A DNA stretch of 46,111 nt from a virus. The stretch spans positions 1 through 46,111 of the IMG/VR virus record IMGVR_UViG_3300021519_000018, one strand, 5' to 3'. The translations under genes and the position numbers were made by a program. The notes beneath the pieces were generated by a model, which saw only the letters and a list, made by a program, of their open reading frames with translations, was not told the origin of the DNA and did no database searches. Positions within the stretch are counted from its first letter, which is position 1; every line of letters begins with the position of its first letter. This document shows, piece after piece, positions 1 through 46,111 of the stretch.

Positions 1-32
1 GTAGCGAACGAGGTCTCTGCTCCCGAGATCGC
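1..32. other. Fold-back at contig end (probable artefact)
   Basis: Bases 1-32 are the exact reverse complement of 45961-45992. From base 29 onward the sequence instead matches the far end in direct orientation. The change of orientation falls in a short shared stretch around TCGC. A hairpin of this kind at a contig edge is typical of a chimeric read or graph artefact. Bases 1-28 should not be treated as genomic. Confidence 0.85.
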
Positions 33-154
33 TACTGCGGGGTCGAAGCTTGCAAACCCGTTTGGGTACAACTCTGCCCGCCACTATTCGGGGCCGCGCG
101 AAGTTCTGGACCTGTTGGGGCGCGACCTTGCGCGCACCGGCAGCGGTGCCCTGT
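29..154. repeat. Terminal direct repeat, left copy (circular closure)
   Basis: This 126-base segment is identical to 45986-46111. A terminal overlap of about this size is what a de Bruijn assembler with a k-mer near 127 leaves when a circular or circularly permuted genome closes on itself. The lysin reading frame runs through the join without interruption, which supports true closure rather than a biological terminal repeat. Confidence 0.9.
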
Positions 155-1059
155 ACCAAGGTAAGGACTCCATTGGCGCAATCGGCGCAACGTGGGCACC
201 AGCAGGTGCAGCAAACGACGCTGGCGGTAATAGCCGCTGGCCTTCGGTGGTCGGGCAGTTCTACGCAGAGCAGGGGGGCAACCGCAACGGTTCAATAAGG
301 ACGCGTGGCGGGGGGGCAACTACTACACAGCCGCAGGTACCAGTTACTCCTACGGCAACGTCCCCCGGTGTAACTGGTGAGGCGCAGCTTTCTGCTCTGA
401 TCGGGAATAACCCAGCAGCGCGTTTGCAGGCCCAGCAACTAGCCGGAACGGTTCAGCAGCTTGACCCAAATACCGCTGCCGCGTTGCTGGGGTACGCGAA
501 ACAGGGGCGATCAGCAGTTTCCGCTGGTACGTACACCCGTAACTCGTCACAGTTCCAGCTTGTGAAAGCTGCGTTGCTGCAGAATCTTGCCGACGGTCAG
601 GCTGCTGGCCGCAGCGCGCTGCAGGCCGTTGGCGGCGCTGCTGCCCCTACGGACCTTAGCTTGGGACTTGGCGCTGCCAGAGGCGGTGCGGGTGCCGTTG
701 CTGCAGCAGAGCGGTACAAGGGAACTCCCTACAGCTGGGGCGGTGGTAACGATCAGGGGCCGTCGCGCGGGTTTGGCAGGGGCGCTACGACGACCGGTTT
801 CGACTGCTCTTCGCTGGTGCAGTACGCGTGGGCGCAGCAGGGCGTCAAGCTTCCCCGGGTTACCTACGACCAGATGAAGGTTGGTATACCGATTGGGAAC
901 GTTTCTCAAGCGCGCGCCGGGGACCTCTTGTTTCCAAATCGCGGCCACGTTCAAATGTACATCGGCAACGGAATGGCTATTGAGTCACCGCATACCGGTG
1001 GAGTGGTGCAAGTTGTGCCCGTAAGGAGTTCGTACATTTCGATCAGGAGACCGAATTAG
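31..1059 (+). CDS. Virion-associated lysin, C-terminal part (NlpC/P60 peptidase); continues from 45838
   Basis: The frame is open from base 31 and is the continuation of the CDS starting at 45838; joined across the overlap the protein is about 392 aa. The end of a glucosaminidase-like lytic domain is followed by a Gly/Thr/Ala-rich linker and a C-terminal NlpC/P60 domain. In that domain the nucleophile lies in FDCSS (codon near 805), the His in GHVQMYIG (near 946), and a second His in SPHTGG. This combination should cut both glycan and stem peptide of peptidoglycan. It directly follows the giant internal-virion gene and precedes the holin and endolysin genes, so it could act in DNA entry as well as in lysis. 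No part of the coding frame is damaged apart from the contig break. Confidence 0.85.
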   Translation, partial: ATAGSKLANPFGYNSARHYSGPREVLDLLGRDLARTGSGALYQGKDSIGAIGATWAPAGAANDAGGNSRWPSVVGQFYAEQGGNRNGSIRTRGGGATTTQPQVPVTPTATSPGVTGEAQLSALIGNNPAARLQAQQLAGTVQQLDPNTAAALLGYAKQGRSAVSAGTYTRNSSQFQLVKAALLQNLADGQAAGRSALQAVGGAAAPTDLSLGLGAARGGAGAVAAAERYKGTPYSWGGGNDQGPSRGFGRGATTTGFDCSSLVQYAWAQQGVKLPRVTYDQMKVGIPIGNVSQARAGDLLFPNRGHVQMYIGNGMAIESPHTGGVVQVVPVRSSYISIRRPN

Positions 1060-1305
1060 GTGTCTGCAACCACAATTACTGAAAAGTTTGTTGACTGGCA
1101 CGTTTACGAGCGAGACCTTGCCAGAGTCGAACGACAGTTTGAGCAGTTGTACGGGCGGCTTGATCGCTTGGCAAACGCGATTGAACTGCAGAACGCGGGC
1201 GACAAGGCAAACACTCAGATGCTGAGAGCAGAGTGGATTCGTCTCGTGGCGGCGTTTGTCGCAGGTTCGTTACCTACAATTCTACTTATATTTCTTCAGC
1301 GCTAG
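1060..1305 (+). CDS. Small coiled-coil plus one-TM protein, holin/XhlA-like
   Basis: 81 aa, GTG start immediately after the TAG of the lysin. The first 45 or so residues form an amphipathic, charged helix (VERQFEQLYGRLDRLANAIE region) that should make a coiled coil. The last 20 residues are hydrophobic (VAAFVAGSLPTILLIFLQR) and form one membrane span close to the C-terminus. This architecture is that of haemolysin XhlA-like and DUF7201-like phage proteins, which work with a holin and lysin. Its place between two peptidoglycan hydrolase genes supports a lysis role. The family assignment is by architecture only. Confidence 0.6.
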   Translation: MSATTITEKFVDWHVYERDLARVERQFEQLYGRLDRLANAIELQNAGDKANTQMLRAEWIRLVAAFVAGSLPTILLIFLQR

Positions 1306-1316
1306 GAGTGTGAACC

Positions 1317-2018
1317 TTGTCAGTACCAATTGGCCCGCAGTGGATCGTCCGTAAGAAGCGTATGGTCGCGTACGCAAAGCAGCGTGGAATTGTTTTGCCC
1401 ACCGGCCTCAAGGTAAACGCTCCGTACTGCGGGAGCGCCTGCCGAGCGCTAATTCGCAGGATCCAGCTGAGCGCGTGGGGTGCAAACGCTGCCACTGGTA
1501 AGTGGACGCAGAAGCTCCGCGTGCTGGTTACCCCGAAGCTGACAAAGAACCAGAAGGCGCTGGCCCTCGCCCGCACCCAGATCGGTGTCAAGGAGAACCC
1601 CCCGGGCAGCAACGACGGCAAGCAGGTGCGTAACTACCAGCGCGTAACTGGTGCCTTCCGGGCACCGTGGTGTGCTTCCTTTATTGCGTGGCTGTACTCG
1701 TCAACCGGTGCCCCGCTCAGCGGATTCAATACCGCGTACGTGCCGTCGTACGTTGCAACCGCTCGGCTCAACGCAAACGGGCTTGGGCTTGTTGTGATTC
1801 CGGCGCTCGTGGTACCGGGCGACTTGGCCTGTTACGACTGGACTGCGGATTCTGTTGCTGACCACATTGGAATTGTGGCGTCAAAGGTTGACGCAGCCGG
1901 TGTGTTTACGGCGATTGAAGGCAATACGTCAACTGGTAGCGATTCGAACGGCGGAGAAGTGCAACTGCGCACCCGCAACGTAAGGCAAGTGCAGCAATTT
2001 ATTAGAGTCAAGGGTTAG
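1317..2018 (+). CDS. CHAP-domain endolysin
   Basis: 233 aa, TTG start preceded by GGAG about 9 bases upstream. Residues 1-75 are basic and resemble a peptidoglycan-binding or wall-targeting segment. Residues 80-233 are a CHAP-type amidase/peptidase: Cys119 in APWCASF, His183 in DHIGIV, and Glu201/Asn203 in IEGNTS fit the catalytic set. It should cleave stem-peptide or cross-bridge bonds. No signal peptide is seen, so it depends on the neighbouring holin genes (1060-1305 and 2029-2262). This is the most likely main lysis endolysin, distinct from the virion lysin upstream and the secreted Rpf-like enzyme at 5482-5901. Confidence 0.8.
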   Translation: MSVPIGPQWIVRKKRMVAYAKQRGIVLPTGLKVNAPYCGSACRALIRRIQLSAWGANAATGKWTQKLRVLVTPKLTKNQKALALARTQIGVKENPPGSNDGKQVRNYQRVTGAFRAPWCASFIAWLYSSTGAPLSGFNTAYVPSYVATARLNANGLGLVVIPALVVPGDLACYDWTADSVADHIGIVASKVDAAGVFTAIEGNTSTGSDSNGGEVQLRTRNVRQVQQFIRVKG

Positions 2019-2028
2019 GAGAAATACT

Positions 2029-2262
2029 TTGTCAAAGTTCTACAAGATCCCTATTGGCCCCTCAACTTGGATGCTCGGTGCTCTATTCGTGGGTTCAGCG
2101 TTGGACGCGGTTGTTAAGGCGATTCAGGGCGGCGAGACGTCAGTTGCCGCATTGGTTGCCGCCGCAGCGTCGGCAGTCACACTCGCGGTAAGCCGCGCCT
2201 TTCAGGTGTGGGTTGCCAGCCGTGACCCTCTGATTGACCCGGTAGACCCCAGCAATGGCTAA
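2029..2262 (+). CDS. Putative holin (two membrane segments)
   Basis: 77 aa, TTG start with a clear AGGAG 7 bases upstream. Two hydrophobic stretches (about residues 13-31 and 38-58, the second Ala/Val-rich) are separated by a short polar turn, KAIQGGETS. The tail is short and polar (DPLIDPVDPSNG). Size, topology and position just after the CHAP endolysin fit a class II holin. The stop overlaps the next start by 8 bases (ATGGCTAA). The specific holin family was not recognised. Confidence 0.65.
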   Translation: MSKFYKIPIGPSTWMLGALFVGSALDAVVKAIQGGETSVAALVAAAASAVTLAVSRAFQVWVASRDPLIDPVDPSNG

Positions 2263-4351
2263 GAATAAGATTGTCAGTAATAAGACTCTGGCGGGGTTTG
2301 CCCCTGATCCGTGGGTTGCGGCGGGCTTGGCAAAAACTCCAAAGGTTCAGCCCGGAAAGGCGCGTCGTGCTGGACAAACAGCGTACCGCCCGGTGGAAAA
2401 GCCTAAGTCTTCAGTCTTTAGTCTCAAGCCCGAGCAAAAGAAGACGCCTGCTGTAAAGCGCAGTGGAGTATTAGAACACGGTACGTGGCGACCAAGAGAC
2501 GCTTCTAGGTCAACGCGCAAGGCACAAAACCTTTTGTACGAACTTGCGCGGAAAGGCAGAGAAGGCTACATCTCGCACGAGTCAGAGATCAAGGACGCCG
2601 CGGCTGCTAACGGCAAGCGACTTTTTGAAGCTCCGCAGCGAGGCAAAGAATCTGCAGCCGCAAGAGGCAAGCGTCTTTTTGAAGCCCCGGCGCAAGACAA
2701 GCACGGTCGTGCTTCTTCTATTCGTCGCCCTCGGCAGTCAATTATTGGCCCCTTGGAACAGTTTGCTCGCACTCCTTCCACCGGCAGCCCTGAAACAAAT
2801 TGGAGAAACGCAAAGAAAACTGCGGACAACGCAAAGAAAGATGCGGACACAAGGCGCAGAGCAGGAACTCGCGGACGGGTGCCTCTTTCGGACGTTCAGC
2901 CGACTTACAAGGATTCTCCCGAGATCAAGCACACTGCAAAGGGCAAGGCGAGGGCTACTGACGCAGAAAAGGCACGTCTAAGCGCTCACAACAGGTTTAT
3001 CTTAGACCAACGCACTAATGAGTCGGTGGCCAACGATTCTGGTGACGGGCCTTCTAGAAAAACTCCTGAAATCGAACCTCAGCCGGTTCACGACGCCCGC
3101 CCTCCTGTTGGCCGAAACGAATATCGTCCAAGCCCTAAGACAAAGTCACAACTTACTCAAGAAAGTATTGACAGGGAGTCAATTCAAAAGCTTGGTTTGA
3201 ACCCGGACAGGCCAAGTGAAGTAGCCGCGTTTCGTGAACCTGACACAACCCGTCGCTCTAATCCTAAGTCAGACGCGGAGCTAAAGCAGGAGCAGATCAA
3301 CAGGGCGCGAAAGCACGTTAGTCAGCACGGCGAGAAGATTGACGTTCACAATCAGTCTTCAGACAAAGCAAGAGCAGAAACTCAGAAACGGCAAGAAGAG
3401 AAAAGGGCACGTAACGCGAAGAAAGAATTGTTACGAGCTGCCCGTGACAAGGCTGGTAGTTCAATTGTTGCACCAAAGCCAAAGTCTGTTCCTGTCCCCA
3501 AGGTAAAAAGTCCCAACTGGGATCCTCCGTCTAACCGCGTAGGCAAGCATACGAGTGAAATTACGCGAAAGCAGTATGTGGCGCTGCGAAACGAGTATGT
3601 GGCGCGTGGCAGCGGCCCCGGTGGCTTGAACGAGCCTCCCAAGACGCAGGTTCCGCGTCCTACAAACGTGCGCTGGGTTGAAAAGACGTCGCCTCACACT
3701 GCTGCTTGGAAAGACCCACTCCGCCCGACTGTTGGTGAACCCGGCTCAAAACGCGGAACTGCTGGAAAGTCTAGACAGAAGTATCAGTTCCCCCCGGGCG
3801 GTAAGAAAATTGGCGAAACGTGGGTTCCAAATGTTGGAGAAACCCCTCGTGCTACACCGGCTACGCCCGAGCAGCAAAAAGCCGCTATAGAAAAGCGCAA
3901 CTCTCCACCGCGTCGCCCAACTCCGCGCGTGCAAAACCGTCCGCCAAGCCCTGCCAAAGCGATTGACACAGCGAATGAGGCAATCAACAAGGCTGGCCTC
4001 GAAAGAAACGCCAAAGCCGGGTTCAGGGGAGTTCTCAAGGGGGCGGCTAAGGTGCTGGGTCCAGTTGGGGCAGCAGTAAGTTTGGTAATGGGTTCAGACC
4101 CAGCAGAGGCTGCTGGTTTCCAAGTTGATTCTGCAGGCGAATCAAACCCGAACCCCAGAGATCGCAACAACTGGTACTACAAGAATCACCCAAAGGAAGT
4201 GATACGAGACTTAGTGCAGCTCAAAAAGATAGACAAGGCCAAGCAGGTTGCTAAGTCAGAGGAAAACGCTAGGCGCTCTGGTTCTCAGTTCAGAGGCGGT
4301 ACTTTCAACGTAACAGCGGGTTCAAAAGCCCCAGTAAGAAAGAAGAAATAG
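2255..4351 (+). CDS. Large Lys/Arg-rich low-complexity protein, unknown role
   Basis: 698 aa, ATG start overlapping the holin stop by 8 bases. The protein is very basic and probably disordered, rich in Lys, Arg, Pro, Ser and Ala. It has local repeats, such as GKRLFEAP twice near residues 115-145, and NAKK/NAKKDAD motifs. Near the C-terminus a hydrophobic Gly/Ala/Val stretch (LKGAAKVLGPVGAAVSLVMG) could enter a membrane, followed by a polar tail ending in VRKKK. No known domain was recognised. Possible roles are a nucleic-acid-binding virion component or a factor acting at lysis. It is transcribed with the late genes. Confidence 0.7.
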   Translation: MAKNKIVSNKTLAGFAPDPWVAAGLAKTPKVQPGKARRAGQTAYRPVEKPKSSVFSLKPEQKKTPAVKRSGVLEHGTWRPRDASRSTRKAQNLLYELARKGREGYISHESEIKDAAAANGKRLFEAPQRGKESAAARGKRLFEAPAQDKHGRASSIRRPRQSIIGPLEQFARTPSTGSPETNWRNAKKTADNAKKDADTRRRAGTRGRVPLSDVQPTYKDSPEIKHTAKGKARATDAEKARLSAHNRFILDQRTNESVANDSGDGPSRKTPEIEPQPVHDARPPVGRNEYRPSPKTKSQLTQESIDRESIQKLGLNPDRPSEVAAFREPDTTRRSNPKSDAELKQEQINRARKHVSQHGEKIDVHNQSSDKARAETQKRQEEKRARNAKKELLRAARDKAGSSIVAPKPKSVPVPKVKSPNWDPPSNRVGKHTSEITRKQYVALRNEYVARGSGPGGLNEPPKTQVPRPTNVRWVEKTSPHTAAWKDPLRPTVGEPGSKRGTAGKSRQKYQFPPGGKKIGETWVPNVGETPRATPATPEQQKAAIEKRNSPPRRPTPRVQNRPPSPAKAIDTANEAINKAGLERNAKAGFRGVLKGAAKVLGPVGAAVSLVMGSDPAEAAGFQVDSAGESNPNPRDRNNWYYKNHPKEVIRDLVQLKKIDKAKQVAKSEENARRSGSQFRGGTFNVTAGSKAPVRKKK

Positions 4352-4596
4352 TGCAAAACAAGAAGAAGAAGAAGAAGCCGAACCCGTTTGCCAAGGGCAA
4401 GGCACCAATGTTTGCCAAGGGTGGCCCACCGAAGTTCTCAAAGAAGCCCCCCGTGGAGAGCGCGAAGGACAAGAGCAGCGCCGGAGAGAAGTCGAAGTTT
4501 GATTACCTTGCAGAGCGCATGAAGTCACGAGGTCCCGGCAGCAAGGTTCCCCCGTCCGAGAGCAAGGTTCCCCCGCAGTTTGCAAAGAAGGGGTAG
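4351..4596 (+). CDS. Small very basic protein
   Basis: 81 aa. The GTG start shares its G with the preceding TAG stop (TAGTG junction). It begins with a Lys run (NKKKKKK) and has short Phe-Ala-Lys-Gly repeats (PFAKGK, MFAKGG, QFAKKG) plus a duplicated SKVPP motif near the C-terminus. Probably disordered and nucleic-acid- or virion-associated. Its composition resembles the 698-aa protein just upstream, so the two may act together. No family recognised. Confidence 0.6.
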   Translation: MQNKKKKKKPNPFAKGKAPMFAKGGPPKFSKKPPVESAKDKSSAGEKSKFDYLAERMKSRGPGSKVPPSESKVPPQFAKKG

Positions 4597-4599
4597 GTA

Positions 4600-5001
4600 G
4601 TGCCTCCGCTTCCTTACACAATTCCACAGCTAAAGAAGCTTGGTCTTACGCAGCAAGAACTCAATAAGGTTGCGTACCACCGCCGAGGTTTCAAAAGCCC
4701 GATGGTTGGTAAGGACGGAGTAACAACAATTAGGGCGGTGGGGATTACCGGGCCTGACGGTAGGGAAGTTTCTGTTCCTTCGTATATCCACACTGGTGCT
4801 GGCGGACAGCTTGTTACTGACCCTAAAAAGCTTTCAAGAATATGGGGTAAGTCTATTCAGGCCGGTAGGTGGCCAAGCTATTCTGACGCTAACCAGCTAA
4901 ACGCTCGTGACAAGTTTCTTGAGAGAATCGTTATGCAGCGCGATACGAACTATTGGAACTCCAACAACAAGTCTCTTGCTCCCCCCGTAAGGGGTAAGTA
5001 G
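4600..5001 (+). CDS. Conserved-looking phage protein, unknown
   Basis: 133 aa, GTG start three bases after the previous stop. It looks folded: a short N-terminal helix (IPQLKKLGLTQQELNKVA), a central beta-rich part with a TGPDGREV turn, and a basic C-terminal half (KLSRIWGKS, NARDKFLERIV). No catalytic motif was found. The stop overlaps the next start as TAGTG, so it is translationally coupled to the 109-aa protein that ends the late block. Confidence 0.6.
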   Translation: MPPLPYTIPQLKKLGLTQQELNKVAYHRRGFKSPMVGKDGVTTIRAVGITGPDGREVSVPSYIHTGAGGQLVTDPKKLSRIWGKSIQAGRWPSYSDANQLNARDKFLERIVMQRDTNYWNSNNKSLAPPVRGK

Positions 5002-5330
5002 TGGCAGAAACCAGCAGCTCAGAGTTCTCAGAGCGCGTTGACTCAGCGTTCCAAGTTGTTGACGCGATTCTCAAGGGTACGTTGCTGCCTGAGCCGACTG
5101 AAGCGGAAATGGCGCGTTTGGGGATTGCGGACTTTGACCCAGAGCTTCGGTACCGGGTAGCAAAGGACGTACTGGAACAGTGGGCTGGTAAGCCGAAGCA
5201 GCAGATCGAGCAGCTTGGAGACAAGGTTCCTTTGATTATTATGCTGCCGGAACACGCTGCTGGGCTTTCGATACAGGAACAGCTGCACACCCCCGCTCCT
5301 GTGCGGCAGTTGCAGACGGAGAATAAGTAG
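5001..5330 (+). CDS. Last late gene; weak resemblance to small-terminase C-terminal region
   Basis: 109 aa, GTG start sharing a base with the previous TAG. Mostly helical. The segment RYRVAKDVLEQWAGKPKQ followed by QLGDKVPLII resembles the region of some phage small terminase or DNA-packaging proteins in which a helix ending in GKP is followed by a short beta strand. No N-terminal helix-turn-helix was seen, so this is a weak suggestion. The gene is not next to the large terminase (23755) in this map. A G7/C7 hairpin lies right at its stop. Confidence 0.5.
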   Translation: MAETSSSEFSERVDSAFQVVDAILKGTLLPEPTEAEMARLGIADFDPELRYRVAKDVLEQWAGKPKQQIEQLGDKVPLIIMLPEHAAGLSIQEQLHTPAPVRQLQTENK

Positions 5331-5359
5331 GGGGGGAAACCCGGGTGGGCCTCCCCCCC
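5330..5359. terminator. G/C-run hairpin between converging blocks
   Basis: Seven G (5330-5336) pair with seven C (5353-5359) around a 16-base loop that itself contains a CCC/GGG pairing. It begins on the last base of the final late stop codon and lies between the ends of the rightward and leftward blocks. There is no U-tract on either strand. Actinobacterial terminators often lack one. It is placed to end transcription from either side. Confidence 0.55.
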
Positions 5360-5481
5360 TTGCCACCGCTTACGCAACCAAAGGAACAACGCGTTCGGTG
5401 TGCTCGGGCGTTATTTAGTCAGAGCCGCGGAAAATGGAGAAAAACCGCGGCGCGGCGACGGCCCGCTGCGCAAACCTACTT
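5360..5481. other. Convergent intergenic gap with a second hairpin
   Basis: No gene seen. A 7-bp perfect inverted repeat (GCCGCGG at 5424-5430, CCGCGGC at 5445-5451) with an A-rich loop lies here. Together with the G/C hairpin it may form a bidirectional termination zone. Confidence 0.4.
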
Positions 5482-5901
5482 TTAGTAACAGCCCCAAGCT
5501 GAGAAGCCGTAGCGCCTTGCGAGTGCAAGTGCGTGGAAAGCTTCTTCTGCTTTGTTGCTGGTTGGCCAGTTGTACTTTGTTACTTGGCGGGTGTAGGCAA
5601 AGTTGCCGTTCCAGATTCCAAACGCCGAGCTATACCTGCTGGCTTGGAACCCCCACCGCACGTTCCACGGTTCCCCGCTGCCAGAGCCACCTTCCTCACA
5701 CACCGCAATACGGCGTAGTGTCGAGTACTCGGTTGCGGTAGCGCGGGCCTTGAAGTCTGCCCACGTTGGTTTCGGGGGGTATTTGGCTGCTTTGCGGATT
5801 TCCGCGTTGCGAGCGCTCTGGGGGTTTGTAACTGGTGCTGCGTTTGCTGTTACTGCGAAAGCGAGAACTGCTAGGATTGCTGCCTTTGCGGCAAGTCTCA
5901 A
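5482..5901 (-). CDS. Secreted Rpf-like (resuscitation-promoting-factor type) muralytic enzyme
   Basis: 139 aa. The chosen TTG start has GGAGG five bases upstream, and this start gives a clean signal peptide (residues 1-22, AAILAVLAFAVTANA). The mature part carries a compact lysozyme-like Rpf signature: RRIAVCEEGG with Cys68 next to the presumed catalytic Glu69, an FGIWNGN segment, and a C-terminal AWGC whose Cys138 would form the conserved disulphide with Cys68. Rpf domains cleave actinobacterial peptidoglycan glycan strands. It is the last gene of the leftward block, far from the lysis cassette, which suggests an early or non-lytic role such as wall remodelling or lysis from outside. Confidence 0.75.
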   Translation of the reverse strand: MRLAAKAAILAVLAFAVTANAAPVTNPQSARNAEIRKAAKYPPKPTWADFKARATATEYSTLRRIAVCEEGGSGSGEPWNVRWGFQASRYSSAFGIWNGNFAYTRQVTKYNWPTSNKAEEAFHALALARRYGFSAWGCY

Positions 5902-6019
5902 TGAGACCTCCTGCTTGAGATTGCGCTGCGTCGCGTTCCTAAACGCGCGGGGGGCCGGGTGACACCACTCACCCAACCCCCCTAACCCTTCCCGCAGCTT
6001 GACTATAACAGTAAAGGAC
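5902..6019 (-). promoter_or_regulatory. Leader of the Rpf-like gene
   Basis: 118-base gap. On the minus strand it holds the candidate promoter at 6015-6001, a G/C-rich stretch with a short hairpin (GGGTGA/TCACCC around 5957-5974), and the strong ribosome binding site GGAGG before the TTG start. The gap separates this gene from the tightly overlapped genes upstream, so it probably has its own control. Confidence 0.4.
6001..6015 (-). promoter_or_regulatory. Candidate extended -10 promoter before the Rpf-like gene
   Basis: Read on the minus strand the segment is TTTACTGTTATAGTC, containing TGTTATAGT, which fits an extended -10 (TGnTATAnT). It lies about 100 bases upstream of the Rpf-like start and outside the preceding gene. 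A closely related string (TTTACTGTTAccGTC) occurs on the plus strand at about 23575, upstream of the terminase gene. A -35 box was not evident. Confidence 0.35.
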
Positions 6020-6391
6020 CTAAAGCTGTTGGAACTCACTGATATCGTGACCGGAGTTGCGAATAATGCTAGCAACTTCATTGTGGGTGTTCGCCCAATC
6101 GCCCGGGGAGTCAAGTTCCAACTCGTCCATAAGGCTGTAGAGCGGCTTACCGGACTCCCGTATGGGGTCGGGGTACATCAGCCGCATAAACCAACAGCAG
6201 GCGAGGACCCAAGCTGTCTTTGCGTTTGGGTCGGTCGTATCGACTTGTGTGATTGCGTGTGACGGCACAAGCCCGCACGCCGCAAGCGCGAGCGACTGCT
6301 CGTGCATTTGTAGCGGCAGGTTGTCGTAACACTCTTGCAGGTAGTTGGCAATAAGTTCGAACGCGTTGTCGAGCTTCTCTGGTTCAATCAA
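6020..6391 (-). CDS. Unknown helical phage protein
   Basis: 123 aa. The TTG start lies inside the end of the upstream gene (8-base overlap, TTGATTGA) with GGGAG six bases before it. Predominantly helical; two Trp/Cys-rich helices (AWVLACCWFMRLMY) in the middle may be buried or membrane-apposed. Contains LYSLMDELELDSPGDW and a C-terminal helix. No family recognised. Part of the leftward replication operon. Confidence 0.6.
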   Translation of the reverse strand: MIEPEKLDNAFELIANYLQECYDNLPLQMHEQSLALAACGLVPSHAITQVDTTDPNAKTAWVLACCWFMRLMYPDPIRESGKPLYSLMDELELDSPGDWANTHNEVASIIRNSGHDISEFQQL

Positions 6392-6728
6392 GTTTTTCTC
6401 CCTTCGTTTCTGCGGCGTTGCGGTTTGCAAGCTCTTGTAGCTTGTCTCCCGCAAGGCCCAGATACGTAAATATTCTGAGCCATTCTTTGTCTTCGGTGCG
6501 GTAGGCAATAGCGGACACGTACGCAAACGCGTCGGCAAGTTCTTCTAGTACGTCTTGCTGAAGGTCCTGCACTGGCACGTTTTCCCAGCGCTCTGACCCG
6601 TCGTCTTCAACGTACTGGTGGTGGCCTTCTGCAGCGCAGCGTTCTGCTGCCAGCTGCCTGAGCGTTTCAATACCCGGCTGGTGCTTCTTGTGCTCTGAGA
6701 ACAGTTCAACTACGTAGTCAAGCCTCAC
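6384..6728 (-). CDS. Possible MazG-like (all-alpha NTP pyrophosphohydrolase-type) protein
   Basis: 114 aa, GTG start in a GTGA overlap with the previous stop. Fully helical. Helix VVELFSEHKKHQPG is followed by DVLEELADAFAYVSAIAYR, where the EExxD-type spacing resembles the metal-binding helices of MazG-like nucleotide pyrophosphohydrolases. Only one of the two acidic motifs is clear, so activity is uncertain. A role in nucleotide pool control would fit its position beside the primase and helicase genes. Confidence 0.45.
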   Translation of the reverse strand: MRLDYVVELFSEHKKHQPGIETLRQLAAERCAAEGHHQYVEDDGSERWENVPVQDLQQDVLEELADAFAYVSAIAYRTEDKEWLRIFTYLGLAGDKLQELANRNAAETKGEKLD

Positions 6729-6934
6729 TTCTTCAGCACCCTGATTGCAAAGCGTGCTTCGTTCTTCATATCGTTGATATCGCAGCTCTTCCAGTCTGCA
6801 AGCGTTTGCAGCGCGCCAAGGGCAAAGCCCAGTCGGAACTGCGCTGCCTCAAGCTTGGCTTCCAGTGCTAACAACTGTTGTTCCTTTCGTTGGCGGCGGC
6901 TTGTGTCTTCTGGTTCTTGTCGCAGTGTTGTCAA
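6725..6934 (-). CDS. Small coiled-coil protein
   Basis: 69 aa, TTG start in a TTGA overlap with the helicase-like gene. It has a basic, Glu/Gln-rich N-terminal helix (SRRQRKEQQLLALEAKLEA) with heptad-like leucines, then a second helix ending in FAIRVLKK. Probably a small dimeric or adaptor protein. Translationally coupled on both sides; no family recognised. Confidence 0.55.
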   Translation of the reverse strand: MTTLRQEPEDTSRRQRKEQQLLALEAKLEAAQFRLGFALGALQTLADWKSCDINDMKNEARFAIRVLKK

Positions 6935-8286
6935 GGCGTGTTTTCTGGTGGTGTAACCATAAGTACGTCTCTTCCCCCTACCGTCTCTCGTGACAGAACT
7001 AGCTGCCCTTCGTCGTGCAGCAACTCTACGAGTCTCCTGAAACGGTCAGCGGTTACTCCTCTGGTGCGCACTGAACGCTGTAGGTCCGTAAAGGAAACTG
7101 GGCCAGCAGCTAACACGTATTCGGTAACGCGACGCTGGTGGCGGTACTCCTTGTCTTCCAGTGCTTCTGTTGCAACCGGCACTGAGAAACGCATGACGTG
7201 GTCGATGTAGCGGCAGGCGCTCTTGAGCGTTTCTTCCTGCACCAGCACCCTTGGCACTCCGTCACCCGGCTGCCAACGGCTGACAGTTTGAACGCCAGCA
7301 AACTTGAGCGCGGTTGCTTGGTAGCGACCGAAGAGCGCGGCTTGTGCTTGCGCTCGGACTGGGTCAACGCGCTCAATAGACGCAATGTCGTCTTTGTGGC
7401 GGGTATACCAAGCAACCCAGTAGTCCACGGCACCGGGGGTAAGTTGCACTGCACCCCAGCTTGAGGAAGGAACGGAACCAAGCTGCACGAGCCATTCCAC
7501 TAACTCGTTTCTTTTTGCTGAGTCAACTGGTGACGGGAGCGGCACCCAACTTGGCGGTGCCCCGTACGGAATAGCCAGCAACCGGCCCATCATGCCCCCA
7601 GACACCGCTTCTTCTCCTAGCTGCTCCTTCCAAGTGTTGAGCGTTACTGTTCCCATCAACGCGCAACTGCAGCGGCTTGGGCGCACGTAGTTTGTGCGGG
7701 TCTGCGAACCCGGCTGGAACCCTGAGTAGATACGCAGCAGCATCTGCCGCGTCTCCCCAAGGAACGAGTAGCCCTTGTCCTGCACCAGCAGGTCCTTGAG
7801 TTCGTCCCAAAGCAGCAGGTGGCACGGTGGCGTTGCTCCTTCGCGTTCCCACTTGTGTGCTTCTTCTGCGTCCTTCGGCCCGAGCAAGTCCAGCAGCCGC
7901 GCTTGCGACATATGGCCACCCGTAATTACCTTGACCAAGTTGTGTTCGTCTTCATCGTCCAACGAAACCCCGCAAAGGTGCTGGTACTGGTAGTTAGCGT
8001 CCCTTGCAACCCTTTCTGCAATTGACAGCGAGGTTGTTTTGTGTGACGTCGCCGACGCGCCAATCAGCGCTGTGTACAACGTAAGGGGTTCTGAGGCGTC
8101 TGCCCACTGCAAGTGAGCCTTCCACCCTATTACCGACGACAGCAGCGTGTAGGCGGCTCCTGCGAAGGCCTCAGGCGGTACCTCAACGTGTCCGTAGTAC
8201 GTGTCGGTGTAGCGCCTGATCCAACCGTCTTCCGGTACGCAGAGTTCTTGAACTGTTCCTTGCGCAATTTCGTACGAGTCACTCAT
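6931..8286 (-). CDS. DUF3987-like primase-helicase ATPase
   Basis: 451 aa, ATG start in an ATGA overlap. An N-terminal region is followed by a RecA-like ATPase core: P-loop-like ASATSHKT (residues 77-84) and Walker B-like LLLWDELKDLL (Asp161-Glu162). The C-terminal 70 or so residues form a winged-helix-type domain (SFTDLQRSVRTRGVTADRFRRLVELL). This layout is that of DUF3987 and related phage or plasmid helicase-like proteins that work with a Toprim primase, which is encoded two genes upstream. The P-loop is unusual: the Gly before Lys is His82. It probably acts as the replicative or loader helicase-like ATPase. Confidence 0.65.
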   Translation of the reverse strand: MSDSYEIAQGTVQELCVPEDGWIRRYTDTYYGHVEVPPEAFAGAAYTLLSSVIGWKAHLQWADASEPLTLYTALIGASATSHKTTSLSIAERVARDANYQYQHLCGVSLDDEDEHNLVKVITGGHMSQARLLDLLGPKDAEEAHKWEREGATPPCHLLLWDELKDLLVQDKGYSFLGETRQMLLRIYSGFQPGSQTRTNYVRPSRCSCALMGTVTLNTWKEQLGEEAVSGGMMGRLLAIPYGAPPSWVPLPSPVDSAKRNELVEWLVQLGSVPSSSWGAVQLTPGAVDYWVAWYTRHKDDIASIERVDPVRAQAQAALFGRYQATALKFAGVQTVSRWQPGDGVPRVLVQEETLKSACRYIDHVMRFSVPVATEALEDKEYRHQRRVTEYVLAAGPVSFTDLQRSVRTRGVTADRFRRLVELLHDEGQLVLSRETVGGRDVLMVTPPENTP

Positions 8287-8506
8287 TCGAAGACGACAAT
8301 AGCGAAAGGCGGCGAGCCAGCTTTACCAGCTCTGGTGAGCATCGGCAAAGTGTTTTGTCGTCTGCTTTGTACAGCGCTGACACAAGTTCTGTCAGTAGAC
8401 CCTTGGGGCCGTTCTCACTTTCGTTCTCGATGATCTTGGACATCAGCGGAAAGTCCTGCACTGCGTGTGCTTTTGAAAGGTTGTTCGCCAGTGTGTCAAG
8501 TCGCAA
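8279..8506 (-). CDS. Small protein between primase and helicase-like ATPase
   Basis: 75 aa. The frame is open further upstream, but that part is arginine-rich shadow of the primase; the TTG at 8506, with GGAG about 8 bases before it, is preferred. Helical, with a short Cys pair (LCRCSPEL) and a basic C-terminal helix. It lies between the primase and the helicase-like ATPase and overlaps the latter by ATGA, so it may be a replication accessory or loader. No family recognised. Confidence 0.55.
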   Translation of the reverse strand: MRLDTLANNLSKAHAVQDFPLMSKIIENESENGPKGLLTELVSALYKADDKTLCRCSPELVKLARRLSLLSSSNE

Positions 8507-8511
8507 TTTGG

Positions 8512-9429
8512 TTAGCTCCCTGCGATTGCTCTTGTAAGTTCCCGCGCTCGCGCGAAATCTTGCCCCTGCAGTTTGTACTGCGGTGGTACGACGCCGCGTG
8601 TCCACGCAACGAGTTCGTACACGTCGGCTGATTCGATACCGCACACCCAGCAACCCCAGCGGTCTTCTCCTACCCACGCGCCGGGTGATTTTCCGTCGTC
8701 GTGAAGCGGGCAAAACGCTTCTCGCGTTTCGCGCCCTGTTGAGTCTGTGCGAGCGGGGCGGTTTGGGAGCTTGGGACATATTGACCGCCATACGAGTAGA
8801 AGATCTGGTTTGTCGCTTCGGATTGGTCTGCGAAACGTTGGGAGTGAAACGCGTAACGGCAACGGTCGCGGAGCAACCGGTGGCGGAAGGTCGTCAATCA
8901 GTAGCGCGATCTTTTCCCAGTCTGCTTCTGCAACTCTGGGAGTACCGGCTTGTAGCCATTCTTTGAGGTCTGAGCCGACGGGCGGCAGTAGCCGCTCTAC
9001 GGTGAGTTCTGTTACGTGTGTCTGCAGTAGCGCCGCGCCCTTGTTCCCGGCGTCGTCGTTGTCGAACGCGCACACGACGCGGTCGATCTGGTAGTCGGTA
9101 ATGAAATCGTTGATCTCTGCGGAGTGCATAGACGCGCCGGGGACTGCTGCAATTGTGTAAGGGCAGTCAGACTGCAGCGCTGCCAGTGCGTCGGTTTCTC
9201 CTTCGCAAAGTAGCAGTGTGAAACGTTGCGTGTCGATCTCTGTCAAAGGAAACCAAAGTGCGCCCTTTGCCTTTGCGCCAGTTGTCCAAAGGCGCGCTCC
9301 CCCCTGCCGGTGGATCTCCTTGTAGGGGTCAATGTACCGTTCTGCTGTAGACCCGTCGGCGTGGTCGTAGTCAAACCAAAGTCGTGGCCCTGTTGTGTAC
9401 CGCACCCCCGCCTCTAGGGCGAGGTCCAT
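8512..9429 (-). CDS. Primase-like protein, Toprim followed by CHC2 zinc finger (reversed domain order)
   Basis: 305 aa from the ATG at 9429, which has AAAAGGG six bases upstream and directly follows the RuvC-like stop; the frame is open to 9603, so a longer form overlapping RuvC is possible. The Toprim domain occupies about residues 65-150: EGETD at 76-80 holds the catalytic Glu, and FDNDDAG near 122-128 the DxD metal site. A linker of about 90 residues follows. The C-terminus holds a CHC2-type zinc finger with Cys240, His243, Cys260 and Cys263. DnaG-type primases have the zinc finger first and Toprim later; here the order is reversed. It should synthesise primers with the DUF3987-like ATPase. 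Confidence 0.75.
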   Translation of the reverse strand: MDLALEAGVRYTTGPRLWFDYDHADGSTAERYIDPYKEIHRQGGARLWTTGAKAKGALWFPLTEIDTQRFTLLLCEGETDALAALQSDCPYTIAAVPGASMHSAEINDFITDYQIDRVVCAFDNDDAGNKGAALLQTHVTELTVERLLPPVGSDLKEWLQAGTPRVAEADWEKIALLIDDLPPPVAPRPLPLRVSLPTFRRPIRSDKPDLLLVWRSICPKLPNRPARTDSTGRETREAFCPLHDDGKSPGAWVGEDRWGCWVCGIESADVYELVAWTRGVVPPQYKLQGQDFARARELTRAIAGS

Positions 9430-9430
9430 A

Positions 9431-10030
9431 TCAAGCCCTTTTCGCGCGAACCACGCGCGTGTTAGCTCCCGGTGATTTTGGCTTGGCCCGTGCTTTAGCT
9501 CTTGCGCGGGTTGGGCTTGCCTGTGCCCGGTGTGATCCTCGGGCTGCGATTGCGATGAGTATTGAGTCAACTTCGTCCTGTGGTGTGTCGGGTTCTGCAC
9601 CAAGTTCTGTTGCGCGTTCCGTAAGTGCTGCCTTAGAGGCTGAGCGTTCTAGCCCACACTTCTCGCGCCAGTCCGGCGGCAGGAACCTGAGAATCTCAAC
9701 TGTCGGAAACTGTTGCCGCGTTGCTTGGTGCACTGCTCCTGCGCAGTACGAAAGCTCTAGTGCTGTCTTTGCGTTGATACCGAGAAACATTCTTTCGATA
9801 CCAACAACCTTGAGTTTATAAGTGACACCGTCTGTCTCTGAGCGCGCGTCGAGGGTCTCTTTGAGGATCCTGAGCTGCTTAGAGATCTGTGTGTCTCGCC
9901 AACCCTTGTCTGGCTCGTTGATCTTGAGGATCCCGTGCCACTTGATCCCACCGTCCAGTAGGTCTACAAACGCAAACCCAATGAGCTTTGTGCTTGGGTC
10001 AAGTCCGAGTACTAAGTCAACTGTTGTCAC
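9431..10030 (-). CDS. RuvC-like Holliday-junction resolvase
   Basis: 199 aa. The GTG start at 10030 places the first catalytic motif at the N-terminus and overlaps the upstream gene by 14 bases. RuvC/RNase H fold signatures: Asp11 in LGLDPSTK, Glu79 in VVGIERMF, and a C-terminal DEVDSILIA (Asp152 and Asp155). The last 40 residues are Lys/Arg/Ala-rich and probably bind DNA. It should resolve branched DNA before packaging. It sits beside the primase and the Cas4-like nuclease. Confidence 0.8.
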   Translation of the reverse strand: MTTVDLVLGLDPSTKLIGFAFVDLLDGGIKWHGILKINEPDKGWRDTQISKQLRILKETLDARSETDGVTYKLKVVGIERMFLGINAKTALELSYCAGAVHQATRQQFPTVEILRFLPPDWREKCGLERSASKAALTERATELGAEPDTPQDEVDSILIAIAARGSHRAQASPTRARAKARAKPKSPGANTRVVRAKRA

Positions 10031-10217
10031 TAAACCTCGGCAGTCGGTCGAGGGTCTGGGCGTAGTGCCGACCCGTTTCAACGCGGCGAACCAAAGGGTT
10101 CATTTGCCGGGTTTTGTTTGTGTGTAGACAACGTAGACAACGATCACCGTCGTAGTGAATCGACAACGGTTCTGAGCAGTACGTACACGCCCTACCCGCT
10201 GGGTAGATTTGCAGCAA
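10017..10217 (-). CDS. Small zinc-ribbon protein
   Basis: 66 aa, TTG start with AAAGG about 8 bases upstream. A four-cysteine ribbon (CTYC near residues 11-14, CLRC near 27-30) should bind one zinc ion. The basic C-terminal part (VRRVETGRHYAQTLDRL) may contact DNA or RNA. It overlaps the RuvC-like gene, suggesting coupled expression and perhaps a shared task. Confidence 0.6.
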   Translation of the reverse strand: MLQIYPAGRACTYCSEPLSIHYDGDRCLRCLHTNKTRQMNPLVRRVETGRHYAQTLDRLPRFSDNS

Positions 10218-10222
10218 CGCAG

Positions 10223-10408
10223 TTACCTTTCTGTTCTGTGTTGGAAATCTGCGGGTGGGCGAAAGTCCTCAAGCCACACAAAGTCAGGTCGCTGACGACC
10301 AAACCGCCAGTGACGCCAGCTCTGCCAAAGCGTCCACACGGAATCTTGTGAGTCGCGCGTGACAATGCCTTTGTAAGGCCGTGGCTCAGTCGGTGGTGTC
10401 GTCTTCAA
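10223..10408 (-). CDS. Small Trp-rich basic protein
   Basis: 61 aa from a TTG that overlaps the mIHF-like gene by 23 bases. It contains five Trp in a short space (VWTLWQSWRHWRF, then VWLEDF). No known motif and no membrane segment. The frame fills the gap between two good genes on the same strand and is likely real, but the start is uncertain. Confidence 0.45.
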   Translation of the reverse strand: MKTTPPTEPRPYKGIVTRDSQDSVWTLWQSWRHWRFGRQRPDFVWLEDFRPPADFQHRTER

Positions 10409-10757
10409 TTTGTACGGTTGTCAGCAGCTGTGGTGCAAGCAGTTCAATTAGGCCAAGACGCCAGCCCGGAGTAAGCGCTTGCAGAGACGTTTCTTGTGGG
10501 ATCCCAAGCTGGGCAAGCCGCCTGTTTACTGCGACGTCTCCCCAGTGCGGGATAGACCGCAACACGGCGTTGATGCGCCACGTCTTGGTCCAGTCTGGTG
10601 GGTTGCCGACGATCATTGCAACGGTTGTTGCAACCTCGTGTTCGTCGCGCAGTCTCCAATCGCGCTTGATATTGCTGCGGAGACGGCGAATCTCGTTTGC
10701 GTGGCCAAGCGCGTTCAGCCGCTGGTTTTCAATCGCTTTGTCAAAGTTATACGGCAA
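10386..10757 (-). CDS. Mycobacterial integration-host-factor-like (mIHF) DNA-binding protein
   Basis: 123 aa from a TTG at 10757 with AGGA just upstream, overlapping the nuclease stop by 11 bases. The layout matches actinobacterial IHF: a basic N-terminal helix (HANEIRRLRSNIKR), then a core with an S13-like helix-two-turn-helix (TWRINAVLRSIPHWGDVAVNRRLAQLGI) and a final helix (GWRLGLIELL). These proteins bend or coat DNA and occur in actinobacteria and their phages. It is a strong pointer to the host phylum. Here it may serve replication, packaging or transcription control. Confidence 0.6.
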   Translation of the reverse strand: MPYNFDKAIENQRLNALGHANEIRRLRSNIKRDWRLRDEHEVATTVAMIVGNPPDWTKTWRINAVLRSIPHWGDVAVNRRLAQLGIPQETSLQALTPGWRLGLIELLAPQLLTTVQIEDDTTD

Positions 10758-11451
10758 AGTCGTCCTGTTCGGGCGGGAAGCAAGTGTCTGCGTACGGGCA
10801 GCAAATCTCTGTCCGCTGGCCACACGGTGCCTCAAAGTCGTAATAGCGGGCCTTAGTGGTTGCTTGTGCGCGGTTCTCGCACATACCCCGGGGGGGTATA
10901 CCGCCAATCATCTTTTCGGCGCGTTCCGTAAGTTCTGCAATACGGTCGGCGTCAGGAAACGGAATCACAAACCGCTTTGGTTCCTTGCCGTACTTGTCGA
11001 GTAGCACCATCTCGCCTTCCCACTCAGCGCCTCCGCACTGAAGGGACATCTGGTACTGATACCAGTTGAGTTGTGCAAGGTGGTACGGGGCCGGTTTCGC
11101 GTAACCCGTAAACTTGATCTCTATGATTCGCTTGAGGCAGTAGTCCACTGCGTCGGGGTGGCAGGTCCCACCGTAACCGTTATCAAGCTCCTGACCGTGC
11201 AGCAGCTGTTCGCCGTCGTAGTCACGCGCAAGCTCAATAAAGCGCTCTTCTGCAGCGTGGCCTGAGTAGAACATTACTTCTCTGCCGATTGGCCCTCGGA
11301 CGCGTTCCTCTTGTGGGATACGGACTTCGTTCCACGAGTAACGGGCACACGCGCCAAGCATTGAAGGTCGGAGTTCCCCTGTCGGCGGTGTCCATTCCTT
11401 CGTGCTAGCCAGTTCGGGTTCCGTCCTTGTCTGGACAGTGAGCGTTGCCAA
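10747..11451 (-). CDS. Cas4/RecB-family PD-(D/E)XK exonuclease
   Basis: 234 aa from a TTG at 11451 with AAGGGGA upstream. Nuclease motifs: HPDAVDY with Asp100, and IIEIKF with Glu111 and Lys113, followed by a helix LAQLNWYQYQM typical of RecB-family nucleases. A single N-terminal Cys (Cys35, LGACARYSW) and a C-terminal cluster (Cys210, Cys217/218, Cys224) fit the iron-sulphur cluster of Cas4-like exonucleases. It probably processes DNA ends in recombination-dependent replication with SSB and the RuvC-like resolvase. No CRISPR genes or arrays are nearby. Confidence 0.75.
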   Translation of the reverse strand: MATLTVQTRTEPELASTKEWTPPTGELRPSMLGACARYSWNEVRIPQEERVRGPIGREVMFYSGHAAEERFIELARDYDGEQLLHGQELDNGYGGTCHPDAVDYCLKRIIEIKFTGYAKPAPYHLAQLNWYQYQMSLQCGGAEWEGEMVLLDKYGKEPKRFVIPFPDADRIAELTERAEKMIGGIPPRGMCENRAQATTKARYYDFEAPCGQRTEICCPYADTCFPPEQDDFAV

Positions 11452-11544
11452 AGTAGTTCCCCTTACGGTAGGACTACTCGCGCCCTGTCTGTAAGCAGGT
11501 GTCGGTAGTACTACCAGTTTGTGTGGTGTGGTACAAGCGGTGAG
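11452..11544 (-). promoter_or_regulatory. Intergenic region with a 12-bp palindrome
   Basis: The perfect palindrome GGTAGTACTACC lies at 11504-11515, next to an ACCACACCACACAAAC stretch (minus strand) that resembles the hairpin leaders at 21.4 and 22.1 kb. The ribosome binding site AAGGGGA for the nuclease gene lies at the left end. The palindrome suits a dimeric repressor. No -35/-10 pair was identified. Confidence 0.4.
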
Positions 11545-11610
11545 CTACCAGCTTGCAATTATGAAGATCAAACACGCGACAAGTATTAGTGCCTCCACGG
11601 CAACAACCAC
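11545..11610 (-). CDS. Possible 21-residue membrane micro-protein
   Basis: Reading from a GTG at 11610 (another GTG at 11598) gives one almost wholly hydrophobic helix, EALILVACLIFIIASW, ending at TAG. It starts three bases after the stop of the 279-aa gene. The ribosome binding site is weak. Two firmer small membrane proteins occur elsewhere in this block (14910-14996, 20907-21014), which makes this one worth listing, but it may be chance. Confidence 0.3.
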   Translation of the reverse strand: MVVAVEALILVACLIFIIASW

Positions 11611-11612
11611 CG

Positions 11613-12452
11613 TTAGCTTGTCAGTGCGTTTGCCGCTGCTGCGGCTGCGCCCTTGTAGGCAACCCAGCACGAGTCAAGCAAAGCTGAAATCTCAGCGTGC
11701 TGTTCGTCTGGCACGGTTCCTGCAATAGGCTTTACGTCGATCTGGACGCTGTAGTACGGGCCGTCGGCGCGAGTCAGCGAAAGCTTGAATACGCAATCGG
11801 TGGGCTTGAGGCCCATAGTGCGCATACGGTTGACTGCGAGAGTGAACACGCCACGGCGCTGGTTGATCTCTGCGTTCTTGAACGTTACGAGCACTGGTGT
11901 GGACTTTTCTACGTCGTACGCCAGTAGCGTCTGAAGGTCGTCGCACGTTCCTGCGCCAAAGCCGCGGCGCTGGCAGTTGAGGCAGCTTCGCGTGTGGACG
12001 TCGTCTTGTGCGTCAGCGTCGATCCAGCCGTAGCCAGTCTTGCCGTCAGGTGAGGCACAGGACGCTTCGTGCGGAGTCTTCGGGTCGTACGGCATCCCGT
12101 AGTACGACTTTGACAGTTGCGAGCCGCGCGGCACGAGGAACACTGACTCGCGTTCTTCGGCGTCACCCTCTAAGACGATGATTCCCTTGGAACGGTTGAT
12201 CCGCAACGAAAGCGCCTGAAACGGCACCGAGTCTGAGAAACCGTCGTCGTAGTCGTCAATAGTTGCCAATTCGCCCGCTGGCGACAGTTCTGCCAACGAG
12301 CTGGTTGTGGCGCTTGCCGGAAATACCCCGTCTTGGTGGATTAGACCGGGGGGGGTTGGGAGCGACGGGATCTGAAGCGGGTCGATTGCTGGGTCGGTAG
12401 GCGGTGTAGTGGGAGAGGGCGAATGGGAGGTCTTGCTCTCGGACGTACTCAA
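11613..12452 (-). CDS. Cys-containing phage protein, unknown (possible ssDNA- or recombination-associated)
   Basis: 279 aa if begun at the TTG at 12452. The first 60 residues are Pro/Ser/Thr-rich and disordered and overlap the upstream gene in another frame for 197 bases. The folded part begins near residue 70. It contains a Cys group (HEASCASPDGK, SCLNCQRRGFGAGTC) that may bind zinc, then a beta-rich region (TPVLVTFKNAEI, PYYSVQIDVKPI) and an Ala-rich tail. It sits just upstream of the Cas4-like nuclease. No family was named with confidence; a start further in, at GTG of SDSVPF, is possible. Confidence 0.55.
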   Translation of the reverse strand: MSTSESKTSHSPSPTTPPTDPAIDPLQIPSLPTPPGLIHQDGVFPASATTSSLAELSPAGELATIDDYDDGFSDSVPFQALSLRINRSKGIIVLEGDAEERESVFLVPRGSQLSKSYYGMPYDPKTPHEASCASPDGKTGYGWIDADAQDDVHTRSCLNCQRRGFGAGTCDDLQTLLAYDVEKSTPVLVTFKNAEINQRRGVFTLAVNRMRTMGLKPTDCVFKLSLTRADGPYYSVQIDVKPIAGTVPDEQHAEISALLDSCWVAYKGAAAAAANALTS

Positions 12453-12600
12453 GGTCTAGCTCCTCTAGCTGGGAAGGTGTGAACGTTGGTTCTCTTGCAA
12501 GCCAGTAAGCGGTGGAGTCTCCGTAGATTCCGAACGCTTGCCAGCTGGAACGCGGGGCTTGTACGTCTGAAATCAACGCACCCCGCGCGTAATAGCTCAC
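12256..12600 (-). CDS. Unknown protein overlapping the next gene
   Basis: 114 aa, GTG start in a GTGA overlap with the upstream stop. The N-terminal half looks folded (WQAFGIYGDSTAYWLAREP). The C-terminal half is Pro/Arg/Ser-rich and coincides with the 197-base overlap with the 279-aa gene. Either this tail is a read-out of overlapping coding or the downstream gene starts later. No known domain. Confidence 0.5.
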   Translation of the reverse strand: MSYYARGALISDVQAPRSSWQAFGIYGDSTAYWLAREPTFTPSQLEELDLEYVREQDLPFALSHYTAYRPSNRPASDPVAPNPPRSNPPRRGISGKRHNQLVGRTVASGRIGNY

Positions 12601-12941
12601 TGAAGCGAGCTGAGTTCTATGACGAGTGATTCGTGCGCTTTGTCTGCACTTTCTCTATTAGTAGACAGACGCCGCGCTAATACGTTGCTTTCGTCGAATA
12701 CGAGTGTCTCGTAAAGGAGTGGCGGGCGCTGTGTTGGGTGTAGCGAGTACCCAAGGAACACGGTCGAAACAAGTTTGTGTGTGTCGGGTTCGTCCGGATC
12801 GGCAACGCGCGTCGTTGCAACGACGACGTCGTGGCCGTCGAGCCAAGTTGCCCAGTCGGCGACTGACCCGACCCACGCGACTGGTTCACCGTTGTCTGTC
12901 TCTTGCCAGTAGCGCTGCACTGACGAGTGGTCACGGCTCAA
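12597..12941 (-). CDS. Unknown phage protein
   Basis: 114 aa from a TTG at 12941 that overlaps the upstream stop as TTGA; a GTG at 12980 in frame would give a longer form. Mixed alpha/beta: EPVAWVGSVADWATWLDGHDVVVATTRV could be the core of a small nucleotide- or sugar-binding fold, followed by a VFLGYSLHPTQRPPLLYETLVF segment. No catalytic motif recognised. Coupled to both neighbours. Confidence 0.55.
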   Translation of the reverse strand: MSRDHSSVQRYWQETDNGEPVAWVGSVADWATWLDGHDVVVATTRVADPDEPDTHKLVSTVFLGYSLHPTQRPPLLYETLVFDESNVLARRLSTNRESADKAHESLVIELSSLQ

Positions 12942-13249
12942 AGTAGCACCGGCGTCTCGGCTCCCGCGGCTCCACGCCACGTAGAAAAGCCAGCAGCAAC
13001 GTGCTCTCGGATCCCGTGTTCCAGTATCTCAAGGTCTCTTGCTGCTTTACGTAGTGACTGCGACGTGTTCTGCAGTGCTTTGGCGTGGGCTTCACTGAAG
13101 CTCGCGGTTTTGGTAAGAATTGTGATCTGGCCCGCTGCCTCGCTGATTGCTTTGCGGGCTTGGGCTACTGTGGCCGCGCCAACCTCTGGTTTGGTTGGTT
13201 CGTGCGAGGCGTCGAAGGCGGAGCGCAGCGCTGCGAGGTTGTCGGTCAC
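12938..13249 (-). CDS. Helical coiled-coil protein
   Basis: 103 aa from a GTG at 13249, which overlaps the stop of the 28-aa peptide upstream as GTGA. The frame is open further upstream, but that part lies in the repeat-rich control region. The protein is almost entirely helical (AATVAQARKAISEAAGQI, SFSEAHAKALQNTSQSL, KAARDLEILEHGIREH), so it probably forms a coiled-coil bundle. Position next to the control region suggests an early product. No family recognised. Confidence 0.55.
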   Translation of the reverse strand: MTDNLAALRSAFDASHEPTKPEVGAATVAQARKAISEAAGQITILTKTASFSEAHAKALQNTSQSLRKAARDLEILEHGIREHVAAGFSTWRGAAGAETPVLL

Positions 13250-13332
13250 GTTGATCTCAACGAAGATAGCACTTGGCGTCCTTGTCTGTCCGGTAGAATC
13301 CGTTGTACACGGTTGCACTTGGAGTTGCACAT
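13246..13332 (-). CDS. 28-residue basic peptide, first gene left of the control region
   Basis: ATG start with a strong AAAGGAG nine bases upstream; the stop overlaps the next start as GTGA. The peptide starts MCNSKCNRVQ and is Arg/Gln-rich (ILPDRQGRQV). Its Cys-Asn N-terminus is encoded by the GTGCAAC repeats, and its middle contains the 14-base repeat TCCTTGTCTGTCCG in antisense. It may be a leader peptide that couples translation of the 103-aa gene or a small regulator. Confidence 0.5.
   Translation of the reverse strand: MCNSKCNRVQRILPDRQGRQVLSSLRST
13279..13292 (+). repeat. 14-base dispersed repeat, copy 1
   Basis: TCCTTGTCTGTCCG. Identical copies at 13615-13628 and 18731-18744; copies 1 and 2 share three further bases on the left (GCG). 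Copies 1 and 3 lie just upstream of or inside small leftward leaders; copy 2 lies inside the HNH gene. Confidence 0.6.
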
Positions 13333-13550
13333 TGGAAAGGGCTCCTTTGCAGGGTGTTGTTGAAAGTTGTGCAAGTTGTGCAAATTGTGCAGGTGTCCCT
13401 TCCCTCGTAGTCCTAAGCGCGGAAAACGTAGTCTTGGAGTGTTGGTGTGTGTTTTTGTACAACTTTGTAATAAATAGTGCTATATAGCAGGTAAAAGACA
13501 GATTCTGCGATGTGCAATCGCGTGTGCAACGCTGCACAATCGTGTGCAAC
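13302..13550. promoter_or_regulatory. Divergent control region with clustered TGTGCAAC repeats
   Basis: About 250 bases between the leftward peptide gene and the rightward HNH gene hold about ten copies of an 8-base motif TTGTGCA(A) or GTGCAAY, in both orientations. They lie at about 13302, 13311, 13324, 13366, 13375, 13384, 13511, 13523, 13533 and 13542, with a related TTGTACAA at 13455. The copies flank an A/T-rich core at 13467-13500. The arrangement suits a multi-site operator or an iteron-type origin. No DnaA box (TTATCCACA) was seen. Confidence 0.5.
13478..13488. promoter_or_regulatory. Palindromic TATATA core, candidate -10
   Basis: GCTATATAGC at 13479-13488 is a perfect palindrome. 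With the preceding T it gives an extended -10 (TGCTATATA) on the plus strand, about 90 bases before the HNH start, and could also serve the minus strand. A TTGTAC at 13455-13460 is a poor-spacing -35 candidate (20 bases). Confidence 0.4.
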
Positions 13551-13578
13551 TTCCTACACAATCTACGGAAAAGCGACT

Positions 13579-14073
13579 ATGTCTGACGAAACTGGTTCTA
13601 GCGATTCGCGCGCGTCCTTGTCTGTCCGCGGGGATTACACCAGAAGGGGGAAGCGCCGCCGTCGGAAGGAGTTTGTGATTTTTTCGCGGGACGACTTCAG
13701 GTGCGTGTACTGCGGGAAGAGTTCTGTGGAAGACGGCGTCAAGTTGGAGGCGGACCACGTAGTGGCGCGGTCGGCTGGTGGTTTGGACACGGCTGGCAAT
13801 CTTGTGACCAGTTGCCGGGTTTGCAATCGTTCGAAGTTTGACGAGGAGCTGGCACTGGATACGCGTGACCGGCTGCTGTTGCTGGCGGCAACGCGCAACC
13901 GGTCACGCAGGATCTCAGACGATATGCCAGTGGATCTGGGACGTAGTCCCCAAGCTCAGGCGATCACGAAGTCCCAAGAAACCTTGTCGGGCAGCGGGCA
14001 GCCGGAGTCTGGGAGTATCACCGGCGAGTCTGTGATTGCGTCTGAGAAACCGTCGTCTGCTGGGTCGTCGTGA
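13579..14073 (+). CDS. HNH endonuclease
   Basis: 164 aa from the ATG at 13579 (open frame to 13510). N-terminal basic stretch RRGKRRRRK. The HNH core has Cys42 and Cys45 (CVYCGK), Asp59-His60 (LEADHVVARSAGG), Asn74, Cys79, Cys82-Asn83 and Lys86 (CRVCNRSK), so it is a zinc-ribbon-stabilised HNH nuclease. The C-terminal 70 residues are Ser/Gly-rich. It is the only rightward gene within the leftward block and converges on, and overlaps by 118 bases, the gene at 13956-14396. It could be a free-standing mobile (homing-type) nuclease or a nuclease acting at the adjacent repeats. Confidence 0.8.
   Translation: MSDETGSSDSRASLSVRGDYTRRGKRRRRKEFVIFSRDDFRCVYCGKSSVEDGVKLEADHVVARSAGGLDTAGNLVTSCRVCNRSKFDEELALDTRDRLLLLAATRNRSRRISDDMPVDLGRSPQAQAITKSQETLSGSGQPESGSITGESVIASEKPSSAGSS
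13615..13628 (+). repeat. 14-base dispersed repeat, copy 2
   Basis: TCCTTGTCTGTCCG within codons 13-17 of the HNH gene; shares GCG to the left with copy 1. Confidence 0.6.
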
Positions 14074-14396
14074 TCGTCGCCAAGTAGCGCACGGTCGTCA
14101 CGGTCTGTGGCGTCTGCTTCGCAGTCGTCTGAGTCCTCTGGTCCGGGTGTGATAACCGCGAACCCGTCGTGGTTCAGGTCCCGACCTACTACTCGCGTGC
14201 GCTTTGCGGAGAGTAGTTTGTAGTCGTTGTCGGCCTCCGATTTTCCCATTGCGTTGCGTATCGCAATCAACGACGCGCGCTGATTTTCCACTGGTCCCAT
14301 ACGTTCCTTGCGGTATAGCCAGTTGTACTCGGGGACGAGGACTTCGACGACGATCCTCACTTTGGCGTAGCGGTCGGGGTGCAGGCTGTGGCGCAT
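13956..14396 (-). CDS. Unknown protein with acidic C-terminal half
   Basis: 146 aa, ATG start overlapping the upstream stop (TAATG). The first 85 residues are mixed alpha/beta with a basic, Tyr/Trp-containing core (VRIVVEVLVPEYNWLYRKERMG). The following region is extremely Asp-rich (EDSDDCEADATDRDDRALLG, DDHDD). The last 33 codons overlap the 3' end of the HNH gene on the other strand. An acidic tail of this kind could mimic DNA or bind metal. No family recognised. Confidence 0.55.
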   Translation of the reverse strand: MRHSLHPDRYAKVRIVVEVLVPEYNWLYRKERMGPVENQRASLIAIRNAMGKSEADNDYKLLSAKRTRVVGRDLNHDGFAVITPGPEDSDDCEADATDRDDRALLGDDHDDPADDGFSDAITDSPVILPDSGCPLPDKVSWDFVIA

Positions 14397-14686
14397 TAGA
14401 AGAGCCTCACTGGCGGGTTTTCGCGCGGGGCTTCCGGGATCTCGCCGTGGGCCGCGCTTTTGTTGATGCCGCCCCAGATCAGACACGCAGAGATTGCCCT
14501 GATGTCGATTTCTGTGAGCGGCCTTGTTGTCGCTTCTGTTTCCTCGTCTTCGTAGGTCATTTCCATTGTGTTGGCGTTCACTGTCAGCGTTGGGGATACC
14601 AACGTGTCGCCGCTCTGGTCAAACGCGTTGTAGAGGTCGTCCGGCATTGTGATGATGATTGTGAGTGCCGGTGGTGTGTCGCTCAT
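14396..14686 (-). CDS. Unknown small beta-rich protein
   Basis: 96 aa, ATG start in an ATGA overlap. The N-terminal half has alternating hydrophobic strands (ALTIIITMPDDLYNAF, SPTLTVNANTMEMTY) and is acidic; a helix DIRAISACLIWGGINKSA follows. No catalytic motif. Sits downstream of the MoxR-VWA genes in the same overlapping operon. Confidence 0.55.
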   Translation of the reverse strand: MSDTPPALTIIITMPDDLYNAFDQSGDTLVSPTLTVNANTMEMTYEDEETEATTRPLTEIDIRAISACLIWGGINKSAAHGEIPEAPRENPPVRLF

Positions 14687-14907
14687 TTGTGGCTCCTTGC
14701 GCGCTTTACGCCGCGGAAGTTGGTTTTTACGTCGGCAGCTGTTTGGGTCGTGGGTTCGCGCGGCTCCCACAAGACAAGGTCTTTGAGTTGGAAGTCGCTT
14801 TTCTTAGCCCCGTATTTGACGGTGGCGAGTTTGCGTCCGACGCGCGTTACGATGCCGAAGTGAAACGCGCCTTCGTGTAGGAACTTGACTTGCTGGCCGA
14901 TTTTCAC
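14683..14907 (-). CDS. Small SH3/KOW-like basic protein
   Basis: 74 aa from a GTG at 14907, two bases after the stop of the 28-aa membrane peptide, with AGGA upstream; an ATG at 14946 in frame is less likely because it overlaps that peptide. The sequence has small beta-barrel character: VKIGQQVKFLHEGAFHFGIVTRV, LATVKYGAKKSDFQL, then a basic tail. This resembles SH3-like or KOW-like domains that bind nucleic acid or protein. No specific family assigned. Confidence 0.5.
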   Translation of the reverse strand: MKIGQQVKFLHEGAFHFGIVTRVGRKLATVKYGAKKSDFQLKDLVLWEPREPTTQTAADVKTNFRGVKRARSHK

Positions 14908-14909
14908 GG

Positions 14910-14996
14910 TTACTTGTTCCTGTCGTTTGCTTGCCGCCAGTACCATCCGATTATGAGCGCGGCAATGACTGTGCTGAACAGGTCAGCCAGTTTCAT
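14910..14996 (-). CDS. 28-residue single-span membrane peptide coupled to the VWA gene
   Basis: ATG start in an ATGA overlap with the VWA stop, the tightest sort of translational coupling. The peptide has a short N-terminal segment (MKLADLF), one hydrophobic span (STVIAALIIGWYW) and a polar, basic tail (RQANDRNK). Its stop lies two bases before the next start. The coupling suggests it acts with the MoxR-VWA pair, for example by bringing it to the membrane. Confidence 0.55.
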   Translation of the reverse strand: MKLADLFSTVIAALIIGWYWRQANDRNK

Positions 14997-16366
14997 GTTC
15001 TTGTCGCGGTCTCGGCGTTTAGCTTTTGGAACTGGTACATAGATTCAATGGTGGTGATCTTCTTAGCTTTTACGATCTGTCGGCATTCTTCTGTGAGTCG
15101 GCGTGACGACTGATCGTTGATTCCGGTTACGTGCCCGTCGCAGATCCAGACGCGTGGCTCTTGCTGCTTGCCGAGCCAAGCAAGTGCTGGCCCGTCGCAA
15201 CCGTTGCCGCCGTACTCTGCTTGCAGGTCTTCGGGTGCTGCGCGCTTGCCCTTCTTGGCGACGATGTGCAGGTACCCTTGGTAGGAACTAGAGCAGTAGG
15301 TTGCAATGGTTACTCCGGGTGAGTTCTCCATGATGAAGGTGATGTCTTCGTCAGAGAGACTCATTGAGCCTGAGCAGTCGATGAGTACAGCGCCAGCGTT
15401 CTTGTGTCGGCGCTTTGAACCAAATACGTGACCGTCTGTGCAGAACCTGTCGGGGCGCTTGATAAACGCGCCTTCGTCCGACAGTTTCCAGTGATTACGT
15501 CTGGTCTTTGACGCGAGTGGCAGTGACAGCGGTGGCTCGATTATGAGCATTTGGCACCACTCGGTGTCTTCCTCGTCGCCGTATTCGTCGGTGTCGTCTG
15601 GTAGCTCGGCTGCTCTGTCGTACACAAACTCTTTGCCGTCTTCCTCGTTTAGGTGACGGCTGATCCTTGCCCAAACTTCTTTGCTGACTCTTTCTGTTTC
15701 GCGCTGGTCTCCGCGAGCGCAGAGCCATTCGTCAGTCGGTTCTGTTTCGCAGAGTTCGCTTGCAACGATCATGTACGCTTGGTGCAGCGCTTGCCGGTAC
15801 TTACGGCGTTGCGTTGCGTTTGGGTCAGTGTCGCTTGGTTCGTGGTGGTGCCAGTAGTCCCAGTATGTTGTTCCGTCTAGGCCGTTGCCTCCGACTACTG
15901 ACTTTGCGATTGTGGTGAAGGCAGATACGAGGTCGTTCTGGTCTTCGTAGAACTCAAGCGCTCCTTTTGGGAGCCGTGGTGGCGGAACGAACGTTGCTGC
16001 CTGTGAGACGTCCGTAACTGTTTCTGTGTCCCACGAGTCGTGGTATTCGTCTCGTACGCCGTGGTCGCTTACGGTGTCGATTGCGTCGAGTAGCCCGCTG
16101 ATTCTTGCTGCGTCCACTGCGTCAACGATTTCCAGTGGAATGGTTGAGGTCGCCGAGAACTCGGCAGTGGTTTCGTGACCGCACGCGACGGTCAGGTTTG
16201 CGATTGACCTCCTGTACTGCGACTGGGCCGACAGGTCAGTAGGTGCTGCGACGACGCGACGGGTGAAGTCTGTTGCTTCGCGCGTTGAGTCTGTTGCTTT
16301 CCACTCGGCGTTGTCTCCGCCAATCTGTGGACGCTTGAAGGTGTTCGGGAGTACTGGGAAACCCAT
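14993..16366 (-). CDS. VWA-domain protein, partner of MoxR-type ATPase (CobT/NorD-like)
   Basis: 457 aa, ATG start with AGGAG six bases upstream; that AGGAG overlaps the MoxR stop. The N-terminal 320 residues are mostly helical and acidic with no recognised domain. The C-terminal domain is von Willebrand factor A: strand GAVLID with MIDAS motif DCSGSMS (Asp330, Ser332, Ser334), a GGNGCDGP loop near 386-393 in place of the usual Thr motif, and the third metal ligand Asp410 in WICDGHVTG. In MoxR-VWA pairs (CobS/CobT, NorQ/NorD, RavA/ViaA) the VWA protein gives the ATPase its target. No chelatase or nitric-oxide-reductase gene is present, so the target is unknown. Confidence 0.8.
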   Translation of the reverse strand: MGFPVLPNTFKRPQIGGDNAEWKATDSTREATDFTRRVVAAPTDLSAQSQYRRSIANLTVACGHETTAEFSATSTIPLEIVDAVDAARISGLLDAIDTVSDHGVRDEYHDSWDTETVTDVSQAATFVPPPRLPKGALEFYEDQNDLVSAFTTIAKSVVGGNGLDGTTYWDYWHHHEPSDTDPNATQRRKYRQALHQAYMIVASELCETEPTDEWLCARGDQRETERVSKEVWARISRHLNEEDGKEFVYDRAAELPDDTDEYGDEEDTEWCQMLIIEPPLSLPLASKTRRNHWKLSDEGAFIKRPDRFCTDGHVFGSKRRHKNAGAVLIDCSGSMSLSDEDITFIMENSPGVTIATYCSSSYQGYLHIVAKKGKRAAPEDLQAEYGGNGCDGPALAWLGKQQEPRVWICDGHVTGINDQSSRRLTEECRQIVKAKKITTIESMYQFQKLNAETATRT

Positions 16367-16375
16367 ACTTGGCTC

Positions 16376-17071
16376 CTAGAGTCGGCTCTGCAGTTCGTAC
16401 GCGTTGATGATGTCTTGCGCGCGCTCTCCGAATACGGCTACGCACGCTGACACGACGTCCATCTTGCTGCGCGCGTCGGCGAACGCGAACCACTTGCGTA
16501 CCGAAGTTCTGGTGCGGGGGTTCTCCGACGACGTTGCCTCGTCGGCAATCTTGCGAAGGTCTTCTGGCAGTGCTTCCAGCGCCGCTGGGTGTGGGCGCGT
16601 GATCTTGATGATTGCGTCCATGCGGTCAATGAGTGCCTCCGGCAGGTCTGACTCGTTACCGTTCATCGTGATAACGAAGTTCGTGCTCGGCTGTGGCTTG
16701 ACTGTCTCACCGTTCGGCAGTGTGAGCTGCGCGCTTGGCTGGTCGTCAAGGATTGCGTAGCAGATTGAGTGGCAGTCTCCGCTCGCCCGGTCCAGCTCAT
16801 TGAGGACGTAGCGCGCGCCGTCGAGCCAGCTACGGATAGCCGGTCCGTGCATCCACTTGTAGCTGCCCTCGGTCATAATGTAGTGGCCGCGCAGCTCTGA
16901 GGCGGGGGTCTCTTCAGTGAGGGTGTTGGTGTACATGGGCTGATCGGGGGTCAGGTTGTAGTGCATTGCTGCGTACGTCTTGCCGGTGCCCGGAGGTCCG
17001 TACAACAGAACGCGTCGAAGGTTGCCTACGCACTTCTCGGCGAGTTCCCACTGGTCAATCGTGATTGCCAT
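16376..17071 (-). CDS. MoxR-type AAA+ ATPase (CobS/NorQ-like)
   Basis: 231 aa from the ATG at 17071, with GGAG 8 bases upstream; an ATG at 17107 is an alternative. Walker A GPPGTGKT is at 25-32. The Walker B position reads YVLNELDRA, with Asn91-Glu92 where Asp-Glu is usual. Sensor 1 is ITMNG (Thr135, Asn137), and the arginine finger is Arg150 in LIDRMD. The length is that of a compact single AAA_5 core with a short lid (SVRKWFAFADARS). Such ATPases form hexamers that remodel or activate other proteins. It lies 9 bases upstream of the VWA gene, forming a two-gene chaperone module. Confidence 0.8.
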   Translation of the reverse strand: MAITIDQWELAEKCVGNLRRVLLYGPPGTGKTYAAMHYNLTPDQPMYTNTLTEETPASELRGHYIMTEGSYKWMHGPAIRSWLDGARYVLNELDRASGDCHSICYAILDDQPSAQLTLPNGETVKPQPSTNFVITMNGNESDLPEALIDRMDAIIKITRPHPAALEALPEDLRKIADEATSSENPRTRTSVRKWFAFADARSKMDVVSACVAVFGERAQDIINAYELQSRL

Positions 17072-17128
17072 TTCCGTTGCTCCGTCGGTTGAGTGTGTCA
17101 GTCTCATAGAAACTGAGAGGCTGTGTTG

Positions 17129-17365
17129 TTAGCGGTAATACGTTTTTGCTTTTGCTGCCGCTATTGCGTTGTAGCGTTCGGCGTCTGAGTGCGCGTCGAT
17201 GATGTCTGCGAGGTCGCGTGGGGTGATGTCTTCCTTGTCTACGATCACAAGGTCGCCGCGTTGGCACATGCCCCACGAGCCGTCTCGTGCCGCCCAGTAC
17301 ACTGTGTCCGTCGGGGTCTCAGGGTTTAGGTGTATGTGTGGGTCTGTTCCAGTAGAATGGGACAT
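17129..17365 (-). CDS. Unknown small protein upstream of MoxR
   Basis: 78 aa, ATG start; overlaps the end of the next upstream gene by 47 bases, and its ribosome binding site is weak. The middle contains VYWAARDGSWGMCQRGDLVIVDKEDITP, followed by helix RDLADIIDAHSDAERYNAIAAAK. No family recognised. Confidence 0.5.
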   Translation of the reverse strand: MSHSTGTDPHIHLNPETPTDTVYWAARDGSWGMCQRGDLVIVDKEDITPRDLADIIDAHSDAERYNAIAAAKAKTYYR

Positions 17366-17549
17366 AAACGCCTCGGTGGTTGAGGTAGTGGAGTATGAAT
17401 CCGCGCTTGTAGGCTTTGCGCCGGATTTGTTTGCGCGTGTGGAAGCGCCGCGAGCTGTTGATCTCGTGGTACCTGTGGTTAGTGAACCTCAGGTGGGCGG
17501 GCCAGCTGCCCCAGTCCACGAGCAGCAGTGGCCCTTGTGTGTTGCTCAC
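17319..17549 (-). CDS. Small basic Tyr/His-rich protein
   Basis: 76 aa, GTG start in a GTGA overlap with the preceding gene. Central very basic stretch RRFHTRKQIRRKAYKRGF and aromatic C-terminus (YLNHRGVYVPFYW). Likely nucleic-acid-binding. Its last 15 codons overlap the next gene in another frame. Confidence 0.5.
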   Translation of the reverse strand: MSNTQGPLLLVDWGSWPAHLRFTNHRYHEINSSRRFHTRKQIRRKAYKRGFILHYLNHRGVYVPFYWNRPTHTPKP

Positions 17550-17707
17550 GGGTCTGGTGCTTGTTCCTTGTCCCAGAACTCGCGGACGATTGCTTCGTCG
17601 CTTTCGCTTCTGTACTCGCTTTCGGCGGCTTCGTCCGCTGCGCGTTGTTTCTCGTACTCGTACTCTGGTCCGCCTTCAGCGTCGGGATCGTCCGCGCTAC
17701 GGCACAT
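17546..17707 (-). CDS. 53-residue acidic protein
   Basis: ATG start 11 bases inside the end of the upstream gene; the stop overlaps the next start as GTGA. The protein is highly charged and acidic (EGGPEYEYEKQRAADEAAES, EAIVRE), probably one long helix. Too short for most automated gene lists, but the double coupling and continuous frame support it. Confidence 0.5.
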   Translation of the reverse strand: MCRSADDPDAEGGPEYEYEKQRAADEAAESEYRSESDEAIVREFWDKEQAPDP

Positions 17708-17948
17708 ACTTTGGGTCCCCTAGCAGCGTGACTTCGAAGTTGTCGATAGAGAACTCGTAGTCGTTTGTTTTGGTGTGCTCGCAGTTGAGGATCTCAAGGG
17801 CGTCTTGTGTGGCGTCGCGGGCTGTGCTCCTGAGCTTGATGTTGATTGCGAGATCGACCGAGAACCAGTCCGGCACGTCGCACTTGCACTCTCCCGTATC
17901 AACTGGGAGAGCGCAGTGGTCGCAATCGCTGTCTTCGACGGTGTCCAC
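17697..17948 (-). CDS. Small Cys-containing protein after SSB
   Basis: 83 aa, GTG start sharing the G of the SSB stop (TAGTG). The N-terminus carries a zinc-type Cys set (CDHC and CKC within 23 residues). The rest is beta/alpha (WFSVDLAINIKL, YEFSIDNFEVTLLG). Directly downstream of SSB and probably an accessory to it. Confidence 0.55.
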   Translation of the reverse strand: MDTVEDSDCDHCALPVDTGECKCDVPDWFSVDLAINIKLRSTARDATQDALEILNCEHTKTNDYEFSIDNFEVTLLGDPKYVP

Positions 17949-18358
17949 TAGAACGGGATGTCGTCGCTGTTGGCCTGCACGGCAGCGGTGGTCTCGCTGT
18001 CGGTTGCGCGTCGTGCGTCAGCCTCGGCCTTGGTGTCCAAGTAGTGGACGTTGTTGGCCACGACGTCAAGCGCCTGACCCTTAGCTCCGGCGTCGGTGGT
18101 CCACTCGCGCCAGCTAAGGCGTCCGTCCACACCGATGCGGCTACCCTTGGTCAGCGAACGCGAGAGGTTCTCGGCGTTGGGGCCAAAGACGGTGACGTTG
18201 ACGAAGTTGGGCTTCTGCTGCCAAGCCCCGTCGTCGTCACGGACAGCGTCGTTGATAACGACGCGCAGGTTGACGAGTGGCGTGCCGGAGTGCGTGTTAC
18301 GAAGCTCCGGGGCCATAGTGACGCGTGCAGTGAAGGTGACGTTATTCAGGTCAGCCAT
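17948..18358 (-). CDS. ssb: Single-stranded DNA-binding protein
   Basis: 136 aa, ATG start overlapping the upstream stop by 8 bases (ATGGCTGA). OB-fold of bacterial SSB type: NNVTFTARVTMAPELRNT, FVNVTVFGPNAENLSRSL, KGSRIGVDGRLSWREW. A flexible linker ends in the acidic tip DDIPF, which recruits replication and repair partners in bacterial SSBs. Coats ssDNA in replication with the primase, DUF3987-like ATPase and Cas4-like nuclease. Confidence 0.9.
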   Translation of the reverse strand: MADLNNVTFTARVTMAPELRNTHSGTPLVNLRVVINDAVRDDDGAWQQKPNFVNVTVFGPNAENLSRSLTKGSRIGVDGRLSWREWTTDAGAKGQALDVVANNVHYLDTKAEADARRATDSETTAAVQANSDDIPF

Positions 18359-18719
18359 TGGTGATCTCCTCGTTATCTGTATTTGCATTGTCTAGCGCCT
18401 CGCACGAGGTCTGAACCTCGCTGAGGTAGTTCTCCATGAGCATTGCGACGAGTCGCCGCTGCTCGTCAACCCAACCTGTAAGCATTGCGATGTAGCGTGG
18501 GTCGAATCCGACAGTGCGCATGAACTCGCTGGTCGCTACTGCAGTACCGGCGATAATCGGTACGCCTTCGTCTGAGAGGCGAACGCGCTCTGGTGCGTTA
18601 CGCCACTCGTGCATACCGGCTGCAACTTTGCGTGCTTCACGCATTGCCGTTTCGTGGATGTCAGACCAGTCTGGCAGGAGGTCTGGGTCGAACCATTCGT
18701 TTCCGTCATGGCTTGACAT
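18351..18719 (-). CDS. Unknown helical protein co-translated with SSB
   Basis: 122 aa, ATG start with AAGGAAG about 10 bases upstream; the region before it holds the 14-base repeat and other shared motifs. Helical, with ERVRLSDEGVPIIAGTAV in the middle and a long C-terminal helix (DEQRRLVAMLMENYLSEV). First gene of the unit that includes SSB. No family recognised. Confidence 0.55.
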   Translation of the reverse strand: MSSHDGNEWFDPDLLPDWSDIHETAMREARKVAAGMHEWRNAPERVRLSDEGVPIIAGTAVATSEFMRTVGFDPRYIAMLTGWVDEQRRLVAMLMENYLSEVQTSCEALDNANTDNEEITNG

Positions 18720-18805
18720 TGTTGCGCGCTTCCTTGTCTGTCCGTTTGGTAAGTGACTTGAAAGAGGGGAGACGCTGTGTCGAGCGCCGGGTTGAGCGTC
18801 AATCG
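18720..18805 (-). promoter_or_regulatory. Leader before the SSB unit with shared motifs
   Basis: Minus-strand order: CACAGCGTCTCC (18779-18768; same 12-mer at 20418-20407), TTTCAAG followed by TTACC (similar to the leaders at 21.4 and 22.1 kb), then the 14-base repeat copy 3 (18744-18731), which contains the AAGGA ribosome binding site. The gap starts a new overlapping gene unit, so a promoter is expected here, but no clear -10/-35 pair was seen. Confidence 0.45.
18731..18744 (+). repeat. 14-base dispersed repeat, copy 3
   Basis: TCCTTGTCTGTCCG, identical to 13279-13292 and 13615-13628. Here its complement supplies the ribosome binding site region of the 122-aa gene. Confidence 0.6.
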
Positions 18806-18970
18806 TCAACAGTCGGGCTGAGGGTCTTCGTGTTGCACTTCTGTTGCGACGGAGGTTTGCCAGAGTCCCTCTGCTTGCCTGCCGTCCGCTTGTTTGATTG
18901 CGTCTTCCTTGTTGTCGGCTTCCACTGTTACGGTGGCTACGAAGGCGCGGGTAACGAGGTATTCGGGCAC
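18806..18970 (-). CDS. Small protein with DUF-like repeat of conserved phage type, unknown
   Basis: 54 aa, GTG start sharing the G of the preceding TAG stop. One beta strand (YLVTRAFVATVTVEAD) then a helix NKEDAIKQADGR and a polar tail. The pattern of a strand followed by 'EADNKEDAIKQA' resembles small phage proteins of the 'VxAxxxxeAi' type whose function is unknown. Confidence 0.5.
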   Translation of the reverse strand: MPEYLVTRAFVATVTVEADNKEDAIKQADGRQAEGLWQTSVATEVQHEDPQPDC

Positions 18971-20040
18971 TAGTCTTCCTCTCGGGTTATTGTTACTGGG
19001 TGCAGGCGGCACGCGCCCGCTGTCGAGCAGCCGCAGGCGCGGGTGCGCCACGGTCGCGTGGGGATCAGCGTGTACTCGGCACCGTGGATCGTCACGGCGA
19101 GGTTCTTGCGCGCTGACCTGAGTGCTGCTGGGCTACTGATGTGGTATGGCACGTAGCGCTCTGTTGGCAGGTACTGCGGCCAGTGGCGTCCGTAGTGTAG
19201 GTGGCCGTCTTCGTCTTGGTACTCGCTGTTTAGGTCTACGCTGCAGAGCCAGTTCTCCCTTAGGGCTGGGTGAGAGCCTATTGCGTTGCAGAACGCGCAG
19301 GGTTGGGGTTTCCGACCCTCACGTTCGTATGCGCGCTGAATGTGGTCGTCGGGGCACCACTTGCATGGCACGCGTTCGCGGCTTTCCAGCACTACCATCC
19401 GCAGCGCGAAGCGGCCTTCCTTCTCGTCGCGTACCTCTGCTGGCTGAAGCATTCCTTCGGCTTCCGCGATTCCGAGGTAGTACTCGATCTCTGCTTGCTG
19501 CCGCGCGTGTCGAAGTGAGATCTTGGCTTCGTCACTGTACTGCTGGTTGGTCCGGCGCGGCAGGAAGTCAAGGCCGGTGCCGAGGCACGTTGCGCAGCCG
19601 TGCTCCTCGCCCGGTGCGCAACTGGGGCAGTAGTCGCCCCACACTTTGACGCCAGTGGCGTAGCACACTTCGCAGTCGCCGTCTGGTTCTGCGTCGTGCG
19701 TGTACTGGTCGCACTTGCAGACGTTCCACGATCTGTCGAACGCCACGTCGCGTGGTGAGAGTGACGTACCGTGGTACGTGTTCATCACTGTGGTCTCGAC
19801 CGCTGGCAGGCAAGGGTCGGCGTCTGGGAACTGTACTGTGGTGTCGTCCCTCTGGTATGGGATGAGGCGTTCGCGGCGAGCAACGTCGTCGTGGTGCTTC
19901 AAGCCTTCAAGCCCGAGGGTGTGGAACTCCTTGTCCGATTGGAGGCGTTTGTTTTCCCTTCGGTCGGCTTGTTCGTATCGGACTTGTTCGTGTCGGCCCG
20001 ATGTTAGGTACAGGTTTTCGTGTCGAATGAAGGTTCTCAC
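18970..20040 (-). CDS. Large Cys-rich zinc-finger protein (DnaJ-like CxxC clusters)
   Basis: 356 aa, ATG start in an ATGA overlap. The N-terminal 80 residues are charged and helical. The centre has repeated CxxC pairs: CKC, CEVCYATG, CPSC, CATCLGTG, then CKWC and CAFC, plus a C-terminal ACGC. The CxxCxGxG-like copies resemble the zinc-binding domain of DnaJ, though the J domain is absent. Could bind nucleic acid or act as a protein chaperone. Its size is unusual among the small proteins here. No family named. Confidence 0.6.
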   Translation of the reverse strand: MRTFIRHENLYLTSGRHEQVRYEQADRRENKRLQSDKEFHTLGLEGLKHHDDVARRERLIPYQRDDTTVQFPDADPCLPAVETTVMNTYHGTSLSPRDVAFDRSWNVCKCDQYTHDAEPDGDCEVCYATGVKVWGDYCPSCAPGEEHGCATCLGTGLDFLPRRTNQQYSDEAKISLRHARQQAEIEYYLGIAEAEGMLQPAEVRDEKEGRFALRMVVLESRERVPCKWCPDDHIQRAYEREGRKPQPCAFCNAIGSHPALRENWLCSVDLNSEYQDEDGHLHYGRHWPQYLPTERYVPYHISSPAALRSARKNLAVTIHGAEYTLIPTRPWRTRACGCSTAGACRLHPVTITREED

Positions 20041-20372
20041 GACGCCGCCTTGAGGGTTGCGATGTACACCGCGGTCATAATCTTGTCGATCACGGCTTGC
20101 GTGGACTTTGCGTGTGCGGTGGCGAGTTTGCCGAGCACCGTTGCGCTAGGTCGCTTCTCTCGGTCAACGACGGCGATGTGCGCTGCGACCCACTTCGCGG
20201 GTGCGCGGAGCGTCTTGTTGTGGTCGCCGTTGAGCGAGATCACGTACCACTGCTGGCCGTGGGTGTCTGCTGGGTCCAGCCGTGCGCCCCAGTAGTTCTT
20301 ACCGGGTTTGAGCCAAGGCGCGGACTCAACGGTGGTGTCTGGTGTGACCTGCAACCACTGTGCCTGTGACAT
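20037..20372 (-). CDS. Unknown protein
   Basis: 111 aa from the ATG at 20372 with AGAGGAAC upstream; the longer open frame upstream is rejected because it crosses the TATAAT region. N-terminal half beta-rich with many Trp (WLQVTP, WLKPGKNYWGARL, QQWYVISLNG); C-terminal half helical and Ala-rich. Looks like a small domain for binding protein or sugar; no family recognised. Confidence 0.55.
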   Translation of the reverse strand: MSQAQWLQVTPDTTVESAPWLKPGKNYWGARLDPADTHGQQWYVISLNGDHNKTLRAPAKWVAAHIAVVDREKRPSATVLGKLATAHAKSTQAVIDKIMTAVYIATLKAAS

Positions 20373-20396
20373 TCGGTTCGTTCCTCTGTCTGAGTG

Positions 20397-20418
20397 ATTA
20401 TAGAAAGGAGACGCTGTG
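20397..20418 (-). promoter_or_regulatory. Candidate leftward promoter
   Basis: On the minus strand a perfect TATAAT (20402-20397) lies 25 bases before the ATG at 20372. The 12-base motif CACAGCGTCTCC (20418-20407), also found at 18779-18768, precedes it. No good -35 at 17 bases; TTCACA is only 12 bases away. May rely on an activator or on the 12-base motif. Confidence 0.45.
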
Positions 20419-20431
20419 AAGCTCGGCACGA

Positions 20432-20641
20432 CTATTGTGTTGTGCGTGTGTAGTGCGGCACGGTTGTCGAGTTGTACGTGTAGTTGTGCGTGTAGTGGTG
20501 CGTGTAGTGGTGCGTGTAGTGCGGAGCGTTGTACGTGTCGATGGTGTAGTCCCACGCACGGCCGATAAGCCACGTTGAGAACATGAGGGCGATGATTGCG
20601 AGGGCGATCCCCGCGTACTTGTTGTAGGTGTTGCGGTTCAC
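20432..20641 (-). CDS. Small membrane protein with Tyr-Thr-His repeat tail
   Basis: 69 aa, GTG start with AAAGGCGG upstream. One hydrophobic span (GIALAIIALMFSTWLIG, about residues 11-27) is followed by a tail with the repeat YTHHYTHHYTHNYTYN, encoded by a 12-base tandem repeat around 20465-20520. The His/Tyr-rich tail could bind metal or another protein. Topology: short cytoplasmic or outer N-terminus, one span, polar tail. No family recognised. Confidence 0.55.
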   Translation of the reverse strand: MNRNTYNKYAGIALAIIALMFSTWLIGRAWDYTIDTYNAPHYTHHYTHHYTHNYTYNSTTVPHYTRTTQ

Positions 20642-20643
20642 GG

Positions 20644-20904
20644 CTAAGCCGCCTTTCTTGCGTAACTCTCTGGGCTAACGGTCATCGTGTAGCCTGCTGC
20701 TTCTTCGCTCCACCAGAGGGGCCAAGGCAATGCGAGTGGCTCTGGCCCGAGGGTTTCCGCCAGCCAGTCCATTGTTACGCTGAGCCGGTAGAGGCGGTTG
20801 CCTTCGGCGCGCGTGTCGATGTCGCTTGCGTAGGACGAGCCTACGCCTGCGACGTCCCACGCTTGCCGGACTAATGCGTACCGCTGTGGTGTGGTGAGGT
20901 ACAT
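20644..20904 (-). CDS. Unknown small protein
   Basis: 86 aa, ATG start with the strong ribosome binding site AAAGGAGG. Helical N-terminus (TTPQRYALVRQAWDVAG), a region with SVTMDWLAETLG and a Trp/Pro-rich segment (LALPWPLWWSEEAAGYTM). Soluble; no motif recognised. It begins next to the stop of the 35-aa membrane protein. Confidence 0.55.
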   Translation of the reverse strand: MYLTTPQRYALVRQAWDVAGVGSSYASDIDTRAEGNRLYRLSVTMDWLAETLGPEPLALPWPLWWSEEAAGYTMTVSPESYARKAA

Positions 20905-20906
20905 GC

Positions 20907-21014
20907 CTAAGCCTCCTTTGAGCGACGGTTGAGTGCCCTGTGGTGCAGCACCGCTGGGATGATGTGGAATGCCAGCACGAAAACGATTGCGACGATTGCG
21001 AACGTGGTGCTCAC
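20907..21014 (-). CDS. 35-residue membrane peptide
   Basis: GTG start two bases after the stop of the preceding gene. One hydrophobic span (FAIVAIVFVLAFHIIPAVL) followed by a basic tail (HHRALNRRSKEA). The stop lies next to the following start, and the end of its frame encodes that gene's ribosome binding site AAAGGAGG. The spacing and composition support a real membrane peptide. Confidence 0.5.
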   Translation of the reverse strand: MSTTFAIVAIVFVLAFHIIPAVLHHRALNRRSKEA

Positions 21015-21016
21015 GG

Positions 21017-21352
21017 CTACGCTGCCTTCGGGGCTGTGTAGCCGGAGGACTGCGTAGAGAGGTCGAAGTAGACGTCGTCTCCGAACTCGTGGCCTGCCGT
21101 CCGGAGCGCGTTGAGCGTGTTGATGGGGAGTTCGATCCCGACTGCTTCGAGGTCAGCGCGCATCGACGACACGTTCTCGGCCAAACGGAAGGGGTACGTG
21201 GCCGGGAACTCGTGGAGCGGCCGAGGATCGTGCTTCTCGGGGTCGGCGTCTACCGGCTGGGCACTGAACACGTCGGCCCAGTAGCCGTTTAGGGGCCGGT
21301 CGAAGCCAAAGTTCACAATGACGTCTGAGTACTGCACGGTGATGCGGGACAC
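21017..21352 (-). CDS. Unknown protein with hairpin leader L1
   Basis: 111 aa from the GTG at 21352, with AAAGGAG seven bases before it. Beta-rich start (SRITVQYSDVIVNFGFD), then YWADVFSAQPVDADPEKHDPR, a helix LAENVSSMRADLEAVGI, and a polar C-terminus. No family recognised. Its leader closely matches that of the gene at 22082, so the two genes are probably co-regulated. Confidence 0.55.
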   Translation of the reverse strand: MSRITVQYSDVIVNFGFDRPLNGYWADVFSAQPVDADPEKHDPRPLHEFPATYPFRLAENVSSMRADLEAVGIELPINTLNALRTAGHEFGDDVYFDLSTQSSGYTAPKAA

Positions 21353-21420
21353 GGTGTTGCTCCTTTGACGTTGGTGTAAGGCTTGAAATCTCCTAACCAC
21401 ACACGGTGTTTGTGTGGTAC
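21353..21420 (-). promoter_or_regulatory. Hairpin leader L1
   Basis: Minus-strand order: hairpin (ACCACACA / TGTGTGGT, 8-bp stem at 21396-21418, 7-base loop), TTTCAAG, CTTACACCAAC, ribosome binding site AAAGGAG, GTG. Leader L2 at 22083-22148 follows the same order with about four bases in five the same, and L3 at 23190-23254 keeps the hairpin and loop with a changed base pair. Confidence 0.6.
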
Positions 21421-21792
21421 TCAGTAAACAATTCGTACTGGGACGCCCGCTGCTCGACACTGTGAGATGCAGTGGCCGGTGCCTCGGGACTTGCCGTCCC
21501 AAAATGCGATAGCCCAGTCAGGCGCGCCTTCCTTGACCATGCGCGTGTTGCGCTTGAAACCGGCGCTGCGTCCTTCCACGTCCCAGTTCGCCGTGTACAC
21601 GGTGAGCGAGGGCATGAGGCGGCGTTCGGCGTGCCAGTCGCGCACTAGTTCGTCTACTCCGCGTGCGCACCCCACGACTACGTGTGGCTTGTAGTCGTTC
21701 GTGTCGCAGTGGTAGTAGAAGGCGGACAGTTGCCTGTGGACCTTCTCTGCGTCACTCCAATCGCGCATACCGGTGATGAGTAGCGTCTTCAT
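21421..21792 (-). CDS. SLOG-superfamily YspA/DUF2493-like protein
   Basis: 123 aa from the ATG at 21792. Rossmann-like SLOG signatures: TLLITGMRDWSD at the N-terminus, VVVGCARGVDELVRDWH, YTANWDVEGRSAGFKRNTRMV, and WAIAFWDGKSRGTGH, which match the order of motifs in the YspA/DUF2493 family. SLOG proteins bind nucleotide-derived ligands and often act in stress or conflict signalling. Its stop abuts hairpin leader L1. Together with the adjacent DUF4326-like gene it forms a pair seen in many phage accessory regions. Confidence 0.75.
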   Translation of the reverse strand: MKTLLITGMRDWSDAEKVHRQLSAFYYHCDTNDYKPHVVVGCARGVDELVRDWHAERRLMPSLTVYTANWDVEGRSAGFKRNTRMVKEGAPDWAIAFWDGKSRGTGHCISQCRAAGVPVRIVY

Positions 21793-21794
21793 GG

Positions 21795-22082
21795 CTAGAA
21801 AGCCTCCTTCGGGAGAAGCCGCATCCAGTCCACAGCCTTTTCGATAACGCGCGCGTGGCAGGTGGCAGAGTTCGGCCTGCAGCCCGGGCACACCAGCACG
21901 AACTCGCGCTCTGCATTAGCGATCTCACGCAGGTACGCGAGCGCAGGGCCACCAGACTGGATCTCGGTCCACAGCCACGCGCGATACCTCGGGATGGTGG
22001 CACCCGGGTTTCCCTTCACAGCGGGAAAGGGGTTACCAAGCGGTGACGGACGACCAACTGGGTAATGCGGCAAGGTAGTCAC
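21795..22082 (-). CDS. DUF4326-like protein
   Basis: 95 aa from a GTG at 22082 with AAAGGAG seven bases upstream. Motif order fits DUF4326: HYPVGRPSPLGNPF near the N-terminus, IPRYRAWLW helix, then LVCPGCRPNSATCHARVIE with the Cys/His cluster likely to bind metal. Function of the family is not established; a nucleotide-linked role is often supposed because it is found next to SLOG-type genes, as here. Confidence 0.6.
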   Translation of the reverse strand: MTTLPHYPVGRPSPLGNPFPAVKGNPGATIPRYRAWLWTEIQSGGPALAYLREIANAEREFVLVCPGCRPNSATCHARVIEKAVDWMRLLPKEAF

Positions 22083-22148
22083 GGTGTTGCTCCTTTGCTG
22101 TTGGTGTAACGATTGAAAGCTTCTGACCACACACGCTTTTAGTGTGGT
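22083..22148 (-). promoter_or_regulatory. Hairpin leader L2
   Basis: Minus-strand order: hairpin (ACCACAC / GTGTGGT, 7-bp stem at 22126-22148, 9-base loop), TTTCAAT, GTTACACCAAC, AAAGGAG, GTG. Same order as L1. It lies downstream of the strong hairpin at 22200-22228, which suggests that transcription restarts here. Confidence 0.6.
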
Positions 22149-22199
22149 ACGCCGTAGACGTTCGTTTCTGATCTACCACCCCGGCGCTCCCCCGGGGTT

Positions 22200-22228
22200 G
22201 GGGCTGGTGCGGTGTTTGCACCAGCCCC
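22200..22228 (-). terminator. Strong hairpin after the first leftward gene unit
   Basis: A perfect 11-bp stem, GGGGCTGGTGC (22200-22210) with GCACCAGCCCC (22218-22228), 7-base loop. On the minus strand it lies 10 bases after the stop of the gene at 22238-22567 and is followed by a second G/C palindrome (CCCCGGGG). No U-tract, as is common in actinobacterial terminators. Confidence 0.6.
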
Positions 22229-22237
22229 CGGCGCGCG

Positions 22238-22567
22238 CTACGCGACGAACACGCTGAGCACGCCTTCGTCAAGCAGCCCGAGACCCTTCCCGTACACGCC
22301 ACTCTGCTGGCAGAAGGTGACGATCTGGGGCCGCAGCGGCTTCTTGCGGTCGAAGAGCCAGTGCTCCGGGAAGGACACGCGGACGTGGGTCCCGTTGTAA
22401 AGGACCCCGTAGCAGTACGAGAAGTCCCAGTACGGGAAGAACGCGCTGGGGTCGGCAAGCAGGCGCAGTCGGGTGACGCGCTTGAGGCGCGCGTCGTTGA
22501 TTGCGACGGTGAACTCGGTGGCCGGGTGCGAGCCGACCAGCGTGTTGGTCTCGTAAGAGTGCGTCAT
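22238..22567 (-). CDS. Unknown phage protein
   Basis: 109 aa, ATG start two bases after the previous stop. Mixed beta/alpha: EFTVAINDARLKRVTRLRLLAD, YWDFSYCYGVLYNGTHVRVSF, DRKKPLRPQIVTFCQQSG and a hydrophobic C-terminus. Looks like a compact beta-sheet protein; no family recognised. It ends the first three-gene unit of the leftward block. Confidence 0.55.
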   Translation of the reverse strand: MTHSYETNTLVGSHPATEFTVAINDARLKRVTRLRLLADPSAFFPYWDFSYCYGVLYNGTHVRVSFPEHWLFDRKKPLRPQIVTFCQQSGVYGKGLGLLDEGVLSVFVA

Positions 22568-22569
22568 AA

Positions 22570-22947
22570 CTAAGCCTCCGTGGTGGTGTACGGCGTGGTC
22601 GGCTTGCGGTAGCCGTGGATTGCGTCAAGCAGGTTGGTCGCCAGCATCATGGCCTCGTGGTTGCCATGCGACTGCCAGTCCATGGAGGACGTGCAGGGTG
22701 GCGTGGGTGCGATTGCTGCTGCAACCTCGCCGGTGTCAAGGATGAGGAACCACATTGGCGGCGTGTGTGCCAGTGTGGCGCGGCCAAGCGTGGTGTGCGC
22801 TACGTCGGCCTTGTTCAACAGCGTCTGCCACTCGCTAAGCGAGTAAAGCGTGCACTGGTCGTCGAAGGCGCGGTCCTGCGGGTCCAGATGGTGCGGGTGG
22901 TGATCGTCCCACACTGGGTTACCGAAGAGATCGTCGTAAGTGTCCAT
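22570..22947 (-). CDS. Unknown phage protein
   Basis: 125 aa, ATG start overlapping the preceding stop region, with GAGGG upstream. His/Asp-rich N-terminus (DDHHPHHLDPQDRAFDD) that could bind metal, then LYSLSEWQTLLNKADVA, a strand MWFLILDTGEVAAAI and a C-terminal helix. No motif recognised. Confidence 0.55.
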   Translation of the reverse strand: MDTYDDLFGNPVWDDHHPHHLDPQDRAFDDQCTLYSLSEWQTLLNKADVAHTTLGRATLAHTPPMWFLILDTGEVAAAIAPTPPCTSSMDWQSHGNHEAMMLATNLLDAIHGYRKPTTPYTTTEA

Positions 22948-22949
22948 GG

Positions 22950-23189
22950 CTAGATTCCCTCCACGGTGAGCGAGTAGATGTTGGTGACGACCCCGGTGAA
23001 GGAGTCCGTGAACTCGTAGAAGGACGGCGGTCCGAACGTGGTGATAGCGATGCAGCCGATCCGGTACGCGAGGTAGTCGCGGTCCGGACCGTCTCCGTCG
23101 CAGTCGTGGCAGCAGTAGCCAGACTCAAGCATCCGCTCGTATCCGGCTTCGTTGATGTTGTCGCACTGCGCTGCGGTAAGGGAAGGCAT
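22950..23189 (-). CDS. First leftward gene, small CxxC protein
   Basis: 79 aa from the ATG at 23189 with AAAGGATC upstream. N-terminal helix (LTAAQCDNINEAGYERML), a CCHDCDGDGPDRD knuckle that may bind zinc or calcium, then a beta-rich C-terminus. Being first behind the divergent region, it is probably among the earliest expressed genes. No family recognised. Confidence 0.55.
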   Translation of the reverse strand: MPSLTAAQCDNINEAGYERMLESGYCCHDCDGDGPDRDYLAYRIGCIAITTFGPPSFYEFTDSFTGVVTNIYSLTVEGI

Positions 23190-23254
23190 GGTGTGATCCT
23201 TTGCTGTTGCTGTTGCTATTGACCTTCGCCTCTGCACACACGGTGTTCGTGTGC
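23190..23254 (-). promoter_or_regulatory. Hairpin leader L3
   Basis: Hairpin CACACG-GTGTT-CGTGTG (23237-23253), or the alternative pairing GCACAC/GTGTGC (23234-23254). Compared with L1 the outer C-G pair is replaced by G-C, a compensatory change, and the loop sequence CGGTGTT is kept. Followed by GCAACAGCAACAGCAAAGGAT and the ATG at 23189. Confidence 0.5.
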
Positions 23255-23754
23255 TAGCAGTAGCGATCCGTCAAGCGGCAAGGCTCACAAGCAGCAGCAA
23301 CGCGTTGGTAAGCGGCGAGTAGCGTTGGAGTGCAACGAGTAAGGAGGCAACACGGTAAGTAGACACGCAAACACGGAGACGCTGCCGGTATACGGCGCGT
23401 TACCGGTGGCTTGAAACCGTTGCTGCTCCTGCGAACTCAGGAACCACAAGCACGAAACCCGGAAACGAGAGACGGTGATACCTAGAAACCTGTGAACTGC
23501 AACAAGTTGCTTTGCTAGTGCACTACGATGACTTTGGCACAGGGGGGTGGCCCGGTTCCGCTCCGAGTCTCTATTTACTGTTACCGTCTGTGAACGGCTA
23601 GGGGAAAGGGATTGCGCACCTTGCTGCCCGAGTCCAGCACCCTGTCTCTCTTTCTAAAAAACTAGAAACTAGAGACAAGCGGCATTCGCTCTTAGCGCCC
23701 AGAACACCCGTAACCTAGTTATTAGTTGCCAAAACGCTGTGAGCGGAGACTAAG
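23255..23754. other. Main divergent intergenic region
   Basis: About 500 bases between the leftward and rightward blocks with no convincing gene or tRNA. Contents: a 6-bp inverted repeat CCGGTA/TACCGG (23385-23406), a TTGAAACC string like the other leaders (23411), TTTACTGTTACCGTC (about 23575) related to the element before the Rpf-like gene, a two-part hairpin at 23644-23676, and an A/T-rich stretch TAACCTAGTTATTAG just before the terminase ribosome binding site. The region should contain promoters for both blocks; none could be fixed with confidence. A 40-codon open frame at 23483-23605 lacks a ribosome binding site. Confidence 0.5.
23644..23676 (+). other. Two-helix hairpin upstream of terminase
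   Basis: GTCTCT (23644-23649) pairs with AGAGAC (23671-23676), and inside it TTTCTA (23651-23656) pairs with TAGAAA (23663-23668), with a 1x2 internal loop and a loop of AAAAAC. It lies about 80 bases before the terminase start, in the probable 5' leader of the late transcript. Confidence 0.5.
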
Positions 23755-25176
23755 TTGCCAGTAGTGGCAGACGAAGTACTAGACCTAGGCCAAGACGGTT
23801 ACGTACCACTTCCCGCACAGGAACGGTTTCATCGTTCCGAGGCAAAGTTCCGGCTTTACTCTGGGGGCTTTGGTTCCGGTAAGTCGCTTTGCGGTTGTCG
23901 TGAAGCTATTTACTACGCGCTCAGGTACCCGGGCAGCTTTGGGATCATTGGTCGCCTGCGTTTCAAGGACCTAGAGACCACCACCCAGCGAACCTTCTGG
24001 CAGCAGCTTGAGCAAATGGGGCTGCGCCGCAAGCCGTACGTTCTGGACTTCAACCAGCGCACCCAGATCCTGAAACTCGGTAACGGGTCAGACATCCTGT
24101 TTACCGGGCTTGACGACGAAATGAAGCTGCGCTCCGCTGAGTACAGCTGGATGTACGTTGACGAGGGTTCAGAAGTCCCTGACGAGATTTACCAGACCCT
24201 GCTGGGCCGTCTCCGTTACAAAGAGCCGCGGCGAATGTGGATTACCACCAACCCGGGCGCTAGCGGGTGGATCCGCAAGAACTTCGTACAGACCCGCAAA
24301 GACGGTTTCGATCACTTCCACGCGCCAACAACCGAGAACACTTACCTACCCAAGGACTACCTAGAGTCGCTGCTGGCCGATTACCCGGCTGTGTGGCGAG
24401 AGCGGTATATCCAAGGTAGCTGGACCGCGTTTGAGGGCCAAGTGTTCACAATGGCCGACGAGAAGCAGCACGTTATTGACGACTGGACCCCGACAAAGGA
24501 CCACCTGATCTACGAAGGGTGGGACTTTGGGTACAGAAACCCGACCGCAATTGTCTGGTACGCAGTGCACCCCAGCGGGGAAGAGCCAATCGTTGTGTTT
24601 GCGGAGCACGAGGCACGCGAACAAATGCCCAACTGGCACGGTGCCCAGATCCGGGCTATTTACAAGCACTTCAACATTGACCCCAACAAGGTCCAGCGCT
24701 GGGGAGACCCTGCCGGTACTCAGGTTCAGGGACTACGGGGGCGTTCGTACGTACAAGAATACGGGGATATGGGCTTCTACGGAATCCAGCCCTCCACCCG
24801 GGAGCCTTCTACTCGGGCTTTGCGACTAGGCAAGCTGCTGTCTACCCAGCTCCGGACAGCAGACGGGTCGGTACCGGCAATCCAGTTCTGCCGACGTGCC
24901 CGACGTACGTGGAACTCGGTTCTCGGGCTTCGGTACGCGGAGCAGCGGACAAACTTGGGGCAGGATCCCAAAGAGTCGTTCCACAAAGACAACGATCACT
25001 TGTTCGACGCCTTGGGTTACGCGCTAATGGCTGCCCCGCTGCCGGAAAACAAGGACGACAGAGCCGATATCCCCGGAGTTACAAAGCCATTTACCCCGGC
25101 AGAGATAGAGCGTTACGAACACAAGCGCTACGAGCAAGAGACAAGCGCAGTTGGACTCTACGGAATAGACATATAA
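23755..25176 (+). CDS. terL: Terminase large subunit
   Basis: 473 aa, TTG start with GGAG seven bases upstream. The N-terminal ATPase has Walker A GGFGSGKS (37-44) and Walker B MYVDE (Asp137-Glu138) followed by GSEVP; coupling motif WITTNPGA follows. The C-terminal nuclease begins at GWDFGYRNPTAIVW with its first acidic residue and ends in DNDHLFDALGYAL with further ones. It packages DNA into the prohead through the portal (27642). Full length for the family. The small subunit was not clearly identified. Confidence 0.93.
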   Translation: MPVVADEVLDLGQDGYVPLPAQERFHRSEAKFRLYSGGFGSGKSLCGCREAIYYALRYPGSFGIIGRLRFKDLETTTQRTFWQQLEQMGLRRKPYVLDFNQRTQILKLGNGSDILFTGLDDEMKLRSAEYSWMYVDEGSEVPDEIYQTLLGRLRYKEPRRMWITTNPGASGWIRKNFVQTRKDGFDHFHAPTTENTYLPKDYLESLLADYPAVWRERYIQGSWTAFEGQVFTMADEKQHVIDDWTPTKDHLIYEGWDFGYRNPTAIVWYAVHPSGEEPIVVFAEHEAREQMPNWHGAQIRAIYKHFNIDPNKVQRWGDPAGTQVQGLRGRSYVQEYGDMGFYGIQPSTREPSTRALRLGKLLSTQLRTADGSVPAIQFCRRARRTWNSVLGLRYAEQRTNLGQDPKESFHKDNDHLFDALGYALMAAPLPENKDDRADIPGVTKPFTPAEIERYEHKRYEQETSAVGLYGIDI

Positions 25177-25227
25177 ACAGCGTGGTTGCTGCACAATACC
25201 TAGTTATGGCGACAAGGAGTCACCAAA

Positions 25228-25656
25228 TTGGCTGACCGCTGGGTTGATAACCCTCACATATTCCCAAACTGCTGTCACAGGTGCCTGAAATCAGGGGTCG
25301 ATAACGGCCCCTACTTCCACGAAGAGTGGGACTATTGCCAGCCAGACAGGTGGCCGGGTCCAGACCCCGCGTACCCGCGCCGCGCTCGCAAGTTTACCTG
25401 CCGCAGTTGCTTCCAATATGCGGCGTCGCAACCCGGTGCTCCCCTACTGGACTCCTCCGCAAAGCAGCTTAGCGAGGCATCGGATCGGATTATGCAGCTA
25501 GAGGCTTCGCTTGCCGAGGCAAACGGACGACCCACGTACGTTGACGCCGACCAGCTGGTAGAGAAGATCAGCGTGGCGTTCAAGGCAAATCAGGAAGCTG
25601 AGTCAAAGGCGCGCCGACCTGCAGCAAAGCCCGCAGTGAAGAAGGCTGCTAAGTGA
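25228..25656 (+). CDS. Small zinc-ribbon/coiled-coil protein after terminase
   Basis: 142 aa, TTG start with GGAG upstream. N-terminal Cys/His knuckles (CCHRC near 15-19, CRSC near 60-63) should bind zinc; then a helix SEASDRIMQLEASLAEANGR and a Lys/Ala-rich tail (RRPAAKPAVKKAAK) of the DNA-binding kind. Position after TerL would suit a packaging or head accessory; no family recognised. Confidence 0.6.
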   Translation: MADRWVDNPHIFPNCCHRCLKSGVDNGPYFHEEWDYCQPDRWPGPDPAYPRRARKFTCRSCFQYAASQPGAPLLDSSAKQLSEASDRIMQLEASLAEANGRPTYVDADQLVEKISVAFKANQEAESKARRPAAKPAVKKAAK

Positions 25657-25958
25657 TCTCCGTAATCGCGCTGGTTTCTATTGTTTCTGCCTTTGGTGCC
25701 ATTCTTTGGTGGAAGCACGTTGAGTCCAAGGCAATTGCTCACACAATTGAGAGTTACGAACGTCTTGCGAGTGAGTCTCTTGCGACAACTCGTGAGCTTT
25801 CAGAAAAGGTGCAGAGGCCGTGGGGTGACGTCCCCCCCAGTACGCCTCCAACCGACGATATTTCAGAACTGGATACCGCGTGGGTCAACTCGCCGGAATC
25901 TATTGTTCCGTTTGACGATGATCTTGCAGCCTTCAGCGACGAACTTGAGGAGATTTAG
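25653..25958 (+). CDS. Small membrane-anchored protein
   Basis: 101 aa, GTG start in a GTGA overlap with the previous stop. An N-terminal hydrophobic span (ISVIALVSIVSAFGAILWW) acts as a signal anchor; a helical stretch and an acidic, Pro-containing tail follow (DDISELDTAW, DDDLAAFSDELEEI). The tail would be exposed. A spanin-like or head-associated role is possible, but no family was recognised. Confidence 0.55.
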   Translation: MISVIALVSIVSAFGAILWWKHVESKAIAHTIESYERLASESLATTRELSEKVQRPWGDVPPSTPPTDDISELDTAWVNSPESIVPFDDDLAAFSDELEEI

Positions 25959-26236
25959 TGCCGGTTTCAAGTACAGCAGTAACAGTTGCCGTAACAGCAA
26001 CCCCGCTTTTCCTTTCTGCTACTGCTCGCAAGCGTTTCTTTGTGAGCAATGACAGCGGCTCAAACGTGTACATCGGTGGACCTGACGTAACCGCAGTCAC
26101 CGGCTACACCCTTGCGACAGGCAAGACGTTTGAAGTGTCACAACAGTTCCCCACAGACGGCTCCGCAAAGTACCAGTGGTTTGCAATTACTGGCTCTGGA
26201 AACCTTGTGGTTCGCGTTGTTGAAGTGAGGGGCTAA
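25958..26236 (+). CDS. Small beta-sandwich virion protein
   Basis: 92 aa, GTG start sharing the G of a TAG stop. All-beta with Val/Thr/Gly repeats (TAVTVAVTATPLFLSATARK, FFVSNDSGSNVYIGGPDV, GNLVVRVVEVRG). Composition resembles small decoration or fibre-attachment proteins of phage heads. The following two genes are of the same type. Confidence 0.55.
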   Translation: MPVSSTAVTVAVTATPLFLSATARKRFFVSNDSGSNVYIGGPDVTAVTGYTLATGKTFEVSQQFPTDGSAKYQWFAITGSGNLVVRVVEVRG

Positions 26237-26649
26237 TGGCCTCCGGCTTCAGCGATTACTTTGAAAACAAGGTGCTGGGGCTGTTGTTTGGCGGTGTCGC
26301 GTACACAATCCCGTCCACTTATTACGTTGGTTTGTGGACAACAACTCTTTCTGACAGCTCAACCGGTTCAACTTCAGGTGAGCCAGTGGGCGGTGGTTAT
26401 GCCCGCGTTGCACTTACTAATAACAGCTCTAACTTTTCCTCGGTAACCATCGGCGAAACCTCAAACATTCCTTTGATTGCTTTTGCTGCGTCAACCGCTA
26501 GCTGGGGAACGATAACCAACGTTGGGCTTTGCGATGCTATTACTGGTGGGAACCTTTTGGCCTACAGCAGTTTTGTAACACCAATTTCCGTTGCTCAGTA
26601 CGACACGGTTATTTTCAAGCCCGGCGATTTTGATATCACACTGAACTAG
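26236..26649 (+). CDS. Phage head/tail-fibre-like beta protein
   Basis: 137 aa, ATG start overlapping the previous stop (TAATG). Sequence runs YFENKVLGLLFGG, STYYVGLWTTTLSDSSTG, GGGYARVALTNNSSNFSS, then WGTITNVGLCDAITGGNLLAY; this matches a common family of small phage tail or fibre proteins ('phage tail fibre protein' in annotations, with a YVGLxT start and a W-T-xx-GL repeat). Virion component; exact position unknown. Confidence 0.65.
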   Translation: MASGFSDYFENKVLGLLFGGVAYTIPSTYYVGLWTTTLSDSSTGSTSGEPVGGGYARVALTNNSSNFSSVTIGETSNIPLIAFAASTASWGTITNVGLCDAITGGNLLAYSSFVTPISVAQYDTVIFKPGDFDITLN

Positions 26650-26657
26650 GAGGACAA

Positions 26658-27404
26658 GTGGCAGACGATGTAACTCTTGGCGCGATGTCCGGTGGGTCGG
26701 TTGTTGCTACCGATGATTCTGGAACTGGTCACGTACAACTAATCAAGTTGGCCTATTCAGCAGATGGTTCCCGGGTCCCGATTACCGCCGACACCAACGG
26801 CCTGAAGGTCAACGTCGGCAACACGGTCACGGTGTCACTCGGTGCTGCACTCCCCACCGGCTCTAACGTAATCGGTGCGGTTACTCAGAGCGGTACGTGG
26901 AACGTCGGCGCGATTACCACGCTCCCCGCGCTCGCAACCGGCTCCAACGTAATCGGTGCCGTCACTCAGAGTGGTACTTGGAACGTTGGTTCAATTACAA
27001 CGCTTCCCGCTGTAGTCAACGCTGCTGGTACTAACGACATTGGCGGGGTCAAAATGACCCACAAGCCAACGCCGTACAAGTTGCTTTCCGCGGCAACAAC
27101 AAACGCAACGTCAGTATCAGCGGTTGCTAACACTTTGCTGTACGGCATTTATATCAGCAACATCAACGCAGCAGTGCGGTATGTCAAGTTCTACAACAAG
27201 GCGTCGGCACCGACCGTTGGTACTGATACTCCGGTTTTTGTTCTTGCAGTGCCCACCGCAGCCCCGGTTGCTTTGTCATTCCCGGCTGGAATCAACTTTA
27301 CGACTGGGCTTGCTTTTGCCACGACGACTGGCGCTGCTGACTCTGACACCGCTGCGGTGGCTCTTAACGAAGTCATTGTCAACTTGGTGTACGCGACCTA
27401 CTAA
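26658..27404 (+). CDS. Repeat-containing virion protein (possible head fibre)
   Basis: 248 aa, GTG start with AGGAGG just upstream. The middle has two 27-residue repeats, each starting TGSNVIGAVTQSGTWNVG and ending ITTLPA, plus a degenerate third (GTNDIGGVKM). Such Gly-Val repeats form a beta-helical or fibrous stalk. The C-terminal domain is a beta-sandwich (YGIYISNINAAVRYVKFYNK, VFVLAVPTA, LNEVIVNLVYATY) of the type found in many phage structural proteins. Probably a surface fibre or decoration protein. Confidence 0.6.
   Translation: MADDVTLGAMSGGSVVATDDSGTGHVQLIKLAYSADGSRVPITADTNGLKVNVGNTVTVSLGAALPTGSNVIGAVTQSGTWNVGAITTLPALATGSNVIGAVTQSGTWNVGSITTLPAVVNAAGTNDIGGVKMTHKPTPYKLLSAATTNATSVSAVANTLLYGIYISNINAAVRYVKFYNKASAPTVGTDTPVFVLAVPTAAPVALSFPAGINFTTGLAFATTTGAADSDTAAVALNEVIVNLVYATY
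26856..27017 (+). repeat. 81-base tandem repeat in the 248-aa gene
   Basis: Two copies with an 81-base period (26856 and 26937), same reading frame, differing mostly at third codon positions. This shows an old duplication kept at protein level. Confidence 0.75.
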
Positions 27405-27628
27405 TGACGCTTCTGCTGCTTGTTACGTTACATCCGTCTGACCGTTACGCAAGCGCAGTTGTGCCAGCTTTGTCTGAATTGCCTGCAGTTGCAGAAGCAA
27501 GGGCTTCTGATACTGCTTCTTCGCTTGTTGAAGCAATTACCGAGTTTTCAACGTCGGTCCCGCCTCGCACCAGTTCCAGTGCTGTTAGCACTAGTAGTGG
27601 ACGCAATTCTTTTGGTTCAGTTCAGTAA
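27404..27628 (+). CDS. Small Ser/Ala-rich protein before the portal
   Basis: 74 aa, ATG start overlapping the previous stop (TAATG). N-terminal hydrophobic stretch (TLLLLVTLHPSD) then a helix rich in Ala/Ser/Val and a Ser/Thr-rich tail (SSAVSTSSGRNSFG). Another open frame overlaps from 27420; the coupling and start codon favour this one. No family recognised. Confidence 0.5.
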   Translation: MTLLLLVTLHPSDRYASAVVPALSELPAVAEARASDTASSLVEAITEFSTSVPPRTSSSAVSTSSGRNSFGSVQ

Positions 27629-27641
27629 CTAAGGAGTTTTT

Positions 27642-29876
27642 GTGGGTACACAGGCTGGTTCACTCCCCGGGCAGGAAGCCCAGCTCGGCCAGTACGCCGG
27701 TCTTTACAAGGGCGAGGCTTTGCGTAAGCAGTCGCTTGGGTCGAAGCTCACAGAGCTGTACCAGAGCGGCAGAGAGCTTTCGCGCCGTGAGCGGATCCGG
27801 TGGCAGCGCAACCGTCTGATGTACCGCGGAGAGCAATATTTGCGGGTTGTCGGTAACAACGTGCGAACACTGTCACCAGCTGACCGTTTGCCAAGCGGTC
27901 GCCGTCGAGACACCGTGAATATGATGCGCCCGTTTATTGACGGACGCGTTGCAACACTCACGTTCCAGCGCCCTGCGTTCCAAGTGCTGCCTACCGCCAC
28001 GGATCAGGAAACCGTTGACGCTTCGCGCCTTGCAACGCGTTTTGTTGATTCGCAGTGGGGCACCGACGCGTGGGACCTTGACAAGGTATTTAGGCGCTTG
28101 TGCCTTACCGCAGAGATTGACGGTGTTGCTTTTGTAAGCGTGTTGTTTGACAAGTTCAGGGGCGGGCGTGTTCAGGTCTACCTTGACGCAAACGGCCAGC
28201 CAATCAACGACCCGACAATGCTTGACGCGCTGAAGCTTCAAGACCCGCTTGGGCAGTCGCTCTGGAAGCAGATAACTAGCTATCAGGGAGACGTTGCTTT
28301 CCGCGTAGTAAGGCCGGGGTCACTTTCCGTTGATCCTATTACGACGCGCTGGGAAGACTGCCGCTGGGTTATTGAGAGCCGGGTGGTCCACCGCGATCAC
28401 GTTGAACGTGAAACAGGCAAGTCGATTCAGGAGATCCTCAAGAACTCCGCGCAGCAGATGGGTGAGACCAAGTACGGTATTGGAGAGACTGCGCAACTCC
28501 CCGGCAACGTCTCAATTGAAGAAGAGGACGGCGAAACTCGCAGCCTTTCGCACAAGGACGCGCTGTTGGTCCACGAGGCGTTCATTCTCCCTACCGGCCC
28601 CAGAGGCGACTTCCCCAAGGGCTGCCACGCAAAGTGGCTTGACGCGGCTGCCGGTGACCCGTACGTGTTGGAGGCGTGGGACGAGGACGAACTCCCCTAC
28701 CGCCCGTACAACCCGCGCCCAGACGGTGGCCACTATATGCGGTGCCGCGGTACTGCCGACGAGCTTTCGCCGGTTCAGGTCCGTTGGAACCGCACCCTCT
28801 CTCAGGTTGGCGAGTGGCTTGACCGCGTTGCCCGCCCGCCGCTGATTGTTGCGGCAGGTGCTCTGCGGAGCAAGTCCGTGTACAACGAGGAAGGAATCGT
28901 TCAGGTACACGGCGGCTACCCAGAGCCTCGCTTTATGACGACTCCCTCTGAGCCTTCGGCTGTGCTGAACAATCACCTTGAGTGGCTAAAGGGCACAATG
29001 GCCGAGATCTCCACGATGCAGGACGCCTCGCGCGGTCAGGCACCGGGCAAGGGTATCGAAGCCGCTGTCTCGCTAAACACGCTTATTCAGCAGAACGAGC
29101 AGAACCTCAGCGCAACCGCTTCAGAGTTTGTCAGTTCGATGGAGTGGGCAGTGAGCCGCGCGCTCAAGGAAGTCGGCGACAGGTTCCAGCTGCCAAGAAT
29201 GATCCAGCTTCCGGGGCTTGACGACTCAGCTGACCTTGTCGCCTTTATGGGTAGCCAGCTGCGGGGTTGCAACCGGTTCCGGATCTCTGGTTCGATTACT
29301 CCCAAGATGCGCTCCGCCCAGCTTCAGACGGTTATGCTCATGGCGCAGTACGGCGGTATCGACCTCAAGCCGTGGACCACGCAGCTTATTGACGGAAACG
29401 TTGACGATATTCTCCGTTACGAGCGCCAGCAGGAGCAGCGCCAGAAGCGTGAGAACGGGGCAATGCTTGCGCTGGGGGCGCGTAACGACGCAGACCTCAA
29501 GTGGCACGAGCTAAACCAGCTTATTTCCAAGTTCGGGCAAGCAGCCACTCAGCACAGCCCCGCAGAGCTTGCGGTTGCTGGTGTCAGGCCACCTATGCTC
29601 AGCGACGTTGGCGTTACGATCCCGATGCCCGAGTACTTTGACAAGGACGCAGAACATATCCTTGCAATGGAATACGTGCTGCTCAGCGACGGTTACGACG
29701 AACTGCACCCGATTGTGAAGCAGGCGCTGCGTGAGCACCACACCGCTCACCTTACGCGCCTGCAGGCAAACGCAATGGGTATGGCCGGACAGACACCCGG
29801 ACCCGCTGGGCCACAGCCACAATCTGGCCCGCAGGCACAAGACTCAAAGCCAGACCCAAACGCACAAGGGAGTTAA
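27642..29876 (+). CDS. Portal protein
   Basis: 744 aa, GTG start with AAGGAG upstream. Typical podovirus portal organisation: N-terminal basic wing (ELSRRERIRWQRNRLMYRGEQY), a core starting with NMMRPFIDGRVATLTFQRPAFQVLP, a central beta region (VAFRVVRPGSLSVDP), a clip and stem part (SQVGEWLDRVARPPLIV, ISTMQDASRG), and a long C-terminal helical part ending in a Pro/Gln-rich tail (AGQTPGPAGPQPQSG). Forms the dodecameric channel for DNA. The large size fits short-tailed phages. Followed by the scaffold and capsid genes. Confidence 0.85.
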   Translation: MGTQAGSLPGQEAQLGQYAGLYKGEALRKQSLGSKLTELYQSGRELSRRERIRWQRNRLMYRGEQYLRVVGNNVRTLSPADRLPSGRRRDTVNMMRPFIDGRVATLTFQRPAFQVLPTATDQETVDASRLATRFVDSQWGTDAWDLDKVFRRLCLTAEIDGVAFVSVLFDKFRGGRVQVYLDANGQPINDPTMLDALKLQDPLGQSLWKQITSYQGDVAFRVVRPGSLSVDPITTRWEDCRWVIESRVVHRDHVERETGKSIQEILKNSAQQMGETKYGIGETAQLPGNVSIEEEDGETRSLSHKDALLVHEAFILPTGPRGDFPKGCHAKWLDAAAGDPYVLEAWDEDELPYRPYNPRPDGGHYMRCRGTADELSPVQVRWNRTLSQVGEWLDRVARPPLIVAAGALRSKSVYNEEGIVQVHGGYPEPRFMTTPSEPSAVLNNHLEWLKGTMAEISTMQDASRGQAPGKGIEAAVSLNTLIQQNEQNLSATASEFVSSMEWAVSRALKEVGDRFQLPRMIQLPGLDDSADLVAFMGSQLRGCNRFRISGSITPKMRSAQLQTVMLMAQYGGIDLKPWTTQLIDGNVDDILRYERQQEQRQKRENGAMLALGARNDADLKWHELNQLISKFGQAATQHSPAELAVAGVRPPMLSDVGVTIPMPEYFDKDAEHILAMEYVLLSDGYDELHPIVKQALREHHTAHLTRLQANAMGMAGQTPGPAGPQPQSGPQAQDSKPDPNAQGS

Positions 29877-29879
29877 GTA

Positions 29880-30158
29880 GTGACGGGCAACAAGCCTGAA
29901 CAAGTGTTCCCTCCCGGTTTTGAACGTGACGCTAAGGCGCTTTTGATGCTCCGGGAGTACGGAGTTATCTCGCGCGCCGAGACGCGCCGTAACGTAGAGC
30001 GCCTTGGCGTTGAGCTTGTCCCCGAACCGGGGTTTGCAACACCAGCGCTAAGACCTCCTGTTGTAGACACTCCGGGGTCAATGGACGAAGTCTCGCTTGA
30101 CTGGGACGAGGACGAAGACCCCGAGTTTGACGATAACGATAACGAGAACGAGGAGTAG
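29880..30158 (+). CDS. Small acidic protein between portal and scaffold
   Basis: 92 aa, GTG start after the portal stop (TAA, then GTA GTG). N-terminal helix with AKALLMLREYGVISRAETRR, then a Pro-rich stretch and a strongly acidic tail (DWDEDEDPEFDDNDNENEE). Acidic tails of this kind occur in head-assembly helpers. No family recognised. Confidence 0.55.
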   Translation: MTGNKPEQVFPPGFERDAKALLMLREYGVISRAETRRNVERLGVELVPEPGFATPALRPPVVDTPGSMDEVSLDWDEDEDPEFDDNDNENEE

Positions 30159-30164
30159 TGAGCT

Positions 30165-30953
30165 TTGTCTGAGGAACTTTCTGGCGTTGTTCCCGATTCA
30201 GGGGACGAGGGGGTTTCCGGCGCTTCGCAGTGGGATGCGTGGGAAAAGGCCGGTATTGACCCCTCCGAAATGAACCCGTACGAGGTTCGGCAGTACGTTG
30301 ACTGGGTTTCCGAGCTGACCGCAGCAGACTCACACGAGGCCACGCTTGAGCAGGCGCTCCGGCAGTGGGGTCACCTTGGCGACAACGAGTCTTTGCAGGA
30401 GATTATGCAGATTCGGGACTCACTCCGGCAGGAGCGCGACGACCCGTTTGCCGGTTACTCGCAGGAGCCTGAGTACGAAGAGCAGCAGTACGACCCGCAG
30501 TTTGCTCCCCAGCAGGATCCGTCTATTGACCCGTATCAGTTGCGAGACATTTGGCGGGCCGATATGCAGGAAGAGTTCCAGCGCGAGCGTCAGGAAATGC
30601 AGCAGCAGATCCAGACCGAGCGGCTTGTGTCCGACCTTCAGGGCCAGCTTGACAACGTTGCCAATAGCAACGGTCTTGAAGAGGGCGAGAAGGCGTTCCT
30701 GTGGGAGGCTGCAGTTTCTCGGCTTCAGAACAATCAAGTAGAGCTTGAGGACGTTCCGTCGCTAATGACGGACACTTGGAACCAGATTGACAGCCTGTAC
30801 CAGAAGCGTATGGCGCGAGCTGCAAACTATACCAACTCAGGCCCAAGCACTTCTTCACCGCCTTCCGGTGTTCCCGGCGCTATTCAGGGGAACCGTGGGA
30901 TTGCGTCTGCGGTCGCTCGCACCGCAGAAAGGCTTGGTATTCCGCAGGATTAG
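30165..30953 (+). CDS. Scaffold-like protein
   Basis: 262 aa, TTG start. Acidic N-terminus, a long Gln/Glu-rich helical centre (YEEQQYDPQFAPQQD, EEFQRERQEMQQQIQTE) and a C-terminal helix-turn-helix part ending in RTAERLGIPQD. Composition and its place between portal and major capsid fit a scaffolding protein that shapes the prohead. No protease domain was seen. Confidence 0.7.
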   Translation: MSEELSGVVPDSGDEGVSGASQWDAWEKAGIDPSEMNPYEVRQYVDWVSELTAADSHEATLEQALRQWGHLGDNESLQEIMQIRDSLRQERDDPFAGYSQEPEYEEQQYDPQFAPQQDPSIDPYQLRDIWRADMQEEFQRERQEMQQQIQTERLVSDLQGQLDNVANSNGLEEGEKAFLWEAAVSRLQNNQVELEDVPSLMTDTWNQIDSLYQKRMARAANYTNSGPSTSSPPSGVPGAIQGNRGIASAVARTAERLGIPQD

Positions 30954-30955
30954 CT

Positions 30956-30995
30956 CGTAACAGAACGGTTGTCTCACCGCTATAGTTCTGTTACG
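30956..30995 (+). other. RNA hairpin 1 upstream of capsid gene
   Basis: CGTAACAGAAC (30956-30966) pairs perfectly with GTTCTGTTACG (30985-30995), an 11-bp stem with an 18-base loop that may form a short inner stem. It begins three bases after the scaffold-like stop. No U-tract follows, so it may slow or partly stop transcription or stabilise the downstream mRNA. Confidence 0.6.
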
Positions 30996-31012
30996 CGCGG
31001 CGATGCCTCTAC

Positions 31013-31098
31013 TGGTTAGTGAGAGACGGCGCGGTTTGAGAAGGCGATTTACCGTTGCAATACAGCGCGCTTTCTCTTACCCCGTTTCTCACTAACCA
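31013..31098 (+). other. Long RNA hairpin 2 ending at the capsid ribosome binding site
   Basis: A 17-base arm at 31013-31029 pairs along its whole length with 31082-31098, with one G-U pair. The 52-base apical part can form a further GCGCG/CGCGC helix (31029-31033 with 31066-31070). The 3' arm ends on the first A of the capsid ribosome binding site AAGAGGT (31098-31104), six bases before the TTG start. This spacing places the RNA where it could protect the mRNA 5' end or tune capsid translation. Confidence 0.65.
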
Positions 31099-31110
31099 AG
31101 AGGTATTTTT

Positions 31111-32385
31111 TTGTCACTCTCTACGCTGAATGATCTTGCGTATGACACTTGGGAGCCGGGCCTCAACGACGAGCTTGAGACCACTACGGGTTCCTTGTAC
31201 TCGTTCCTTCAGAAGTCTTCGAAGGACGTAAAGGGTCGTAAGACATTTATTAAGTTCCTCAAGGGCCGTTCCCTTGGAGTTTCAAACATTGACGAAGGTG
31301 GCGCGTTCCCGGATGCCGGGGACCCCTCCTACGCCGAGGCGCAGATCGCGCTCAAGCGGATCGCTGCCACTGTTGAGTTTACTCTCGACGAGATGGACCT
31401 GCTGAATGGCCGCGACGCTGCCGCTCTTCCGGTGGTGCAGCACAAGCTTGACGACCTCGTTCGTACGGTTCGCCGTGACGTGGTCCGTCAGACTTGGGGC
31501 GACGGTTCCGGCAAGCTGGCTAACTGTGCTTCCGTTGCGTCTCAGGTTATTACCCTTGACGCGAGTGCTTCCAGTCAGGTTGACCGCGACCGTTACAACT
31601 GGCTTGAGGAGAATGGCCTCAAGATTGACGTGATCCACGGGACGACTGGTGCCGCTCAGGCAACCGGCCTTACGATTACCGATATCAACCGCACTACTGA
31701 CGCTGTCACCGTTGTGGGAACCGCCTCTGGCGTGACCTCAGCCGGTGTGATTGTGCGTTCCGGTAACGCTTACGGAGTTTCCAGCGCCTACACGAGCCGC
31801 GAGTTTACGGGCTTGATGGGTGCGATTTCGGAGACGAACACGTATCTGACCATTGACCGTACCGTTGCCGGTAACGGTTACTGGTGGAAGTCCAACGTTT
31901 CTGGCAACTCGGGCACTCTGCGTCCGGTGACGCTTGACGTGATCCTGCAGCTCATCAACACGATGAACCGTAGGACGGGTAAGGCTCCGCTGGATTCGGA
32001 CCACGCTTTCTTCGCCAACCTTGGCGTGTGGTCGGCCTATGGCGAGCAGCTTCAGCCGTCGGTTCGCTATCAGGGCTATTCGAAGATGGATATGGGTTGG
32101 CCAGAGCTTGAGATCTTTGGTGTGCCGCTTTACGGCGACATCCACTGCCCTCACAACAACCTGTTCCTGATTCACAAGCCTTCGTTCGCGTACCGCGTTC
32201 CGAAGTATCAGGACCGTGGAACCTTCCAGTTCCAGAACATGGACGGCTCGGTGTGGCGTTACGTCCCCGGGACGAGCGGTTACAAGGCCAAGGTGCAGTC
32301 GCACCTGACCGGAATGATGACTCTCCTCACTGAGCACCCCCGTATGCACGGGCGTGTGGATGACCTTGAGGAGCTGGGCGTCTAA
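31111..32385 (+). CDS. Major capsid protein
   Basis: 424 aa, TTG start with AAGAGGT six bases upstream. HK97-fold features: an N-arm ending in GRSLGVSNIDEGGAFPD, long spine helix region (AALPVVQHKLDDLVRTVRRDVVRQTWGDGSG), a P-domain with Gly/Val/Thr-rich strands and a C-terminal A-domain (PHNNLFLIHKPSFAYRVP, FQNMDGSVWRYVPG). It follows the scaffold-like gene, and its mRNA has its own structured leader, as expected for the most heavily made protein. Confidence 0.85.
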   Translation: MSLSTLNDLAYDTWEPGLNDELETTTGSLYSFLQKSSKDVKGRKTFIKFLKGRSLGVSNIDEGGAFPDAGDPSYAEAQIALKRIAATVEFTLDEMDLLNGRDAAALPVVQHKLDDLVRTVRRDVVRQTWGDGSGKLANCASVASQVITLDASASSQVDRDRYNWLEENGLKIDVIHGTTGAAQATGLTITDINRTTDAVTVVGTASGVTSAGVIVRSGNAYGVSSAYTSREFTGLMGAISETNTYLTIDRTVAGNGYWWKSNVSGNSGTLRPVTLDVILQLINTMNRRTGKAPLDSDHAFFANLGVWSAYGEQLQPSVRYQGYSKMDMGWPELEIFGVPLYGDIHCPHNNLFLIHKPSFAYRVPKYQDRGTFQFQNMDGSVWRYVPGTSGYKAKVQSHLTGMMTLLTEHPRMHGRVDDLEELGV

Positions 32386-32699
32386 TGGCCGTTACTGCGA
32401 CGTACTCAGTTCTTGGGAATGACCGTAGTCAGGTCATTGGCCGCGAGCGGGTTGTTCGTCGTCGTCTTACGCTGTCAGGCACCTATGTCGCTGGCGGCTT
32501 CGCAATTACGGCGAACGCTCTAAACCTCAGCAAGATCCGGTTTGTCCGTTTTATGGGACCGGCAAGCACTGGCTCAGCCATTGCTTTCCCGTTCTGGGAC
32601 GAGGCAAACAGCAAGATCAAGCTGTTCACAGCAACCGCTACAGAGTTCACTGGCTCTTCAGCGTCCTACACAATGGACGTTGAGGTTGGCGGACAGTAG
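32385..32699 (+). CDS. Head decoration or capsid-associated beta protein
   Basis: 104 aa, ATG start overlapping the capsid stop (TAATG). Predominantly beta strands (TATYSVLGNDRSQVIGRERVV, LTLSGTYVAGGFAITANAL, ASYTMDVEVGGQ). Small all-beta proteins coded right after the capsid gene are commonly head decoration proteins. Coupled translation would give amounts close to the capsid protein. A strong hairpin follows the gene. Confidence 0.6.
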   Translation: MAVTATYSVLGNDRSQVIGRERVVRRRLTLSGTYVAGGFAITANALNLSKIRFVRFMGPASTGSAIAFPFWDEANSKIKLFTATATEFTGSSASYTMDVEVGGQ

Positions 32700-32705
32700 C
32701 TACTC

Positions 32706-32748
32706 CGGTACAGGGGGTCGTTGGTGCAATAACGGCCCCCTGTTACCG
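32706..32748 (+). terminator. Strong hairpin after the capsid gene pair
   Basis: An 18-bp stem with one bulged U and one G-U pair and an 8-base loop: C6 to T22 of the line starting 32701 pair with A31 to G48. The G5/C5 centre makes it very stable. It follows the TAG of the 104-aa gene. No U-tract, so it may be a partial terminator or a processing site that lowers expression of downstream tail genes relative to capsid. Confidence 0.65.
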
Positions 32749-32764
32749 AAACTGAAAGGCGTAC

Positions 32765-33001
32765 GTGGCACAGGTTCCAAGTCCTCAGCAAAAGCAGGCA
32801 ATGCTTGCTCAGCTGCAGAAGCTTTCCGGGCAGCAGCAGCCGGGTGGTGGCCCCGCTGACGGGTCGCAGTTGCCAAACAAGCGGCGCGCTGTGTCTCGTG
32901 ACCAGATTCTTATGCAGGCTAACCAGAAAATGGCAATGGCAAACCAGCTCCGGGCTGCAAACGCTGCAATGAACCAGAATCCATACTCTGGCGGTTACTA
33001 G
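32765..33001 (+). CDS. Small Gln/Ala-rich helical protein
   Basis: 78 aa, GTG start with AAAGG five bases upstream. Gln/Met/Ala-rich (QKQAMLAQLQKLSGQQQPGG, QANQKMAMANQLRAANAAMN). Probably a helical head- or neck-associated protein. No family recognised. Its stop overlaps the next start as TAGTG. Confidence 0.5.
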   Translation: MAQVPSPQQKQAMLAQLQKLSGQQQPGGGPADGSQLPNKRRAVSRDQILMQANQKMAMANQLRAANAAMNQNPYSGGY

Positions 33002-33474
33002 TGCGTATGGGCGCGAGTGTTCCGGGGATTCTTACGGACGAGTGGAAGTTTGTCGCTGAAGACGGCGGTGACTACGTCCAGAAGGTCCGTGACTATGACC
33101 GTGACTGCCGACTGGCAATCCACGTACCGACGCACCAGCTTGGAATTGCCCGCTGGACAATTGCCTCGTTTGCCGAGGGCGGCGCTTGGATGATCGCCTT
33201 TCGGTGCCGAGACCCTGAGACTGGCGAGCCGATGATTGGCGAGCCTGACGAGCGCGTGATTTGGCTTCTCAACCGATTTGATATGTGGAAGAACGCGAAC
33301 CCGTCAAAGCTTGCAAAGGCCGCTGAGCAGATTCAGCGCCGCAGGGACGAACAGCTCGACGAACCCACTAAAGAGCGCAACGCGGATATGGCTGACAAGT
33401 TTGTGCGCGGCTGGAAGCTCAAGGAGGGAATCAAAGACAAGATATACGTGCCCGCAGGGGCAGGAGGAGTTTAG
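33001..33474 (+). CDS. Unknown virion-region protein
   Basis: 157 aa, GTG start sharing a base with the previous TAG. The N-terminal half is beta-rich (RLAIHVPTHQLGIARWTIASF, WMIAFRCRDPETGEPM) and the C-terminal half is helical and charged (SKLAKAAEQIQRRRDEQL). It lies between the capsid pair and the adaptor, so it may be a neck or head-completion protein. No family recognised. Confidence 0.55.
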   Translation: MRMGASVPGILTDEWKFVAEDGGDYVQKVRDYDRDCRLAIHVPTHQLGIARWTIASFAEGGAWMIAFRCRDPETGEPMIGEPDERVIWLLNRFDMWKNANPSKLAKAAEQIQRRRDEQLDEPTKERNADMADKFVRGWKLKEGIKDKIYVPAGAGGV

Positions 33475-33476
33475 TA

Positions 33477-34232
33477 ATGACATATGTTCCGTATCCGTAC
33501 GCAACGGATGCCGGGCAAGCGGCAGAAGCTGCCGCAAAAGCCGCTCAGGACAAGGTAAACGGTGCAAATCGCCAGTACCGAGACAAGCAGCGGGCTGCGA
33601 ACGCTGCGCGTCGGCTGGTAACGGGGCGTTCCGGAAACACGGCTGGTGACGTTGCGTACAGAGCCAGTGCAAATAGTTCGTACACAAGATCTCAGCGTGA
33701 AGCAGACGCTTGGAATAATCGTCGTAACCAGCTAAACGGTCGCGGCCCCGTCGCCGCAGCAGATCCAGTAACCCCCCCTGCTAGCGGAGTAACCCCCCCT
33801 GCTGGCGGAGTAACCCCCCCTGCTGGCGGTGGCGGTGGCGGTGGGAAGAGCGGCGGCAGCGGCGGCAAGGGCAAGGTCCCGACTCCGCGTGGCCCGTCGG
33901 CAAAGCCTTCTTACACGCGCGATATGGCAAACGCCGCAGCGACAAAGAAGAACACGCTGCTCAAGAGAGCCAACGCGGTGTACGGCGACACCCGCCCCGG
34001 AGCCGATAACGGCGAAATTATTCAGGGTGGTGCTTCTGACCCGAAGAACGTGACGCTCAGCGGCAAGGAGTTTGCCGACTTCAAGGCAAAGTTCTCCGCT
34101 AGCCACAAGTCCTCCAAGGGGCTTTCAGACCGTTCGCTGCGCGTAATGGCGCGGTACATGAAGAGCAGGGGCAAGGGGTCGCAGTTTGGACTCCCCGGAG
34201 CGCCCGCGGCCACTCCCCCCGCGGAGGGCTAA
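33477..34232 (+). CDS. Low-complexity structural-region protein with Pro/Gly repeats
   Basis: 251 aa, ATG start. N-terminal Ala/Lys/Arg helix (AAEAAAKAAQDKVNGANRQY), then a triplicated 7-residue unit (GVTPPAG) and a Gly-rich basic linker (GGGGGGGKSGGSGGKGK), and a C-terminal helical part (VTLSGKEFADFKAKFSAS, SDRSLRVMARYMKSRGKG). The linker would be flexible. Possibly a virion internal or DNA-bound protein; no family recognised. Confidence 0.55.
   Translation: MTYVPYPYATDAGQAAEAAAKAAQDKVNGANRQYRDKQRAANAARRLVTGRSGNTAGDVAYRASANSSYTRSQREADAWNNRRNQLNGRGPVAAADPVTPPASGVTPPAGGVTPPAGGGGGGGKSGGSGGKGKVPTPRGPSAKPSYTRDMANAAATKKNTLLKRANAVYGDTRPGADNGEIIQGGASDPKNVTLSGKEFADFKAKFSASHKSSKGLSDRSLRVMARYMKSRGKGSQFGLPGAPAATPPAEG
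33768..33830 (+). repeat. 21-base tandem repeat, three copies
   Basis: Unit beginning GTAACCCCCCCTGC, at 33768, 33789 and 33810, in frame in the 251-aa gene. The three units are nearly identical at DNA level, pointing to recent expansion or to a hypervariable linker. Confidence 0.8.
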
Positions 34233-34235
34233 CAG

Positions 34236-35657
34236 TTGGCCACTGGGGACTTCCAAGACCTTTATACCCGCACAATTTACGCGGCGCAGCGCGACCCAAA
34301 CGTTGCTGCTGACGTCTCGCGTGCAAAGGAGGCGGTGAACGAGGCTTACTTGAGTCTTTGTGACTCAGGTCCCCAGTGGTCATTTCTTACGGTGCAGGGT
34401 ACGCAAACGCTCGTTACCAACCAGAGCACGTACTCGTACGCGACGATTGCAACGTCTTTGAGCGTCACCGGTATTACTAACGTGCTGGGCTTTAGCTTTG
34501 GCGGACCGGCTGGCAGTGCTTCCGGCCACTACGCCCGCTGGGAAGACTTCTGGGCAATCAAGCAGCTGAACCCGTCACTTGCTGCTGGTGTCCCGCACCT
34601 GTGGACAACGTACGGACGCGCGCAAGTGGACATTTGGCCAAAGCCGCAGTCTGGTTACTCGGCAACCGTGCTGGCCGTCCGCAAGGCAGCCGAACTTGTC
34701 AGCAACTCTGACACTACTTTGATCCCGCAGGGCTGGGTAACCCGGCTACTGGTCCCCGCCGCCGCCGCGATCCTGTTGCGGCAAGAAGGCGGCTCAGACG
34801 CAGTAAGCGAAGCAAACAACAACGAGGCTGCTTACAAGGCAGTCTACGAGCAGTTTGCCGCTGGGCCAATGGTGCTGCCCGCTCCCGTTGCTCAGCCAAC
34901 GCCAGCCCAGCTGCTGCTCCCCAGCGGACTCAAGGGCACTGCTGGGTCGTTCTTGGAGATTGCGCAGCGAGTTTGTTACGACGCAAACGTTGCTTCGTGG
35001 CAGGCGTACAACCTTACGCGCGCAAAGGAAGCTGTCAACGCTGTCTACCGAACGCTGCTTGACACTCCCGACCCTTGGGACTTCTTGGAGCGCGAGGGGC
35101 AGGTCACGATCACCGCTGGGCAGGGGACCTACACAATAGATTCTTTTGCAACCGCGCTCGGAGTCCCGGCAATCCGGCAGATTCTGAACGTAGTAAACGA
35201 CTCAATCGACAACGCTAACCCGCTTGAGGCTATGGGCTGGCCTGAGCTTGAGGCTCTCACAAAGTCAACTCAAGACGGAGAGGCTGCGGATATCCCGGCT
35301 GCCTTTGCGATCTGGGACAGTAAGATCCGCTTTTGGCCACCCCCGCTTGAGAACTACAAACTTGGTATCTACTACATCTTAGGTACTGCTGACCTGAGCG
35401 CAGACGGTGACGTTCCTGTTGTCCCGGGCGAGTGGGTGCACGAGGTACTGGTACCGCTTGCTGCTGCCAGACTGCTGTACCAGAGCGGCGATGCTCCGCA
35501 GATCCAGAAGGGCCAGTTGCTAGAAGCGCGCGGGCAGGCACAGCTCAAGCTGATGAGAGAGGCGCGGGCTGCCTCTAAGCAGCCGACGCTGCGTTTGCAG
35601 TCACCGCGTTTCTCAGCCGACCTTGCGGGAAGTTACACGCAAGACTGGTACTTCTAG
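34236..35657 (+). CDS. Head-tail adaptor with tandem duplicated domain
   Basis: 473 aa, TTG start. Two homologous halves, about residues 1-225 and 240-473. Each begins with a helix ending in RAKEAVN, followed by a DxPxxWxFL-like motif (SGPQWSFL / DPWDFL), a beta region, an FWP or IWP strand (VDIWPKP / IRFWPPP), and a helix-rich end with the shared string LVPxAAAxLL. Single-copy versions resemble head-tail connector or tail-tube-A-type adaptors that dock to the portal. The C-terminal half lies next to the tail gene. Fused doubles could form a six-subunit ring with twelve domains. Confidence 0.65.
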   Translation: MATGDFQDLYTRTIYAAQRDPNVAADVSRAKEAVNEAYLSLCDSGPQWSFLTVQGTQTLVTNQSTYSYATIATSLSVTGITNVLGFSFGGPAGSASGHYARWEDFWAIKQLNPSLAAGVPHLWTTYGRAQVDIWPKPQSGYSATVLAVRKAAELVSNSDTTLIPQGWVTRLLVPAAAAILLRQEGGSDAVSEANNNEAAYKAVYEQFAAGPMVLPAPVAQPTPAQLLLPSGLKGTAGSFLEIAQRVCYDANVASWQAYNLTRAKEAVNAVYRTLLDTPDPWDFLEREGQVTITAGQGTYTIDSFATALGVPAIRQILNVVNDSIDNANPLEAMGWPELEALTKSTQDGEAADIPAAFAIWDSKIRFWPPPLENYKLGIYYILGTADLSADGDVPVVPGEWVHEVLVPLAAARLLYQSGDAPQIQKGQLLEARGQAQLKLMREARAASKQPTLRLQSPRFSADLAGSYTQDWYF

Positions 35658-38470
35658 TGCGCGGCAAAGTGGTGTTCCGCCCGGGGTCCGGGGGACTCGT
35701 CACAGACGCACCAGACACGTTTCTCAAGCCAGAGTCGCTTGTTTACTCTAGCGACGCGATTATGTACCGCGGAACACTTGAGCAGCGCCGCGGGTGGGCG
35801 TACGAGGGTTCTGGCGTGTTGGGAAATCAGTGGACTGCAAAGCCTGCTTTTGGAACCTTCACCGTCACTATTGCTTCGCCCGGAGTCTGTACCAGAATGG
35901 CGCACGGGCTTGTTGTCGGCGACCGCGTGTACTTGACCACCACCGGGGCGCTGCCAACCGGGCTTTCTGCAAACACTTGGTACGTGGTTGTGGCGGCAAG
36001 CTTTACGGCAAACACGTTTACCCTTGGGAACTCTCCCGGGGGTGGGGCAATCAACACTACTGGCGTTCAGTCGGGCGTCCACTCTTTCGGATCTGACGCT
36101 TCCCCGGTAGGCGTTTGCCGGGTGAAGTATTCGCAAGACTTGAACACGCAGACCCTCGTAACGCTTGACGACGGCACCATTTACTACTCCAACAACGACG
36201 TGTTGGGAGTTCCCCAGTCGTACGGCAGGAACCTTGCGGCTCCGGTACGCAGCGTCGCCGGGGGTGTGTTGCCGCGTTGTATGTACAGAGACGAAATGAT
36301 CTTTTGCTACGGAGACGGGAAGACCCCGATCCTCCGCTACGCAGGTGGCGGTGGAAAGAACTCGTTTGCAGGTCAGTCGCTGGCGGCAAACACTGTTACG
36401 TACACGCAAAACGAAGCAACGGTAACCGTGTCTTCGGCGCTCGGAACTGCACCCCCCACGAACACTTATCTGCAGCTGGTAGTTGGCGGCGCAGTTGCAA
36501 CGTGGGGCAGAGTGCAGCCCGGGGCAACTACAACAAAGGTCACGATTGCGAATATCACCCACTCCGCCCTTGTGACGAGTACGTACGCAACCGGAAAGAT
36601 CTATAACGAGGCGATTGTTTCTGGTGGCTGGCCGTGCGTGAGTATCTACAGCGACGGTGTTTGTACGGTCACCAAGACTCCGTACTCGGGCGGCGGAGCC
36701 ACGTACGTTGCAACCGGAACCGGGACGGTTTGGAACAGCTCAACAACCGCTTTTGAAACCCCGTTCCCGGGCCGCACGGCGCTTAGCTACTACAACAAGT
36801 CAGACCGCCTCTACTACCTGAGAACGATCTCCGCGGTCAACTCAGCAACGTCTATGGACCTTGCAACAAACCCGGTGACGTTTTCAGACGGCGGCGGCGG
36901 TGGTTCTATTGGCGCAGCTTCGCTTCCGTCTGGTTCTGCGGGGACTACGGTAATCACGGAAAAGGCTCCCTACAACGTTCTCAGCGCGCCAACGTGGACA
37001 GACGCCACGGTGCACAAGGGGAGCCTCTGGGGAACTGGCGTCACCCAGTACAAGAACCGCGTCTACGTTGCACCGCCAAACTGGGACCCGGCGTTTCCAC
37101 CGGGCGAGACTGTTCCTTACGACGTTTCTTTGAACCCCACTGCTCGCGTGGTTACCGTGACGATTGCCTCGCCAAGCGTGTTTACGCTGAGCGGCCACGG
37201 GTTCTCAAGCGGCGACTCTGTGTATTTGTCAACCACTGGTGCCCTGCCGACAGGCTTTACTGCGGGGACAAAGTATTACCTGATTGACGCAGGGCTTACG
37301 ACTACCGCGTTCCAGCTTTCGGCAACGGTCAACGGGACGGCTATCAACGGTTCTGGTAGCCAGTCTGGGGTACACACCGTTGCAAACACCCTGAACACCG
37401 AGTTCAGTAACGCGGACGCCGGTAAGTGGACACTTGACTACTTGGACGTTCCCTCAACGTACGACGGCGACCCCGTCACTGCCCTGCTGAGCAGCTCTGG
37501 ACCGTTGCTGGTCCTCAAGCGCTCTGGCGTGTTTGGGATCTACGGCACGTTCCCAACGTTTGACGTGTCGGTGATTCAGACCGGGTGCGGTTGTGTAGAC
37601 CGCGCCGCTGCCATTACCGTCGGAGGCGCGCCATTCTGGGCGGGTGAGACCGGGATTTGGACCTACCGGGGTGGCCGCGTTGTGTCGCTGGTTGAGGGCA
37701 AGATTGAACGCGAGTGGCGCGGTCTGCTCAACGGCTGGGTGGAGGGCACGAGTTACTGCGTACTGGGCGTTGTCTCAGACCACCTTGTTGTGAGTGTTGG
37801 CGGACTCAACAGCGACGCAACGGGGCTGGCAAAGAACGGCCCAGACGCGTCAAACCCGACCACGCGCGTGCTGGTGTACGACCTTACAGCCAACGAGTGG
37901 GTGTCTCGCTTTAGCAACGCAACCGCAAGGGGTTTCTGGTCTGCAAGAGTCCCCGGCGAAGTAGAAGCGCTTTTGTTTGTGGGTCAGACTTCTACTGGCG
38001 TCGTCGGTGACCTTACCCCGGCGTTTACGGGCGTGAAGTGCACAACGAGAATTGCTCCCCAAGTCTTTACCGACGCAAAAAGCACTGACTCGGACGGGGG
38101 AGGGCCAGTGCTGGAAGTCTGGTCCTCGCTCGGGGTTTCCGGGGTTGCCGGGGTTGACGGAGAAGCGCGACTTGTGGATATGTCGCTTGTAACCAACCTG
38201 TACGACACGGACGCTTTAGGCTCCAATATTGACGTGTCAGTTCAGCAGGGCGAGGGTCTCCACGCCCCCGCGACAACGCCAACAACGGTTTCTGTGGGCA
38301 CTCTGTACTCCGACGTGGTCAACGCCGTAAACCGCTACCGGCTTCGCGTTGGCCGTAGCGGGCGTACTCACCAGTTCAGGCTCAAGACCAACACGACAGG
38401 AACCAATTGCAAGCGACTTGAGATTCAGGAACTGGTGTTCAACTTTAGAGACGCAAGGCCAAGGTCTTGA
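35657..38470 (+). CDS. Large tail/nozzle-type virion protein with duplicated insert domain
   Basis: 937 aa, GTG start sharing a base with the previous TAG. All-beta throughout. The N-terminal and C-terminal parts frame a propeller-like body, as in podovirus nozzle (tail tubular B) proteins. Two copies of an insert of about 80 residues occur, near 70-150 and 490-575; each starts VTIASP, has DxVYLxTTGALPTG in the middle and ends QSGVH. This insert resembles the short E1-FCCH-like module often found in phage tail proteins. Cys-rich spot QTGCGCVDRAA near 640. The stop overlaps the next start as TTGA. Confidence 0.65.
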   Translation: MRGKVVFRPGSGGLVTDAPDTFLKPESLVYSSDAIMYRGTLEQRRGWAYEGSGVLGNQWTAKPAFGTFTVTIASPGVCTRMAHGLVVGDRVYLTTTGALPTGLSANTWYVVVAASFTANTFTLGNSPGGGAINTTGVQSGVHSFGSDASPVGVCRVKYSQDLNTQTLVTLDDGTIYYSNNDVLGVPQSYGRNLAAPVRSVAGGVLPRCMYRDEMIFCYGDGKTPILRYAGGGGKNSFAGQSLAANTVTYTQNEATVTVSSALGTAPPTNTYLQLVVGGAVATWGRVQPGATTTKVTIANITHSALVTSTYATGKIYNEAIVSGGWPCVSIYSDGVCTVTKTPYSGGGATYVATGTGTVWNSSTTAFETPFPGRTALSYYNKSDRLYYLRTISAVNSATSMDLATNPVTFSDGGGGGSIGAASLPSGSAGTTVITEKAPYNVLSAPTWTDATVHKGSLWGTGVTQYKNRVYVAPPNWDPAFPPGETVPYDVSLNPTARVVTVTIASPSVFTLSGHGFSSGDSVYLSTTGALPTGFTAGTKYYLIDAGLTTTAFQLSATVNGTAINGSGSQSGVHTVANTLNTEFSNADAGKWTLDYLDVPSTYDGDPVTALLSSSGPLLVLKRSGVFGIYGTFPTFDVSVIQTGCGCVDRAAAITVGGAPFWAGETGIWTYRGGRVVSLVEGKIEREWRGLLNGWVEGTSYCVLGVVSDHLVVSVGGLNSDATGLAKNGPDASNPTTRVLVYDLTANEWVSRFSNATARGFWSARVPGEVEALLFVGQTSTGVVGDLTPAFTGVKCTTRIAPQVFTDAKSTDSDGGGPVLEVWSSLGVSGVAGVDGEARLVDMSLVTNLYDTDALGSNIDVSVQQGEGLHAPATTPTTVSVGTLYSDVVNAVNRYRLRVGRSGRTHQFRLKTNTTGTNCKRLEIQELVFNFRDARPRS

Positions 38471-39057
38471 CCGAAACCGGAGTAGACGCAACAGCGTTTG
38501 AGACCTTTGTGCGCGGAGATCTGTTCCGGGCAATACTGCGTACCCAGCACGCCGACCTCTTTGCGGGAACGGCCACAACGGTAAGTGCAGTCCCCACGGG
38601 CGCAATCACCCCGTACGCGGGAACCGTCGCTCCTGAGAACTGGCTCCTCTGCAGCGGTCAGGCAGTGCTGCGTAGCCAGTACTCGGACCTGTACGCAGTG
38701 ATTAGCAACCGGTTTGGCGCAGTAACAGACGACACAACGTTCCGGTTGCCCGACCTCCGGGGCCGGGTTCCGATTGGCGCAGGTACTGGGTCCGGGCTTA
38801 CTGCGCGGTCGCTTAGTCAGACGACGGGCACCGAGACTCACCCGCTCTCCGTTGCTGAAATGCCGTCGCACAGGCACAGGCTTGCTGCAAACTACAACTT
38901 CCTTGGGACCGGGGCAGACTCATTTACCTTGTCTGACGCAAGCACGTCACTGAAGCAGGGCGTGGAGACTTACACCGATTACACAGGCGGCTCCCCCGTC
39001 ACTGCTCACAACAACATGCAGCCCTCAATCGTCCTCAACTATCTCATCAGGACCTAG
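38467..39057 (+). CDS. Tail collar-domain protein
   Basis: 196 aa, TTG start in a TTGA overlap. N-terminal 40 residues are helical, followed by a phage tail-collar domain (GAITPYAGTVAPENWLLCSG, QYSDLYAVISNRFG, DDTTFRLPDLRGRVPIGAG), and a C-terminal receptor-facing part ending in HNNMQPSIVLNYLIRT, the typical end of this family. Acts as a short fibre or host-binding protein at the tail tip. Confidence 0.85.
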   Translation: MTETGVDATAFETFVRGDLFRAILRTQHADLFAGTATTVSAVPTGAITPYAGTVAPENWLLCSGQAVLRSQYSDLYAVISNRFGAVTDDTTFRLPDLRGRVPIGAGTGSGLTARSLSQTTGTETHPLSVAEMPSHRHRLAANYNFLGTGADSFTLSDASTSLKQGVETYTDYTGGSPVTAHNNMQPSIVLNYLIRT

Positions 39058-39060
39058 CTA

Positions 39061-39822
39061 ATGGCTTACGACGAATCAAAGCTTAATCTCCCAGCGGGCC
39101 TTGGGGATAGGGTCAGAGCGCGTATTCGCACCGGTACCGCGACGCAGCTTGGCGTCTTGCAGCGCGGTATTGAAGGGCTTCCCGCGAAGTACGACACCCT
39201 CAAGGTGAAGTCGGCGTCGAACGCAAAGCTGGGCCTTACAGGGCTTGGCAACTACGTAATGGGTGACGACCCCAGTACGCCCCAGATTGAAACCGCGTAC
39301 CGGAAAGACAACCGTATCGGCGAAAAGGAAACTGCTGCAGTGAAGCAGGCCGATAACGCAGCGAACGCGCGAGGCTTGCAGTTCTCGTCATTCCGCGACA
39401 AGAGCGTTGGCGACGCACTCGGGCGCATGACCCGCGAGGCTCAGCAGGTTATTAGCCAGTACGCAGGTGACATTGGCAAGCTGACTGGTGACCAGAGCGC
39501 CGAAGAGACAAACCTTTACGGCCAGATGTCAACGCTGTACGGCAGCGAGGCGACGTGGCTTGACGAGAACCCGCCGCCGCCGACGCAGGCAGAACTTGAC
39601 GCAGCGGCAGCAGCGGCAGCCCCGGCAGCCCCGGCAGAGGCACCGGCAGAGGCACCAGCAGCCGAAGCACCAACACCCGGATCCGGTAAGGAGTTCGCTG
39701 TGCAGAACGGGTGGCAAGGTCCTTGGGACGCTAGGCCAAACTTGGGACCAAAATGGTCGGTATTCCAGAGAAGCAATAACTCCGGCAAAATGCAGTGGTT
39801 CGCAATGGAGAAGAAGAAGTAA
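39061..39822 (+). CDS. Virion-region protein with Ala/Pro/Glu linker
   Basis: 253 aa, ATG start. Helical N-terminal 160 residues (GLGDRVRARIRTGTATQLGV, VGDALGRMTREAQQVIS), then a long acidic Ala/Pro/Glu linker (AAAAPAAPAEAPAEAP) and a C-terminal aromatic domain (QNGWQGPWDARPNLGPKW). May be an internal-virion protein or a tail attachment. It is coupled (TAATG) to the next gene. Confidence 0.6.
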   Translation: MAYDESKLNLPAGLGDRVRARIRTGTATQLGVLQRGIEGLPAKYDTLKVKSASNAKLGLTGLGNYVMGDDPSTPQIETAYRKDNRIGEKETAAVKQADNAANARGLQFSSFRDKSVGDALGRMTREAQQVISQYAGDIGKLTGDQSAEETNLYGQMSTLYGSEATWLDENPPPPTQAELDAAAAAAAPAAPAEAPAEAPAAEAPTPGSGKEFAVQNGWQGPWDARPNLGPKWSVFQRSNNSGKMQWFAMEKKK

Positions 39823-41045
39823 TGGCTGATTACAGCTACAGAGTAAAGCCCACAGACGCAAAGCTGATTGGCGATTACGGCGAAGGCGGCTACACGGTCA
39901 AGAAGACTGGTAGCAAGAAGAACAAGAACACCCGCTGGGTCGTCACTCCAAAGGTGCGGCCCCCCGCGGAGCCTTCGCTCGGTGGTGCAGCCACTGACGA
40001 TCCGTTTGGTATCAAGGGCGCGCTTACGAGCTACAACGCCCGCCAAGACCTTGCAAGCCAGAAGCACCAGAGCTGGGCCGGTGACGTACGCAAGTTTGCA
40101 GAAGCCACTCAGGGAACGCTTTACAACGCAAAGGAAGCTTCCAACAACGCGTTTGTGGAGCGTATGCGTGGGATCGGTGCCCCGGTTGTTGGCGCAAACG
40201 CGCCAGCCGTTGCGTCCTCGTCCGGTGGGACACCCGTTGCCGACTCAAACGCTGCCGGTACGAACGCTCTCAACGCGAACGCCGTCGCGCAGTCAAAGGC
40301 AAATACCGGACTAGCTGCCCTTGCCGGGAACCAGAACAACCTGAACCAGCTGGACTACGTTTCTGGGCAGCTGAAGGGGCTTGATTACTACGCCTCGCAG
40401 ATCCCGAGTATCTACAACGAGTCCAAGACGAAGTACGAGAACCAGCTCACGAGCGCAGTGCTGGACCTGCAGGCCAAGAAGGAGATTGCGCAGGTTGGCG
40501 CTGACGCCAGAACGTACAGCGCAGAGCAGAACCTCATTGCGTCGCTTGCGGCAACTCAGGGCCGTGACTCTACTGCGCTTATGCAGGCAATTTCTAGCAA
40601 CCAGATTGCCAGCGCCGGTAACGCAAGCCGCGAGACAGTTGCAACTGCTGCCAACGCGTCGCGCGAGCGAGTCAGCCAGAACACCGTCAACGCCGCGTGG
40701 AACCGACAGTCGCGGACACTCGCTGCTGCCTCCGCAAAGGCAAAGACAAACGGCACACAAGCCAAGTTCTGGCAGAAGACGTATCAAGACTATTTGAAGG
40801 GGATTGGCATTGAAGACCCGGGAACTGGTGTCAAGACTTACACTCAGGCGGGTTCCGTGCCCCCCGCGTCCGTGCTTCTTGGCAATCCCGCTACTCGGGT
40901 TGCAGGAACGGTAAAGTGGTTCCAGATTGCTACCGGGCAACTGGGAATGACTCCGGTTCAGGCAGCCAAGTACATTACGTCTGCACTTGGTACCGACGCT
41001 CGCGCAGTAATCAAGCAGGCTGGCGCAAAGATGGGCTGGCGATAG
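39822..41045 (+). CDS. Internal virion protein candidate (helical, Ala/Asn-rich)
   Basis: 407 aa from the ATG at 39822, coupled to the previous stop. After a basic N-terminus (KKTGSKKNKNTRWVV), the centre is Ala/Asn/Gln-rich and helical with a repeat-like run (NASRETVATAANASRERVSQN). Composition resembles the internal core proteins of podoviruses that are ejected with DNA. It precedes the 1598-aa protein and the virion lysin, as in ejectosome gene sets. Confidence 0.6.
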   Translation: MADYSYRVKPTDAKLIGDYGEGGYTVKKTGSKKNKNTRWVVTPKVRPPAEPSLGGAATDDPFGIKGALTSYNARQDLASQKHQSWAGDVRKFAEATQGTLYNAKEASNNAFVERMRGIGAPVVGANAPAVASSSGGTPVADSNAAGTNALNANAVAQSKANTGLAALAGNQNNLNQLDYVSGQLKGLDYYASQIPSIYNESKTKYENQLTSAVLDLQAKKEIAQVGADARTYSAEQNLIASLAATQGRDSTALMQAISSNQIASAGNASRETVATAANASRERVSQNTVNAAWNRQSRTLAAASAKAKTNGTQAKFWQKTYQDYLKGIGIEDPGTGVKTYTQAGSVPPASVLLGNPATRVAGTVKWFQIATGQLGMTPVQAAKYITSALGTDARAVIKQAGAKMGWR

Positions 41046-41048
41046 TTA

Positions 41049-44000
41049 GTGCCCGTTGACCAGCAAAGCTGGAAGGCGCTACTAGCCAGTATCCCGGGAC
41101 CCCCGGTTGTCGTCCGCCCAGTAGGTGGTAAGCCACCGCGCGCACGCGCACCCAGAAACCTGCCCCGCGCTCACGCGCAGCGCCCAGTGCTTCGCCCAAC
41201 TCCGGGTGCTCCCCGCACACCCTCTGAGTGGGACAAAATGCTTGGCTCTATGCCAAAGTCTCCCGGAGGGGGGATTGGCGGCTCAAATACAAACCCGTGG
41301 TACAACCACACGCAACCCGCTGCTAAGGAAGAAGACCACTCCGTTATGGGGTTCCTCGGTAACGTTGCCGGGGAAGTCAAGGACGTAGGCCTCGGGTTTG
41401 TTGGCCTTGCGGCAACTGCTGCGAAGGCTGCTGGTACTGGTGTCTACGGTCACACGGTTGGGTGGATCCCCGGTATCGGTGGGGATATGGCCCGCGGGGA
41501 GTACTACAAGACTCAGAACGAAATGCTTGACGCTGCGTGGGCAACGTTGAAGCAGAGCGGTAGCAACTGGAAGTCAGTTCTGACCGGTGACTTCCAGCCG
41601 CTTTACGAGCACCCTGTTGGTATGGCGCTTGACGTTGCGAGTGTTGCTTCTCTTGGTGCCGGTGGGGTTGCAAAGGCCGCGGAGCTTGGGCGTGCTGCTT
41701 CTCTTGGGAAAATTGCCGCTATTACTCGTGACGCGGAAGTTGTTGACGCGAGCAGTGGTATTCGGCTCGGAAAAACTGCAGCTGGAAAAACAAAGCCGGT
41801 AAAGCGCACTAACCCGTACCCTGCTCCAAAGGGCAGTCGGACGGGAAAGTTCAAGCCGGGAACACCCCGCAACGCCCCGGTACGCCCAGCGTGGCTGAAT
41901 CCAGAAGTTGTTGCTGCCGGTGGCCGCGCTGAAAACCTTGGCAAGCTGAACGCACGAGTCAATAAGCTTGGGAAGCTTGCTGACTCTAGAAAGCTCTCTA
42001 GCCGTGTTCGCCCAGACCGTATTCTTGAACCTCTCCACCCCTTGGTACTCAAGGGGCTTGACGCGGTTGTGCTTGATGCTGGGAAGGCTCCAGAAGCAAG
42101 AGCCGTTGCTTCGCGTAGCGCCATTGCTGCTGCAGTAAGGATCCCGCAACGGCCACTTGCACGCGGTCCAATTGCTCGGCAAATCCAGAAGGGTGCGCTC
42201 AAGAGCTGGGAAATTGCGCTGGGTAAGTCAGAGCGGTTAACCAACTTGTCCGAGAAGCGCCTTGCTGGAAAGGTTGTCAGTAAGGCCGACAGAATTGCAA
42301 AGGAACGATCTACTCAGATTCAGATTGACGCTGGGCGTTTGCAGTTTGACTCTGCTCTCCGCGCTCTCGGCAAAGACCCAATGGCAAGAGCTGCAACCAG
42401 TCTGCACCTTGAGGGTGTTATTACCCCGCGTGCTGGAAAGACTGCCAGCGAACTCCGCGATACTGCAGTGCTTCAAATGGAAAAGGGTCTTGCTGCCGAA
42501 CGCAAGGCTCACCCCGACGCGCACCCAGATTCGTTTGTCCCGCTTGAAAAGCAGATACAGCTTGTAAAGGACATTCCAGACCATATGTTGCGACTTGAGG
42601 GTGACCACCCTTCTGTTGCAAAGATACAACGCGCTGTAGAAGCTGGCCGTCGCTTTGACCAAGGTATGCACCGTTTTGACCCGTACAACCTCGACAAAAG
42701 CAGCGGGATACGAGACGTACGTGGAGAGCGCAGCACTGTTGCGCAGCGCGTGTTGCTGGGCGGCGCTAAGGACGTGGCGTTGCACGCTCCCGGCAAAAAG
42801 GGACCGTCTCGCCTTATGGTCCCCGAGCGCTTCCGCGAACTTACTGCCAAGGGCGCTGTCTACGCTTCTGACCGCAAAATTGCTAAGGCGTTTCGTGAGG
42901 CCAGTAAAAGCACGAATGTTACTGGTGCGGTTGGCACGCAGGCAAGAGACTTTTTGCGGACAACAAGAGAAATTGTTCAACGCAAGGACAAGATTAGCCC
43001 CAGCGAAGAACTCAAGTTGCTTGACGCCGTTCAGCACGGTTCTTTTACTGACCACGCAACCGGCAAGCGCGTTATTGCAAACGACAGGGAAAAGGCCGAC
43101 GCAAAAGCTGCAGCCGGACAAATTGTTGCAAGCCAGAAGCGAGCAGAGCCATACGTTACTGCTTGGCGGGTAAGGGGTGCAGACGGCGGTTCTACCAAGT
43201 GGGTACGGGAAACTGTCAAGGGCAAAGCGCCAGAAGAAATCGTTGCGCTACACAAGACTCGTAAAAAGGGCGACATACGCGAGACGATTGTTGTCCCCGC
43301 AGATCACTGGCGGGCAAATCAGGGGAAAGACGGTCGCGCTCAAAGCCTGAGCCGAACTCTTGAAAACGGGAAAGTCCGCTTGCCGGACGGCACTGTGGTT
43401 GGTCGCAAGGGCAAGTCCGCAAGGCCAATCGCCGGAGCAGTACCAGACGCTAAAAGGTACGAACTACCCAAGCAGGACGGTAAGCAAAAGCTTGGGAAAA
43501 ACCTTGGTTACGAGCCGGGTGGTTTTGCGCGTTCTTTGCAGGGGGAAGCAACGCTTGTTCCTGCCGCCGAGCGAGCTTTGCGTGTAGAACTGGGTTTCTC
43601 AAAAAAGACTCGCAAGCTCAGCGCCGAACAGCACGTTGTTCGCAAGCTCGTGGAGGGTGGGCACGTTGACCTTCACGACATACCTGATTCTGTTGGTGCT
43701 GTTGAGAAGGCTATTGCGCAGTACACAGAGAAGCTATTTGAGGGCAAGCTGCCGCTTGACAAAAGCGGGCAGGTCAATTTCAAGGAAATGTTCAAGCGCC
43801 TTTACACTGACCCGGTACTGAGGGACATTTACAACGATCCTAAGTTGACCTCTAACGTGCCAGTTGAGCCAAGCGTGTTTATGAGCCACAGGGCTATTGG
43901 AACAATTGGCGAGCACGGGAAGAACAAAAACAAGGCTCAAGCGTCAAGCCCGCTGGCCCCGGAAGCTGGTACCCGGGTAAACACTGGTGCGCTCGCCGGA

Positions 44001-45845
44001 CGCGCTGGTTACTCGCTCGACCCAGCGGTAATGCTTCACGACGCAAACAACATCAGCAGAATTGTTGCTTCGCGCGATTTCTTGCACACCGCTGTGAGTA
44101 CTTGGGCGCTTCGCACAAGGAACGGCGACCCCGTCCAAATGAAGGCGGACGATGCGCTGCGGCAGGTAGACGGTAAGAAGTACATGATCTTCAGGGTTAA
44201 AGACATCAACAGAGCAGAAAAGTTTCTTGCCGACGGGGAACCAAACAGCGGCCAAGTGTTCAGAACGCTGGAACAGGTTACCGAAGGTAGCTCGGACCAA
44301 GTAATGATCTTTCCCAAGGACATTGGGAAGAAGATTCAGTATTCGTTTAGTACCCCCAATTGGTGGTCAAAGTATTACGACACGCCAATGCACCTTTGGC
44401 GCGCTGGCGTGTTGGCGCTTACCCCGCGCTGGTATCTGAACAACCTTGTTGGCAACACGTTCTTTTACGGCGTGTATACGGGTATGGATCTTACGAGTAT
44501 TCGCATTGCCGCTAAGGCCAGAACTCTTGCCAAGGAAAACGGTGGTGGCAGCGCTGTTCCAGACAGGATCAGCGGCGGTGGCATTACGTCCCAAGCCGAC
44601 AACAACCCAATTACTGCTGGGTTGCAGGTGCGAGAGCGCCGAAGAGCAGAAGGTATTGTCCGCAAGGGAACCGAGGCGTACAAGAACGTAACCGACAGCG
44701 GCTACTTGCTGAACAGCAAGTTTGAGGGCGCGATTAGAGACGCCGCCTACGTCCACGCGTTTAGGAAGTTCCAGAAGGACCAAGGTGTTAGTTACAGGAC
44801 AAAGGGTAACTCCCGCGCCGAGAATGACGCTGAAATGCTTGACGCAATGGCAAACGCGCCAGACCACATCAAGCAACTTGTAATTCAAGAGACCGAGCGC
44901 TGGATGGGCGACTACCGCGGTCTCAACAAGTTTGAGCGTGACGTGGTCCGGCGAGCTGTTCCCTTTTATTCTTGGATCCGGGTAATCAACACTTGGCTCT
45001 TTGGTATGCCGTTCCGTAGTCCGCTGCGCGCAAAGGCACTTCAGGTCGCGGGGCAGATTGGACGCGAGCTTCAGGGGGACCGTTCGTACTTGCCGTGGTG
45101 GGAGCAGGGTCGTATCCAGTTTGGTGGGGACACTGGCTGGGCGCTCAGAACTGGTGGCCTAAACCCTATGTCTAGCGTGATGGACGAGTTGATTCCGTTT
45201 GGCAAGACCGGCGCCTCGGTGCCAGAGACAATGCAGTCTTTGGTTCTTTCGCTTGGAGGCTCTGCAGCGCCCCCGGTGCAGGCTCTTGTTGGCGCAATGA
45301 CTGGACGCAAGCTCTTTGGAGACCGTGCGTACACGGCTCCCCCGGGCCTTGGCGGAACCGTGAGCGGATTTGGTAAGGAACCCCGCTACCTCAATAGTGT
45401 TACCGGTCAGGTCGAAACAGAGAGCAACAAGACAAACGCGTTCTTTGAAGGCGCTCTTCAAATGGTTCCGTTTGCTGGGCAAATCCGAGACCTTACTTCT
45501 GCTGGCAAGACTCCTTACGACTCCTCAACGACAGTCGGGCTTCTTTGGGACCGCCTTACTGGAAGCGGTTCTCCGGACCTTTACCAGCCGCCAAAGAAGA
45601 ACTCTGGGCGAAGCAAGTTGCCGCCAATGTTGCAAGTTTCTTTGGGACTGATTGGGTTGCCGGGTTCTCAGTACGACGTACCGCGCGAGAAGGACGTGGC
45701 ACGAGTGGCAAGGGTCAAGCTGACTCAAGACAGAATGGCGCAAAACCGAAAGATAGCCCGCCAGCGGAACGCTCGTGCTTCAGGGGACGCACCGTCTTCC
45801 CGTTACAGCCAAGTACCAAAGATAGGACCAGCGAAGAGTGGCTGA
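41049..45845 (+). CDS. Giant internal-virion/ejection protein
   Basis: 1598 aa, GTG start. Long, mostly helical and basic. Near the N-terminus there is a Gly/Ala-rich, possibly membrane-active segment (VGLGFVGLAATAAKAAGTG). Hydrophobic segments occur in the C-terminal third, e.g. PMHLWRAGVLALTPRWYLNN followed by LVGNTFFYGVY, a string seen in large podovirus internal or minor virion proteins. The end is basic and disordered (RMAQNRKIARQRNARA). Size, location before the virion lysin and absence of a tape-measure gene all fit a DNA-ejection channel protein. The stop overlaps the lysin start by 8 bases. Confidence 0.65.
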   Translation: MPVDQQSWKALLASIPGPPVVVRPVGGKPPRARAPRNLPRAHAQRPVLRPTPGAPRTPSEWDKMLGSMPKSPGGGIGGSNTNPWYNHTQPAAKEEDHSVMGFLGNVAGEVKDVGLGFVGLAATAAKAAGTGVYGHTVGWIPGIGGDMARGEYYKTQNEMLDAAWATLKQSGSNWKSVLTGDFQPLYEHPVGMALDVASVASLGAGGVAKAAELGRAASLGKIAAITRDAEVVDASSGIRLGKTAAGKTKPVKRTNPYPAPKGSRTGKFKPGTPRNAPVRPAWLNPEVVAAGGRAENLGKLNARVNKLGKLADSRKLSSRVRPDRILEPLHPLVLKGLDAVVLDAGKAPEARAVASRSAIAAAVRIPQRPLARGPIARQIQKGALKSWEIALGKSERLTNLSEKRLAGKVVSKADRIAKERSTQIQIDAGRLQFDSALRALGKDPMARAATSLHLEGVITPRAGKTASELRDTAVLQMEKGLAAERKAHPDAHPDSFVPLEKQIQLVKDIPDHMLRLEGDHPSVAKIQRAVEAGRRFDQGMHRFDPYNLDKSSGIRDVRGERSTVAQRVLLGGAKDVALHAPGKKGPSRLMVPERFRELTAKGAVYASDRKIAKAFREASKSTNVTGAVGTQARDFLRTTREIVQRKDKISPSEELKLLDAVQHGSFTDHATGKRVIANDREKADAKAAAGQIVASQKRAEPYVTAWRVRGADGGSTKWVRETVKGKAPEEIVALHKTRKKGDIRETIVVPADHWRANQGKDGRAQSLSRTLENGKVRLPDGTVVGRKGKSARPIAGAVPDAKRYELPKQDGKQKLGKNLGYEPGGFARSLQGEATLVPAAERALRVELGFSKKTRKLSAEQHVVRKLVEGGHVDLHDIPDSVGAVEKAIAQYTEKLFEGKLPLDKSGQVNFKEMFKRLYTDPVLRDIYNDPKLTSNVPVEPSVFMSHRAIGTIGEHGKNKNKAQASSPLAPEAGTRVNTGALAGRAGYSLDPAVMLHDANNISRIVASRDFLHTAVSTWALRTRNGDPVQMKADDALRQVDGKKYMIFRVKDINRAEKFLADGEPNSGQVFRTLEQVTEGSSDQVMIFPKDIGKKIQYSFSTPNWWSKYYDTPMHLWRAGVLALTPRWYLNNLVGNTFFYGVYTGMDLTSIRIAAKARTLAKENGGGSAVPDRISGGGITSQADNNPITAGLQVRERRRAEGIVRKGTEAYKNVTDSGYLLNSKFEGAIRDAAYVHAFRKFQKDQGVSYRTKGNSRAENDAEMLDAMANAPDHIKQLVIQETERWMGDYRGLNKFERDVVRRAVPFYSWIRVINTWLFGMPFRSPLRAKALQVAGQIGRELQGDRSYLPWWEQGRIQFGGDTGWALRTGGLNPMSSVMDELIPFGKTGASVPETMQSLVLSLGGSAAPPVQALVGAMTGRKLFGDRAYTAPPGLGGTVSGFGKEPRYLNSVTGQVETESNKTNAFFEGALQMVPFAGQIRDLTSAGKTPYDSSTTVGLLWDRLTGSGSPDLYQPPKKNSGRSKLPPMLQVSLGLIGLPGSQYDVPREKDVARVARVKLTQDRMAQNRKIARQRNARASGDAPSSRYSQVPKIGPAKSG

Positions 45846-46111
45846 CCTTACACAACAGATCCAAGCGTACCTGAAGCGAAAGGGAAGCCCACTTGCGGCG
45901 TTCGCGGGCGACTTTGTGCGCACTGGGCAGAAGTACGGGCTTGACCCGCGCTTTCTGGTTGCGATCTCGGGAGCAGAGACCTCGTTCGCTACTGCGGGGT
46001 CGAAGCTTGCAAACCCGTTTGGGTACAACTCTGCCCGCCACTATTCGGGGCCGCGCGAAGTTCTGGACCTGTTGGGGCGCGACCTTGCGCGCACCGGCAG
46101 CGGTGCCCTGT
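45838..46111 (+). CDS. Virion-associated lysin, N-terminal part; continues at 31
   Basis: GTG start overlapping the previous stop by 8 bases (GTGGCTGA). The first 91 codons lie here; the protein continues in frame at base 31 across the repeat. This part is the start of a glucosaminidase (GH73-like) or lytic-transglycosylase-like domain: AFAGDFVRTGQKYGLDPRF, then VAISGAETSF with Glu as likely catalytic acid, and KLANPFGYN. Together with the NlpC/P60 domain it makes a two-enzyme lysin. Partial only because the contig ends here. Confidence 0.85.
   Translation, partial: MADLTQQIQAYLKRKGSPLAAFAGDFVRTGQKYGLDPRFLVAISGAETSFATAGSKLANPFGYNSARHYSGPREVLDLLGRDLARTGSGAL
45986..46111. repeat. Terminal direct repeat, right copy
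   Basis: Identical to 29-154. With the fold-back removed and one copy dropped, the circle is 45957 bases. Bases 45961-45992, which include its first seven bases, are the source of the fold-back at the left end. Confidence 0.9.

Follow-up and report, generated by a model that had tools for sequence, protein, structure and literature searches.

A minus-strand gene of the window (the whole 46,111-nucleotide stretch analysed, from a tailed phage as judged by its head, portal, terminase and tail genes) probably encodes a DNA primase of the DnaG/T7 gp4 type in which the CHC2 zinc-binding domain, normally N-terminal to the RNA polymerase domain, has come to follow it. The parts are familiar; their order is the reverse of the standard primase layout. 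Translation of the open reading frame (ORF; 8512-9429) yields a 305-amino acid product with the Toprim motifs EGETD at residues 76-80 and DND at residues 123-125, followed by Cys240, His243, Cys260 and Cys263, all as reported in an earlier note made from the sequence alone. The two domains lie in this order, with conserved catalytic and zinc-ligand residues and a conserved operon layout. The likeliest reading, judging from sequence, is a putative working primase that would act with the neighbouring ATPase. The gene is organised as follows:

8512..9465, minus strand: conserved coding portion of the primase gene (ATG at 9429; conserved as coding sequence in the primase frame from about 9465)
9226..9465, minus strand: N-terminal subdomain of the T7 gp4/DnaG-type RNA polymerase domain (1nui profile match, S-CBP42 alignment, model)
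8959..9210, minus strand: Toprim domain with the catalytic Glu (EGETD) and DxD (DND) (PF13155; motifs invariant in three viruses)
8815..8895, minus strand: linker of about 27 residues, rich in proline (modelled with low confidence)
8515..8814, minus strand: C-terminal CHC2 zinc-binding domain (tblastn, hhalign and profile searches)
8641..8712, minus strand: zinc ligands C240 (8710-8712), H243 (8701-8703), C260 (8650-8652) and C263 (8641-8643), from the sequence

Toprim_2 (PF13155) matches residues 74-157 of the primase with an E-value of 2.9e-8, over the Pfam cut-off. The C-terminal motif reads C240-x2-H243-x16-C260-x2-C263-G, and its four ligands are invariant in alignments with relatives. 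No zinc finger was found ahead of the N-terminal subdomain (9226..9465, minus strand). An N-terminal zinc domain is a criterion for primases of the DnaG/T7 gp4 type and is part of the published description of the DnaG family (PMC9198812); since the window protein lacks it, we place the protein among the Toprim primases as a permuted form.

A search for homologues of the same order, as the earlier note had advised, found two. L001, an IMG/VR sequence, is 67% identical to the window primase; L011 (RFSE01000059.1, a contig of a metagenome-assembled genome, MAG, labelled Proteobacteria) shows about 80% identity overall and 87% in the finger. In all three members, taken to be related uncultivated phages, the finger (residues 240-263) comes after Toprim (residues 74-157) within a single open frame, which bears out the Toprim-first, CHC2-last order originally claimed, and the primase is preceded by a RuvC-like gene and followed by a DUF3987-type ATPase gene. 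Identity between the window and L001 proteins is 64% in the catalytic domain, 48% in the linker and 78% in the finger, making the linker the least and the finger the most conserved part. Nucleotide differences between the two concentrate at third codon positions throughout, linker and finger included; where dN/dS could be measured in the catalytic and zinc domains, it came to 0.10-0.20. The whole primase is under purifying selection.

These data dispose of a frame error or chimera. That an assembly or sequencing artefact joined two genes, or that the motif arose by chance, has virtually no likelihood: two other assemblies, one of them a bacterial MAG contig, carry the same fusion, with proteins 67% and 80% identical to that of the window and a codon bias that stays in frame through the junction. 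Recurrence of the fusion, third-position bias and low dN/dS together exclude an artefact in practice. The three known members all belong to one close lineage, and may therefore stem from a single recent fusion in which the finger took on another role.

Identification of the C-terminal finger as CHC2 required sensitive methods. Of the HMM scan that had been suggested for both domains, the Toprim part succeeded with PF13155. The CHC2 part, where a failed profile search had been viewed as decisive against the finger, failed at face value with Pfam's PF01807, which has no match at the primase C-terminus or anywhere in the whole record; more sensitive searches do find the finger. A profile of 12 CHC2 fingers taken from standard-order or stand-alone proteins outside the window-primase family (the stand-alone protein of phage Mvi-JY20 among them) matches it with an E-value of 4.1e-8, the runner-up among 1092 six-frame stretches of the window scoring 0.07. 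Comparison of the three-member family with four unrelated CHC2 domains by hhalign gave a probability of 98.7% (E 3.6e-16). In a tblastn search of 2.3 Gb, the best phage match to the last 107 residues was the 160-amino acid Mvi-JY20 protein (34% identity, E 1e-4), itself a member of PF01807 (E 8.8e-14). A three-row profile (window, L001 and Mvi-JY20) also picks up 1d0q, a DnaG zinc domain of known structure, with an E-value of 9.8e-5, a supporting rather than independent result as Mvi-JY20 sits in the query profile. PHROGs matches at the C-terminus are weak (phrog_360, E 0.014; phrog_11992, E 0.006); one of the two is a primase family. The window finger is too divergent for Pfam's CHC2 model, and divergent CHC2 fingers of this kind escape automatic annotation.

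Evidence that the catalytic half belongs to a primase comes from profile and structure comparisons. A profile built from the family and 26 viral relatives matches the RNA polymerase domain of T7 gp4 (1nui 80-229) with an E-value of 6.8e-29, the match beginning at residue 80, directly after the T7 gp4 zinc domain. The catalytic half also aligns full-length to T7-like primases (the primase-helicase of Synechococcus phage S-CBP42). An AlphaFold2 model of the window primase (35-row alignment) has a mean pLDDT of 78.6, which drops below 50 at model residues 200-215, in the linker, where a disordered stretch parts the catalytic half from the finger. CHC2 sequences were placed opposite the finger in the alignment, so that the model is no independent proof of the finger half. 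The structure search covered model residues 1-204, that is, the part without the finger half. Residues 6-191 superimpose on T7 gp4 primase (Z 14.9, 3.1 Å, 170 residues), the alignment running from T7 gp4 residue 81 on; Z is 11.5-14.3 against DnaG, 10.4 against T4 gp61 and about 9 or below against RecR and topoisomerases. The primase-specific N-terminal subdomain ahead of Toprim is present in the window protein, according to both the 1nui profile and the model.

The Toprim fold occurs in nucleases and topoisomerases too, and RecR and topoisomerase I are among the weaker structure matches, as might be found if the protein were no primase at all, being instead a Toprim nuclease or other Toprim protein with an acquired zinc finger. 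We regard this as very improbable, because an RNA polymerase domain with the primase-specific subdomain fits T7 gp4, DnaG and Twinkle (E 7e-29, Z 11.5-15) while RecR and topoisomerases score lower, and because CHC2 is a primase-type finger. The window protein likely works like a DnaG/T7-type primase.

In the primase frame, the sequence is conserved as coding DNA beyond the ATG at 9429, upstream as far as about 9465-9485, which lies within the end of the ruvC-like gene, so the ORF as annotated probably begins too late. At 9430-9485 the window differs from L001 in the pattern of the primase frame, not that of ruvC (3/18, 1/19 and 8/18 by codon position). The peptide encoded upstream of the ATG, RAWFARKGLDMDLALEAGVRY, resembles the usual start of the polymerase domain. 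No ATG, GTG or TTG lies in the primase frame between TTG 9570 and ATG 9429, leaving TTG 9570 as the nearest upstream start; its position is common to L001 and L011, where it falls within conserved ruvC codons. Possibly translation begins at TTG 9570 inside ruvC, or some ribosomes shift from ruvC, or the conservation stems from both frames.

The neighbouring genes are as follows:

9431..10081, minus strand: RuvC-like Holliday junction resolvase gene, upstream neighbour (PF02075, E 5.5e-6; 3' end overlaps the primase frame)
8279..8506, minus strand: small ORF with a putative TTG start (homologue in L011, absent from L001)
6931..8286, minus strand: DUF3987-like ATPase, probable helicase partner (Walker A GASATSHKT, Walker B LLLWDE)

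The small ORF had been put forward as a supplier of missing parts. This idea finds no backing, as the product shows no recognised domain and no finger motif, and the gene is missing from L001, in which the primase gene directly overlaps that of the ATPase. The description of the adjacent ATPase as DUF3987-like is correct: its L001 homologue, 79% identical to the window copy, passes the PF13148 cut-off with 39.8 bits in total, the window copy itself being below detection with that model. Four ATPase homologues were aligned. The window ATPase matches phrog_14296, annotated 'DNA primase' (E 4.6e-7). In Microcystis phage Mae-JY09 a homologue (L005, 991-2663; 31% identical) comes after a small protein with four cysteines, and the neighbours read include no Toprim gene. 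No DNA polymerase was recognised among the window ORFs scanned against PHROGs, and the replication context of the window is thus incomplete. A Cas4-like exonuclease (10747-11451, minus strand; phrog_1990, E 5e-7) lies in the same replication-recombination cluster; an HNH endonuclease (13510-14073, plus strand; phrog_14314, E 1e-14) is on the strand opposite to the cluster. Further along, a MoxR/CobS-like AAA_5 ATPase (16376-17107) sits beside a 457-amino acid protein without assigned function (14993-17107 for the pair, minus strand).

The window primase shares with T7 gp4 and S-CBP42 the N-terminal subdomain, the Toprim domain and the catalytic motifs. T7 gp4 starts with its zinc domain and ends in a fused DnaB-type helicase, whereas here the finger is last, the ORF ends after it and the DUF3987-like ATPase is a separate gene (6931-8286). 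Bacterial DnaG likewise combines a CHC2 zinc domain (1d0q, 2au3) with a Toprim-based polymerase domain; in the window protein the order is reversed, the polymerase domain is much shorter and the C-terminal helicase-binding domain of DnaG is absent, the protein ending about 40 residues past the last ligand in a segment that continues the CHC2 domain. T4 gp61 is similar in that it is short, has two domains joined by a flexible linker and is paired with a helicase on another polypeptide, but it consists of a zinc domain, an 18-residue linker and a polymerase domain, compared with polymerase domain, linker of about 27 residues and zinc domain here. Among split phage primases, the stand-alone CHC2 protein of Mvi-JY20 is the closest relative of the window finger in phage records; unlike Mvi-JY20 and jumbo phages, the window and its two homologues carry CHC2 and Toprim in one open frame. 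In human PrimPol, of the archaeo-eukaryotic type, the zinc finger also follows the catalytic domain, an analogy only, since both the catalytic fold and the UL52-type finger are unrelated. The PrimPol finger is required for priming (PMC4027207).

In the mechanism that we propose, the Toprim domain would make short RNA primers, and the zinc domain, on its flexible linker, would pick the template site and hold the primer 5' end. Several primases might sit on the ATPase ring, with the zinc domain of one molecule serving the polymerase domain of its neighbour, as in DnaG; the reversed covalent order could be tolerated for this reason. In E. coli primase, zinc and polymerase domains act in trans (PMC6783573). 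In T4, both primase domains dock separately on the helicase, the zinc domain holds the primer 5' end, and altering the 18-residue linker barely affects primer length (PMC10359460). In jumbo phages the primase zinc ribbon is often encoded by a gene of its own (PMC7824862). Because domains cooperate between E. coli DnaG subunits and are encoded apart in some phages, their order need not determine what the protein does, and beside the E. coli, T4, jumbo-phage and Mvi-JY20 examples, a finger placed C-terminally on a flexible linker of 27 residues comes as no mechanical surprise. The arrangement would likely have arisen when the original N-terminal finger was lost and a stand-alone CHC2 gene became fused downstream. 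One phage, Mvi-JY20, does have the two as stand-alone genes, with CHC2 at about 76 kb and a finger-less Toprim protein at 86 kb, some 10 kb apart.

That template recognition and catalysis are linked in another way, as envisaged at the outset, is possible; a radical change is less likely given that the domains are known to cooperate in trans. That the reversed tether alters the mechanism, with the zinc domain acting in trans only or reaching the primer-template from its opposite side, seems doubtful to us. If true, primer length, start-site choice and hand-off would differ from those of T4, T7 and DnaG, and the protein would be a natural test of whether primase domain order matters. Whether zinc and polymerase domains cooperate within one molecule or between neighbours is debated, as is the role of the linker as a measure of primer length; a natural reversed-order primase lets covalent order and linker path be probed directly.

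The finger could also serve an active Toprim primase by docking on the DUF3987-type ATPase or on single-stranded DNA, with no part in template reading. It adjoins the ATPase gene in gene order, is better conserved towards L001 than the catalytic domain (78% versus 64%), and the T4 zinc domain makes contact with the helicase as well (PMC10359460). Its ligand spacing and W/C-rich core are nonetheless those of ordinary template-reading CHC2 domains, and docking is compatible with template reading, T4 doing both. A purely docking finger is thus distinctly unlikely, and a template-reading one remains our preferred interpretation.

The reversed order appears to be rare. In 41 viral loci that share a related catalytic domain (among the matches listed), no finger follows Toprim, and wherever a finger motif was recognisable in the same ORF of these loci it was N-terminal. 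About 15 further phage, plasmid and contig relatives contained no C-terminal finger, the finger being N-terminal or on a separate gene. Finger-family scans of IMG/VR and GTDB contigs returned no member beyond the known three, in 387 genomes surveyed from the phylum of the MAG the fusion turned up in the MAG itself only, and a pattern scan gave two further loci, both of standard order. No Toprim-then-CHC2 primase was found in the literature searched, which consisted of papers open without subscription. Several candidate precedents were rejected. The degenerate finger of EH93P1 is N-terminal. The usual order or a split was found in S-CBP42, Leptospira and Manganitrophus plasmid proteins, Streptomyces phages Dubu, phiSASD1 and Immanuel3, Mycobacterium phage Veracruz, Cutibacterium phage P105 and Microbacterium phage Sparcetus. 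The Zeta1847 and Colwellia phage 9A proteins, which gave long structural alignments, carry their finger-like Cys/His motifs N-terminally and lack any behind Toprim.

The order might instead be common and merely unrecorded. Pfam misses the window finger and so could miss others, and sequence scans for same-order primases reach only fairly close relatives, which makes the absence of further cases provisional. Against this stand the 41 related viral loci and the viral, genome, phage and plasmid searches, from which no more cases emerged, and we consider such commonness unlikely.

In three of the split phages the CHC2 and Toprim genes overlap by about 150-185 bases in different frames (Veracruz, L067 2906-3791; P105, L068 2888-3797; Immanuel3, L065 2951-3824). 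From their sequences, these overlaps are candidate sites of programmed frameshifting that would give a primase of standard order.

Follow-up and report, generated by a model that had tools for sequence, protein, structure and literature searches.

The stretch of viral DNA analysed here, 46,111 nt long and called the window in the following, is a complete genome, circular or terminally redundant and of ~45,957 bp, because a 126-bp direct repeat occupies both of its ends (29-154 and 45986-46111). Its first 35 nt repeat 45958-45992 in inverted orientation, probably as a fold-back assembly artefact. On the minus strand, three genes follow one another from 17071 to 14910 in the order MoxR, VWA and membrane peptide, and all three frames lie where the initial annotation had placed them. 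The locus comprises the following features:

16376..17071, minus strand: MoxR-type AAA+ ATPase, 231 aa (AAA_5, 8.7e-17; phrog_16448 ATPase, 3.6e-29)
14993..16366, minus strand: VWA partner protein, 457 aa (phrog_33218, 3.5e-23; adjacency to MoxR; invariant residues)
16037..16279, minus strand: degenerate metallopeptidase-like N-terminal domain, residues ~30-110 of the VWA protein (alignment and profile match)
14996..15394, minus strand: VWA (MIDAS) domain, residues 325-457 (DxSGSM, predicted alpha/beta fold, match of the homologue L143 to NorD)
14910..14996, minus strand: putative single-span membrane peptide, 28 aa, MKLADLFSTVIAALIIGWYWRQANDRNK (sequence; peptides in relatives)
14993..14996, minus strand: ATGA overlap of the VWA stop and the peptide start (sequence; same in L125/L131, L132 and L133/L137)
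14683..14907, minus strand: next downstream gene, 74-aa SH3/KOW-like protein, GTG at 14905-14907 (similar frame directly after the peptide in L135/L141)

The structural genes of the window (terminase, portal, major head, tail) are located on the plus strand, and the module is flanked on the minus strand by genes for SSB, a Cas4-like exonuclease and primases. The SH3/KOW-like gene keeps its synteny in the nearest relative of the window and is not considered a component of the MoxR-VWA machine. Besides, an HNH endonuclease frame (13510-14073, plus strand; PF01844, 5.1e-10) interrupts the minus-strand early block. A 279-aa gene of no assigned function (11613-12452, minus strand) is followed 3 nt on by a 21-aa, very hydrophobic frame, MVVAVEALILVACLIFIIASW, and an 80-bp repeat (21350-21429 and 22080-22159; 84% identity, 730 bp apart) encloses a CCACAC...GTGTGG hairpin and is perhaps a duplicated regulatory element.

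Judged by its sequence, the ATPase is a MoxR-clade AAA+ protein with all catalytic signatures. The AAA_5 match reaches 61.9 bits against a cut-off of 22, the Walker A motif GPPGTGKT lies at residues 25-32, and Walker A, E92/D94, N137, R150 and R188/R192 do not vary among 16 homologues. This agrees with the initial annotation, which had already named the ATPase type, the Walker A motif and Arg150 as arginine finger; the invariance of R150 is consistent with the latter role. The open frame also permits an alternative upstream ATG at 17107. A sequence search of the PDB returned midasin, NorQ and CbbQ as solved relatives, the best single-ring ones being NorQ (1.3e-10) and a CbbQ-type protein (3.5e-8). 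These three stand for the branch of MoxR proteins whose members cooperate with VWA or MIDAS domains, and the label "chaperone" for the pair would follow from such family knowledge. On a near-identical second contig (L003, 8001-8693), the ATPase gene differs from 16376-17071 of the window at 10 of 696 positions, all of them synonymous; the VWA protein of this contig is 91% identical over the part covered, i.e. ~9% amino-acid change next to an unchanged ATPase.

The partner gene starts 9 nt after the MoxR stop and its product carries the MIDAS motif DCSGSM at residues 330-335, in agreement with the DxSxS MIDAS of the initial annotation. In alignments of first 14 and later 56 homologues, D-x-S-G-S-M is invariant and the blocks GGNxxDGPALxWL and WxxDG are conserved; over all 56, the invariant positions are D330, S332, G333, S334, M335, N388, D391, W397, W407 and D410. 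The match to phrog_33218, a family of no assigned function, covers the C-terminal half. No convincing Pfam family, VWA included, was found for the window protein or its 56 homologues, and tblastn against the annotated phage collection gave no match at E 1e-3. Of the two profile matches that the initial annotation had proposed to look for, the MoxR part was thus recovered with AAA_5, and the VWA/CobT part found no Pfam counterpart. Structure prediction with AlphaFold gave a compact alpha/beta domain for residues 325-457 (pLDDT mostly >90), with the strand and helix order of a short VWA domain. Since the Foldseek search with the window model by itself returned nothing significant, we folded the homologue L143 (mean pLDDT 88), for which NorD of the NorQD complex occupies the top three PDB hits with probabilities of 0.97, 0.92 and 0.77 at weak E-values of 0.012-0.05. 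A PDB profile search with the 56 homologues returned designed helical repeats and coiled coils only and no VWA. The predicted fold is no proof by itself; motif, gene partner and NorD match together make the VWA assignment well supported.

The N-terminal half of this protein holds a feature that the initial annotation, correct about the pair itself, had missed. In most relatives, the N-terminal domain displays HELGH, HELMH or HELAH followed by E(E/D)xRI, and it matches the HExxH domain of the CobT-like "peptidase" proteins of cyanophage, Ochrobactrum and Gordonia phages (hhalign probability 96, E 4.7e-9); a weaker profile match to the same proteins extends over the segment preceding the VWA domain. 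The window protein reads IANLT in place of HExxH and DAARI in place of E(E/D)xRI. Because the HExxH motif is lost in this copy, its N-terminus is probably a dead protease that was kept as a scaffold. The zinc motif is also gone in the nearest relative L141 and in several low-GC relatives and is intact in most others; therefore the domain persists although its zinc site is dispensable. By the same token, the window copy would remodel its client and not cut it. That some members have lost the motif sets remodelling apart from proteolysis and speaks against a common role of the family in cleavage.

The pair is not restricted to the window. Alignment of the window ATPase with annotated phage homologues led to 17 good MoxR homologues in IMG/VR, and a scan of the same resource for the VWA protein yielded hundreds of relatives, from which 70 distinct VWA loci were analysed. 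MoxR adjoins VWA in 63 of these 70 loci, and some of the remainder start inside the module. The adjacency is thus more than chance, and the pair forms a family carried by phages. Because broad scans returned mainly an abundant low-GC clade, a DNA pattern specific for WLxxQxxPRxWxCDG had to be used to reach the high-GC relatives. Among 84,980 species genomes of bacteria and archaea, the first family DNA pattern had no match; the second one found a single Acidimicrobiia MAG contig with a MoxR-VWA pair that is without a peptide, its other match being spurious. The surroundings of the module differ between lineages: genes for an exonuclease and a single-strand annealing protein lie downstream in the low-GC clade, and the module is located directly upstream of the terminase genes in the lineage of L060, L061, L136, L142, L143 and L145. 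In more than 40 low-GC loci (e.g. L040, 5820-8041), MoxR-VWA is followed by a ~81-aa protein, a metallophosphoesterase-type exonuclease (phrog_284) and a Rad52-like annealing protein.

The initial annotation had noted that an ATGA joins the VWA stop to the 28-aa membrane peptide, which is what we see at 14993-14996. It had also named an absence of the peptide or of this coupling from related genomes as the observation that would speak against it; this was not borne out, several of the high-GC relatives keeping both. A single-span peptide of 28-48 aa abuts the VWA stop in 9 of 17 distinct loci with a GC content of at least 0.5, the window included, and those of the relatives measure 34-48 aa. 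Shuffled downstream sequence is expected to give 0.033 such peptides in these 17 loci against the 9 observed, and among 131 control genes from these loci only 7 have an abutting short hydrophobic frame (Fisher p=2.6e-6), although the related loci are not independent and the p-values for enrichment overstate significance. The -3 overlap of the ATGA is kept in three other lineages (L125/L131, L132, L133/L137); elsewhere the spacing to the VWA stop is -6 (L061, L136), -16 (L035), +5 (L060, L134) or +10 (L034). Additional single-span peptides of 28-43 aa are encoded within or next to the operon, either between MoxR and VWA (L060, L061, L136) or just upstream of MoxR (L142, L146). The culturable Gordonia phage DalanDe has an annotated 69-aa membrane protein (gene 67; L006, 3569-3778) directly upstream of its AAA-ATPase/CobT-like pair.

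Stronger evidence for a real gene than this enrichment comes from selection. Two pairs of close peptides, L061 and L136 (dN 0.022, dS 0.323) and L060 and L134 (dN 0.032, dS 0.511), both have a dN/dS of ~0.06 and are under strong purifying selection. Between the window and L141, no strong purifying selection is visible (dN 0.53, dS 0.99 over 22 codons). This nearest relative (G001/L141, MoxR 79% identical) encodes a peptide of 48% identity in the corresponding position (E 6.3e-4). In L135/L141 the peptide has no ATG, GTG or TTG start and only a CTG, which overlaps the VWA stop as CTGA; this could be a natural re-initiation at CTG or a decaying start.

The search for a membrane-spanning frame after the VWA gene was positive for some lineages only. 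No convincing peptide follows VWA in the large low-GC clade, where the one abutting frame of this kind, in L073, was judged spurious, and the peptide is likewise missing from L018, L022-L026 and L044/L147, i.e. from most of the family together with that clade. An interim view that the peptide is absent in relatives had been based on the low-GC clade and was overturned by the high-GC loci. On the VWA tree, at least five changes are needed to explain the presence of the peptide. In their commonest form, the peptides begin with the pattern M-x-R/K-x-L/V-x-D-x-h-h-G, which leads into a hydrophobic span and then a charged tail, often rich in proline. As the lineages share this loose pattern only, the peptides may not all be homologous. 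Nevertheless, the data support that the membrane peptide is a real gene tied to the pair, selected in relatives, and no chance frame.

Our preferred explanation, to which we would give an even chance, is that the phage encodes a MoxR-VWA machine for remodelling that comes with its own membrane anchor. In NorQD, a finger of the VWA partner reaches into the hexamer pore of the ATPase, and the proposal is that the partner is twisted against its client when ATP is hydrolysed (PMC13036017). By analogy with NorQD, CbbQO and midasin, the phage ATPase would form a hexamer with a finger of the VWA protein in its pore; ATP hydrolysis may then twist or pull the VWA protein against the client that its N-terminal domain and MIDAS hold, and the client would thereby be opened or dismantled, in the window copy by remodelling without cutting. 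Synthesised in step with the VWA protein, the peptide would bind or regulate it and put the complex at the host inner membrane; it is from gene order and overlap only that we infer this binding. Most simply, the peptide would be a membrane anchor or a regulator of the VWA protein. For the window module, a role early or midway in infection is more probable than one in virion assembly because the module sits in a minus-strand block of replication and recombination genes (SSB, Cas4-like exonuclease, primase), although this context is not universal, as the L060 lineage with its module beside the terminase genes demonstrates. A more specific version, in which the peptide is the dedicated membrane adaptor of a peptidase-decayed MoxR-VWA remodeller that dismantles or rearranges one particular complex of the host inner membrane in the course of infection, strikes us as rather unlikely in this full form. 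If true, such a membrane-docked adaptor machine would be a new mechanism of host takeover.

The pair could instead be a virion-assembly chaperone that folds or processes structural proteins, with the peptide as an unrelated neighbour or as a means to bring assembly to the membrane. Phage MoxR-VWA pairs have been read in this way, since Iyer et al. proposed an assembly role for the MoxR-vWA-metallopeptidase pairs of jumbo phages (PMC7824862), and such a role is reported for the tail of the Acidianus two-tailed virus. The position upstream of terminase genes in the L060 lineage would fit as well. However, the window module lies in the minus-strand replication block away from the plus-strand structural genes, the module of the low-GC relatives adjoins exonuclease and annealing protein genes, and the loss of the zinc motif makes processing by cleavage unlikely. 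We therefore consider an assembly function unlikely, if quite conceivable.

Distinctly unlikely in our opinion is an anti-host or superinfection function, along the lines that the initial annotation had suggested, in which the machine at its anchor would take down or obstruct a complex in the host membrane or the entry of a rival phage. The membrane peptides selected next to the pair and the activity of the cellular RavA-ViaA and NorQD on membrane complexes (PMC3893208, PMC9489729, PMC13036017) would agree with it. On the other hand, neither a client gene nor a known exclusion protein was seen nearby, and there is no match to a defence family beyond P-loop similarity: in PADLOC, the ATPase matched at P-loop stretches only (IetA 8.9e-6, residues 9-46) and the VWA protein not at all.

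Short membrane genes are common in phages, and the peptide might be an independent small membrane gene, e.g. an accessory for lysis or morphogenesis, that lies downstream by chance of a cytosolic core pair. Its absence from most of the family and the 7 of 131 other genes in these loci with abutting short hydrophobic frames point in this direction. The enrichment after VWA is far above both control and shuffle, though, the exact overlap is kept in several lineages, and some of these have extra peptides inside the operon, which renders a chance neighbourhood improbable. A cobaltochelatase helper (CobST), by which the pair together with a host CobN would insert cobalt and raise the cobalamin supply, is very improbable in spite of a published cobST reading of phage pairs (PMC8651126) and of CobS/CobT annotations of related phage genes, because neither CobN nor a ribonucleotide reductase large chain that would profit is encoded in the window or nine relatives, in the PDB the ATPase is related to midasin, NorQ and CbbQ, and none of the 56 homologues has a CobT Pfam match. 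The same two absences bear out the initial annotation, which had found no client for metal insertion encoded in the window.

In comparison with known systems, the membrane-anchored remodelling machine that we favour belongs to a widespread class. MoxR-VWA pairs are frequent in phages and often labelled as vitamin B12 genes. In jumbo phages, the pair occurs with a fused metallopeptidase (Iyer et al., 2021; PMC7824862). Tailed viruses are described to carry it as cobST for cobalamin, according to Liu et al. (2021; PMC8651126), and PMC7911831 and PMC2147016 treat MoxR-VWA as a chaperone-adaptor pair acting on metalloproteins or with no assigned role. The pairs of jumbo phages, cyanophage, Ochrobactrum and Gordonia phages resemble the window in having adjacent MoxR and VWA genes, and jumbo-phage-type pairs share the homologous N-terminal domain, whose HExxH...E(D/E)xR is intact there and lost in the window. 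In contrast to these jumbo-phage-type CobS/peptidase pairs, the window ATPase is shorter (231 aa), the VWA protein has 457 aa instead of ~600-710, and an overlapping membrane peptide gene is present. Viral cobST pairs likewise have AAA+ and vWA-MIDAS genes side by side, and that of the halovirus Hardycor1 also lies in a replication/accessory region; an abutting membrane peptide is not mentioned for them in the accessible parts of the two sources (PMC8651126, PMC7911831).

Among cellular systems, NorQ/NorD and CbbQ/CbbO provide the closest single-ring ATPases, and the PDB fold that best matches the homologue L143 is NorD, at an E-value of only 0.012; unlike in these systems, there is no nitric oxide reductase or Rubisco gene among the annotated window proteins. 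RavA/ViaA is also a MoxR-VWA pair and is reported to interact with membrane complexes, a likeness at the class level only, and in contrast to NorQ and CbbQ it does not appear among the proteins that the window ATPase matched by sequence in the PDB at E 1e-3. The open-access literature searched reports no client for phage MoxR-VWA pairs, and the pairs themselves are published there while no report of an overlapped membrane peptide was found, in line with the initial annotation, which had suspected the novelty in the arrangement with the peptide. A selected peptide that is tied to the pair by overlap in several lineages offers a testable handle, as it hints at the site of action and can serve as a bait for the client. 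Compared with all of these systems, the membrane peptide, kept during evolution, seems to be an addition not described before, which suggests that the machine works at the host membrane.
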